Positions 1-46,058 of a stretch of DNA of 46,058 nt are shown here, piece after piece. Location of the stretch: contig JAJRWR010000037.1 of assembly GCA_024276695.1 (NCBI GenBank), forward strand, positions 1 to 46,058, written 5' to 3'. Made by a program: the position numbers and the translations under genes. The DNA comes from an archaeon. GTDB lineage: Archaea > Thermoproteota > Nitrososphaeria > Nitrososphaerales > Nitrosopumilaceae. Numbering within the stretch: the first letter of the stretch is position 1; each line of letters starts with the position of its first letter. The notes under the pieces are model-generated. The model was not told where the DNA came from. It worked only from the letters and a program-made list of their open reading frames with translations, and ran no database searches.

Positions 1-72
1 CCATCAGAGTTTATTCTAAGGCCAGAAGTAGCAAAAGTAATGTTGGATCATCCAAAGCCATTTGTTGATTAG
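1..72 (+). CDS. C-terminal end of an unidentified protein (partial)
   Basis: The frame starting at base 1 is open for 23 codons and ends with TAG at 70-72. The visible peptide begins PSEFILRPE and ends HPKPFVD. It is the tail of a gene that starts before the window. Nothing in so short a piece identifies a family. The next gene starts 30 bases downstream behind its own TATA-like element, so the two need not be co-transcribed. Confidence 0.6.
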   Translation, partial: PSEFILRPEVAKVMLDHPKPFVD

Positions 73-73
73 A

Positions 74-81
74 TTTTTATT
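74..81 (+). promoter_or_regulatory. TATA-like box of the surface-protein gene
   Basis: TTTTTATT is centred about 25 nt before the GTG start at 103. This spacing fits a leaderless archaeal transcript and supports GTG 103 as the start. Confidence 0.4.
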
Positions 82-102
82 CAATCATATTCACTCCAGC
101 TT

Positions 103-783
103 GTGAAGTATATCTTTGCAGGAATCTTACTTGCAGGAATTATACTTGCAGGACTTACATCTCCAGCGTTTGCTCAGGAATCAAACAACCCGTCACTAAT
201 CATCGAGACTCTGGAAATCCCCTCAGATGAGTTCAACACCGTGCTGAGGGAAGCGTCAATCACAACTTTGGATGATGTCCATGCGGTTAGCTGGCAGGTA
301 ACCATTGATAACAATTTGTCATATGCAAATCCTGACGGAAATGCAGTTCTGAGACTGTATGATCAGGAGACAAAAAACGAATTCATTGAAGTGGGAATGG
401 GATCAGGCCCTGAGAACAAGTTTTGGGTGGCAGTCCAGACTCCAAAAGAGGGATACGTTGTGGTTCATAGGAATCTGGACAGGGGCTGGTATCCTGAAGC
501 AAAATCCATCGTCTCATATACAGACAGAGCGGGACTGACTGTAAATAACGGTGCAAGAATTGTGGTAACGAATCTGGATATAGGAAAATTTGCAGTTGAC
601 TCGTATTCGGTTCACGGATTGGAGGGCTCAACTGATGAGCCATCAGTAAACTCTGGAAGCATGACAGTAGAGTTTCTGTCAGGGGATCCTGGAAAGAACA
701 AATTTGCACTGATGCCGTTTTACATGGCAGCCGGTGTCGGACTGGTTACGGGAATTTTATTTCTGACTAAGAAGCGCTCTTAG
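103..783 (+). CDS. Secreted, C-terminally membrane-anchored protein of unknown function
   Basis: GTG start. Residues 1-24 form a signal peptide (KYIFAGILLAGIILAG core, then SPAFAQ as a likely cleavage region). A soluble ectodomain of about 175 residues follows, and a hydrophobic segment near residues 203-221 ends in the basic tail KKRS. This is the layout of a type I membrane protein exposed at the cell surface. No enzyme motif is visible, and the ectodomain looks beta-rich. The gene is richer in G+C than its surroundings: by direct count 26 of 60 bases at 661-720, against 17 of 60 at 841-900. It also uses more CTG, AGG and GGC codons. Its end overlaps the convergent nth gene by 17 bp. The family is not recognised. 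Confidence 0.75.
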   Translation: MKYIFAGILLAGIILAGLTSPAFAQESNNPSLIIETLEIPSDEFNTVLREASITTLDDVHAVSWQVTIDNNLSYANPDGNAVLRLYDQETKNEFIEVGMGSGPENKFWVAVQTPKEGYVVVHRNLDRGWYPEAKSIVSYTDRAGLTVNNGARIVVTNLDIGKFAVDSYSVHGLEGSTDEPSVNSGSMTVEFLSGDPGKNKFALMPFYMAAGVGLVTGILFLTKKRS

Positions 784-1462
784 ATTTGTAAAATTTGCAA
801 CTCTTTTTGATTCTACATACATTACACATTGGTGAAATAGGTTTACAGATATTTTGACCATACATGACAAAAGTATCGTTAATATCAATCCAGTATTTCT
901 TTTTAATTTTTTTCATCAATTCCTGCTCTGTCTCTTCTGGATTTTGTGTATCAACTAGTCCTAGTCTGTTTGAAATTCTATGAACATGAATGTCAACTGG
1001 TATTGCTGGCTTTTCAAATGCATATACTAGAACGCAGTTGGCAGTTTTTCTTCCAACCCCTGGCAATTGTACCAAAGTGTCTAATTCTTCAGGAACTTTG
1101 TCTTTGTATTTTGTATGAATAATTTTTGCAACTTTGATGATTCTTTTAGATTTTACATGGTAAAATCCAATTGACTTTATTATTTTTTCCACGTCTTTGA
1201 TTTTTGCATTGGCTAACTCTTTGGGATTTTTGTATTTTGAAAATAAAATTTTGACTGCCTTTGTTGTTGCCTCATCTTTGGTTCTAGCTGATAAGATTGT
1301 TCCAATCAAAATGCTGAATGCTCCAGTTTCAGCATCATGAAGATCTTTGAGTGCTGTAATTCTTGGTGGCTTTACAGCATTCATGGTACTAGTCATACCA
1401 TCTAATATTTTCTGCATAATCTTTGATGTTTTATGCCCAGTATTACTATTACACCTTGACAT
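767..1462 (-). CDS. nth: Endonuclease III (DNA glycosylase/AP lyase)
   Basis: Base-excision repair enzyme that removes oxidised pyrimidines and cleaves the abasic site. The helix-hairpin-helix LPGVGRKTA lies at residues 133-141 and carries the catalytic lysine K139. The catalytic aspartate is D157 in VDIHVHR. Four cysteines (C206, C213, C216, C222) have the C-x6-C-x2-C-x5-C spacing of the 4Fe-4S loop, so all key residues are present. The first about 15 residues are poor in family character, and an internal ATG at residue 16 (base 1417) is a reasonable alternative start. The gene converges on the surface-protein gene (17 bp overlap) and diverges from the EF-hand gene across a region with two dyads. 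Confidence 0.95.
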   Translation of the reverse strand: MSRCNSNTGHKTSKIMQKILDGMTSTMNAVKPPRITALKDLHDAETGAFSILIGTILSARTKDEATTKAVKILFSKYKNPKELANAKIKDVEKIIKSIGFYHVKSKRIIKVAKIIHTKYKDKVPEELDTLVQLPGVGRKTANCVLVYAFEKPAIPVDIHVHRISNRLGLVDTQNPEETEQELMKKIKKKYWIDINDTFVMYGQNICKPISPMCNVCRIKKSCKFYKSKSAS

Positions 1463-1482
1463 GTAGCCATATTGAAATCAAT

Positions 1483-1502
1483 TATTTCCAAATTTGGAAA
1501 TA
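1483..1502. promoter_or_regulatory. Perfect 20-bp palindrome, probable operator
   Basis: TATTTCCAAATTTGGAAATA is fully self-complementary. It lies 21 bp from the nth start codon, where the nth TATA/BRE region should be, and about 35 bp upstream of the TATA box of the gene at 1567. Its position and symmetry suit binding of a dimeric regulator. The regulator is unknown. Confidence 0.5.
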
Positions 1503-1503
1503 T

Positions 1504-1527
1504 TGTCTGTCATACTCGGCACAGACA
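1504..1527. promoter_or_regulatory. Inverted repeat TGTCTGT-N10-ACAGACA
   Basis: Two 7-base arms (1504-1510 and 1521-1527) are exact reverse complements separated by 10 bases. The repeat starts one base after the 20-bp palindrome and ends about 10 bases before the TATA box at 1537. It could be a second operator half-site pair or a small hairpin. Confidence 0.4.
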
Positions 1528-1536
1528 GAAAGATCG

Positions 1537-1545
1537 TTTTATTAA
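1537..1545 (+). promoter_or_regulatory. TATA-like box of the EF-hand gene
   Basis: TTTTATTAA is centred 26 nt before the ATG at 1567, the spacing expected for a leaderless archaeal message. Confidence 0.45.
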
Positions 1546-1566
1546 CGGAAATAGCCATAATATGAT

Positions 1567-1953
1567 ATGAAGAAATTACTATTTGTAATAATTTCTACAA
1601 TTATGATCTCTGGACTTCTTTTAGGAAGTATGAATTCATCTGTTTATGCAGAACATACAGACAAACCAGGCAAGTCTAAAGGTTGTGATAATGCAAGCGA
1701 AAAAGCTAAAGGAATCGAAAAAAATCCACATTGTAAAAATGTCGGTGATGATGGCATACCTCCAAATACTTGTGATACAGACAATGATGGATCTATAACT
1801 TCAGAAGAATTAGGATTTCCAGCACGGTTTATCACCGTATTGGAGGATGTAGTTTCAATAAATGGTGGTGATACCAATATGAATGGTGAAATTGATACAT
1901 TAGATGAATGGAATGAATTACAAAAGCAACAGCCTGGAAAATGTCTTCCATAA
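1567..1953 (+). CDS. Secreted protein with two EF-hand/dockerin-like calcium loops
   Basis: The signal peptide covers about residues 1-29 (hydrophobic core LLFVIISTIMISGLLLG, ending SSVYA). A lysine-rich stretch with two cysteines follows. Two acidic loops resemble calcium-binding EF-hands: DTDNDGSITSEE and GDTNMNGEIDTLDEW. Their spacing resembles a dockerin or a paired EF-hand. At 128 residues it is small enough to be a single secreted domain. No enzymatic domain is present, so a structural or calcium-responsive surface role is an inference. The upstream dyads suggest regulated expression. The exact family is not recognised. Confidence 0.75.
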   Translation: MKKLLFVIISTIMISGLLLGSMNSSVYAEHTDKPGKSKGCDNASEKAKGIEKNPHCKNVGDDGIPPNTCDTDNDGSITSEELGFPARFITVLEDVVSINGGDTNMNGEIDTLDEWNELQKQQPGKCLP

Positions 1954-2003
1954 TTTGTAATTAAACAATTAAGTATTATATTATAAAATTTATAGAAAAT
2001 TAA

Positions 2004-3158
2004 TTGAACTTAACAAAAGAAGAAGAATCTGCATTAAAAGGCGAACAAGGAGAAATTATACAGATGGCATACAGAATTCTTGTTGCAACTGGTGAGGCAA
2101 CAGATGCTGAAAAACTTGTTCCTATTGAATGGGCTCATCTTTCAGGTGTAAATTACAACACAATTGGTGATGCAGGTGAAGAACTTCTATCTAGTATTAG
2201 TAAAGATGCGCGAGTTAAAGTAAAAACAACTTTGAATCCTATGGGATTTGATATTGATAATGTAAAAAATTATGACTTGGATGAGAATTTTATCTCAAAG
2301 CAATTATCAATTAGAAATTCATATGAAACAATGGGAGTCATCCCATCTTTCTCATGTATTCCTTATGAAATATTTGATATCCCAAAAGACGGAACTCAGG
2401 TTGCATTTGCAGAAAGTAATGCTGCAATTCATGCCAACTCATTTGATAATCTAAAAACAAACAAAGAAAGTGCATTTAGTGCACTGGCTAGTGCACTTGT
2501 TGGAAAAAGTCCAAACTCTTCATTAAGAAAAGAAGATTCCCCAAACATCACAATTCGAATGAAAGTAAAAAATCCAAATGAATTAACATACGGAATGCTT
2601 GGATTTTTTGCAGGAAAAATTGGTGATACATCTGTAAATATTTCAGGTCTTGATGCGATGGACAAAAGACAAACCAAAGCTATGTGTGGAGGAATGGGAA
2701 CATCCGGAACTTGTGCCAAATTTCTTTTTGGAGAAGGGGATTCCGACTGTGAAAAAATTGATTTTGATGAAAAAGAGATGCAAAATGTTCACGATGAACT
2801 AAACACTACAGAAAAAGGTGATATCATCACACTTGGCAGCCCTCAATTGGGACTAGATGAAATTTCTCAACTTGCAGGCAAACTCAAAGGTCGTTCATTT
2901 CAGAAAAGATGTATGGTGTTTATGCCTAGAACTGTAAAAGAACAATCAACAAAAATTGGATATACTGCAGAGCTTGAACGTGCTGGATGTGAAATTTTAT
3001 CTGATTGTTGTACATGTTTGTCTCCATTGATAAGCAAGGATAATGTTGATGCGGTTACAACTAACAGTATCAAGGGTGCATTTTATCTCAAAAATTCCAA
3101 CGGTGTAGGTGTTAATCTAAAACCACTATCGCAAATCATAGAAGATGAGACAAGATGA
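2004..3158 (+). CDS. Aconitase X catalytic (large) subunit, probable phosphomevalonate dehydratase
   Basis: Member of the AcnX family (formerly DUF521). In archaea the AcnX pair is known to dehydrate (R)-5-phosphomevalonate to trans-anhydromevalonate 5-phosphate in the archaeal mevalonate route to isoprenoids. The 384 residues cover the family length. Cysteines expected to hold an iron-sulfur cluster occur in CGGMGTSGTCAKF (about residues 225-240) and in DCCTCLSP near residue 340. The start is TTG with the sequence MNLTKEEE, the usual beginning of the family. The stop overlaps the ATG of the small-subunit gene by 4 bases, so the two subunits are translationally coupled. Bacterial AcnX proteins can act on cis-3-hydroxyproline, but the two-gene form in an archaeon favours the mevalonate role. 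Confidence 0.88.
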   Translation: MNLTKEEESALKGEQGEIIQMAYRILVATGEATDAEKLVPIEWAHLSGVNYNTIGDAGEELLSSISKDARVKVKTTLNPMGFDIDNVKNYDLDENFISKQLSIRNSYETMGVIPSFSCIPYEIFDIPKDGTQVAFAESNAAIHANSFDNLKTNKESAFSALASALVGKSPNSSLRKEDSPNITIRMKVKNPNELTYGMLGFFAGKIGDTSVNISGLDAMDKRQTKAMCGGMGTSGTCAKFLFGEGDSDCEKIDFDEKEMQNVHDELNTTEKGDIITLGSPQLGLDEISQLAGKLKGRSFQKRCMVFMPRTVKEQSTKIGYTAELERAGCEILSDCCTCLSPLISKDNVDAVTTNSIKGAFYLKNSNGVGVNLKPLSQIIEDETR

Positions 3159-3418
3159 AAAAAATTCTAGTTTCAGGCAAAGTGGAGGGAGTTGTATTAA
3201 AATCTGACAATCCAATTAATTTCCTAGGTACAGTTGATAAAAAAACAGGAATAATTAGTGATGAAAATCATGATTTGTATAAAAAATCAATCAAAGATAC
3301 TGTTCTTGTTTTTCCATCTGGTGTAGGCAGTAGTGTTGGTGCATATACAATTTATTCAATAAAGTCAAATGAATCAGCTCCGCTTGCAATGATTTGTAAA
3401 AAGTGGATCTTACTGTAG
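3155..3418 (+). CDS. Aconitase X small (swivel) subunit, N-terminal part before a frameshift
   Basis: Swivelling-domain partner (DUF126 type) of the AcnX large subunit directly upstream; the start overlaps its stop. The conserved phosphate-binding segment PSGVGSSVGAYTIY is near residues 53-66. The frame stops early at 3416-3418 after 87 residues, whereas the family has about 130. The missing end is encoded directly downstream in another frame (3403-3540). Restoring one A in the A5 run at 3398-3402 joins them into a 128-residue protein reading C-K-K-V-D-L-T-V across the joint. The protein is probably intact in the cell, because it is needed for isoprenoid lipid synthesis. Confidence 0.85.
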   Translation: MKKILVSGKVEGVVLKSDNPINFLGTVDKKTGIISDENHDLYKKSIKDTVLVFPSGVGSSVGAYTIYSIKSNESAPLAMICKKWILL

Positions 3419-3540
3419 CTACAGGATGCGCATTAGCAAACATTCCACTAATTACGATAAGTGATGAAGAATTTTCTTCAATTAAAAATGAAATGAAAAT
3501 TTCATTTGATACTGATTCTAATCAAATTCATTATCAATGA
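3403..3540 (+). pseudogene. Displaced C-terminal part of the AcnX small subunit
   Basis: The frame beginning at the GTG at 3403 reads VDLTVATGCALANIPLI and then runs to TGA at 3538-3540 (45 residues). This is the expected end of the DUF126 family, including the conserved Ala-x-Gly-Cys/Ala-x-x-x-x-Ile-Pro segment. It has no start of its own and continues the 3155 gene after a single-base frameshift. Its end overlaps the convergent rqcH gene by 23 bp. Confidence 0.8.
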
Positions 3541-5464
3541 GATTTTCTTTTTGTGAATCCCCTAGACTTACTTTAATTATCTGGCTTTTCCCAGCAGGCA
3601 AAGCACGAACAAATTCATCTATGTTAATTTTTCTTGTAATATCCTCAAATAGTTTTGAAAACTCTATTCTAACTTTTTTGGCACATTCTACCATTTCCAA
3701 TCCATGTGGTTCAATAATTGCATAACAGAGAGAATTTTTTTTGATTGGCTCTGGAGGGCCACAAGTTAACACATAATCATCATCTATAGGTATGATTCCT
3801 ACAGCTAGTCGAAGTGTTTCTGATTTGATGAAATTTCTTTGTCCTTCTATGGTAAAGGAACCTTTTGGAAGAAATTCTCCACTTGGTGCTGATTTTTTTA
3901 CTTGATCTGGATGAACCCAATAAGCACTTACACCATACATTCCTTCTCTCCATGCACGACTAAAACAAACTGTGGCATGTGCAATTTCATTCATACTTGT
4001 ATCAGGTGCATTTTCAGCATCTTTTAAAATAAAAAATGGTGAACCAAAAATATCGCCGTGAAATACTTTGTCCTTTTTATCTAAATGTTTTCTAATTACG
4101 GCCGAATTTGATGCAGCATCTCTGCCACCAATTGTAAGATATCCGTCAGTCGTAAAGAACCATCTATATCTTTCATACCAATTCTTTTTTCTAATTTCTG
4201 ATACTACGATAAGATCCTTTTCAGATTCTGTTTTACTCTGGAATTTTTCTAACTTCTTTGCAGTTTTCTCTTTGATTGCTTGAATAGAAGATATTGCACC
4301 TGATTGTTTTTTTGCTTCATTGAATAACACTGATGCAATTGATTGAAGGGGAGATTGAGTGTTTATCTTTATTTTTTCATCTTGGACAACAATTAATGAT
4401 ATTCCTTTTTCACTGATTAATTTTGCATTATGAGCTGCCAAGATTTCTTGAGCAGAATCATCTTCAATAGAAATAATTCCTCTTGATACCATTTCAAAAA
4501 GAGAATTTGCAACTGCTGTAATGTTTTTTGATCTTTCTTTAACCGTCTCAATTGCTTTCTCTTGTTCAGAAATTTGCGTTTGTAATCCTTTAATCTTTTT
4601 ATCTGAACTGCTTGATTGAATGGATTTTCCTCTTTTAACTATATTTTCAGTAAAGACAGTATCTAATCCTTCGATGAAACTATTTGTTGGAATAACTTCA
4701 CCATCTAATTTTCCTAACTTGACAGGAAGAACTTCGGTTTTTTCATTTCTTACTATTATAGCATCATGATTTCCTGATATAACATCTGAAACAATTTTCT
4801 TTATAGCATCAAAAATTTTCTTTATTTCTTCTTCTGTTAATGAATTTCCAATTTTTTTTCCGTCAATTTTTGAAATTTCAAAAACAGCTTCCACATATTT
4901 TTTGGGCAAACCCAAAGTTCTCCCGAACCATTTTGCTGCAATTAAATCTGTTGTTTTGAGTTCATCAAAGTCTAACTCTTTCAAATTAAAAATATCTAAT
5001 CCACTACTTGGAGGTTGAACATATTTCAAACCTACACTTAATTTTCTATGTCTTACATCTATAGAATGTTGTAATGCAAGAACTTTCATCTCATTATTAC
5101 AAAGTAACATATTTCCATCTCCGAAAAATTCACCTACTAAAACAAACTCTTTTCCAAATCCTTCAAAAGTAAAATAAGCAATTCTTTCTGCACCGATCTG
5201 TTCAATTTTTTTTAATTTTAATCTAAGCAGATCACTTCGTAATCTTTTGAGTAATCTATTAGGTTCCATCTGACCAATTTTTACTGCAGTTAACCAAACA
5301 CCAAAAGTCGAAATCATCATGAAGAGATCGCTTTTTTCTGTATGATGAAGTTTGAAGAGAATACTGTCTTTTGTAATGCCATAAATATTGCTGATATAGT
5401 ATCCTTGAACCTGCTCTGAAATTTTATTAACTAAATATCGTAATTCAATTCCTGCTAATGCCAT
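3518..5464 (-). CDS. rqcH: RqcH/NEMF family ribosome quality-control protein
   Basis: Homologue of bacterial RqcH and eukaryotic Rqc2/NEMF, which bind stalled 60S/50S-nascent-chain complexes and add C-terminal tails to the stuck peptide. The NFACT-N domain covers roughly residues 1-240; the conserved D-x-R motif is in IDVRHRKL near residues 135-141. A coiled-coil middle region spans about residues 290-420 (rich in Lys, Glu and Ser). The NFACT-R (DUF814) domain follows near residues 430-540, with WFFTTDGYLTIGGRDA as its hallmark. The 648-residue length is normal for archaea. The gene stands alone and converges on the AcnX small-subunit gene. Confidence 0.92.
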   Translation of the reverse strand: MALAGIELRYLVNKISEQVQGYYISNIYGITKDSILFKLHHTEKSDLFMMISTFGVWLTAVKIGQMEPNRLLKRLRSDLLRLKLKKIEQIGAERIAYFTFEGFGKEFVLVGEFFGDGNMLLCNNEMKVLALQHSIDVRHRKLSVGLKYVQPPSSGLDIFNLKELDFDELKTTDLIAAKWFGRTLGLPKKYVEAVFEISKIDGKKIGNSLTEEEIKKIFDAIKKIVSDVISGNHDAIIVRNEKTEVLPVKLGKLDGEVIPTNSFIEGLDTVFTENIVKRGKSIQSSSSDKKIKGLQTQISEQEKAIETVKERSKNITAVANSLFEMVSRGIISIEDDSAQEILAAHNAKLISEKGISLIVVQDEKIKINTQSPLQSIASVLFNEAKKQSGAISSIQAIKEKTAKKLEKFQSKTESEKDLIVVSEIRKKNWYERYRWFFTTDGYLTIGGRDAASNSAVIRKHLDKKDKVFHGDIFGSPFFILKDAENAPDTSMNEIAHATVCFSRAWREGMYGVSAYWVHPDQVKKSAPSGEFLPKGSFTIEGQRNFIKSETLRLAVGIIPIDDDYVLTCGPPEPIKKNSLCYAIIEPHGLEMVECAKKVRIEFSKLFEDITRKINIDEFVRALPAGKSQIIKVSLGDSQKENLIDNEFD

Positions 5465-5567
5465 AATTTTCCTATTCCTGTCTAAAATTATACTCTTGCT
5501 TTGATATGCTCAAGCTTTGACCAAAGATATTAAACATGGTTTGCCTGAGTCACGCTAGAAATTTACT

Positions 5568-6047
5568 TTGGCAAAATTCAAGAAGAAAAAATCTGAACCT
5601 ACAGTAGATCCAAATGATTCCAAAAAAGAGTCAGTTGAGGATGCTTCTGTAGATATCCCTGAAACAGAAAAATCAGAGCCAATTACAGATACTCCATCGG
5701 GAGAACCACCAGTAAGTATTGCTGAGAAAAGTGAAAAAGACAGAAAACTAAACAAATTATTTTGGATGCGTGTTGCTTTGGCTATAATAGCAGGAACCGC
5801 TGCTACTTTCATCTTTGAAGATATCGAAGGTGAAGACCGAAGATGGGCATCAATTGGATTCATGATTGTAATATTTTTTGGAACAATAATTGTTGCCAAA
5901 GGAATGAAAATGCAATTACCCTCATCTGATAGAAAAAAGGTTGTTACACAAGCTATTGGCAGCTATGTTTTTCTGTACTTGTTTTCATGGATTGTAAGTT
6001 ACACATTAACCCATTTAGAAACAGTAGCTGGTGGAATCAATATTTAG
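5568..6047 (+). CDS. Small membrane protein with acidic/lysine-rich N-terminus, unknown function
   Basis: TTG start followed by MAKFKKKKSE. Residues 1-60 are charged, low complexity and probably cytoplasmic and disordered. Three hydrophobic helices follow at about 64-83, 93-111 and 127-148, with an acidic link EDIEGEDRRW between the first two. I do not recognise the family. The gene is 28 bp upstream of cbiT on the same strand, so it may be transcribed with the cobalamin genes, but nothing in it suggests a B12 role. Confidence 0.75.
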   Translation: MAKFKKKKSEPTVDPNDSKKESVEDASVDIPETEKSEPITDTPSGEPPVSIAEKSEKDRKLNKLFWMRVALAIIAGTAATFIFEDIEGEDRRWASIGFMIVIFFGTIIVAKGMKMQLPSSDRKKVVTQAIGSYVFLYLFSWIVSYTLTHLETVAGGINI

Positions 6048-6075
6048 TATAGATTTTAAAAAATGGTAATAATGT

Positions 6076-6666
6076 ATGTGGAAATTTAAAACCCCCGGTA
6101 TTCCTGATGAAGAATTTGAAAGGACAGAAAAAGTTCCAATCACTAAAGAAGAAGTAAGAGTTGTTCAAATTAGTAAGGCCAGATTAAAACCAGGACAAAT
6201 TGTTTATGATATTGGATGTGGGAGTGGATCTATTTCCATTGAAGCTGCATTACAAATAGAATCATCAGGAAAAGTATTGGCACTAGATTATGATGAAAAT
6301 GCTATAGAACTAACTAAAAAGAATATTCAAAAATTTGGCTTGTCAAATATTTCCGTAATTCATGGTAATGCTAAAGAAAAAATCCAAAAACTTGAAGAAG
6401 CAGATACTATTTTCATTGGAGGTACAGGTGGAGATACTGAGGAAATAATTGAAATGTCTGAGAAAAAACTAAAATCTGGAGGAAGAATTGTTATAGGAAC
6501 TATACTGATTGAAACTCTTTATTCTGTTTTACAAATATTAGACAAGTTACAGTTTGAGTCTGTTGATATCACTCAAGTTACTATATCTAAGAGCAGAAAA
6601 ACTAGTATGGGAACCATGATGCTTGCAAGAAACCCTGTGACTATCATATCTGCCACTAAAATCTAA
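6076..6666 (+). CDS. cbiT: Cobalt-precorrin-6B (C15) methyltransferase, decarboxylating
   Basis: SAM-dependent enzyme that methylates C15 and decarboxylates the C12 acetate side chain of cobalt-precorrin. The family opening GIPDEEFER with VPITKEEVR is present at residues 8-28. The SAM-binding glycine loop YDIGCGSGSISIEAAL lies near residues 44-59, and acidic residue LDYDENA follows the next strand. The 196-residue length matches stand-alone CbiT, so it is not fused to CbiE as in CobL. It is followed after 36 bp by cbiL and cbiF. Confidence 0.93.
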   Translation: MWKFKTPGIPDEEFERTEKVPITKEEVRVVQISKARLKPGQIVYDIGCGSGSISIEAALQIESSGKVLALDYDENAIELTKKNIQKFGLSNISVIHGNAKEKIQKLEEADTIFIGGTGGDTEEIIEMSEKKLKSGGRIVIGTILIETLYSVLQILDKLQFESVDITQVTISKSRKTSMGTMMLARNPVTIISATKI

Positions 6667-6702
6667 TCTAGATTTTTAATTAGGGAAAAAATCATACTTT
6701 TC

Positions 6703-7425
6703 ATGCCTGGATTAATTGGAATCGGAGTAGGTCCGGGAGATGTTGATCTATTAACAGTCAAAGCTGTAAATGCAATTCAGAATGCCGATATCATAATGTG
6801 TCCTGCTTCCAATGAAAATAGACCCAGTATTGCATTTTCAATAGTATCCCCAATAATTGATAAATCAAAAAATCAAGAAATTGTAAAACTAATCTTTCCA
6901 ATGACTAAAGACAAAGATGTTTTAGAAGCTACATGGAAAAAAAATGCCAAGATAATGGCAGAAACTGTTTTGACTGGAAAGAATGTTGTTTATCTTACAG
7001 TAGGTGATCCTTTCTTGTATAGTACTTGGATCTATATGCACAAAGACCTTAAAGAAAACTATCCTGACATGGACATAAGTGTAATTCCTGGAATTGTTTC
7101 CATGTTTACATTTGCATCTAAAGTTGGTGTGAGTATTGCTGAAGGTGCAGAAAAAGTTGCTATCATTCCATCATGCTATGATCTGTCAAGTGTGAAAGAG
7201 ATTGCAAAAAATTCCGAGTCAATGATATTTCTTAAAGATGGTAGGTACTTTGATAAAGTAATCAAAGTTCTTAAAGAATCTGGATTTCCTGATGATTCGA
7301 TTTTTGCAATTGGACAAGATCTTGGAACAGAAAATGAAATTATTAAAAAAATGACTTTGGGTGAAGTAAATGATTCATCTTTGACAACAAAATACTTTTC
7401 GATCTTGGTGGTAAAACGTGTCTGA
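6703..7425 (+). CDS. cbiL: Precorrin-2/cobalt-factor II C20-methyltransferase
   Basis: Tetrapyrrole methylase fold. The N-terminal motif IGVGPGDVDLLTVKA (residues 6-20) and the second motif VYLTVGDPFLYST (about residues 95-107) form the SAM and substrate pocket. The segment MCPASNENRPSIAFSI after the first helix is typical of CbiL/CobI rather than of CbiF or CbiH. It adds the C20 methyl group, the first ring methylation after cobalt insertion. It overlaps cbiF by 8 bp, indicating translational coupling. Confidence 0.9.
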   Translation: MPGLIGIGVGPGDVDLLTVKAVNAIQNADIIMCPASNENRPSIAFSIVSPIIDKSKNQEIVKLIFPMTKDKDVLEATWKKNAKIMAETVLTGKNVVYLTVGDPFLYSTWIYMHKDLKENYPDMDISVIPGIVSMFTFASKVGVSIAEGAEKVAIIPSCYDLSSVKEIAKNSESMIFLKDGRYFDKVIKVLKESGFPDDSIFAIGQDLGTENEIIKKMTLGEVNDSSLTTKYFSILVVKRV

Positions 7426-8188
7426 CGTATTTTTTGTTGGCTGTGGTCCGGGTGATCCTGATTTAATCACTGTCAAAGCTAAAAAACTAATTCAAAAAGC
7501 AGATATTATTGTATACTCTGGATCATTGATTCCCAAACCAATTTTAAAGCTATGTAAAAAAGGGAAACTACATGATGCTGCTAAATTAGTTAGAGAAGAA
7601 ATTTTTGATTTATTATACAAAAATGCAAAGAAAGACAAACTTGTTGTTAGATTGCATGATGGTGATCCTTCAATTTACGGTGCCATCAAAGAACAGATTG
7701 ATAATTTAGAGAAAAAAGGAATCAAGTCTATAGTCATACCTGGAGTTACTGCATTTTTAGCCTCAGCCGCTGCACTTGGAATGCAATTGACACTTCCTGG
7801 TGTTACTCAAACAATAATTGTTACAAGGGCTGAATCAAGAACCAAAGTTCCAAAACGTGAGAAAATTTCTGAGCTTGCAAAACATAAAGCTACGTTGATT
7901 TTTTATCTTAGTGTTCAACTAATTTCTAATTTAGTAACTGAGGCAATTGCAGGTGGATACAAAAAATCTACTCCTGTCGCAGTTGTATATAGAGCAAGTT
8001 GGAAAGATCAAAAAATAACTAAAGGAACACTTGGTGATATTGTAAAAAAAGTAAAGGATGAAAAAATCACAAGAACTGCCATTGTAATAATAAGTGATGT
8101 GATAGATCCTAAAACATATGAATACTCAAAACTATATGATAAAAAATTTACTCATGGCTATAGAAAAGCTAAGAAGATAAAAAATTAA
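7418..8188 (+). CDS. cbiF: Cobalt-precorrin-4 C11-methyltransferase
   Basis: Tetrapyrrole methylase that adds the C11 methyl group. GCGPGDPDLITVKA (residues 8-21), YSGSLIPK and RLHDGDPSIYGAI (about residues 77-89) are the CbiF/CobM hallmarks, as is ALGMQLTLPGVTQT in the middle. GTG start inside the end of cbiL (8 bp overlap). The gene ends in a lysine-rich tail and overlaps the convergent racemase-like gene by 20 bp. The C17 methylase CbiH, which acts one step earlier, is not in the window. Confidence 0.93.
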   Translation: MSDVFFVGCGPGDPDLITVKAKKLIQKADIIVYSGSLIPKPILKLCKKGKLHDAAKLVREEIFDLLYKNAKKDKLVVRLHDGDPSIYGAIKEQIDNLEKKGIKSIVIPGVTAFLASAAALGMQLTLPGVTQTIIVTRAESRTKVPKREKISELAKHKATLIFYLSVQLISNLVTEAIAGGYKKSTPVAVVYRASWKDQKITKGTLGDIVKKVKDEKITRTAIVIISDVIDPKTYEYSKLYDKKFTHGYRKAKKIKN

Positions 8189-8933
8189 CCTTATTTTTAA
8201 TACCTATTTTATTTAGTTTAGCTTGAAATATTTTTACATTTCCTGATGCATAAATTTTTAAATAATTTTTTTTATTTTGATTATTTTTAATTTTTAGAAA
8301 AATTTTTTCTGCAACAATGTTTGCAGGATCAACAAAATTGATTTTTGGATATTGTTTTTTTAACAATGATTTTAAAAATGGCAAATGTGTACTGGAAAGA
8401 GTGATTGTATCAATATTATTTTGAGATAATTTTTGATCGAGATTTTTTTTAATTATTTTCTGACAATATTTTTTATTTGAAATAAATTTTCCAGATTCTA
8501 CTAGTTCGACAAGATCTGATCCATTCATTTTAAAAACTTTAAAACTTTTTGGAAAGTTATTTTGTTTGATATATTGTGTTAAACCTTTATTGTTAATTGC
8601 ATTCTTTGTTGCTAAAATCCCAATTTGTTTTGTTTTAGATTTTTTTTTAGCTTCTTGCAATGGTGGCTTTACATCAAAAATTTTCTTTGTTGTCACATTC
8701 AACATTAGACTAGGTGTATTTGAGGCTACGACTATGATATCTGGAGAAAACTTTTCTTGTAATATTTTGATAGATTTTTGAATTATTCTAGATAATTGTG
8801 CCTGAGATTTTTTTCCATATGGATAATTTTGTTGGTCTGCAAAATAGATTATCTCTGACTTTGATATCTTTTGTATTGCCTTAATGATTGATAGTGAGCC
8901 CAGACCCGAATCAAAAACTACGATTTTAGCCAT
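8169..8933 (-). CDS. Glutamate/aspartate racemase-like protein lacking both catalytic cysteines
   Basis: Clear Asp/Glu racemase (MurI-type) fold: VFDSGLGSLSII at residues 6-17, YFADQQNYPYG at 30-40, VVASNTPS at 68-75 and LSSTHLPFL at 179-187. In glutamate racemase the last two motifs read VVACNT and LGCTH, and the two cysteines do the acid/base chemistry. Here they are Ser71 (TCA) and Ser181 (AGT). The aspartate-serine pair D8-S9 and His183 remain. Racemisation by the usual two-thiol mechanism is therefore unlikely. Thaumarchaeota also lack peptidoglycan, the usual reason for D-glutamate. The gene is rich in Lys/Asn and converges on cbiF. A binding or regulatory role, or a different reaction, is possible; no function is assigned. 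Confidence 0.85.
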   Translation of the reverse strand: MAKIVVFDSGLGSLSIIKAIQKISKSEIIYFADQQNYPYGKKSQAQLSRIIQKSIKILQEKFSPDIIVVASNTPSLMLNVTTKKIFDVKPPLQEAKKKSKTKQIGILATKNAINNKGLTQYIKQNNFPKSFKVFKMNGSDLVELVESGKFISNKKYCQKIIKKNLDQKLSQNNIDTITLSSTHLPFLKSLLKKQYPKINFVDPANIVAEKIFLKIKNNQNKKNYLKIYASGNVKIFQAKLNKIGIKNKVNFLSS

Positions 8934-8968
8934 AATTTTTCTTAAAGTTTGAGAGTAATGTTTGTTAG

Positions 8969-9029
8969 CTAAATTTAGTCCAAAGCTGATCTAAATTTAC
9001 ACCGTTGATTAAGACTAAATTTCTAAATT
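8969..9029 (+). promoter_or_regulatory. Four CTAAATT copies upstream of cdvB
   Basis: CTAAATT(T) occurs at 8969-8976, 8991-8998, 9015-9022 and 9023-9029 in the 103-bp gap before cdvB. The first copy is part of the 10-bp palindrome CTAAATTTAG. One copy may serve as TATA box; repeated copies could be binding sites of a cell-cycle regulator. In AT-rich DNA some repetition is expected by chance. Confidence 0.3.
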
Positions 9030-9036
9030 CTCCATC

Positions 9037-9687
9037 ATGCCAAACTTCGATAGTACTTGGGCTCGACAAGAGACCCAAAGTGTAACTGGCAAACTACGTG
9101 ATGCAGTAAAGCCTCAAGGTGCATTAAAACCACGGATTCAACAAGCAGTAAACAAACTACAGGTCCAAATCTCAAAAATGGATTCTATGTTAGGTAAACT
9201 GCACGAAAGAGATGCGCAACTCTTTCAGAGAGTCGTGACTGCAATGCAGCAACATGATACTAGCACAAGTAGAGTTTTGTCTAACGAATTAGCTGAAATT
9301 CGTAAAGTTACAAAGATGCTCGGCAACGCAAGAATGTCATTAGAACAAGTCCAGCTAAGACTGACAACTATTCATGATCTTGGTGATGCTATGATAGCAA
9401 TTGGACCAGCAATGTCTACAATGAAGGGATTGAAGTCATCGCTAGGAAGATTCATGCCAGAAGCTGATTCAGAATTGAACAGTATGACCCAGACACTTAA
9501 TGGACTTATGATGGATTCACTTGCAGGAGACTCGTTTAGTATGGAGTCTGATGTTTCAAGTGAAGAAACCGAAAAGATTCTTCAAGAAGCATCTGCAGTA
9601 GCTGAGCAACAGATAGGTGATAAATTCCCATCTGTACCATCTTCAACTGGACTTTCGTCACAATCCTCTACTTCTACCTTTGAGTAG
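9037..9687 (+). CDS. cdvB: CdvB family ESCRT-III-like cell-division protein
   Basis: Snf7/ESCRT-III homologue that polymerises at the division site in Thaumarchaeota and Sulfolobales. Residues about 10-130 form the basic helical hairpin core (KPRIQQAVNKLQVQISKMDSML...). Residues about 120-165 are rich in Met, Gly and Ser and resemble the autoinhibitory region. The tail is acidic (SSEETEKILQEASAVAEQQIGD), then serine-rich to the end. I see no winged-helix domain and no clear proline-rich MIM2 motif, so this looks like a short CdvB paralogue rather than the CdvA-binding CdvB of Sulfolobus. It is monocistronic and ends before a T-rich stretch (9709-9732). Confidence 0.88.
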   Translation: MPNFDSTWARQETQSVTGKLRDAVKPQGALKPRIQQAVNKLQVQISKMDSMLGKLHERDAQLFQRVVTAMQQHDTSTSRVLSNELAEIRKVTKMLGNARMSLEQVQLRLTTIHDLGDAMIAIGPAMSTMKGLKSSLGRFMPEADSELNSMTQTLNGLMMDSLAGDSFSMESDVSSEETEKILQEASAVAEQQIGDKFPSVPSSTGLSSQSSTSTFE

Positions 9688-9733
9688 CTAGGAAAATACG
9701 CAAGTCGGTTCTTTTTATTTTAATTTCTTTAAA

Positions 9734-10903
9734 CTAATTTACTAATTTTTCTTTAAAAGTCCATTTTTTGTTTAAAACAAAGTTTCCAAATGCTGCAACC
9801 ATTACTGCCAAAATTAAGGCTAATGGATATACGATTTCTACATTATCTACTAAGAAATACACCATTCCTAATTGTACTAATGCTCCCAATGAACTAAACA
9901 TTACAAACTTTCCATATTGAGAAATAGTTTTCTTTAGTTTGAAATCCCTATCACCAAACGTCCATGTTTTATTTAAAATAAAATTAGTTGTAATTGATAC
10001 AATAATTCCTATTACATTTGCATGTAAGTACCACATCTCAGATATTCCACCTGTAAACAATAATGAAATTACATAATTTACAACAAATCCTGAAGCTCCA
10101 ACTGTATAGAATCTAGCAGCTTTGGAAAGAAATTTGACTGATGAACGTTTTTCTTGTTTTTCTAATGGCTTACCGTATCGATATAATTTCCAAACTGATT
10201 TGTAAAAATCAACAATAGTCTTGATACCTAATTTACTAGAACCTAATTCTCTGTCTTGAAAAGTATATGGAACTTCTTTAATATTTACTCCTTTTGTCTT
10301 TACTAAAATTTCTAAAAGAATTTTGTAACCAATTGCATCAATATTTAATTCTTTTAAAATATTTCTCTTAAATGCAAAAAATCCTGACATTGGATCCTTT
10401 GTATCTATTCCTAATCCTTTTTTTGCAATCAATGTTGCAAATTTACTCATAAATTTTCTTTTTAATGACCAACCTTGAATTTTTCCACCATTAATGTAAC
10501 GTGAAGCTACTGCAATATCAAATTGATATTTTTTTATTGATTCAATTAATTTTGGAATTATTTGTGGTGGATGAGAAAAGTCACTATCCATTACTACAAT
10601 TGTATCTCCTTTAGCTTGTTGAATTCCTTTAAGAATTGCAGAACCTAATCCATCTTTTGCTTTTCTGTGTATAATTTCAATTGTATAACCTGTCATTTTT
10701 TTTAAATTTTTTAAATACTCTTCAACTAGTTTCCCAGTTCCATCGGGAGAGTTATCATCTACCACAATTGTTTGTGCTATAATATTTTTAGGTAAATTTT
10801 CTTTAATTGATTTTAAAATATTGATAATATTTTGAGATTCATTATATGTTGGAATTATGATGGAAATTTGCCCATTTATTTTATCCTTATTTCTGATCAA
10901 CAT
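9734..10903 (-). CDS. Polyprenol-phosphate mannosyltransferase (DPM1-like) fused to a GtrA membrane domain
   Basis: GT2 glycosyltransferase that should transfer a sugar, probably mannose or glucose, from a nucleotide sugar to a polyprenol phosphate for surface glycosylation. Residues 16-240 hold the GT-A fold: SIIIPTYNES near the N-terminus, VVDDNSPDGTG at about 47-57 and the metal-binding DSD in VMDSDFSHPP near 105. Residues about 255-385 are a GtrA domain with four membrane helices and the repeated motif NFxLNKxWTF, seen twice. This fused architecture is common in archaea. The gene is single and oriented against cdvB. Confidence 0.9.
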   Translation of the reverse strand: MLIRNKDKINGQISIIIPTYNESQNIINILKSIKENLPKNIIAQTIVVDDNSPDGTGKLVEEYLKNLKKMTGYTIEIIHRKAKDGLGSAILKGIQQAKGDTIVVMDSDFSHPPQIIPKLIESIKKYQFDIAVASRYINGGKIQGWSLKRKFMSKFATLIAKKGLGIDTKDPMSGFFAFKRNILKELNIDAIGYKILLEILVKTKGVNIKEVPYTFQDRELGSSKLGIKTIVDFYKSVWKLYRYGKPLEKQEKRSSVKFLSKAARFYTVGASGFVVNYVISLLFTGGISEMWYLHANVIGIIVSITTNFILNKTWTFGDRDFKLKKTISQYGKFVMFSSLGALVQLGMVYFLVDNVEIVYPLALILAVMVAAFGNFVLNKKWTFKEKLVN

Positions 10904-11047
10904 ATTCTGAAAGAAATTTCCAGTAGTTATTAATTTTTAATTATTTTTTAAGACCAAAAAATTATTTTTTCTAACTTTGGATGATTTATTATAAAGATAC
11001 AATAATCCACTAAAAAGTTTTTAATCTACAAATGGATGTTATTTACT

Positions 11048-11307
11048 ATGATTAATTCTAAAATCATGGTGGTATTGGTATAATAATTATTGGTGTAGTT
11101 GCATTTGTAATAAGTTCAACTAATGACGTTTCAAAGAATGTCGAAACAGTAGTTCCGTCAACTGATTCAGCTATTGCAATAAATGATTCAGCAATACTCA
11201 TAAAAAATACTTTCGAGCCTGAAACTAATCCCAATTATTATGTCGATGATGATGGAGTTAAAAGATATACCATTACAGCAGTAGATACTCCTGAACTTGG
11301 TGACTAA
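11048..11307 (+). pseudogene. Small membrane-anchored/secreted protein with a frameshifted N-terminus
   Basis: An ATG at 11048 starts MINSK but its frame stops after 11 codons. Another frame, open from 11062 to TAA at 11305-11307, encodes GGIGIIIIGVVAFVISSTND followed by a polar segment ending ITAVDTPELGD. It has no ATG, GTG or TTG of its own. Adding one A to the run at 11060-11063 joins the two into an 86-residue protein with one N-terminal membrane helix. Either the gene is decayed or a base is missing. Together with the hairpin downstream and AT-rich DNA at 10904-11047, it accounts for most of the 507-bp space between the genes ending at 10903 and starting at 11411. Family unknown. Confidence 0.5.
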
Positions 11308-11318
11308 TTCCATATAGG

Positions 11319-11339
11319 ATCTGACAAAAATTGTCAGAT
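11319..11339. terminator. Hairpin ATCTGACA-N5-TGTCAGAT
   Basis: Two exact 8-base arms (11319-11326 and 11332-11339) flank a 5-base loop AAAAT. It lies 11 bp after the stop of the small membrane-protein gene and about 45 bp before the next promoter region. It may be a transcript-end hairpin or a palindromic operator; no long T-run follows it. Confidence 0.4.
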
Positions 11340-11410
11340 ACCAAATTGGATCAATCTATTTACTAGAATCTCCGATTTACCTAAATAGAAATTATATAGT
11401 TCCATAATCA

Positions 11411-12484
11411 ATGAAGACAAAAATCGTAGGATTCACTTTGATGGGTGTCCTTGCCATGATGATTATTCCTGGCAGTTTTAACACATCAAACAATGAATTT
11501 ACTGTCTATGGTGCCGCAACATTGGTACAAAACGATTCAAACGGTGAAGAGATTTTTTCACAAACAGTGCACAATCAAGTTGTAGATACTGGTGAAGAAT
11601 TTCTTTTAGATGCAATATTTCAAGATGGTGCAACTGATGTAGCAGACAATATTCAGATTGGTGCTATCTGTATTAGTGATGATGCTACAGCAGTAGTAGA
11701 AGGTCTAACAGCAGCCACATTTGACACCAACAATTCATTTACTGAAGCCAATTGTAAGGAAGATACTACTGTCACAACATCAGGCTCTGTTGCAAAACCA
11801 GAATTTTATCTATTCAATGAGGAAGAACCATCATATGGAATCGTATCACTAATTGTTGACGGTGAAACAGTCTCAAAGAAATCTCAACTCTTTGGCACTG
11901 GTCAGACCCAAATCATCTTCAATTGGAATGTTCCAAACTCTGATGGCTATGTAACATATGATATACAAGGTATGGTTGAACTGTATGATAGTCAAATCAC
12001 TACAACATCATCTTCATTTGCTACCTATCCAAAAACAGTGACTGTATCAGGAATTGATATGCCAGCACTACAAGTGATAGAAAAGGACGGTACAATACTT
12101 GCAGATCCTGCATTGGTGTATGCATCTGATGCTGATTCTACTGCTAGATTTACTGTAACTGATCCACAGAGTCAGTGTATAATTGGCAGTGCAGAAGAAT
12201 GTCTAGTTAATGATAGTACTGCAGGTAAACGTGGTGGTCTTGAAAGTATTCCATATGGTGATCAAATACTCAGAGTAAAGTATAGTGGAGCAGATAATGC
12301 ACTTGAAAGATTCTCAATCACATCAATTGATCCAATTGTTGGTCAATGGAATGTATCATTGGAATCAGAAGATGGATTAATACAACAAGCAGATGCATCT
12401 GAAGACACTGTTGTGAAGATAAAATACAGATTCACTCTGAAACTGTTACAGTATATTCTCAGTGATTTTTCAAAATCAGACTAG
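11411..12484 (+). CDS. Secreted beta-rich protein of unknown function (C-terminus uncertain)
   Basis: ATG start with signal peptide MKTKIVGFTLMGVLAMMIIPG, probably cleaved before residue 30. The mature part is about 320 residues, rich in Thr, Ser, Asp and Val, with alternating beta patterns and three Cys (two in the CISDD...NCKED region, one pair CIIGSAEECL later). No transmembrane anchor is seen. The last 20 residues (TLKLLQYILSDFSKSD) differ in style from the rest. If one A is added at the run 12421-12424, the end reads VKIKIQIHSETVTVYSQ and stops at 12465, a cleaner beta strand. The function is not recognised; secretion makes a cell-surface or extracellular role likely. Confidence 0.7.
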   Translation: MKTKIVGFTLMGVLAMMIIPGSFNTSNNEFTVYGAATLVQNDSNGEEIFSQTVHNQVVDTGEEFLLDAIFQDGATDVADNIQIGAICISDDATAVVEGLTAATFDTNNSFTEANCKEDTTVTTSGSVAKPEFYLFNEEEPSYGIVSLIVDGETVSKKSQLFGTGQTQIIFNWNVPNSDGYVTYDIQGMVELYDSQITTTSSSFATYPKTVTVSGIDMPALQVIEKDGTILADPALVYASDADSTARFTVTDPQSQCIIGSAEECLVNDSTAGKRGGLESIPYGDQILRVKYSGADNALERFSITSIDPIVGQWNVSLESEDGLIQQADASEDTVVKIKYRFTLKLLQYILSDFSKSD

Positions 12485-12495
12485 ATAATTCTATT

Positions 12496-13953
12496 TTATG
12501 GATATGCTATTGATTGAATCACTTTAGAATCTAATTCAGAAATACTGATCCTTTTTTGCTCCATGGAATCTCTCATACGAATTGTTACTGTTTCATCCTC
12601 TAATGTTTGGTGATCTACAGTTATTGCAAAAGGTGAACCAATCTCATCCAGTCTTCTATACCGTCTCCCAATTGCACCAGAGTGATCCAAAAATGCATCA
12701 CACTTTCTTTTTAACTGAAGGTATATCTCATCTGTTTTCTCTTTTAATCCATCTTTTTTAACTAGAGATAAAATTCCAACATGAACGGGAGACAAGTATG
12801 GTTTTAAAGCCAAAACTATTCTCTCATGTTCTTTATCCTCTTTCAAACAATGCTCTAAAATTGTATACAAACTTCGGTCAATCCCCATCGAAATCTCAAA
12901 TACGTGTGGTAATACTTTGTCATCACCATCCATAATTTCGAATTTCTGTTTGCTCTTTTTCTCATGGCTGGATAAATCATAGTCAGATCTATAGTTGCAT
13001 GCAACTAACTCAAGCCATCCAATTGTGGTCTCTACCTCAAAATCAAATGCAACTTCAGCATAGAATGCCTTTTCCTTGTCACCAAGTTTCCTGAATCTGC
13101 TTTTTGTAATGTCAATTCCAGTCTTCTCATAAAATTCAGTTAAGATTCCCAAATAATATGTTACAAACTTGTTTGGAACGACACCTGACTCTACTGCTTC
13201 TTTACATGTCATGGATACCGGTTCTGCATCTGTCTGAACTCTAATGATGACATCTTGAATCTCTGAAAACTTTTCTATCTCTGATAGTTTGTTTGGATTG
13301 CAAAATACTTCAATTTCTGCCTGGTAAAATTCTCTCAAACGAAGTAAACTTTGTCTTGGAGCAATTTCATTTCTGAAACTCTTCCCTACTTGGGCAATTC
13401 CTAAAGGAAGTTTACCCCGCATGGTCTTGTATAGTCTGGGAAAATCTACAAAGATCGATTGACATGTCTCAGGTCGTAGATATGCTTCCTCTTCTTCAGG
13501 ACCAATACCAACTTTGAACATCATGTTGAAATTCTTGGTCTTGTCAAAATCACCTTTACATTTTGGACATTTGATATTGTTTTGTAAAATTGCATCATCA
13601 AATTCTTTCAAGTCAGCACTTTCAGGAATTTCAATTTGTGAGATCTCCGCAATAGTTCTATCTGCTCTAAATGTAGCACTGCATTTTGTACATTTGATTA
13701 TTGGATCAGCAAAGTTTCCCAAATGTCCTGATGCTTCAAAGACTGACTTTGACATTATCTGAGATCCATCGATTTCTAGCATTCCGTCTCTTCGAATCAG
13801 TTCTCTTCTCCATAATTCCAAGAATTTATTTTTTAGACTAACTCCAGATGGCCCATACTCCCAGAATCCAGCATGTGCATCAGAATACACTTCACAGCTA
13901 GGAAAGTAAAATCCACGCTCAAGTGCTAGCTTCATTACTGCTTCATAGTCCAT
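12496..13953 (-). CDS. glyS: Glycyl-tRNA synthetase (class II)
   Basis: Charges tRNA-Gly. The N-terminus FYFPSCEVYSDAHAGFWEYGP is the archaeal/eukaryal GlyRS type. Cysteine pairs C88-x2-C91 and C129-x2-C132 suggest a zinc knuckle in the insert. RPETCQSIF (160-168) is the amino-acid-recognition segment, usually RPETAQG. Motif 2 is KSFRNEIAPRQSLLRLREF (191-209) and motif 3 is EISMGIDRSLYTILE with Arg360. The anticodon-binding domain covers about 380-485. At 485 residues it is shorter than many archaeal GlyRS because the inserts are small. It is single and convergent with the secreted-protein gene. The window also holds a tRNA-Gly gene at 21499. Confidence 0.95.
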   Translation of the reverse strand: MDYEAVMKLALERGFYFPSCEVYSDAHAGFWEYGPSGVSLKNKFLELWRRELIRRDGMLEIDGSQIMSKSVFEASGHLGNFADPIIKCTKCSATFRADRTIAEISQIEIPESADLKEFDDAILQNNIKCPKCKGDFDKTKNFNMMFKVGIGPEEEEAYLRPETCQSIFVDFPRLYKTMRGKLPLGIAQVGKSFRNEIAPRQSLLRLREFYQAEIEVFCNPNKLSEIEKFSEIQDVIIRVQTDAEPVSMTCKEAVESGVVPNKFVTYYLGILTEFYEKTGIDITKSRFRKLGDKEKAFYAEVAFDFEVETTIGWLELVACNYRSDYDLSSHEKKSKQKFEIMDGDDKVLPHVFEISMGIDRSLYTILEHCLKEDKEHERIVLALKPYLSPVHVGILSLVKKDGLKEKTDEIYLQLKRKCDAFLDHSGAIGRRYRRLDEIGSPFAITVDHQTLEDETVTIRMRDSMEQKRISISELDSKVIQSIAYP

Positions 13954-13984
13954 TATAACATCAACTCACTCATGAAATAAATTT

Positions 13985-14824
13985 CTACGCAAATCCCTTT
14001 GCTATTCTGACATTTTCAAAGTCATCACGGTCATCATCAATTGGAGTCTCTAAAATTATAGGGATTTTTTTCTTGTTTGCATACTTTACAACAGATGAAA
14101 TTCCCTCTTCACCAATTCCACCTAATCCTAAATGATAGTGTCTATCAAGGTTACAACCAAGTTCACCTTTGGCATCATTTAGATGAAAAATTTTCAAATT
14201 ATCAATTCCTACATGTTTGTCAAATTCTGCAAAAGTTTTCTTTACGCTCTCCTTAGTTTTCAAATCATACCCTGCAACAAATGCGTGACAAGTATCAAAA
14301 CAAACACCAAACTTTTTTGTAGGCTTTAACTGCTTGAAAATTTCCCCTAACTGCTCAAAATCAGAACCAACCGAATTTTTTTGACCTGCGGTATTTTCTA
14401 ACAGTATCATTACGTCATTTTTTGTTTTACCAGCTTTTGTTAATCCTTTGACTAGTTTTTTAATTCCAGCCTCTTCACCTGTTCCTAAATGACTGCCAAG
14501 ATGAGTCACTAAATATGGAATTCCTAATTGTGCACATCTTTCTACCTCATCAATCAAAGTTTTTACAGATTTTTCAAATCCATCGTCTTTTGGTGTTGCA
14601 AGATTCGGTAAATACGGCATATGAGCACACGTTGCCAATCTGTCAATTTTACTTGCCTTTAGCTTTATTTTGAAATTATCAATGTCTTCTTTGGATAGTT
14701 CTTTTGTGTTCCATCCTCTTGGATTTCTAGTAAATATTTGAAAAGCAGAACATTTCCTCTCAACAGCATTATCTACTGCTTTGTCAATGGATCCAGATAT
14801 TGAAACATGGCATCCAATTTGCAT
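13985..14824 (-). CDS. nfo: Endonuclease IV (AP endonuclease)
   Basis: Metal-dependent AP endonuclease of base-excision repair, with a TIM-barrel fold. The metal ligands are visible: H68 (CAHMPY), H108 (VTHLGSH), E143 (LLENTAG), D177 and H180 (CFDTCH), H214 (FHLNDAKG), D227 and H229 (LDRHYHLG) and E259 (ILETP). The 279-residue length is normal. It lies 31 bp upstream of glyS on the same strand, so the two may be co-transcribed. It would act after the endonuclease III encoded at 767-1462. Confidence 0.95.
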   Translation of the reverse strand: MQIGCHVSISGSIDKAVDNAVERKCSAFQIFTRNPRGWNTKELSKEDIDNFKIKLKASKIDRLATCAHMPYLPNLATPKDDGFEKSVKTLIDEVERCAQLGIPYLVTHLGSHLGTGEEAGIKKLVKGLTKAGKTKNDVMILLENTAGQKNSVGSDFEQLGEIFKQLKPTKKFGVCFDTCHAFVAGYDLKTKESVKKTFAEFDKHVGIDNLKIFHLNDAKGELGCNLDRHYHLGLGGIGEEGISSVVKYANKKKIPIILETPIDDDRDDFENVRIAKGFA

Positions 14825-14880
14825 ATGTCACATTTTTCTAAAACATAATTTAAACCAGCATCAAAATTCAAAAAATCAGA

Positions 14881-14890
14881 TTTTTATGTA
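14881..14890 (+). promoter_or_regulatory. TATA-like box of priL
   Basis: TTTTTATGTA is centred about 25 nt before the priL ATG at 14910, consistent with a leaderless transcript for the priL-priS unit. Confidence 0.4.
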
Positions 14891-14909
14891 AACTCGGTAA
14901 ATTACTTTC

Positions 14910-15935
14910 ATGCTTGCACTAGGACAAGATGAAATTGCAAAATACCCTTTCCTAGCAGATGCCGGTCAATATCTCAAAGATCAGGGATTTTCACTTGATC
15001 AGTTTGGTTCAGATCCTGATTTGAAGCATCTTATTGAGAAAGCATATGAGAGAATTAGAATTGCAGCAGATGGTAAAATCTACAAGTCTGATCTAGATGG
15101 AGATCAGGCATCAAACTCTGCTGCACTTCCCAGAGAAGTTTTCTCATTTCTTTTAGCTATTGTTTTATTGAAACTAAGTGGAATGCATACGCTCATCAAA
15201 AGATTTGCACTAGCTGAGGCAAGAAGAGCAGAAAAATATTTAGAAAGAGATCTTGCAAATATATCAGATGAATCAAAGAATCAACTTGCAATTCGAGTAA
15301 TTGATGATCTTTTTTCAGTACAAGTTAAAAAATCAGATGATTATTTTATAATCCCAGTATCTGATTATCTGAAACATTCTGTTAATTTTCATGAACGAGA
15401 GTGGAAGTTAATCAACAGACATGTTGAAAACGGACAAGTTTTTCTCTCACCCCATGAAACAGTTAGACTGATAAGAAAAGAATTGGGAACATACATCAAT
15501 TCAAAAATTATTAATGCAAAAACACCTACAATGATTCCTGGATTTGAGGATTCAGTTAACAAACTAGTTTCACTATCAAAAAAGTTTGCAACATACACTG
15601 TAATTACTGGTGAATATCCTCCATGTATGAAACATGCTATTGAAATACTTGAAAAAGGTGAAAATCTTCCCCATTCAGGACGATTCATGCTTGCAACTTT
15701 TCTTCTATCAAAAGGGCAAACAGTACAACAAATTGCACCTTTGTTCAAAAATGCACCTGATTACAACGAACGTGTTACACTTTATCAACTGAATCATTTA
15801 GCAGGAACTTCAGGAAGTGGAACTCAATATTCATGTCCGTCATGTGAGAAATTAAAAACCCAAAGTCTATGTTTTGCTACATCTGAGTGTGATAATATCA
15901 TCAACCCCTTACAATTTGGAAGGAAGAAAAAATAA
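14910..15935 (+). CDS. priL: DNA primase large subunit
   Basis: Regulatory subunit of the archaeal/eukaryal primase; helps start and hand over RNA/DNA primers. The N-terminal helical domain (1-200) precedes the C-terminal 4Fe-4S domain. Candidate cluster ligands are C239 (EYPPCMKH), C309 or C312 (YSCPSC), C321 and C327 (SECDNIINPL), matching the family order. The basic tail is FGRKKK. The last base of its TAA stop is the first base of the priS ATG, so the two subunits are tightly coupled. Confidence 0.95.
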   Translation: MLALGQDEIAKYPFLADAGQYLKDQGFSLDQFGSDPDLKHLIEKAYERIRIAADGKIYKSDLDGDQASNSAALPREVFSFLLAIVLLKLSGMHTLIKRFALAEARRAEKYLERDLANISDESKNQLAIRVIDDLFSVQVKKSDDYFIIPVSDYLKHSVNFHEREWKLINRHVENGQVFLSPHETVRLIRKELGTYINSKIINAKTPTMIPGFEDSVNKLVSLSKKFATYTVITGEYPPCMKHAIEILEKGENLPHSGRFMLATFLLSKGQTVQQIAPLFKNAPDYNERVTLYQLNHLAGTSGSGTQYSCPSCEKLKTQSLCFATSECDNIINPLQFGRKKK

Positions 15936-17056
15936 TGCAAGAATCAGATATAATATTCTTAGAAGACTCGTTTAAAAAATATTATTTTAATCATTTTGAT
16001 CAAATTACAGTACCGGAAAGAACATCTGAAAGAGAATTTGGTTATCAGAAATTTAATTCAGGAATGACTCGTCACATTTCCCTAAAAGATGATAAAGAAT
16101 TACATCTATTGCTCATGCAAAATGTTCCATCAGATGTCTATTGCTCTAATGCATACTATACATTCCCAAATCTACCAATGAATGAAAAAGATTGGAAAGA
16201 GGCAGATCTGATTTTTGATATTGATGCAAAGGATCTTGATTTGTCATGCAGAGAAAGCCATACAGTATCAGTTTGTAATGAATGTAATGAAATTTCAAAA
16301 AATTCTATACAATGCTTAAAATGTAATTCACCAAAACTAGAAAAAAAATCATTGCCATGTAAAAATTGCATAGATGCATCAAAAACCGAAGTTTCAAAAC
16401 TGTCCGAAGTTTTAATTGATGATCTTGCAATTACTAAAGAGAATATTCAAGTATATTTTTCTGGTAATGAAGGATTTCATGTTTATGTGTATGATTCACA
16501 ATTTCAAGAAATTGGTTCTAGAGAGAGATCAGAGTTGACAGATTATATCTCACTACGTGGTGCGATTCCCGAAACATTTGGGATGAAGAAACTGAAACAA
16601 AATCGTGCATATTTTCCAGATTTTGATGACAAGGGATGGAGGGGGAGATTTTCCAAACATGTTTTTGGTTCAAAATCAAAACGCTCAAAAATAATTACAG
16701 AATTACTTGCAAACGGTTACACCTCTTTTCAAAAAACTTTAGATGATATGTCAGAAAACATTGGAGTAAAAATAGATCCTAATGTAACTATGGATATTCA
16801 TAGAATTTTCAGACTGCCTGGATCTATTAACAGTAAAAGCGGTCTCACAAAAACTCTTTGTGACAATCTATCAAAATTTGATCCATATGTTGAGGCCTCT
16901 TTTCTTAGCGAGGATACAGTGGAAGTTTTTGCAAATTGCCCAATTGAATTTAAATTAAAAAACAAAACATTTGGACCATACAATAATGAAAAAGTGACAA
17001 TCCCTACATTTGCTGCAGTTTACATGATTTGTAAAAAACTAGCTAGAATAGCTTAA
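15935..17056 (+). CDS. priS: DNA primase small (catalytic) subunit
   Basis: Catalytic primase subunit. The metal-binding aspartates are D95 and D97 in LIFDIDAKDL. The nucleotide-binding segment YFSGNEGFHVYV is at about 174-185, and the later conserved histidine region VTMDIHRIFRLPGSIN is near residues 285-300. A zinc-binding insert uses C114-x2-C117 and C127-x2-C130, with C142-x2-C145 as a further pair. The length of 373 residues is usual. It starts on the stop codon of priL and is followed after 47 bp by the UPF0182 gene. Confidence 0.95.
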   Translation: MQESDIIFLEDSFKKYYFNHFDQITVPERTSEREFGYQKFNSGMTRHISLKDDKELHLLLMQNVPSDVYCSNAYYTFPNLPMNEKDWKEADLIFDIDAKDLDLSCRESHTVSVCNECNEISKNSIQCLKCNSPKLEKKSLPCKNCIDASKTEVSKLSEVLIDDLAITKENIQVYFSGNEGFHVYVYDSQFQEIGSRERSELTDYISLRGAIPETFGMKKLKQNRAYFPDFDDKGWRGRFSKHVFGSKSKRSKIITELLANGYTSFQKTLDDMSENIGVKIDPNVTMDIHRIFRLPGSINSKSGLTKTLCDNLSKFDPYVEASFLSEDTVEVFANCPIEFKLKNKTFGPYNNEKVTIPTFAAVYMICKKLARIA

Positions 17057-17103
17057 TTTTGCTGGTAAGACATTAATTTACCAAATCTTAAGAAAATTTA
17101 GTT

Positions 17104-19962
17104 TTGTATAGCGCCTCTACTGATAAGCAAGCTCCTCCTCCTGATGCTGGAAAATACATCAGATTGGGTATTGTTGCAATTATCGGAATAGTAATTTTTA
17201 CTATGGTTGGAAATCAGGTAGTAATTTTATCTATGAATTTCACTGAATTTGGTGATCAATTCACCAAACCTCTTTACTACACACTTGTTTCTACAATCAT
17301 TCTATCTGCCATTGCTCTGGTTCGAGTCAATGTTGCAAGAAGATCTTCTATTTTTTGGTATGTCATTAGTACTGGAATTAGATTTTTAGGAAGTGGTGGA
17401 CAACAATCTTTATCAAACAATCTCAAAAGTTTTAGAGATTACAAACTTTCATCATCTCAATTTGTAATCTGGCAAATCACTAAGATACTGCTTTTCGGAG
17501 CTTTCTTTGCAAATATCATGTTTGGATTTGCAGCAATGTCATTTATTGACGGAAATACTTTGGGAATTGAAAATTTACCTTCATTGTTTACTTTACCTTT
17601 TGTAACTCCTGATGATAATCTAAGCTATGCTGCAGAAAATGTCGTTCCGATGATTCCAGCTTTAGTGATATTAATTCCACCATTGCTTGCGGCAATTGGA
17701 CTTCGTTTAGTTTTGTATGTTGGAATACATAGAATAATTAATGTAATTACATCTTATTTTCAAGATTCTAATGAAGGAAAACCAAGATACCTAAATTATG
17801 TTTCAACTATTGAAGGAATAATTGGTATTGGTATTATTTGGGCGGGAATTAATCTATTTTTCACAGACCAAATTGATTACAACACCAGATATGTAATTGG
17901 GGGCACTCTTGTCATAGGATTTGCATTAATTGCATTTTCACTAGTTGACAGAATTAGAGCACGTGTACTTACCCATATGTTTAAGCGAGATGTATACATT
18001 AGATTTTTAACAATTATAGCTATTGCAATTATAGTAGCTGGTGTTGTTTCAGTTAACAACAGTATTGCCGATGCAAAGAAAATTGAATTTTTAGGACCGT
18101 ATACAGCGCAGCAAATAGGAGTTAATCGTTATCTGGGTGAACTAAATGATGTCCAAGAAAACATTCATGATGTTCAGTTGACATCTGTTTCTGCAAATAA
18201 TATTAAAAATTATGTGAATCAGAATAGTGACGTTCTTGATGTTATTCGAGTTTGGGATTGGGAAGCAGCTTTTGCTAAACTAAAGCCTGAGATAGGACTA
18301 ATTCCATATGTCGACTTTGAAGATAATGATATTCTTCGCTTTAACAATACATTGTACTGGACTGCTTCAATGAAGCCAATTTTACCAACCTCTGTTAGCC
18401 TTGAAAACAGATGGTATAACGAACATCTTGTATATACTCACGTGCCTAATGGATTTCTTACTTTAGAGGCTACTGATGGCCAGATTGTTGATAGTGGTGA
18501 ATTTTTCAAACAAAGAGAAATTTACTATGGTGAGGGTGGATTGTTTGAACAAACCTGGTCTGGTTATCCTAATTCAAGAGATGATCAAAACAGTGCAGAA
18601 CTTGGAGGTGTGTCTTATTCTGGTCTGGGCGGATTGGATGTTTCACCCCCATTAAGTTGGATATTTGAGCCAAACTTTTTGCTATCATTTCCAGGCGAAT
18701 CAGTCCACATTATGAGATACAAAGATGTTCATGATAGAATGAAAACCCTATATCCTTATTTCTTGTATGATTTGTTTGGAAAAGAATTAGATTCACTTCC
18801 TGTAACTGATGGAGAAAATTCCTATTGGTTAATCCCATTAATTATTGGATTTGATACAGGTGATGTTCCTTGGTCTGTTGGAAATCCATACTTGCGTCTT
18901 GTAGGTTATGCACTAGTTGATTCTTACAATGGTGATATCCAATTACTAAAAACTGGAGATGACTTTTTTACTGAAATGTTTGCCAATCAATACTCTGAAC
19001 AATTTCAGCCAATACCAGATTGGTTAGAAGAACAAATACGATATCCTGTTGAATTATTCAATTGGAAAACAGAGATGTATAATATTTACCATGTAACTGA
19101 TGTAGAGACATTTATCCAAGCCAATGAGTTTTATGAAATTCCTAGAGGTCTTGATACCTATTATGTTGAAGCAAAACCTCCTGGATTTGAGCAAACAAAA
19201 TTCTTGGGATTACTTTCATTAGAATTACGGGGATCCCAAGGTAGAAATCTTGCAGGATATATGGTAGTAGAAAATGATCTTGCTAATCTAGGGGATCTAC
19301 AATTTTATGAAATTCCATTAAATTCTACAACTAAATTAATTGGTCCTACAGCAGTAAGGGAAGCACTTGACAGAGATCCAGAATTTGCTCAACTAAAGAC
19401 TCTTTTGAGAAATCCAAGAATTGGTGATAATATTTTGTATCGTGTAGGTGATCACGATGTTTACTTTATTCCTGTGTATACTGCAGGAGCTGGTGGAGTA
19501 GTAGCACAACTAGGAACTATTGCAGCAGTAGGTGCTGCATTTAACGGAGAATATTTCGTTGGGTTGGGAGAAACACAAGAAGAAGCATTTGAAGCATACT
19601 TGAAGAAGGTTTCAGGTGTTGCATCAACTACAACTACTGCAGATGATAATTATGTTGAATTACTTAGAAGTGATAGAATCAATATCATAAAGTCAGTATT
19701 TGAAGAAAATGACATTTCTGTATCTGAACCAACATCTATTCAGATCCCACTATCATTTAATGAAGGAGAATTATTCTTCTTTACAGAGAGTGATCGTGCA
19801 GATACTGAAGAATTCTTATCTGAATTCATTGATGACTTTGTAAAACCACGTAGTGATAGAGTCTTCATGTGGCAAGAAGATACTAATCTCAATATTGGAA
19901 CTGTATTTGTAAAAGATGGACTTCCTGAGATCCATTATGTCTCAATTGAGGTAGGCAACTAA
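17104..19962 (+). CDS. UPF0182 family large membrane protein
   Basis: TTG start. About seven hydrophobic helices occupy residues 20-320. A large outside domain follows, containing NRYLGELNDVQENIHDVQLT, VIRVWDWEAAFAKLKPEIG and YTHVPNGFLTLEA, which mark the UPF0182 (COG1615) family. The 952 residues match the family length. The biochemical role of UPF0182 is not established. It lies 47 bp behind priS and ends directly against the amidotransferase gene with no gap, so it is probably in the same transcript. The association with primase is likely housekeeping co-transcription rather than function. Confidence 0.88.
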   Translation: MYSASTDKQAPPPDAGKYIRLGIVAIIGIVIFTMVGNQVVILSMNFTEFGDQFTKPLYYTLVSTIILSAIALVRVNVARRSSIFWYVISTGIRFLGSGGQQSLSNNLKSFRDYKLSSSQFVIWQITKILLFGAFFANIMFGFAAMSFIDGNTLGIENLPSLFTLPFVTPDDNLSYAAENVVPMIPALVILIPPLLAAIGLRLVLYVGIHRIINVITSYFQDSNEGKPRYLNYVSTIEGIIGIGIIWAGINLFFTDQIDYNTRYVIGGTLVIGFALIAFSLVDRIRARVLTHMFKRDVYIRFLTIIAIAIIVAGVVSVNNSIADAKKIEFLGPYTAQQIGVNRYLGELNDVQENIHDVQLTSVSANNIKNYVNQNSDVLDVIRVWDWEAAFAKLKPEIGLIPYVDFEDNDILRFNNTLYWTASMKPILPTSVSLENRWYNEHLVYTHVPNGFLTLEATDGQIVDSGEFFKQREIYYGEGGLFEQTWSGYPNSRDDQNSAELGGVSYSGLGGLDVSPPLSWIFEPNFLLSFPGESVHIMRYKDVHDRMKTLYPYFLYDLFGKELDSLPVTDGENSYWLIPLIIGFDTGDVPWSVGNPYLRLVGYALVDSYNGDIQLLKTGDDFFTEMFANQYSEQFQPIPDWLEEQIRYPVELFNWKTEMYNIYHVTDVETFIQANEFYEIPRGLDTYYVEAKPPGFEQTKFLGLLSLELRGSQGRNLAGYMVVENDLANLGDLQFYEIPLNSTTKLIGPTAVREALDRDPEFAQLKTLLRNPRIGDNILYRVGDHDVYFIPVYTAGAGGVVAQLGTIAAVGAAFNGEYFVGLGETQEEAFEAYLKKVSGVASTTTTADDNYVELLRSDRINIIKSVFEENDISVSEPTSIQIPLSFNEGELFFFTESDRADTEEFLSEFIDDFVKPRSDRVFMWQEDTNLNIGTVFVKDGLPEIHYVSIEVGN

Positions 19963-20502
19963 TTGCTTCTTGTTGTTGATAATGGTTCTATATATACACA
20001 ACAGTTGATTGATTTTTTAAATGAAAAAAATATCTCATTTAAAAAACAATCTCCACAACTCCTAAGCTTGGATTCGCTTTCAAATTATGATTCCTTCATA
20101 CTTTCTGGAAGGAGAAAAAATGAAAAAAAGACTAATGAAATTAATTCTAAAATTATCACATATTGTATTAAAAATAATAACAAATTACTTGGAATCTGCT
20201 ATGGTGCAGAAATTTTAGCCCTTACTTTGGGTGGTACAATCCGAAAAACTACTCTTCTAAAGGGAAATGAATCAATACAAATTCTAAAGAATAATTTCAT
20301 ATGTAGTGATTCTTTAAATGTATTTGAAAGTCACAGTTTTGAGATATCCAAATTGCCCAATCCATTAATTACTCTTGCTGAATCAAAGAATTGCAAATAT
20401 GAAATTATTCAATATAAAAAAAAGCCAATTTTTGGGACTCAATTTCATCCAGAAATGAGTCAGGATGGTAATGATTTAATTGAAAAATTCTGTCTACTCT
20501 GA
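19963..20502 (+). CDS. Class I glutamine amidotransferase-like protein
   Basis: TTG start on the base after the UPF0182 stop. The triad of class I amidotransferases is complete: Cys79 in LGICYGAE, His162 and Glu164 in FGTQFHPEM. The start MLLVVDNGSIYTQQL resembles the glutaminase subunit of GMP synthase (GuaA N-terminal part), but the protein is short (179 residues) and no synthetase subunit lies beside it. It should release ammonia from glutamine for an unknown partner, or cleave a gamma-glutamyl bond. GuaAa is the main alternative. No second amidotransferase subunit is present nearby. Confidence 0.82.
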   Translation: MLLVVDNGSIYTQQLIDFLNEKNISFKKQSPQLLSLDSLSNYDSFILSGRRKNEKKTNEINSKIITYCIKNNNKLLGICYGAEILALTLGGTIRKTTLLKGNESIQILKNNFICSDSLNVFESHSFEISKLPNPLITLAESKNCKYEIIQYKKKPIFGTQFHPEMSQDGNDLIEKFCLL

Positions 20503-20536
20503 TTGATTTTAATTACTCTCAGAAACTCTTTATTTT

Positions 20537-21091
20537 GTGGAAGAAGAAAACCATGAATTACTATTACCGCTTGTTGAAGAAGAAAATATTTGTCTTCCTT
20601 TACCAATTAATGTTGTATCAAAGTATTGGAATATAGATTTGCCAATGGCCGAAGCCGTGGAATCTGCAAAAAAATATTCCGGATTTAATGGCAGTATTCT
20701 AATTGAAGGAATAGAAACTGCAGAAAGACATGGGCTATCATGTAAAATTATCCATTCATCCTTAAGTGAATTAAAGAAGATTATTGATCTTGGCATTCCA
20801 CCAATTGTAATTCTTCCGGGAATTCCAGAAATCACACAGCATGCTTCTGTAATTACTGGTTATAATGAAGTAGAAAAAACAATCCTACATTATATCCAAA
20901 AAGGAAATCAAAAAGGCGAACAACAAGAAGGTGCAATCCCTCAAAATATTTTTGAAAAAGAATGGTCTGAGGAGGGAAATTTACTAATCATTTTAGCTCC
21001 ATCTGATATCCTATCTTCTATCAATATGAAAATGATTCTAATGAAAAATCAAACAGACTATGTCTTATTTATGAAAAACAAAATATTTTAA
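20537..21091 (+). CDS. C39-like cysteine peptidase domain protein, N-terminal part before a frameshift
   Basis: GTG start. The papain-like C39 pattern is visible: Cys19 followed ten residues later by SKYW (as in C-G-P-x-x-x-x-M-V-x-K-Y), and HASVITGYNE with His102 as the second catalytic residue. The protein therefore may be an active peptidase or transglutaminase-like enzyme; it has no signal peptide. The frame ends at 21091, but downstream DNA in another frame encodes TPR repeats. One extra A in the A5 run at 21044-21048 joins them into a protein of about 320 residues, reading MKKSNRLCLIYEKQN across the joint. It is 34 bp behind the amidotransferase gene and in line with UPF0182 and priLS. 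Confidence 0.75.
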   Translation: MEEENHELLLPLVEEENICLPLPINVVSKYWNIDLPMAEAVESAKKYSGFNGSILIEGIETAERHGLSCKIIHSSLSELKKIIDLGIPPIVILPGIPEITQHASVITGYNEVEKTILHYIQKGNQKGEQQEGAIPQNIFEKEWSEEGNLLIILAPSDILSSINMKMILMKNQTDYVLFMKNKIF

Positions 21092-21498
21092 AAAATAATA
21101 CAGAAGCACTTGAATCATTAAAACAAGCCATAGAACTTGATGGAAATAATTCTACTGCACTTAATCTATTTGGAGGGATGATGAACGCTCAAAAATCCCC
21201 TGAATGCGTAAAGTATTATGAAAAATGCATAGAAATCAATGATAAATCGTATCTAGCTTTGAATGGTCTAGGAAATTTTTATTTAAAAACTGAGCAGTTT
21301 AAAAAAGCAGAAAATTATTACACTAAAGCAATTGAGATTAACTCAAAACGTTCTGCAAAAATTTATAAAAATCGTGCATATCTTAGGCAACAACAAAACA
21401 ATAATTCTGGAGCAAAAGATGATCTTAAAAATTATTTAAAATATTATCCAAAAGCCCCCGATAGAGGAATTATAGAGCAAGCAATTCGGGAATTATAA
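21049..21498 (+). pseudogene. Displaced TPR-repeat C-terminus of the C39-like protein
   Basis: The frame from 21049 to the TAA at 21496-21498 encodes NRLCLIYEKQN, then about three tetratricopeptide repeats (ALESLKQAIELDGNN, CVKYYEKCIEINDKS, AENYYTKAIEINSKR) and a final helix. An ATG at 21178 could start a shorter 106-residue version, but the first repeat lies before it. TPRs usually bind protein partners. The segment is best seen as the end of the 20537 gene after a one-base loss. It ends next to a convergent tRNA gene. Confidence 0.75.
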
Positions 21499-21572
21499 TG
21501 CGGAGTGCGGGATTTGAACCCGCGGCCTTCAGCTTGGGAAGCTGACGTCATACCAGACTAAACTAACTCCGC
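21499..21572 (-). tRNA. tRNA-Gly (anticodon CCC)
   Basis: On the minus strand the 7-bp acceptor stem GCGGAGT/ACTCCGC, anticodon stem TCAGC/GCTGA with loop TTCCCAA, and T arm GCGGG-TTCAAAT-CCCGC all pair. The anticodon is CCC (codon GGG). The discriminator base is A and CCA is not encoded. The D stem is weaker (GTTT/TGAC). No intron is seen. Confidence 0.92.
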
Positions 21573-21624
21573 CTAGAATAATTTCATTGATTATGATTAA
21601 ATATCTTAATTGATAAACTAAAGC

Positions 21625-21798
21625 ATGGATGCAAGATGTCCTGAATGTGAAAAGGTTGCAGTATTGGATGACGATATCACTAATGTAAAATGCCCTCATT
21701 GTAACTTTGAAGCAGATTATGAATCATATCTTGAAATCATGAAAGATCAAGCAATCAACATGTCCTCTGATTATATTCCAGATAGACCTGGAATTTAA
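21625..21798 (+). CDS. 57-residue zinc-ribbon protein
   Basis: ATG start, encoding MDARCPECEKVAVLDDD and onward to a TAA at 21796-21798. Two CxxC knuckles, C5-x2-C8 and C23-x2-C26 (CPHC), are spaced as in a rubredoxin-like or transcription-factor zinc ribbon. The rest is acidic and helical (YESYLEIMKDQA). The spacing and 5' context support a real gene. It ends on the base before the stop of the next, opposite gene. The function is unknown; thaumarchaeal genomes hold many such small zinc proteins. Confidence 0.65.
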   Translation: MDARCPECEKVAVLDDDITNVKCPHCNFEADYESYLEIMKDQAINMSSDYIPDRPGI

Positions 21799-21921
21799 TT
21801 ACCAATAGTTTCCTTTATCTGAACAATCTAAATGAGCTCCACAATTTGGACAAAACATATGACATGCTTGCATGTCCACCATCTTATTATCACATTTTGG
21901 ACATCTGATCTCTTCAGCCAT
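21799..21921 (-). CDS. 40-residue zinc-ribbon protein
   Basis: Minus-strand ATG at 21921 encodes MAEEIRCPKCDNKMVDMQ and ends GNYW. Cysteines C7-x2-C10 and C24-x2-C27 make a zinc knuckle pair, with extra C20 and C33 and two histidines. It lies tail to tail with the preceding zinc-ribbon gene with no space between the stops. Such proteins bind nucleic acid or protein partners; no specific role can be stated. Confidence 0.65.
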   Translation of the reverse strand: MAEEIRCPKCDNKMVDMQACHMFCPNCGAHLDCSDKGNYW

Positions 21922-21995
21922 GCCTATCTTTGTTAATCTTGATTTAAAAATAATGTCCAAAGGTTAATTAGTCGTTCAACTTTTTTTTGCAATAA

Positions 21996-22397
21996 TTGGT
22001 AAATTTCAAGCTTACAATATCTGATATCAAAGGAAAGTCACTTTCAAAGGAACTCAAAGATAGTGATGCTAATCCTTTGTTGGGATTACAATTGGGAAAT
22101 GAAACTGATGCATCAATTGTAGGATTAACTGGAAAATTAAAACTCACTGGAGGCAGTGACAAATCTGGTGTTCCTATGAGAAATGATGTTCATGGTGCTG
22201 CAAGAAAAAAAGTTTTACTTTCAAGAGGTGTTGGTTTACAAGATGCAGAATCTGGACAAAGAAAAAGAAAATTAATGCGTGGAAATACAATATCTGAAGA
22301 AATCTATCAAGTGAATTGTAAATTTGATGGAGAATTACCAGTTGAAGCTCCTGTTGAAGAAGCTACGGAAGAAAAAACTGAAGACAAAAAAGAATAA
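21996..22397 (+). CDS. rps6e: 30S ribosomal protein eS6
   Basis: Small-subunit ribosomal protein of the archaeal/eukaryal type. TTG start with MVNFKLTISDIKGKS, then GLQLGNETDASIVGL and the conserved basic loop GGSDKSGVPMRNDVHGAARKK and SRGVGLQ, then GQRKRKLMRGNTIS. The length of 133 residues is typical, with an acidic tail rich in Glu (VEEATEEKTEDKKE). It is 31 bp upstream of aIF2 gamma, an arrangement common in archaea. Confidence 0.95.
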   Translation: MVNFKLTISDIKGKSLSKELKDSDANPLLGLQLGNETDASIVGLTGKLKLTGGSDKSGVPMRNDVHGAARKKVLLSRGVGLQDAESGQRKRKLMRGNTISEEIYQVNCKFDGELPVEAPVEEATEEKTEDKKE

Positions 22398-22428
22398 GTT
22401 AACATATACCGATTTTACTTTTTGACTC

Positions 22429-23691
22429 ATGCATTGGAGAGAAACTCTTCCTGATTGGTACATCAAAAAATATGGCTATCAACCATGTGTTAACATTGGT
22501 ACTGCAGGTCACGTAGATCATGGAAAAACTACTCTAATTCAAGCTTTAACTGGTTCATGGACTAGCGTACACAGTCAAGAACTAAAACGTGGAATTACAA
22601 TCCGTGTTGGTTATTCTGATGCTGCTTTTTACAAATGTAAAAAATGTGAAGAGCCTTTGGGATATTCTACAACTCCAAAGTGTAATAATTGTGGAAAAGA
22701 AAGCGAATTATCTAGAGTCGTTAGTTTTGTAGACAGTCCTGGACACGAAAGTCTTATGGCAAATATGCTTTCAGGTTCTGCATTAATGGATGGGGCTTTA
22801 CTCTTAGTTGCAGCAAATGAAAAAGTTCCTAAACCCCAAACAAAAGAACATCTTTTAGCTCTGCAAACTCTTGGAATTCAACAAATAGTTGTTGTACAAA
22901 ATAAAGTTGATTTGCTTTCTTATAGTGAGGCTCTTGCAAATTACCAAGAAATTACAAAATTTGTTAAAGGTACACATGCTGCAAAGGCACCAATAATTCC
23001 AATTTCTGCACAATCTGGATTAAATATTGATGCATTAATTGGCTCTATTGAATCAACAATAAAAACTCCTGATAGAGATGAAAAAGCAGATACTGTAATG
23101 CATGTTCTACGTTCATTTGATGTGAACAAACCTGGAATAAAATTAAAGGATATTAAAGGCGGCGTAATTGGTGGAAGTCTTACTCAAGGCGTTTTCAATA
23201 TTGGTGATGAAATTGAGATTAAACCTGGAATAATGAATGAAAAGAAAAAGATTTACGAACCACTGTTAACAGAAATCACTTCATTGGGAACTGCAGCAGG
23301 AATAGTTGAATCAGTAAAGCCTGGTGGGTTGGTTGCCATTGGAACAAAGCTAGATCCTGCAATGACTAGAAGTGATTCATTTATTGGCTCAGTAATAGGT
23401 AAACCCGGCACACTACCTGAAAATTCTACTATTCTAAAATTGGATGTAAATCTATTTGATTCTGCAGTAGGAATAACTGAGGATATTAAAGTACAACCAA
23501 TTTCATCTGGAGAATTACTTAGATTAAACATAGGAACTGCACCTGTGTTAGGCAAGGTCACAAAAATAAAATCAAAAACTGTTGAGATTGAACTTAGAAG
23601 ACCTGCATGTATCTTTGAAGGTGGTAATGTTGCAATTAGTAGAAGAATTACAGAAAGATGGAGACTAATTGGTGCAGGAATAGTTGGTTGA
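22429..23691 (+). CDS. eif2g: Translation initiation factor aIF2 gamma subunit
   Basis: GTPase subunit of aIF2 that brings initiator Met-tRNA to the ribosome. The G1 loop AGHVDHGKTT lies at residues 26-35, switch I carries RGITIRVGY (54-62), G3 is DSPGH (102-106) and G4 is NKVD near 158. A zinc knuckle uses C70, C73, C85 and C88. Domains II and III are beta barrels to residue 420. Its end overlaps the PIN-domain gene by 8 bp. The alpha subunit is encoded nearby on the other strand (24757-25554). Confidence 0.97.
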   Translation: MHWRETLPDWYIKKYGYQPCVNIGTAGHVDHGKTTLIQALTGSWTSVHSQELKRGITIRVGYSDAAFYKCKKCEEPLGYSTTPKCNNCGKESELSRVVSFVDSPGHESLMANMLSGSALMDGALLLVAANEKVPKPQTKEHLLALQTLGIQQIVVVQNKVDLLSYSEALANYQEITKFVKGTHAAKAPIIPISAQSGLNIDALIGSIESTIKTPDRDEKADTVMHVLRSFDVNKPGIKLKDIKGGVIGGSLTQGVFNIGDEIEIKPGIMNEKKKIYEPLLTEITSLGTAAGIVESVKPGGLVAIGTKLDPAMTRSDSFIGSVIGKPGTLPENSTILKLDVNLFDSAVGITEDIKVQPISSGELLRLNIGTAPVLGKVTKIKSKTVEIELRRPACIFEGGNVAISRRITERWRLIGAGIVG

Positions 23692-24052
23692 AGTAATCTG
23701 TGACACAAATTTTCTTATTCATCTAGCTACTAATAGAATTAAAAATCTTGATAATTTAGATGTCGAAATTGGTCAAATCTATTTTGTCGTTCCTCAAGTT
23801 GTAATAAATGAATTATCTGAATTAGAAAAAAAATCAGAAAAAAAACAAGATATACAATCAACTTTAAATTATATCAAAAATTTTAAAACAATTCCAATTC
23901 TTGGTTCATTTGCTGACAAAGAATTGCTTGATTATGTCTCAAAAAATAGAGTTATTATTGCTACCATGGATAGAGAATTAAAAAAACAGATCAAAAATAA
24001 TGGAAGTTCAATAATGTCTATTCATAATGATAAAATTATTCTTGAAAATTAG
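23684..24052 (+). CDS. PIN-domain protein (probable ribonuclease)
   Basis: PIN fold with the acidic triad visible: D8 in ICDTNFLI, E44 in VINELSELE, and D98 in IATMDRELKK. Such domains are metal-dependent RNases. The gene follows aIF2 gamma with an 8-bp overlap (TTG start). In archaea this conserved neighbour is usually an Fcf1/Utp24-like rRNA-processing protein rather than a VapC toxin, and no antitoxin gene is present. The pairing with translation genes supports a role in RNA maturation, but it is an inference. Confidence 0.85.
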   Translation: MVEVICDTNFLIHLATNRIKNLDNLDVEIGQIYFVVPQVVINELSELEKKSEKKQDIQSTLNYIKNFKTIPILGSFADKELLDYVSKNRVIIATMDRELKKQIKNNGSSIMSIHNDKIILEN

Positions 24053-24087
24053 GAAACTTTATTTTTAAATTAGTTGCTCAAATAACT

Positions 24088-24537
24088 ATGGCTGAATTTT
24101 CTATAACTAGTCCTGATTTTAAAGAAGGAGGAGAAATTCCAAAAAAATTTGGCTACAAATTTGGAAATAAAGAACCTGAATTAAATTTTAATAACATTCC
24201 CAAGAATACCCAGATGCTTGCATTAATTATGGATGATCCTGATGCAATGGTTGCAGTTGGAAAAGTTTGGATACATTGGTTAGTATTTGGATCAATTAAT
24301 CTTTCTCCAAAGTTTCCTAACACAAATTTGAGAATAGAAGGTAAAACAGATTTTGGCGAAATTGGTTATGGTGGACCTGCTCCACCTAATGGACAACATA
24401 CGTACATATTCAAGGCATATGCCCTTGATACAAATCATATAGATTTGAAAGAAGGTTATTCAAAACAAGAATTAGAAGAAGCTATAAAGGGTCATATTCT
24501 TGCAGAAGCAAAATTAACAGGAACTTTTACTCCTTAA
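24088..24537 (+). CDS. YbhB/YbcL family PEBP (Raf kinase inhibitor-like) protein
   Basis: Phosphatidylethanolamine-binding-like fold. The ligand-pocket motifs are DDPDAM (residues 50-55), HWLVF (near 69-73) and GYGGPAPPNGQHTYIFKAYAL (near 90-110). No signal peptide, 149 residues, a usual length. The in-cell role of prokaryotic PEBP proteins is not settled. It stands alone after the PIN gene, 35 bp downstream. Confidence 0.9.
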   Translation: MAEFSITSPDFKEGGEIPKKFGYKFGNKEPELNFNNIPKNTQMLALIMDDPDAMVAVGKVWIHWLVFGSINLSPKFPNTNLRIEGKTDFGEIGYGGPAPPNGQHTYIFKAYALDTNHIDLKEGYSKQELEEAIKGHILAEAKLTGTFTP

Positions 24538-24599
24538 TTTTTAAGGGTTTCAAGATTTTTTATACAAAGAATGATAAACAAAGATTACAAACCTATACC

Positions 24600-24755
24600 T
24601 TAAGAATACCTTTCAGCTAATCTATATCTCATGTATTTGTCATCTGGTGAGAATTTTGCAGGATGTACAGAAATAGTTTCTTCTCCACACTTTGGACATT
24701 TTTCTTTTAATGTGTAATGATCACACTTTGAACATTTTCTTAATAAAAATCTCAT
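24600..24755 (-). CDS. nop10: Ribosome biogenesis protein Nop10
   Basis: H/ACA snoRNP component that helps pseudouridine formation in rRNA. The 51-residue protein starts MRFLLRKCSKCDHYTLKE and has the zinc knuckle C8-x2-C11 and C20-x2-C23, then HPAKFSPDDKYMRYR. The ATG at 24753-24755 is one base after the aIF2 alpha stop (TAA-A-ATG), so it is the likely start; an upstream ATG would give an 80-residue version containing coding sequence of the neighbour. Confidence 0.92.
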   Translation of the reverse strand: MRFLLRKCSKCDHYTLKEKCPKCGEETISVHPAKFSPDDKYMRYRLAERYS

Positions 24756-24756
24756 T

Positions 24757-25554
24757 TTAATTCTCTCTGGTTTTCTTTGAATCTTCTCTAGTAAATTTGA
24801 ATGAACCTTTTTTCTTTTGTATGTTAGTTTCAATTTCTTCAATGATTGGTTTTAGTAGTTTCTCAGCAGATTTGAAATCTTCCGAAGTAATTGAGAGTCT
24901 ATATTTTGGTGCTCCTAAATATGTGATATCTATAGTAGAATCTTTTTTGATTACATCTAACAATGTTTTTTTAATTATTTCAACTCCGTCTGATTTATTA
25001 TTTGTAATTTCCATAATTCCTCTGATTTCTACTGAGGGGAGTTTAATTTTTGAACAAATATCTTCTATGACAGTTATAGTTTTTTTTGCAATTTTTAGTT
25101 CTTTTACAGATTCAACCCCATTTCTTCCAATAGATATGAAAGCATCATACACTGAATCAAACTTTGAATAGATACTATCTTCTAATTTCTCTACCTCGTC
25201 ATCTGTTAATTTCGCTTTTTCTTGAACATTTTGTAATAATGTTTTACCCTTTTCAAACTTTTTTACTTCTTTGAGTTTTTGCTTTTTCTGATCCTTTGAT
25301 ACTTGTTTTAATGATAAATCGATATCCCCACGTTGAGCATTTACTTTTTTCACAAGAAGAACTTTCTTCTCTCCATCTCTGACAAATCTATTTACTGATC
25401 TAATCCAACCTGGAGCAATTTCTGAAATGTGTAAAAATCCTTGGATATCATCATATTCATCTAATGTAACATATGCCCCGTGGTCCATTACTTTGGTAAC
25501 AGTTGCAAGAACAATTTCACCTTGCTCAGGCATTTCTTGAATTTCAGTAGACAT
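24757..25554 (-). CDS. eif2a: Translation initiation factor aIF2 alpha subunit
   Basis: Alpha subunit of aIF2. Residues 10-85 form the S1 OB-fold (GEIVLATVTKVMDHGAYVTL and GFLHISEIAPGWIRSVNRFVRDG). A helical middle domain follows (about 90-175) and a C-terminal alpha/beta domain binds the gamma subunit. The length of 265 residues is usual. The gene is one base upstream of nop10. Gamma and eS6 lie on the other strand about 1 kb away, so the aIF2 subunits are near each other but not in one operon. Confidence 0.95.
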   Translation of the reverse strand: MSTEIQEMPEQGEIVLATVTKVMDHGAYVTLDEYDDIQGFLHISEIAPGWIRSVNRFVRDGEKKVLLVKKVNAQRGDIDLSLKQVSKDQKKQKLKEVKKFEKGKTLLQNVQEKAKLTDDEVEKLEDSIYSKFDSVYDAFISIGRNGVESVKELKIAKKTITVIEDICSKIKLPSVEIRGIMEITNNKSDGVEIIKKTLLDVIKKDSTIDITYLGAPKYRLSITSEDFKSAEKLLKPIIEEIETNIQKKKGSFKFTREDSKKTREN

Positions 25555-25594
25555 TTCTTCTAAAACTTCCCCATGTGTAAATTAATGTTGCTGG

Positions 25595-26128
25595 TTAGAA
25601 ATCAATACCTCTCTTTGCTTTGATTCCTTGTTGAAATGGATGTTTAATCTCTCTCATTTCTGTAACTAGATCAGCTATTTCGATGATTTCATCTTTAGCA
25701 TAATTCCCTGTAAGTACCAAATTTACTTTCTTTGGTTTTGATTTAATGATATTTAGAATATCATCAATTGAAATTAAATTCAAATTAACTGCATAGTTTA
25801 CCTCATCTAAAATAATAATATCATAATTTCCTGACTGAATTTTCTCATTACTAATCTTTATTGCTGCTTTTGCAACTTGTTCATGATCTACTTTTGGACT
25901 TTTATCATCCATTATACCAACAAATCCTTTTCCGATTGCAACCATTTCAAATTCTGGTTCAAGTCTTTTAGAAGAATCCATTTCACCATAATGCCATGAA
26001 CCTTTAATGAATTGAATCATACAAGTTTTCTTTTCATAACCTGTTGCACGTAATGCAATTCCTAAAGCTGCAGTTGTTTTACCTTTACCTTTTCCAGTAT
26101 AAACAATGATCAATCCATCTTTTTCCAT
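25595..26128 (-). CDS. cobO: Cob(I)yrinic acid a,c-diamide adenosyltransferase
   Basis: Attaches the 5'-deoxyadenosyl group to reduced cobalt in the corrin. The ATP-binding P-loop is YTGKGKGKTTAAL (residues 10-22), then CMIQFIKG, DIIILDEVNYA (near 104-114) and LTGNYAKDEI; this is the CobO/CobA (BtuR) family, not PduO or EutT. A 177-residue length is typical. It diverges from cbiA across a 68-bp region and, with cbiA, begins cobalamin block 2. Confidence 0.93.
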   Translation of the reverse strand: MEKDGLIIVYTGKGKGKTTAALGIALRATGYEKKTCMIQFIKGSWHYGEMDSSKRLEPEFEMVAIGKGFVGIMDDKSPKVDHEQVAKAAIKISNEKIQSGNYDIIILDEVNYAVNLNLISIDDILNIIKSKPKKVNLVLTGNYAKDEIIEIADLVTEMREIKHPFQQGIKAKRGIDF

Positions 26129-26184
26129 AAATTATTCTTGATGAATCTCACTAACAACATTGAGCATTTTCAAAAATCTATCAA

Positions 26185-26192
26185 TTTAAATA
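26185..26192 (+). promoter_or_regulatory. TATA-like box of cbiA
   Basis: TTTAAATA is centred about 20 nt before the ATG at 26209 and only 8 nt before the upstream ATG at 26197. This spacing argues that 26209 is the better start for cbiA. Confidence 0.4.
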
Positions 26193-26196
26193 AAAA

Positions 26197-27570
26197 ATGG
26201 TTCTAGTCATGCAATTGAGAATTCCCAGAATTGTAATTTCAGGTGTTACTAGTGGAGTAGGAAAGACATTAATTACCTGCTCGATAATTCATGGTTTACA
26301 AGAACAAGGACTTACTGTTCAACCATTTAAGGTTGGACCTGACTATATAGATCCAAGTTATCTATCAAGTATTTCAAAACATGAAACATACAACTTGGAT
26401 GCATGGCTGATGGGTGAAAGTCAACTTTTGAATAGCTTTCTTTCAAACTCAAAATCTAATGTATCTGTAATAGAAGGGGTCATGGGATATTATGACGGTT
26501 TTGACGGTGATTCAAACTATGCAAGTACTCATCATGTAGCATCTCTAACAAAATCTCCTGTATTGTTAGTCCTAGATGCAAGCAAAACTTCTCGCTCTAT
26601 TGCTGCAACTGCTCTTGGATTTTTAAAATTTCATAAAAATTCTCGTATATCTGGAATTATCCTTAACAAAATAGGTAGCAAAAAACATGAACTTTTGTGT
26701 AGAACTGCTCTAGAAAAAACTAAAATTCCAATTGTTGGTGTAATTCCAAAAAATCCATCATTAAATATGCCTTCTAGGCATCTTGGTTTAATTTCAACAT
26801 TAGAAAATAAAATTCTCAAAAAACAAATCGAAAAAGTCTCTAAAACTATTTCAAAAAATATTGATATTAAACAAATTATAAAAATAGCTAAAGATGTATC
26901 TGATATTACTAAAAAATCTAAACCTGCATCTAAGAAAGTAAAAATTACTATTGCTGTTGCACTTGATACTTCATTTAATTTCTATTACCAAGACAATTTA
27001 GAAGCATTACGTCGTGAAGGTGCAAAATTAAAATTTTTTAGTCCTGTAAAAGACAAAAAAATTCCAGAATGTGATGGACTTTACATTGGTGGTGGATTTC
27101 CTGAAATTTTAGGTAATTCACTTGAAAAAAATAAAACCATGAAAAAATCAATAAAGAAATTATCTGAAGATAATCTTCCTATTTATGCTGAATGTGGTGG
27201 ATTAATGTATTTGACAAAATCTATTCTATCTGAAAACAAAAAATACAAAATGGTTGGTATATTTGGTGCTGAAACTAAAATGACCAAGAAAATGAGACTA
27301 AATTATACAAAGGGAAAGATTATTTCAAAAAATCCAATATCTGAAAAACTACATACTTTTCAAGGGCATGAATTTCATTACTCACATTTAGATTCTGTTT
27401 CATCTGATTCAAAATTTGTATATGCTTTAGAAATTGGTGAAGGAATCAAGAACCGCCAAGATGGATTAATTCAAGATAATACATTAGCATCATATGGCCA
27501 TCTGTATTTTGATAGTTCAAACTATGCAGAAATTTTTGTTAAAAACTGTATAAAATATTCAAGAAGATGA
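26197..27570 (+). CDS. cbiA: Cobyrinic acid a,c-diamide synthase
   Basis: ATP- and glutamine-dependent enzyme that amidates the a and c side chains of (cobalt-)cobyrinic acid. The N-terminal P-loop-like motif GVTSGVGKTLITCSII (about 16-31) is followed by KVGPDYIDP and by GVMGYYDGFDG. The C-terminal amidotransferase domain carries the nucleophile Cys333 in YAECGGLMYL and a histidine near the end (YGHLYFDS). The first ATG at 26197 gives MVLVMQLRIP; the ATG at 26209 fits the family and the promoter better. The end overlaps cbiC by 12 bp on the other strand. Confidence 0.94.
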   Translation: MVLVMQLRIPRIVISGVTSGVGKTLITCSIIHGLQEQGLTVQPFKVGPDYIDPSYLSSISKHETYNLDAWLMGESQLLNSFLSNSKSNVSVIEGVMGYYDGFDGDSNYASTHHVASLTKSPVLLVLDASKTSRSIAATALGFLKFHKNSRISGIILNKIGSKKHELLCRTALEKTKIPIVGVIPKNPSLNMPSRHLGLISTLENKILKKQIEKVSKTISKNIDIKQIIKIAKDVSDITKKSKPASKKVKITIAVALDTSFNFYYQDNLEALRREGAKLKFFSPVKDKKIPECDGLYIGGGFPEILGNSLEKNKTMKKSIKKLSEDNLPIYAECGGLMYLTKSILSENKKYKMVGIFGAETKMTKKMRLNYTKGKIISKNPISEKLHTFQGHEFHYSHLDSVSSDSKFVYALEIGEGIKNRQDGLIQDNTLASYGHLYFDSSNYAEIFVKNCIKYSRR

Positions 27571-28200
27571 TTCTGCTCTAATTAATTTGAAAATTGCATT
27601 AATTGTAGCAGATACTGATGAACTGCCTCCCTTTCTGCCTACATTTGTGATAAATGGAGCTTCCTCCAACTTTACTAATTCTTCTTTTGATTCTGCAGCA
27701 CAGATAAATCCAACTGGGATTCCAATAATTAATGCAGGTTTTACTATACCTTCTTTTACCATTTGAATTACTTCTTGAAGAGCTGTAGGTGCATTTCCTA
27801 TTGCAACAACTCCTCCATCAATATCTGAAATTGCTGCTCTCATAGATACTTGGGAACGAGTTTTACCTTCTTTTTTTGCCAATTCCATGATTTCTGGTTT
27901 TGAAATATTACAAACTATGTTATTTCCAAAATCTTTAGGATTTTGCTTGTTCATTCCACCAATAACTCCATTAACATCAACTACAATACTACAACCGTTT
28001 TTCAAAGCATTCATTCCACTTTGAATTGCATCTTTATGAAAAATCAACTTATTTTTATCTGCAAAATCAAAATCTGCTGTTGAATGAATAATTCTTCTAA
28101 CAATTGACCATTCTTTTTCACTAAAATTATGTGAACCTATCTCACTTTCAATCATTTGCATACTTGCATCTTCAATTGATTGGCCTTTCTCAGTCTGCAT
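27559..28200 (-). CDS. cbiC: Precorrin-8X methylmutase
   Basis: Moves the methyl group from C11 to C12 to form hydrogenobyrinic/cobyrinic acid. The catalytic histidine is H39 in RRIIHSTADFDFA. The central segment AIQSGMNALKNGC, VDVNGVIGGM, NAPTALQEV and IIGIPVGFI are family landmarks. The length of 213 residues is normal. It overlaps cbiX by 11 bp upstream, and cbiX overlaps cbiG by 4 bp, so cbiG-cbiX-cbiC is one transcription unit. Confidence 0.95.
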   Translation of the reverse strand: MQTEKGQSIEDASMQMIESEIGSHNFSEKEWSIVRRIIHSTADFDFADKNKLIFHKDAIQSGMNALKNGCSIVVDVNGVIGGMNKQNPKDFGNNIVCNISKPEIMELAKKEGKTRSQVSMRAAISDIDGGVVAIGNAPTALQEVIQMVKEGIVKPALIIGIPVGFICAAESKEELVKLEEAPFITNVGRKGGSSSVSATINAIFKLIRAESSS

Positions 28201-28942
28201 CTTCTACCTCTTTTGCTCTTTCTAATATCAAATCTATCATATTTTGATCGGTTCCTATATGTTTTGTAATGTATGCTTTTTCTATAGTTGATTTCTCAAG
28301 TGCTGGTATCAAATCATTATTAATATCAGTTTTAACATGTGCACCTTCATGAAGAAAATAAAAAACAATTATCAATACTCTTGGATTATCTTTTTCACAT
28401 TTTTTAATCCCTTCAAAAATATCTGGTTGCTCTATTTCTAACCAACATCTACTAACGTTCCTATATGACTCTGTTAATGAATTTACAATGTAATCTAATG
28501 ATCTTTGTGCATTAGGATCTTTACTACCGTGTCCAATTATCATAACATCTATTTCATTATTTGCAAATGTAATTTGATTTTCTTTTAGTGTTGTAGATAT
28601 TCTATTTTCGACAATATCTACCAAAGTTTTATGCATGCTCATTTGTTTTGTAACTAAGAATTTTATTTTGGTATATTTTTGAAATTTCATTGCATCAGTA
28701 ACTGCATTTTTTACTTTTTTACCAGGATACAAAAAGTAAGGAACTATAGTCAAAGAATCAATATCTTGTTTTAGACATTTTGAAATCCCATCTTCAATAT
28801 ATGGTGGTTCTACCTCTAGAAAGCAAAAATCAGTAAAAACATAGTCACCTTTTGCCTGAATACCTTGACAAATCTCATCTAATTCTTCGGATGCTTCTCT
28901 TTCTCTACTTCCTCTATCAATTAGTAGTAATCCGCGTTTCAA
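28190..28942 (-). CDS. cbiX: Two-domain sirohydrochlorin cobaltochelatase
   Basis: Inserts cobalt into sirohydrochlorin, committing it to B12 synthesis by the anaerobic route. Two CbiX repeats are visible. The C-terminal repeat has both catalytic histidines, H138 (IIGHGSKD) and H202 (EGAHVKTD). In the N-terminal repeat the first histidine is replaced (IDRGSRE, R10) and the second is K76 (YPGKKVK). Only the second half should be active; the first half may be structural. At 250 residues it is the long form, unlike the single-domain CbiXS of many archaea. It overlaps cbiC and cbiG. Confidence 0.92.
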   Translation of the reverse strand: MKRGLLLIDRGSREREASEELDEICQGIQAKGDYVFTDFCFLEVEPPYIEDGISKCLKQDIDSLTIVPYFLYPGKKVKNAVTDAMKFQKYTKIKFLVTKQMSMHKTLVDIVENRISTTLKENQITFANNEIDVMIIGHGSKDPNAQRSLDYIVNSLTESYRNVSRCWLEIEQPDIFEGIKKCEKDNPRVLIIVFYFLHEGAHVKTDINNDLIPALEKSTIEKAYITKHIGTDQNMIDLILERAKEVEDAD

Positions 28943-29997
28943 TTCAAAATCCTCGCTATGGCTATAGTCAAATTTGGTGGGAATTTCTGTTTTTCTACTA
29001 TTAATTCTCCTCCCGATACTTTGATGGCAGCAGCTTCTGAAACACTTGCAGTTCCTTCAAAGGCTTTTACTGTTTCAGATGGATTTGGAGCAGAAATTTC
29101 TGCCAAGTCTTCTCTATTTACATATTCTACTGGAATTTTCATCTCTTTACCAAGATCAATCAACCCTTGAACATCTTCAGGCTTTTTTATTGATACTAGT
29201 TTTGCAATAGATTTTGAACTAAGCTTGAATTTATCTAAACAAAATTCTATTCCTTCTCTAATGGTTTCTTTTGTCGTATCCCAATGCAATCCAATTCCAA
29301 TTACTAAGCTTGAAGGACGATATATCACAGACTCTTTAGATATTTCTTCATCGATAACTTTATCAGAAATTATAAGATGAGCTTTAGAATTTGATTTTTT
29401 TAAATCCTCTATATTTTCATAAATTGAAACATTTTTTGGTAATTTTTTATACCAATTTTTTTCTCCTACTTCTTGAAAAACACCAATAGGTTCTTCGTTT
29501 ACCATATGTGCACTAATTTTTGTTACAGTGGAATCGTCATCAATTTTCCAATTAAATTCCCTTCCTACAAGATCAACTGCTATTGTTTTGTTTACATCTG
29601 CTGCAGTAGTAATAACAGGTAATGCCCCTATTTTATCTGCTATTTCTTCGGCTAATTCATTGGCTCCTCCTATATGTCCAGATAAAACACTAATTACAAA
29701 ATTCATTTTATCGTCAATTACAATTATTGCAGGATCAGTCTTCTTATCTTTCAAATATGGTGCAATTAATCTAATGACTGCACCTAATGAAAAAATACAG
29801 ATTAATGCATTATTATTTTTGAAAAGTTCAACAATTTTTTCTGTTGTAGGCTCAGAATACCATATAATTCCATTCTGTCCATTTGATAGTTTTGAAGGTG
29901 AAAATATACTCCATTCTGGAAATAGTCTTTTTAGATTCTCACCAATATTTATTCCATTTTTAGTAATAGCAAGAACTGAAGTTTTTTCCATGATCAA
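28939..29997 (-). CDS. cbiG: Cobalt-precorrin-5A hydrolase
   Basis: Opens the lactone ring of cobalt-precorrin-5A, releasing acetaldehyde. The N-terminal domain holds FSLGAVIRLIAPYLKDKKTDPAIIVID and VISVLSGHIGGANELAEEIA, the middle domain is variable, and the C-terminal domain has VIGIGLHWDTTKETI and NPSETVKAFEGTASVSEAAA. All three CbiG segments are present in 352 residues. The ATG overlaps nothing upstream; its end overlaps cbiX by 4 bp. It follows cbiD on the same strand after a 25-bp gap. CbiH, often next to CbiG, is missing here. Confidence 0.93.
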   Translation of the reverse strand: MIMEKTSVLAITKNGINIGENLKRLFPEWSIFSPSKLSNGQNGIIWYSEPTTEKIVELFKNNNALICIFSLGAVIRLIAPYLKDKKTDPAIIVIDDKMNFVISVLSGHIGGANELAEEIADKIGALPVITTAADVNKTIAVDLVGREFNWKIDDDSTVTKISAHMVNEEPIGVFQEVGEKNWYKKLPKNVSIYENIEDLKKSNSKAHLIISDKVIDEEISKESVIYRPSSLVIGIGLHWDTTKETIREGIEFCLDKFKLSSKSIAKLVSIKKPEDVQGLIDLGKEMKIPVEYVNREDLAEISAPNPSETVKAFEGTASVSEAAAIKVSGGELIVEKQKFPPNLTIAIARILN

Positions 29998-30022
29998 AAT
30001 ATTTTAACTTTAATAAAATACC

Positions 30023-31111
30023 TTACTCTTTAGATTTTCTAGCTAAAATTTTTCCTTCAAAATCAAACAATATTACATCAATGGAAACTTTTTCTTCAGA
30101 GTGTTTTCTCATGTGTTTATACGTCTCACTACAAATCAAGTCAAAAAATCCTCCAATCTTATTTTCTTGAATAATTTCGGAAACATGTCTAGCTGTATTT
30201 GCTTTTTTTATATCTTGAATTACCCTTTCACTAGCATCACATTTTTGAGCTAATTGGGCTAGAAAGCTCATGTCTACTTTAGATCCTTTGACATGGGTTT
30301 GTTTTACACCCGCAGCCATCTTTGCAAGTTTTCCAATAAAACCAACAACATATGCTTTTTTGATATCTTTTTTACCACATTGTTGAATTGTATATCCTGA
30401 AAAATCTCCCATTTGAACAAAACAATGTTCTGGCAAATCTATTATCTTCTTTGCAAAATCTTCACTTCTTCCACCGGTTGTAAGTACTACTGTATCGTTA
30501 CTCATTGCAATTGCTACATCCAAATTTTGTCTTATTGATGCTGCATATGATGCTGTAGAAAATGGAATAACAATTCCACTAGTTCCTAAAATTGAAATTC
30601 CATTTGTAATGCCTAATCTGGGATTGTCTGTTTTAGGTCCTAATTTTTTTCCTTTAGGAACTGAAATCACTAATCTGATTCCTTTTTCCAAAAGAATTTC
30701 TTTTCCCGCCTCTCTCAGATTTTCAATAATCATTTTTTTAGGAACTGGGTTTATCGCAGGTTTGTTAATTTCTAAACCTAATCCTGGTTTAGTTACTATG
30801 CCTACTCCTTCCCCACCATCAATCTCAATCTCATTTATTTTTTCAGTAAATGATAAATCCACAATAATTTCTGCTCCATGAGTAACATCAGGATCATCCC
30901 CACCATTTTTGATTACTGAACATTTTGCTTTATCAGATTCAAAATTACATGAATGTATTGGAATTTGAACATAGGATCTTTTTGGTAATAAAATATCTAT
31001 ATTCTCAATTTTTTTCTGGTTAATTATTGATAATAGTGCCGCTTTTGATGCTGCAGTTGCAGAACTCCCTGTAGTATAACCTGTCTTTAATTTTGTCTTT
31101 TCTTCTTTCAC
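30023..31111 (-). CDS. cbiD: Cobalt-precorrin-5B C1-methyltransferase
   Basis: Methylates C1 of cobalt-precorrin-5B in the anaerobic pathway. KLKTGYTTGSSATAASKAAL (residues 7-26) is the family signature, followed by KNGGDDPDVTHGAEI (67-81) and GGEGVGIVTKPGL. VVLTTGGRSEDFA and QMGDFSGYTIQ appear in the C-terminal half. The length of 362 residues is usual. It is the first gene of the run cbiD-cbiG-cbiX-cbiC on the minus strand, and its promoter must lie in the 94-bp gap shared with the divergent SDR gene. Confidence 0.95.
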   Translation of the reverse strand: MKEEKTKLKTGYTTGSSATAASKAALLSIINQKKIENIDILLPKRSYVQIPIHSCNFESDKAKCSVIKNGGDDPDVTHGAEIIVDLSFTEKINEIEIDGGEGVGIVTKPGLGLEINKPAINPVPKKMIIENLREAGKEILLEKGIRLVISVPKGKKLGPKTDNPRLGITNGISILGTSGIVIPFSTASYAASIRQNLDVAIAMSNDTVVLTTGGRSEDFAKKIIDLPEHCFVQMGDFSGYTIQQCGKKDIKKAYVVGFIGKLAKMAAGVKQTHVKGSKVDMSFLAQLAQKCDASERVIQDIKKANTARHVSEIIQENKIGGFFDLICSETYKHMRKHSEEKVSIDVILFDFEGKILARKSKE

Positions 31112-31176
31112 ACTAGTTGTATTAATTTTATGGTATTAACTCTTATTTCATAATTTTTGAAAATTATTCAAATAGA

Positions 31177-31185
31177 TTTAAAATT
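31177..31185 (+). promoter_or_regulatory. TATA-like box of the SDR gene
   Basis: TTTAAAATT is centred 25 nt before the ATG at 31206, as expected of a leaderless transcript. A short AT-rich dyad (ATAATTTT-TG-AAAATTAT, 31150-31167) lies just upstream and may be shared with cbiD on the other strand. Confidence 0.4.
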
Positions 31186-31205
31186 AAAACAAACTTTGTT
31201 CTATT

Positions 31206-32075
31206 ATGGTGAAATCTCTAAAGATTGTTGTTACTGGAGCTAGCGGTTTTATTGCAAAAAATCTTCGGAAATATTTATCAGAAAAAAATGTTGACTTGAT
31301 CTCAATATCCAGAAGTGAATTTAAGAATTTTAACTATGAAACTAAAATTATTTCAAAAAATTACAATGAAAAAATTATTCTTGAAAAAATTAAAAATTCA
31401 GACGTATTGATTCATCTTGTTGGGATAGGAAAACAATCTGTAAATACAGATTATGATATGATAAATACAGATTTAACAAAACATGTTGTAAACTTGAGTA
31501 AGAAAAGCAAAATCACAAAAATTATTTATTTAAGTGGCTTAGGTGTTTCACCAATTACCTCATTAGGTTATTTTATTTCAAAATATAATGCAGAAAGACA
31601 AATCATTGATTCTGGTTTAGATTTTACAATTTTTAGACCATCCTATATTGTTGGAAAAGATGATTTATTTTCAAAACATCTAAAAAAACAAATGAAATCT
31701 GGAGAAATTAAAATTCCTGGTTCTGGAAAATATTCAATTCAGCCAATATATGTCTCTGATGTTGTTAAAATCATTTTTGAATCAACATGGCAACCAAAAT
31801 TTAATAATAAAATTATTGATCTTGTTGGACCTGATAATGTCACTTTTGAAAAATACGTTAAACTCTTTTCTAAAGGAACTAAAACCAAAATTAGAAAAAT
31901 CAATCTGGAAAATGCATATCATAATGCTATAATTAATTCAAAATCTGATTTTGGAATCGACGATCTAAATATTCTGATTGGTGATTTTAAAGGAGATCAC
32001 AAAAAATTATCTAAAATATCTGAAATTAAATTTCAATCTGTAATGGATTTACTACAATCCGGCAGATTGCTTTAA
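31206..32075 (+). CDS. NAD(P)-dependent epimerase/dehydratase (atypical SDR)
   Basis: Extended/atypical short-chain dehydrogenase with the Rossmann loop [11 protein letters not shown] (residues 10-20) and [21 protein letters not shown], then YFISKYNAE with a YxxxK-like pair, then FRPSYIVG are typical of the NDUFA9-like/nucleotide-sugar group. The family is NAD(P)-binding, but the substrate cannot be read from sequence. Its last 24 bp overlap the convergent metK gene. The gene is rich in AAA/AAT codons, as is the window. Confidence 0.8.
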
Positions 32076-33218
32076 TGTTGCAGCTTTGTCTGTTTTTTCC
32101 CAAGTAAATTCTGGTTCATTTCTTCCAAAATGACCATAAGATGCAGTTTTTTTGTATATTGGCCTCTTTAAATCTAGTTGTGAAATGATTCCTGATGGTT
32201 TCATATCAAAATTTTTTCTAACTAAATCCTCAATTTGATTTTCAGAAATTTTACTTGTTCCAAATGTATTGACGTAAAGTGATACTGGTTCTGCAACTCC
32301 AATTGCATATGCAAGTTGGACCTCACATCTATCAGTCAATCCTGCTGCTACTAGATTTTTTGCAATATATCTACACATGTAACATGCAGATCTATCTACT
32401 TTAGATGGATCCTTGCCTGAGAAAGCTCCACCACCATGTCTTCCAAATCCACCATAACTATCAACAATAATTTTTCTTCCAGTTAATCCTGCATCTCCAT
32501 GTGGACCGCCTATCATAAATTTTCCTGTAGGATTAATGTGAATTTTAATATCTTCATTCCATAGATTTCCTAAAACTGGCTTGATAACTTTATCAATAAT
32601 TTCTATTGAAATTTCCTCCTGTGAAATTTCTGGTGCATGTTGTGTTGAAATTACTACTGTTTCAATTTTGGTTGGTTTATTGTCTTCATATCTAACAGAA
32701 ACTTGCGTTTTTCCATCAGGTCTTGCCCAAGTAAGAACTTTATTTTTTCTAACATCAGCTAATTTTTGTGCAAGCTTTTGTGAAAGTAAAATTGGCATCG
32801 GCATAAGCTCTGGCGTTTCATTTGTAGCATATCCAAACATTAACCCTTGATCTCCAGCACCTTGTTCTTTGTCATCAGTAGCTGTAACACCTTGACTAAT
32901 ATCTGGACTTTGAGAATGAAGACGTAAAGTTACTTCACAAGATTTAGTATCAAACATCAGGTCTTTGTTATCATATCCAATCTCTCTGATTGTCTTTCTA
33001 ACTAATTCTTCTTGAGCTTTTTTATCAAAATTTGCTTTAGATGTCACTTCACCTGCAACTGCTACAAAATCAGTGGTAACCATTGTTTCAACAGCAACTC
33101 TTGAATTTGGATCTTGTCGAAGATATTCATCTAAGAATGCATCAGAAATGTTGTCACATATTTTATCTGGATGACCTTCTGTTACTGATTCAGATGTAAA
33201 TAGAAAATTATTGGCCAT
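32052..33218 (-). CDS. metK: S-adenosylmethionine synthetase, bacterial/eukaryal type
   Basis: Makes S-adenosylmethionine from ATP and methionine; supplies methyl groups to the cobalamin methylases here. [20 protein letters not shown] (residues 8-27), [12 protein letters not shown] and [17 protein letters not shown] with GGGAFSGKD are the hallmarks of the bacterial/eukaryal MAT, not of the very different archaeal MAT. At 388 residues it is standard. A bacterial-type enzyme in an archaeon suggests old transfer. It follows the LSm gene by 16 bp on the same strand, so the two are likely one transcript. Confidence 0.95.
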
Positions 33219-33234
33219 AAAACCACATTTATTA

Positions 33235-33483
33235 CTAGAGTTCGTTTTCTAGTTTGATAAATAATACGTTATTGCCTCTTACGATAACTCTACCATAATT
33301 TGCAATCGGTTTACCGTCATGAATCTCTTCAGCATCAGTCATAATCAAATTCATATAAGAATCGACATTGTCCATTTTTCCTTTATACTCAACTTCATTC
33401 TTCAGTCTTACAGTAACTTTCTTCTTGGTACTTTTTTGAAGGGTTGTTAGAGGTCTTTTTGCACTATTTGTTTGGGACACCAA
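33235..33483 (-). CDS. LSm/Sm-like archaeal RNA-binding protein
   Basis: Forms a heptameric RNA-binding ring. The Sm1 motif [27 protein letters not shown] (seen here in two parts) and the Sm2 motif NYGRVIVRG are present in 82 residues. The start is TTG or the GTG one codon on; neither has a Shine-Dalgarno. A strong AAGGAGGT with ATG lies 35 bp further upstream (ATG at 33518), and one extra A in the run at 33495-33498 (T-run on the + strand) would fuse it in frame, giving a 94-residue protein. Followed by metK. Confidence 0.9.
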
Positions 33484-33527
33484 TTGTTCACTTGTTTTGC
33501 AACCTTGTTCACCAGCATAAAAGCCTT

Positions 33528-33535
33528 ACCTCCTT
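33528..33535 (-). promoter_or_regulatory. Strong Shine-Dalgarno before ATG 33518 at the LSm gene
   Basis: On the minus strand AAGGAGGT is followed after 9 nt by ATG (33518). In the given sequence that ATG opens only a 23-codon frame (to 33447) overlapping the LSm start. It is the best ribosome site in the region and suggests that the true LSm start is here and that one base is missing. Confidence 0.5.
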
Positions 33536-33588
33536 TATGAATACTGAAATTCCTTAAATTTTTTCTTATTTTTATAATAATTACACAA

Positions 33589-34248
33589 ATGCTCTCTACC
33601 GGTTTACAAAAATTAGACAAATTCTTGTCAGGAGGAATTCCTGATGGAGTGGTTGTAGATATTTTTGGTGGAAATGGAACTGGAAAAACTCTTCTATTAT
33701 TACAATTACTGATTAATTCTATTAAAAATGGTGGAAATGTTTTGTATTTGGATACTACAGGTGGATTTAGACCTGAACGAATCTTAGAAATCCAAAAAGA
33801 ATCTAAAATTGACATGAATTTACTTGAAAAAATCACTGTATCTAGAATTACAAATACATCCGAACAAATCAAATCAATTTCCAATTTAAAAGAAAGTAAT
33901 TTTTCTTTAATAGTAATTGATAACATTACAGATTTATTTTCTTACGAGTATAAAAATAATGAATCAACTTTTGAAAAAAACTCTTTATTTATGAAATACA
34001 TGTATCATCTCTCTAATTTTGCAATCACAAAAAAAATTCCGATTGTTTTTACTAATATGATAAGAAATTTGGAAGATAAAGAAATTGAAAATATGCAAGG
34101 TGCTATTGATCCTTTTACACATATCAAAATTCATATTTTTAAAAATTTATCTAAATTCAATGGCCAAATTTATTGGGCATTAAAAAATGAGAATTTTTCT
34201 TACACAATTAATAAAATTGGACTATCTGATAATACTGAAGATTTTTAA
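33589..34248 (+). CDS. RecA-superfamily ATPase, RadB-like
   Basis: Small RecA/RadA paralogue of archaea (219 residues), thought to assist recombination. Walker A is GGNGTGKT (27-34) and Walker B is LIVID (107-111). LYLDTTGGFRPERI is the conserved segment after Walker A. There is no N-terminal helix-hairpin-helix domain, which separates it from RadA, and no second KaiC copy. ATG start. It is divergent from the LSm gene and sits upstream of the Lhr helicase, a DNA-repair context. Confidence 0.8.
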   Translation: MLSTGLQKLDKFLSGGIPDGVVVDIFGGNGTGKTLLLLQLLINSIKNGGNVLYLDTTGGFRPERILEIQKESKIDMNLLEKITVSRITNTSEQIKSISNLKESNFSLIVIDNITDLFSYEYKNNESTFEKNSLFMKYMYHLSNFAITKKIPIVFTNMIRNLEDKEIENMQGAIDPFTHIKIHIFKNLSKFNGQIYWALKNENFSYTINKIGLSDNTEDF

Positions 34249-34270
34249 CGGTCAATTATAGAGTTATGCA

Positions 34271-34390
34271 ATGGCAGGAATTTTTGATTCAATTCCAATA
34301 ATCACTGTAGTTTTATTTGCACTTGGACTAGTCGGTATAATCATTTATGAAAGATCACGATCAAATAATACAGTCAAATCAACTTCTTGA
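34271..34390 (+). CDS. 39-residue single-span membrane microprotein
   Basis: ATG start, encoding MAGIFDSIPIITVVLFALGL, then VGIIIYERSRSNN and a TGA at 34388-34390. One hydrophobic helix spans about residues 9-25, followed by a basic, polar tail, so it would lie N-out or N-in in the membrane with a cytoplasmic tail. It lies 22 bp after the RadB-like gene and overlaps the start of the Lhr gene by 44 bp. Not a recognised family; the clear helix and ATG make it plausible, but no homology is claimed. Confidence 0.5.
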   Translation: MAGIFDSIPIITVVLFALGLVGIIIYERSRSNNTVKSTS

Positions 34391-36893
34391 TTCTTTATTT
34401 GGAAAATTTGGATTTTCTAAATTAACTGAAATTCAAAAAAAAGCCTCACCAATAATTTTACAAAAAAAAGATTGTCTTGTTATTGCCCCTACAGGTTCAG
34501 GAAAAACTGAATGTTCAGTTATACCTATTTTTTCACTTTTAAAAAATTCAAGAAAAACTGGAAAAATCAAAGCTCTTTACATTACTCCTTTGAGAGCATT
34601 AAATCGTGATGTCTTTCGAAGAATTACAAAATATGCTCGTGAGAATGAATTAACTATTGAAATTCGTCATGGCGACACTAGTCAAAAAGATAGAAAAAAA
34701 ATTACTGAAAATCCCCCAGATATTCTAATCACTACACCTGAAACTTTGGTGATTCTTTTGACGCAGCTAAAAATGCTTAGTGCATTATCTGATTTAGAAT
34801 GGATAGTAATTGATGAAGTTCACGAATTATTATCTAGTGAAAGAGGCTCTCAACTATCATTAAGTATTGAAAGGCTAGAATTAAACTCCAAATATCCACT
34901 TTCAAAAGTTGGATTATCTGCAACTGTTGGAAATTTTATTGAAGCAGGAAAATTTGTTGTAGGAACCAAGCGTAAATGTGAAATAATTAGAGATACATCT
35001 GTAAGAAAATATGATGTAGAAATAAAATATGTCAATGGAACAATTTCAGATGTAGGAGAAAAAATCATTGAATATGTATTAGAATTAAACTTGGATTCTC
35101 CTATTCTTCTTTTTACTAATACTAGAGGAGAATCTGAGTTTTTAGCATCAATATTAAGACAAAAGTCATCTATTCCAATAGAATTACATCATGGTTCTCT
35201 ATCAAAAGAAGTTAGGGAAGAAACTGAATTAACTCTGCGTGAGGGAAAGCGCGGTATTGTAGTATGTACATCTTCACTAGAATTAGGATTAGATATTGGT
35301 TCAGTTGAATTAGTAATCCATTATGGATCTCCAAGACAAGTTTCAAAATTTGTACAAAGAATTGGTAGAAGTAAACATAATCGAGATGAATCCGCACAAG
35401 GATTGATTATCACAAATAACCCTGATGATGAATTTGAAGCACAAGCAATCCTTGATCGAATCCAAGAAGGTTCTATTGAAGAACAAAAAATTCATGATGG
35501 TTCCCTTGATGTTTTAGCACATCATTTAGTTGGATTATCAATGCAAATCGGTGAAATTTCAGTTAATCAAGCTTTTGAATTAGTAACAAAAGCATATCCA
35601 TTTAGAAATTTAAAAATTGAAGATCTAATGGATGTCTTAGATTTACTTGATTCAAACTATCTGATATTTTTTGATAGAACAAAAATGACTTATTGGAAAA
35701 AAGGCCGTTCATTCAAATATTATTTTGAAAATCTTTCAACTATTCCTGATATTCTTAAATTCAAAGTTTTTGATAGTGTTGGAAAAAAAATTATTGGATC
35801 TTTAGATCAAAGATTTGTAGGTGATTTTGGAGATTCAGGAAATATTTTTGTGTTAAAAGGCTCTCAATGGAGAATTCTTAATGTTGATGAAAAATCATTT
35901 AGTGTAAATGTTGAGCCCTTTATAGGAGGTGAAATTACTATACCATATTGGGAAGGAGAAAATATTCCAATTGATTATAAAACTGCGCGTAAAGTGGGAA
36001 ATTTTCGAAGCAAGGTCAAAAATGGAAATATTACTTTAATCAATAAAATAATCGAAAAATTAAATTTTGATGTAATTCCTGATGAAAACAATATTGTAAT
36101 TGAATCAAATAGATCTCAAGGTTCAATTGTAATTCATTCATGTTTAGGAACCAAAATCAATTCTACACTATCCACATTACTATCTTCTATGCTTTCATCA
36201 ATGTTGGGTTCAGTTGTTGATTCTAGATCTGATGGATATAGAATTGTTTTATCTTCGAGATCTAGAATCTCTGAAAAACTTTTCTTGGAAGTTCTAAAAG
36301 ATGATTATGATTTACAATCTATTGTTAGTGCATCGCTAACTGGAACTCATAATATTAATTGGAAGACATGGTGTGTTGCAAAAAAATTTGGAGTGGTTGG
36401 TAGAGGTGCAATATATGAAAGAAAATCTGCTCGATTTTTATATGAACGATATTCTAAAACAGCACTTGTACATGAAGCTCTTCGTGAATTATTCCATGAT
36501 AAATATGATCTTAAAAATTCTGAACAAACTCTAAAAAAGATCAAAGATAATGAAATTCATGTCATTTGGTTGGAAGTTGATGAATTTTCAAAATTAGCAG
36601 AACCAATTTTAGATCATACGGCAAAATATTATGCCTCACCTGCAAATCTTGACAAAGGAATTCTTGATCTTGTTAAAACCAGACTGGAAAAGACAAAGCA
36701 TCGTCTAGTTTGTGCTCGTTGTGGAAAATGGGAGCGTGTATTCCAAACATTTGAGGTAAAAGATTTACTGGTATGTCCATATTGTAAAGCGAGACAAATT
36801 ACTGCAACATATTATTCTGATTATGATTTACCAAAAATTATTCGAAAAAAACATGATGGAAAAAAACTGACTAGAGATGAAAAACAAGTTTGA
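34347..36893 (+). CDS. Lhr-type superfamily 2 helicase (C-terminus displaced by a frameshift)
   Basis: ATP-dependent 3'-5' helicase of the Lhr family, linked with DNA repair in archaea. Motif I is APTGSGKT (47-54), motif II DEVH (155-158) followed by ELLSSERGSQLSLSIERL, motif III SAT (190-192) and motif VI QRIGRSKH near 337-344. The middle contains a winged-helix/Lhr-core region. A zinc-binding pair CxxC (CARC near 790) and CPYC (near 810) lies near the end. Frame stops after residue 848 (KKLTRDEKQV). The family continues for about 70 more residues, which are encoded in the next frame (36877-37086). Confidence 0.92.
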   Translation: MKDHDQIIQSNQLLDSLFGKFGFSKLTEIQKKASPIILQKKDCLVIAPTGSGKTECSVIPIFSLLKNSRKTGKIKALYITPLRALNRDVFRRITKYARENELTIEIRHGDTSQKDRKKITENPPDILITTPETLVILLTQLKMLSALSDLEWIVIDEVHELLSSERGSQLSLSIERLELNSKYPLSKVGLSATVGNFIEAGKFVVGTKRKCEIIRDTSVRKYDVEIKYVNGTISDVGEKIIEYVLELNLDSPILLFTNTRGESEFLASILRQKSSIPIELHHGSLSKEVREETELTLREGKRGIVVCTSSLELGLDIGSVELVIHYGSPRQVSKFVQRIGRSKHNRDESAQGLIITNNPDDEFEAQAILDRIQEGSIEEQKIHDGSLDVLAHHLVGLSMQIGEISVNQAFELVTKAYPFRNLKIEDLMDVLDLLDSNYLIFFDRTKMTYWKKGRSFKYYFENLSTIPDILKFKVFDSVGKKIIGSLDQRFVGDFGDSGNIFVLKGSQWRILNVDEKSFSVNVEPFIGGEITIPYWEGENIPIDYKTARKVGNFRSKVKNGNITLINKIIEKLNFDVIPDENNIVIESNRSQGSIVIHSCLGTKINSTLSTLLSSMLSSMLGSVVDSRSDGYRIVLSSRSRISEKLFLEVLKDDYDLQSIVSASLTGTHNINWKTWCVAKKFGVVGRGAIYERKSARFLYERYSKTALVHEALRELFHDKYDLKNSEQTLKKIKDNEIHVIWLEVDEFSKLAEPILDHTAKYYASPANLDKGILDLVKTRLEKTKHRLVCARCGKWERVFQTFEVKDLLVCPYCKARQITATYYSDYDLPKIIRKKHDGKKLTRDEKQV

Positions 36894-37086
36894 TCGTGCC
36901 TGGAAAGTTGCATCTTTAGTTGAAAATTTTGGTAAAATTGCTATTACTGTAATATCTGGATACGGCGTTGGAGCAGATACAGCAGCTAGAATCTTGAGAA
37001 ACATGGTTGATGAAGAACATTTGTTCAAGCAAATCTATGAAGCAGAAAGACAGTATGTTGTAACTAGAGGTTTTTGGGATTCTTAG
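36877..37086 (+). pseudogene. Displaced C-terminal segment of the Lhr helicase
   Basis: This 69-codon frame encodes KNKFDRAWKVASLVENFGK, then VISGYGVGADTAARILRN and EAERQYVVTRGFWDS. It is the normal Lhr ending (…LAGRGVGPxTAARIL… …EAExxYxxTRxFW), which lacks its own function. It overlaps the helicase frame by 17 bp. Adding one A to the A5 run at 36880-36884 makes the helicase continue DEKNKFDRAW and gives a 917-residue protein. It is very unlikely to be a separate gene. Confidence 0.85.
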
Positions 37087-38480
37087 CTCTTCTTTGTAAT
37101 TTTAGAGAATGGCGTAACAAATAATTCTATTCTTCTTTCTAACCCAGCTTTTGCATTTAGTCCTGTAATGGAAATAATTTCACCTGGTTCACATTTGTCT
37201 ATAATTCTTGCTTGATTTCTCCAACCTTTAACCCAAATTTGTCCTGTATCATCTTCAACAAACATTTCTGAAAGTGCTATTGACTCTCCTGATTTTGTTT
37301 GGACCTCACGTCTTTCAGGTGCTTTTAATACAATTGCCTCAATACAATAATTTGTATCTACTTTGATTTCATTAATTTTTGTTCTGAGTTGAGATAGTGA
37401 AGGAATTGATTCATCATTATCTAATTTTCTTACAAAAGAATTTTCATCTAATGTAATTGAATTTCCATAAACTTTTGATGGCATACACTCTATTACATCT
37501 CCTTCTACACAGATACTAGTAGAATTTGAAAAATCACTTATGTTAAATAAATTCTTTTTATTGTCAACGGCCAAAATCATATTTTTACCATTTTCTGTTG
37601 GTGATATAGAAAGAACTCTAGTAATTACCGGCTCTGCCTCTTTACCTCCCTCAATCTCAATTATTGTTGCATCATTTCCATGAATTTCTAATCCTTGATT
37701 TCCTGATTTTACTCTGACACCTAGTAATCTCACTTTTGCTGATTGTGAAATCATATTTGGAATTGTAGATTCATCTTTACCCCATAACACTACTCTCATG
37801 ACACTTCCGTCTTTTCCCTTTAGTCTCATTCTTAGTGCTTTTCCAGGCATGCCACGGGAATTTGTAAATTCCATTCCGCTAATTACGCCATCAATAGTTC
37901 CTGAAACTACTAGATCTTTTTGCCCTTCTTGAGATTCACTTACATCTTTTGTGATAGTATCGATAGTTGGAATTTTACTTGTTGTATCAGTAGTTTCTAT
38001 ATCTGATCCAGAACCAATGTTTATTGTTGGAGAACCATCAAGATCTGATTTAACATAAGCTTTAATAATTTTGATTAAATCTCCTGGTTTTAGATTTTCA
38101 ACTCCTGGAAGGTTTGCTTTTTCATCCCATAATTTTACACTAGCTGTAGAATTTACATCATATACGGTCATTGTTCGAAGATAAAATGGAGAACCATCTT
38201 TTCTGGAAAACTGTTTAGCAGGTGAAAGATTCAAAACTCTTGTTTCTAATGAAATTTCTTTTGCTCCGGCATATAGATCCTTCAAACTAATTTCAGTTTT
38301 TTGTGGCTCTGATAATGTAATTCCATAATCAGATGCAATTAAAAATAATGCTCCTTGATCAGTCAGATATCCGGCGCCAATTTTTTCCTTTTTATGTTTT
38401 ATTTGTTCTTCAATATTTGCCTTGGTCAATTCTGGTTTTTGTTCTAGAAATTTATTAATGAGATTTTCAAATTCTGACAA
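37083..38480 (-). CDS. Replication protein A-like single-stranded DNA-binding protein
   Basis: Single-stranded DNA-binding protein with tandem OB folds. Residues 1-45 form a helical N-terminus (INKFLEQKPELTKANIEEQI). Three OB-fold modules follow: about 65-165 (SLKDLYAGAKEISLETRVLNLSP...VKLWDEKA), about 190-290 (DLVVSGTIDGV...RVVLWGKDES) and about 385-460 (NYCIEAIVLKAPERREVQT...WVKGWRNQARI). I see no zinc-finger cysteines, unlike the euryarchaeal RPA forms with C-terminal zinc motifs. It converges on Lhr with a 4-bp overlap. Confidence 0.88.
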   Translation of the reverse strand: MSEFENLINKFLEQKPELTKANIEEQIKHKKEKIGAGYLTDQGALFLIASDYGITLSEPQKTEISLKDLYAGAKEISLETRVLNLSPAKQFSRKDGSPFYLRTMTVYDVNSTASVKLWDEKANLPGVENLKPGDLIKIIKAYVKSDLDGSPTINIGSGSDIETTDTTSKIPTIDTITKDVSESQEGQKDLVVSGTIDGVISGMEFTNSRGMPGKALRMRLKGKDGSVMRVVLWGKDESTIPNMISQSAKVRLLGVRVKSGNQGLEIHGNDATIIEIEGGKEAEPVITRVLSISPTENGKNMILAVDNKKNLFNISDFSNSTSICVEGDVIECMPSKVYGNSITLDENSFVRKLDNDESIPSLSQLRTKINEIKVDTNYCIEAIVLKAPERREVQTKSGESIALSEMFVEDDTGQIWVKGWRNQARIIDKCEPGEIISITGLNAKAGLERRIELFVTPFSKITKKS

Positions 38481-38702
38481 TTCATTTGTGATAAACTTGT
38501 TCTATTAATAAAAATTTCATTCTCTTGATAATTTTATTTTTTTGTAAAATGATCGCTTAATTAGAATTTTCTCATATTTTCAAAAAATAATATTATTGTT
38601 TTACTTATTTTCTACATGTTTTATCTTGATTAATTCACTTCTTCCAAAAAATATCCTCATTTATCTCACTAACTAAATTAATAGGAAGATCGCAGTTTTG
38701 TT

Positions 38703-39650
38703 ATGTTATGTATTGAGGTTAACCATCTTTCAAAATTATATGGCTCTGTTCATGCAGTAAATGATCTTGTTTTATCTGTAAAATCAGGTCAGGTTTTTGG
38801 ATTTTTGGGTCCAAATGGAGCAGGAAAATCAACTACAATCAAACTTCTTACTACTCTTATCACGCCTTCAAGTGGATCATTATCTATTTTGGGTGTTGAT
38901 GCTGTCTCAAATCCCCTTCAAATTCGTCATAAAATTGGTGTAGTTTTACAACAGCCTAGTTATGAACCTACATTATCTGTTGAAAAATCTCTTGACAAAT
39001 ATGGAATGATGTGGGATGTTCCAAAAATTGAACGTAAAAAAAGGATGGAACAACTATTGATAGATTTTGATCTAATTGAAATTCGTAAAAAAAGAAATGA
39101 AGATCTGTCACTTGGTCAAAGAAGAAGAGTACAGGTTGCACGAGAATTTATGCATGATATGGAATTATTATTTTTAGATGAACCAACAGTAGGATTAGAT
39201 CCTAGTGCTAGAAGAAAATTATTAGATTATTTAAAAAATAAAGTTAAAACTGGTTTAACGATTTTTTATACCACACATATTCTATCTGAGGCAGAATATC
39301 TTTGTGATCAAATAGCTATTATTGATAAAGGTAAAATTGTTACTGTTGATTCTCCAGATGCTTTAAAAAATAGATTTGGAAAAGAAAAAACCATTAAAAT
39401 TCATTTGTTAAAAAAACAATCAAAAGTTATCTCTCTTTTGTCTGGAATCCAAGATTGTAAAATTGATTTTGAAACTGGAACTGATATTGTAATTCATTCA
39501 GAACAATCAGAATTAGTCTTGTTACAAGTTTTAAAAATACTTAATGATAATAAAATTGAAATAGAAGATCTATCAGCTGTACCAACAAATTTTGAAGAGA
39601 TCTTTTTAAACATGATGAGAGAAAATGCATCCGATAATCAGACTAGTTAA
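38703..39650 (+). CDS. ABC transporter ATP-binding protein (DrrA-like)
   Basis: ATPase subunit of an ABC-2 type exporter. Walker A GPNGAGKST (36-44), Q-loop VVLQQPSYEPTLSV (80-93), signature LSLGQRRR (135-142), Walker B LLFLDE (155-160), and H-loop TTHILSEAEYL. The final 100 residues form the regulatory extension of the DrrA group. A 222-bp gap with AT-rich DNA and no visible gene precedes it. It overlaps the permease gene by 26 bp. The transported substrate cannot be told from sequence. Confidence 0.92.
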   Translation: MLCIEVNHLSKLYGSVHAVNDLVLSVKSGQVFGFLGPNGAGKSTTIKLLTTLITPSSGSLSILGVDAVSNPLQIRHKIGVVLQQPSYEPTLSVEKSLDKYGMMWDVPKIERKKRMEQLLIDFDLIEIRKKRNEDLSLGQRRRVQVAREFMHDMELLFLDEPTVGLDPSARRKLLDYLKNKVKTGLTIFYTTHILSEAEYLCDQIAIIDKGKIVTVDSPDALKNRFGKEKTIKIHLLKKQSKVISLLSGIQDCKIDFETGTDIVIHSEQSELVLLQVLKILNDNKIEIEDLSAVPTNFEEIFLNMMRENASDNQTS

Positions 39651-40386
39651 TAGAAATCTTACGATTTCTCTCAATCCTGGATTTTTAATCTGGCAAGTAA
39701 TTTTTCCTTTAATCTATATTTTTGTAGCAGGATTTGCTTATGCACCATTGATCAACGCTGTTCCATTTGGAGGTAAAGATCTTGATTATCCTGCATTTTT
39801 AGCATCAGGGATGATTGGATTTAATATAATGAATAGTACTTTAATTTCTGGTATCATTATTTGGAATGATAGAAAACATGGAATGTTTGAACAAATCATG
39901 TCCGGTCCATTCACTAGAAGTCATTACATTCTTAGCAATATTTGTACAATAGGAATTATTGGATTAGTTAGTGCATCATTAATAGCAGTAGTTGGATACC
40001 CGGTATTTTTTGAATCTGTAGAATTTTCCCTAGTAACAATTCCAATAATCATTTTTGGAGCTATTACTGGCTCCGTGTTATTTGGTTCCCTAGCCTCAAT
40101 AATTTCCACTAGATTACGCTCAAGTGAAGGATTTAATGTAATTATTAACACTGTTTTTCTTTTCTTTGCTTTTGTTAGTACGGCATTTTATCCGGCAGGA
40201 GGTGCACCTGAACCATTACGAACAGCATTTTATCTAAATCCACTAACATACCTTGTTGATGTAATTAGGGCAGGAATTTTTGGAACTATTACTGAATTTG
40301 TAATGATTGAAATGATAATTCTTGTTGCCATTGCATCAGTATTGTTTGTAATTGCTTCTAGACTTTTAACAAAATTGGATTTTTAG
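39625..40386 (+). CDS. ABC-2 type transporter permease (DrrB-like)
   Basis: Membrane subunit paired with the ATPase upstream (26-bp overlap). Six hydrophobic helices fall near residues 20-45, 60-80, 105-130, 135-160, 170-190 and 225-245. The motif SGMIGFNIMNSTLISGI and the segment FYPAGGAPEPLRTAFYLNPLTYLVD are the hallmarks of the ABC-2/DrrB family. 253 residues. The pair probably exports a hydrophobic molecule or lipid; the substrate is unknown. Confidence 0.9.
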   Translation: MHPIIRLVNRNLTISLNPGFLIWQVIFPLIYIFVAGFAYAPLINAVPFGGKDLDYPAFLASGMIGFNIMNSTLISGIIIWNDRKHGMFEQIMSGPFTRSHYILSNICTIGIIGLVSASLIAVVGYPVFFESVEFSLVTIPIIIFGAITGSVLFGSLASIISTRLRSSEGFNVIINTVFLFFAFVSTAFYPAGGAPEPLRTAFYLNPLTYLVDVIRAGIFGTITEFVMIEMIILVAIASVLFVIASRLLTKLDF

Positions 40387-40394
40387 AATTTAAA

Positions 40395-41132
40395 TTATTT
40401 TTCATATTTTTCGTACATTTCATTGATTTTTTTAACCATATCTAGATCCTTATAGTCTATCAAATTTAGATTGGGAATTACACAATGCCCTTCAATAACT
40501 CCTGGATACATTTTGGGTCTATTTCCTAAGTTTTCATGAATCTCATCTGCAAATTTCCACATTTCATCAAAGTCAACGCCCTCTTTTTCACAAATCATTT
40601 TTGTTATTTGTGCATAATTGATTAACCATCCATAATAGGTAGTATCAACTAGTATCTTTGCTAATTCTGCAGTTTTTGTTGTTGACATCCAATCTATTTT
40701 TTCAAATCTATTTTCTAAATCAATTTTTATTTTAGGTTCTATGTTTTTTTCATCTGAAGAAATAAATTTTGTATATTTTTTTATATCATCTAAAAACCTT
40801 CTATGTACTCCACGAACTGGTGAATATAAAACTGAGACTTGAGACTTCTCCTGAATCATTTTTGTGGTTCCAGGTTTTACAGTAGAATGTATTAGAACAA
40901 CTTTTAATCCATTAATCTTATTGATCCAATTCACTGTAATGTCTACAAAATCTGGTAATTCTCCTGGTAAGCAAACATGAAGATATTCAGGATTTTTAAT
41001 TTGTCCATTCTCAGAATAATTTTTGCATTTTGAAGTATCAACATCAATTCCTATACTATCAAAATTTCGTTCTTCAAGAAGGTGAAATAATGTATCTCCA
41101 ACTTCTCCCATTCCTAAAATAATATCAGTCAT
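40395..41132 (-). CDS. UDP-glucose/GDP-mannose dehydrogenase-like protein, short form
   Basis: Rossmann protein with the dinucleotide loop LGMGEVGDTLFHLL (6-19) and VVLIHSTVKPGTT (about 78-90). The central helix region AELAKILVDTTYYGWLINYAQITKMICEKEGVDF matches the dimer domain of nucleotide-sugar dehydrogenases. A cysteine sits in the position of the catalytic one (EGHCVIPN, near 212-219), but the surrounding sequence differs from GGxCxPKD. The C-terminal UDP-binding domain is absent (245 residues against about 430). It may act on a different substrate or be non-catalytic. It ends 8 bp after the convergent ABC permease. Confidence 0.65.
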   Translation of the reverse strand: MTDIILGMGEVGDTLFHLLEERNFDSIGIDVDTSKCKNYSENGQIKNPEYLHVCLPGELPDFVDITVNWINKINGLKVVLIHSTVKPGTTKMIQEKSQVSVLYSPVRGVHRRFLDDIKKYTKFISSDEKNIEPKIKIDLENRFEKIDWMSTTKTAELAKILVDTTYYGWLINYAQITKMICEKEGVDFDEMWKFADEIHENLGNRPKMYPGVIEGHCVIPNLNLIDYKDLDMVKKINEMYEKYEK

Positions 41133-41199
41133 TATGCCTAATTTCAGAAAAACTATCTATGATATATTGGTGTTACAAAATCAAATTTTTTTAAAAAAG

Positions 41200-41272
41200 T
41201 AGCCCGGCCCAGACTCGAACTGGGGTCAAAGGCTTCAAAGGCCTCTATGCTTGACCGCTACACTACCGGGCT
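41200..41272 (-). tRNA. tRNA-Gln (anticodon TTG)
   Basis: On the minus strand the 7-bp acceptor stem AGCCCGG/CCGGGCT, anticodon stem GAGGC/GCCTT (one G-U pair) with loop CTTTGAA, and T arm CCCAG-TTCGAGT-CTGGG all pair. The anticodon TTG reads CAA. Discriminator A; CCA is not encoded. No intron is seen. Confidence 0.9.
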
Positions 41273-41341
41273 GCTAAATCGAGCACTCGCATTCCCTTAA
41301 TGAACTTTTTATTTGAATTTGGTTAATAAAACAAAAATTCT

Positions 41342-42367
41342 CTATTCTTCAATTATCTTAATTAATCTTTGAATAGGATCTTCCATCTGCTTTCTAATTG
41401 TTTCAGCTCTTTTTTGATTATTGTTGTTTGATTCAAAAATTTTCTTTATGTATTTTGCAATTTTATTTGGATTTGTTTCCCTTTTAACTAGATATTTTTT
41501 CACCAGGAAATTTTCAATTATATTTGGAATAGCATTATATGAAATTGTAGGAATTCCCATTAATGCAGATTCTGCAGTCATTGTTCCACCCGATCCAATA
41601 AAAATATCTGTATTTTTTAACAAATGTTTTCCATCATATGACATTTTTACAATTTTTACTCTTTTATCAATTATTTTTTGTAAATTTTCAATTTGTTTAG
41701 TATATCTTCCTAAAACCACAATATTCTCATTTTCAAATTCATTTGCAACTTTTTTTATTATTGGGACTATTTTACTAGATTTTGATGTGTATGATGCCTC
41801 TCTTTCTTCTATTCTTATCAAAATATTCTTTTTATTGTTATTTTTAAATGGTAATTTTGCATTTTGGTTTATTTTTCTCTGCATAGTAACAACTGCATCA
41901 ATTGCTTTGTATTGTATAATATTTTTTTCATCAATTCCATATCTTGAAAATTCTTTTTTTGAAATTGCATATGGAGTTAACAATTTTTGAATTAATGGTA
42001 ATGTTAATCGCATTACTGCATCAGCGTGTGGAGAATCACAAAATGCTACATGTTTTATTCCTAATCCAAATGCAATCCTTGCTGCTTCTGGAGAACAAAA
42101 ACTAATAACAATATCAGGTGAAAATGCCTCAATTTTCCTAGATAGTTTCTCCATTCTATCAATACTGGCTTTGAGTTTACTTTTCTTGTCTCCTCCTCCA
42201 TATTTTCCAACAAAAACAAGGTCAAAATTACGTATTTTTGCTAATTTTGAAACTTCTTCATAATCTCTTGAAGTACACAAAAGATCATATTTTTTCCCTA
42301 ATTTTTCAATTATTGGTTCAGAAAACAATAATTGTTTTGGTGTTAGAATATCTATCCAAATTTTCAA
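41342..42367 (-). CDS. DUF354 family protein (glycosyltransferase-like)
   Basis: The MKIWIDILTPKQLLFSEPI opening and the sugar-nucleotide-binding type segments DIFIGSGGTMTAESALMGIP (about 255-275) match the DUF354 (COG1817) family, which has a GT-B fold like MurG/UDP-GlcNAc 2-epimerase. The N-terminal half binds an acceptor (FSPDIVISFCSPEAARIAFG). 341 residues. It probably makes or edits a surface glycan; the exact sugar is not known. It stands near two Rossmann proteins (40395 and 42431), a plausible glycan-precursor setting. Confidence 0.85.
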   Translation of the reverse strand: MKIWIDILTPKQLLFSEPIIEKLGKKYDLLCTSRDYEEVSKLAKIRNFDLVFVGKYGGGDKKSKLKASIDRMEKLSRKIEAFSPDIVISFCSPEAARIAFGLGIKHVAFCDSPHADAVMRLTLPLIQKLLTPYAISKKEFSRYGIDEKNIIQYKAIDAVVTMQRKINQNAKLPFKNNNKKNILIRIEEREASYTSKSSKIVPIIKKVANEFENENIVVLGRYTKQIENLQKIIDKRVKIVKMSYDGKHLLKNTDIFIGSGGTMTAESALMGIPTISYNAIPNIIENFLVKKYLVKRETNPNKIAKYIKKIFESNNNNQKRAETIRKQMEDPIQRLIKIIEE

Positions 42368-42430
42368 GTAATTTCCTAATTATGGTAAGTTCAATAAGTT
42401 TTTCTTAGTCTAATACTAGCTGTAAATGTA

Positions 42431-43582
42431 ATGAGGGGAGCAAAAGTAGTTGTTTATGGTCTCAGTACTGAAGGATATACTATTGCATCTCAATTGGCAA
42501 TCAAAGGTGCAGATGTTTACATTATAGATGAATCAACCCCGTCAGCAATTTCACTTAAAGCTGAAATTGCTAAAACATATCCAAATGTATCCTCTCTAAA
42601 AGAAGATGAACCATTGTTAGCAATGGAACCAATAGACGTAGCAATTTCTAAAGCACAATATCTATTTTTTACTCCAAGAATTAGAAAAACTGGACAAGAT
42701 ATCAAAACTGAAATCCATTCAAAATTTAAGGATGCAGTTTCTTCGATGAAAAAGAATAGCTCAGTCATTTTCACTCTTCCAACAGGATTTGGAGGTAATA
42801 ATGAAAATATTTCCTTACTTGAACATGTAACCGGTCTTGAGACTGGAAAACATATTTCATATTTTTACTATCCCTTAGAAGATCTTAATGAACAACCAAA
42901 AATTATAGGATCATTTAACGGAAAAGAAGATCCTATATTATCTGAACTTCTTACAGTAGGTAAAAAAGAGAAAAAATTTGTTGCTATTTCATCATCAGAG
43001 CATTTTCATGCGATTGATATTTTATCCAGATTTTCTAGTTTATGCAGTGTTTTAGAAGTTTGTAAATATGCTCAAGATGAAGTAACTAAAAATGATCTTT
43101 CTTCCGATGATTTTCAAGAAATATTCCTAGATGATATGATTAATGGATTATTTGATTTAAAATCTCTAGGCTCCTCCTTTGAAGGAGCAAATACTCTGAT
43201 GTATCTAATTAATGGAAGTGTTAAAGGAATTGACGGATACATAAAACGATTAATTGATGAAATCCGTTCAACATTAAAGAAGAATGATCTTAAAGCAAGT
43301 AGAACTAAGATTGCATTATCTTGGACACTTGATCAACATGCAATGCGTGGAGACAAAATTGAGATGCTACAAAATTTGACATCCAGATTACGTGATTACA
43401 TTGGTGATGTAGAAGCTTATGAAGATCCAAACTTTGATCTATTTCATAGCGATAAAACTACTATAGTAGTAGCATGTTCAAAATCTGATTTTGACAATAT
43501 AGAAAAAACTAAACAAGATTCTGATTTAATTATTGTCAAAGCTAATCCTTTATGTGAAACAATCAATAATAGTATAAATTAG
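42431..43582 (+). CDS. Rossmann-fold protein related to nucleotide-sugar dehydrogenases
   Basis: The N-terminal loop VVVYGLSTEGYTIASQLAIKG (residues 6-26) followed by an acidic residue at the end of strand 2 (IIDES) indicates NAD(P) binding. FFTPRIRKTGQDIKTEI and VIFTLPTGFGG are reminiscent of UDP-glucose dehydrogenase N-domains. No catalytic cysteine motif is visible. The remaining 200 residues are helical with an ALSWTLDQHAMRGDKIE segment. I do not recognise a defined family. It lies 22 bp before grpE and may be transcribed with it. Confidence 0.6.
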   Translation: MRGAKVVVYGLSTEGYTIASQLAIKGADVYIIDESTPSAISLKAEIAKTYPNVSSLKEDEPLLAMEPIDVAISKAQYLFFTPRIRKTGQDIKTEIHSKFKDAVSSMKKNSSVIFTLPTGFGGNNENISLLEHVTGLETGKHISYFYYPLEDLNEQPKIIGSFNGKEDPILSELLTVGKKEKKFVAISSSEHFHAIDILSRFSSLCSVLEVCKYAQDEVTKNDLSSDDFQEIFLDDMINGLFDLKSLGSSFEGANTLMYLINGSVKGIDGYIKRLIDEIRSTLKKNDLKASRTKIALSWTLDQHAMRGDKIEMLQNLTSRLRDYIGDVEAYEDPNFDLFHSDKTTIVVACSKSDFDNIEKTKQDSDLIIVKANPLCETINNSIN

Positions 43583-43604
43583 CTAAATAACAATTCTGGT
43601 TGAA

Positions 43605-44159
43605 TTGTCTAGTGAATCTAATTCTGATGAAATCCCAGTTAATGTAATATCTGAAAATGAATCAAAAAATAATTCCCAAAATCCAGAATCAGAGATTAAT
43701 GTTGAAGAAATATCCAAATTATTAGATTTAGAAAAACAAAAATCATTTGAATGTGAAGAAAAATTAAAACTTGCTTTGGCAGACTTTCAAAATTTAGAGA
43801 GGAAAACTCAATCTGATATAGAAAATGGAGTTAATTCAAAAATTAATGAATTTTCATTAGATTTTTTAAAAATTTACGATGATTTTGTAAGAGCAAAAGA
43901 AGTTTTTTCTGAAAGTAAAATTAATTCAGAAGGCTTGGATTCTATTTTAAAAAATATGGATTCTTTATTGAAAAAATATAACATTGAACCAATAGATGCA
44001 TTAGGAGAAATTTTTAACCCAAATTTCCATGAGGCTATATCAATAATCAACGATTCAGATTTGGATGACAATACAATTACAAAAGAGATTAGGAAAGGAT
44101 ATATTTCTCATGAGAGAGTTATAAGACCGACACTAGTTGAAATTTCAAAAAAGGAATGA
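43605..44159 (+). CDS. grpE: Nucleotide exchange factor GrpE
   Basis: Releases ADP from DnaK. TTG start. The N-terminal 45 residues are acidic and disordered (SESNSDEIPVN...), then a long coiled-coil helix (about 45-110) and a C-terminal beta domain with FNPNFHEAISII and IRKGYISHERVIRPTLVEISK, which is the GrpE hallmark (GY...R.iRPA.V.V). 184 residues is usual. It ends 9 bp before dnaK. Mesophilic archaea carry these genes by old transfer from bacteria. Confidence 0.93.
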   Translation: MSSESNSDEIPVNVISENESKNNSQNPESEINVEEISKLLDLEKQKSFECEEKLKLALADFQNLERKTQSDIENGVNSKINEFSLDFLKIYDDFVRAKEVFSESKINSEGLDSILKNMDSLLKKYNIEPIDALGEIFNPNFHEAISIINDSDLDDNTITKEIRKGYISHERVIRPTLVEISKKE

Positions 44160-44168
44160 TGATAAAAT

Positions 44169-46058
44169 ATGGCTAAAATTATTGGGATTGATTTAGGAAC
44201 AAGTAACTCTGCTGCAGCAGTTGTAATGGGTGGAAAACCTACAATTATTCCAGCTGCTGAAGGTGCTACTGTTGGTGGTAAAGCATTCCCTTCAGTTGTA
44301 GCATTTTCTAAAGATGGTGACCTTTTGGTTGGTGAGCCTGCACGTAGACAAGCAGTAACTAATCCAGATAATACAATTATTGCTGCTAAACGAAAAATGG
44401 GTTCAGATCATATTTTTAAAATTCTAGATAAAGAATATAAACCTCAACAAATTTCAGCATTCATTCTTCAAAAAATCAAAAAAGATGCTGAAGCATTTGT
44501 TGGAGAATCAGTTCAAAAAGCTGTAATCACGGTTCCTGCATATTTTGATGATAATCAACGTCAAGCAACTAAAGATGCTGGAACAATTGCAGGACTTGAT
44601 GTTGTTAGAATAATTAATGAACCAACTGCAGCATCTTTGGCCTTTGGATTAGATAAAGCAAAAGAGGATATGAAAATTCTTGTCTTTGATTTTGGTGGTG
44701 GTACATTAGATGTAACCATTATGGAAATGGGTGGAGGTGTCTTTGAAGTTCTAAGTACTTCAGGTGATACTCAGCTTGGTGGTACTGATATGGATAAAGT
44801 ACTAATTGATTATGTTGTAGATGAATTCAAGAAAAAAGAAGGTATTGATCTTTCCTCAGATTCAACTGCAATGACTAGAATTAGAGAATCTGCTGAAAAA
44901 GCAAAAATTGAATTATCTACTGTAATGGAAACGGATATTAATTTACCATTTATCTCTCATGATCCTTCATCTGGTGCAAAAAATTTAGAATTAAGAATTA
45001 CCCGAGCAAAATTAGATGAATTAATTGGACCTATTATAGAACGATGTAAACCTTCAGTACTCAAAGCACTAGAAGATGCTAAACTTTCTAATTCTAATAT
45101 TAATAAAATTGTCATGGTAGGTGGACCAACAAGGATTCCACTAGTCAGAAAATTTGTTAGTGAATTAGTAGGTCAAGAATCTGAATCAGGTGTGGATCCT
45201 ATGGAAGCAGTAGCAATGGGAGCCGCAATTCAGGCAGGAATTATTGCTGGAGATGTTAGCAGTGATATTGTTTTACTAGATGTGACCCCGCTTACATTGG
45301 GAATTGAAACATTAGGTGGTGTAAGAGAACCATTAATTGAAAGAAATACCACTATACCTACCTCAAAGAGTAAAGTTTTCACAACTGCAGCTGATAATCA
45401 AACCGCAGTTACTATTCATGTTGTTCAAGGTGAAAGACCAATGGCAACTGACAACGTATCATTGGGAAGCTTTAATCTCACTGATTTACCCCCAGCTCCA
45501 AGAGGAGTTCCTCAAGTTGAAGTTAAATTTGACATTGATGCAAACGGAATAATTAATGTCACAGCAAAAGATCTTGGAACACAAAAAGAAGCAAAAATTA
45601 CAATTGAATCTACTTCAAAATTATCTAAAGAAGAAATTGAAAAACTAAAAGAAGATGCAGAAAAATTCTCTGATGAAGACAAAAAGAAGAAGGAAAAAAT
45701 TGATCTAAAGAATGAAGCAGAAAGTTACATTTACACTACAGAAAAATTAGTTAATCATGATCTTAAAGATAAAATTTCACAAGAACAAGGTATCAAAATT
45801 ACTGATGCTGTAAAGGAAGTTAAAGAAGTTTTAGATAAAGAATCAGAAGAATTGAAATCTAAACTTGAAGCATTACAAGCATTGGTAAATGAAGTTACAA
45901 CAGAACTTTATAAAAATGCCTCACCATCAGGAGCAGAAGGACAACAAGGAGCAGAAGGACAACAAGGAGCAGAAGGACAACAAGGAGCAGAAGGACAACA
46001 AGGAGCAGAAGGACAACAAGGAGCAGAAGGACAACAAGGAGCAGAAGGACAACAAGGA
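44169..46058 (+). CDS. dnaK: Hsp70 chaperone DnaK (3' end outside the window)
   Basis: ATP-driven chaperone. The ATPase domain (about 1-375) has [13 protein letters not shown] (5-17), [11 protein letters not shown] (near 175) and [10 protein letters not shown] (near 315). The substrate domain (about 385-500) holds [16 protein letters not shown] and [19 protein letters not shown]; a helical lid follows. From residue 588 the tail is seven perfect copies of the hexapeptide GAEGQQ and continues past the window edge, so the normal tail and stop are not seen. The 630 codons shown have no stop. The gene follows grpE by 9 bp. Confidence 0.95.
45930..46058 (+). repeat. Perfect 18-bp tandem repeat in the dnaK tail
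   Basis: The unit GGAGCAGAAGGACAACAA is repeated seven times without change from 45930 to 46055, with three more bases of an eighth copy at the window end. It is in frame with DnaK and encodes GAEGQQ repeats. Identical copies suggest recent slippage expansion. The window stops inside it, so the total length is not known; the end may be an assembly break. Confidence 0.95.

Follow-up and report, generated by a model that had tools for sequence, protein, structure and literature searches.

A MurI-type protein of ammonia-oxidising archaea with serine at both catalytic cysteine positions

Glutamate racemases of the MurI type (TIGR00067, K01776; structures 1zuw, 2gzm and 1b73) carry two catalytic cysteines, the first partnered by an Asp and the second by a His. 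Within the same superfamily, arylmalonate decarboxylase, which has a Gly/Cys pair, differs in both its catalytic pair and its reaction, with one cysteine kept. The E. coli L-Asp/Glu racemase (5ell, 5elm) and M. maripaludis MMP0739 also have a hydroxyl residue in place of a thiol, with Thr replacing only one of the two cysteines, and the E. coli enzyme still works, in one direction (PMC8142540). Changes of this kind have also been described in other proteins. Replacing Cys with Thr converts a two-base epimerase from a different family to a dehydratase (PMC8142540), and a two-thiol histidine racemase with a different fold loses most of its activity when Cys is mutated to Ser (PMC11602996).

A protein of ammonia-oxidising archaea has been described as a "typical bacterial" glutamate racemase that is prevalent in these organisms and virtually absent from the other Nitrososphaeria; its necessary catalytic residues were stated to be present, and a role in deep-sea D-glutamate turnover was built upon it (PMC12363236, mSystems 2025). 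The protein analysed here, P0001, belongs to the same family and has the same distribution. Unlike the protein as it was described, however, the sequences presented below contain neither catalytic cysteine. No experimental study of this protein was found in the open-licence literature.

The gene and its predicted fold

P0001 is encoded on the minus strand at 8169..8933 of the window, by which we mean the whole stretch of 46,058 nucleotides that was analysed. The open reading frame begins with an ATG at 8933 and ends with a stop at 8169, giving 254 aa plus stop. The original prediction had read two Cys-to-Ser changes directly from the DNA, and both are confirmed. The first motif is VVASNTPS, with S71 encoded by TCA (8721..8723, read as 8723-8721 on the minus strand), and the second is TLSSTHLPF, with S181 encoded by AGT (8391..8393, read as 8393-8391). 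In a phmmer alignment with Aquifex MurI (1b73), S71 lies opposite VVACNTAS and S181 opposite LGCTHYP; G180, which adjoins the second cysteine in MurI, is also Ser in P0001.

Both sequence and fold similarity place P0001 in the Asp/Glu racemase superfamily. Its top profile is TIGR00067, glutamate racemase (E 1.2e-33), at 116.6 bits against a curated cut-off of 146.65 bits, which among the Ser/Ser proteins is passed only by Nitrososphaeraceae-like members. The match to PF01177 is weaker (E 5.6e-6, 26.7 bits vs a cut-off of 31), while the sequence matches in the PDB are all described as glutamate racemase. A structure model built from 75 homologues (mean pLDDT 94.6, pTM 0.90) matches solved glutamate racemases over its whole length, including Bacillus MurI 2gzm (Z 30.3, 2.1 A over 248 residues), with further matches to aspartate and allantoin racemases. 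The match to the E. coli L-Asp/Glu racemase and MMP0739, which share the superfamily fold, is farther (Z about 13). We are therefore confident that P0001 is predicted to adopt the two-domain MurI fold.

Searches of the source genome with TIGR00067 and PF01177 found no second racemase-family gene, although PF01177 at the threshold used also misses the P0001 gene itself. Viral contigs encoded no relative, and PADLOC returned no match.

Conservation of the active site

The conservation of P0001 was assessed in 127 distinct full-length homologues from related genomes of ammonia-oxidising archaea, with 11 normal MurI sequences as an outgroup (nine from bacteria in a plasmid collection, one from a phage and one from a different archaeal family within the phylum). 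Positions 71 and 181 are each Ser in 127/127 archaeal homologues and Cys in 11/11 MurI, and because both serines are invariant across this set they are neither chance nor assembly error. The comparison with orthologues proposed in the original prediction thus gave a uniform answer, as no intact orthologue in ammonia-oxidising archaea keeps either cysteine. The codons for S71 are all TCN. Those for S181 are AGY in 126/127, one base away from a Cys codon, and Cys is never seen there.

The auxiliary acid/base residues D8 (8910..8912), D33, E146 (8496..8498) and H183 (8385..8387), all encoded on the minus strand, are found in 127/127 archaeal homologues and 11/11 MurI; D8 and H183 correspond to the Asp and His that partner the first and second catalytic cysteines in MurI, and E146 aligns with a conserved MurI Glu. 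D8-S9-G10 and H183 had been listed as kept from the single sequence, and all are present. D8, S9, G10, P38, Y39, G40, T73, E146, T182 and H183 are invariant among the 127, and P0001 shares D8/S9/G10, D33, the PYG motif, T73, E146, T182 and H183 with MurI. Apart from the two serines, there are differences from MurI at position 112, where Thr usually gives way to Ala or Val, and at position 13, where all archaeal homologues have Ser for the Gly of the DSGxGG motif. At just three of the invariant positions, those of S13, S71 and S181, do all 11 MurI agree on a different residue. No other cysteine is conserved among the 127 homologues, 12 of which contain no Cys at all, so the further check for a conserved cysteine in the pocket also came back negative.

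This invariance is found in a protein that otherwise changes quickly. Of its 254 positions, only 18 never vary, and these include 11 of the 13 listed for the MurI active site. The Fisher p for this is 4e-13, a generous value since the site list was drawn partly from MurI structures and partly from residues conserved in MurI. The protein evolves faster than every other local gene in the comparison, at a mean identity of 68% vs 83-96%, and its dN/dS is about 0.3 (median 0.29). Taken together, the fixed Ser/Ser pair, this dN/dS and the concentration of conservation in the active site of a fast-evolving protein give good support to selection on the pocket rather than drift or decay, as had been proposed from the single sequence.

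Ser/Ser proteins are also found in bacteria. Homologues in Phyllobacterium zundukense (33% identity) and Fusobacterium vincentii (40% identity over 205 residues) both have the motifs ASNAPS and LSSTHLPW, and the F. vincentii record carries a normal Cys/Cys MurI elsewhere in addition to its Ser/Ser paralogue (L228 7151-7933, L229). In a maximum-likelihood tree, 30 archaeal and 2 bacterial Ser/Ser proteins are separated from 13 Cys/Cys MurI by a branch with support of 100/99. The Ser/Ser proteins thus share serine at both catalytic positions and form one clade apart from Cys/Cys MurI, and the simplest reading of these sequences would be a single change away from Cys/Cys, in a tree that is unrooted and in which bacteria are thinly sampled, through plasmid and phage records.

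Distribution, host and gene neighbourhood

Archaeal amoA was present in 73 of 398 sampled genomes of the phylum, and the Ser/Ser gene or its remnant was found in 69/73 of these, the four without it being G237, G336, G340 and G359. None of the amoA-negative genomes in the sample contained the Ser/Ser form. Five other matches in the phylum proved to be something else: a true Cys/Cys MurI in G217, aspartate-racemase-like proteins with an Ala/Cys pair in G120 and G442, and unrelated proteins in G084 and G438. Archaeal aspartate-racemase-like sequences (L234, L235) have Ala at the first catalytic cysteine (AANTPH) and keep the second (GCTE). In a separate set of relatives, the two genomes of one family (f3) with the gene were amoA-positive, and the families of the same order that were tested and lack it were amoA-negative. 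Within the phylum, the phylogenetic tie of the Ser/Ser gene to ammonia oxidation is near-perfect, and this uncharacterised gene tracks amoA. Several genomes of the same genus carry broken copies, including the single-contig G022 and G327, which indicates that some of these organisms can do without the function. Even these copies retain the ASNT and LSSTH motifs. Broken or frameshifted copies were seen at L035, L198, L199, L200, L036 and L114, of which the last two may reflect sequencing error. The function of the gene is thus old and widespread, yet losable.

The original prediction had expected a host without peptidoglycan, which fits the absence of any Mur ligase (PF08245) in the source genome under a search that was positive in control genomes. 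Our distribution agrees with that published, whereas the published statement on catalytic residues (PMC12363236) is contradicted, as all full-length homologues here, among which A9A551 itself is not included, lack both thiols. Since both are replaced by Ser across the group, the label "glutamate racemase" is probably wrong for this protein. In the ocean, ammonia-oxidising archaea belong to the most abundant microbes, and if both thiols are missing group-wide, the D-glutamate turnover inferred in that study needs testing before it is used. The Ser/Ser homologues include L137, which is the likely N. maritimus SCM1 copy.

Two genes flank the P0001 gene, both named by eye. A putative CdvB/ESCRT-III-like paralogue without a Pfam match (9037..9687, plus strand) is its divergent neighbour across a 103 bp spacer (8934..9036) that probably holds both promoters. 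This divergent pair is kept in 182/210 loci, a count that includes overlapping and repeat loci, and its spacer has a median length of 105 bp. Outside the Nitrososphaeraceae-like family, hardly any locus lacks it. The convergent neighbour, a cbiF-like precorrin methyltransferase gene (7418..8188, plus strand), overlaps the 3' end of the P0001 gene by 20 bases. A role in cobalamin synthesis was rejected as weak because cbiF is convergent and its linkage breaks in L042, L192, L193 and L196, where the pairing with the CdvB-like gene stays. In the Nitrososphaeraceae-like genomes, a hyuA-like gene (hydantoinase/oxoprolinase, PF01968) directly follows the Ser/Ser gene in 4/6 cases, and a UppS-like gene adjoins it in 1/6. 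The hyuA-like gene encodes about 700 aa (L183 6349-8481; L032 2404-4515). HyuA was rejected as an obligate partner, since the gene was not found in the source genome nor in several relatives. These neighbours hint at a pathway that might involve a cyclic or amide compound derived from glutamate, although none of them gives a clear pathway.

Possible functions of the Ser/Ser pocket

The original prediction had raised a different reaction or a regulatory role through amino-acid binding, and either may apply. On balance, we slightly favour the view that P0001 is no ordinary two-thiol glutamate racemase but represents a distinct subfamily within the MurI-type Asp/Glu racemase superfamily, in which Ser/Ser became fixed long ago, and that it would carry out serine chemistry on a glutamate-like ligand. 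The pocket would still bind glutamate, a similar dicarboxylate or a glutamate-derived ligand, and the serines may be activated by the retained Asp and the His/Glu pair. The reaction would then be one suited to a hydroxyl, for example elimination, isomerisation or the nucleophilic opening of an amide or lactam, and not racemisation at the alpha-carbon. Such a change of chemistry has precedent in the epimerase that becomes a dehydratase through a single Cys-to-Thr swap (PMC8142540).

Alternatively, P0001 may have remained a glutamate racemase that is slow or works in one direction only, uses the serines as its bases and serves in the proposed uptake of D-glutamate (PMC12363236). This would accord with the MurI fold, with the retention of most substrate-contact residues and with the Nitrososphaeraceae-like members that pass the curated glutamate racemase cut-off. 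By analogy with the E. coli L-Asp/Glu racemase, a hydroxyl can serve as the base on one side (PMC8142540). In P0001, however, two thiols are replaced and not one, and the loss of most turnover in Cys-to-Ser mutants of a two-thiol racemase, albeit of another fold, speaks against serine as an adequate substitute (PMC11602996). The published statement of intact residues is also at odds with the sequences, L137 included, and the genome has no Mur ligase, which makes continued racemisation quite unlikely.

The invariant pocket also fits a sensor. P0001 could be a catalytically silent binder of glutamate (or of 2-oxoglutarate or another dicarboxylate) and act as the regulator of a partner, with nitrogen status or cell division as possible settings. 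A pocket that is invariant without its thiols would agree with such a role, as might the divergent CdvB-like gene, which stays in place in deep branches, including those in which the cobalamin genes have relocated. The retention of D8, D33, E146 and H183 in 127/127 archaeal homologues and in both bacterial proteins nevertheless goes beyond what ligand binding alone should require. The CdvB link is not universal either, given the hyuA-like (4/6) and UppS-like (1/6) neighbours in Nitrososphaeraceae-like genomes, and conserved neighbours may be simple synteny; we regard this possibility as unlikely, if worth keeping in mind. A relaxed relic, in which racemase function has been lost and the gene is drifting, could be read from the broken same-genus copies, including those in single-contig G022 and G327, and from the fast evolution relative to the other local genes. 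It is very improbable, as the gene is intact in most amoA-positive genomes with a dN/dS of about 0.3 and an unchanging active site; since S71, S181 and the partner residues never vary, it is already largely refuted.

Serine-based chemistry on a glutamate-like ligand is thus the mechanism that we prefer. If so, P0001 may belong to a new class of MurI-fold enzymes, in which a double-Ser site, an Asp and a His/Glu pair act on a glutamate-derived ligand. The reaction would belong to the core biology of ammonia-oxidising archaea and be common to a few bacteria with a normal racemase as well; we put this forward tentatively, as a possibility with somewhat less than even prospects. The protein also offers a clean natural experiment on what becomes of a two-base racemase pocket once both bases have changed. 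The ligands may differ across the Ser/Ser clade, since in the two bacterial proteins S9 and T73 are both replaced by Ala, with the Asp, Asp, Glu and His partners kept.
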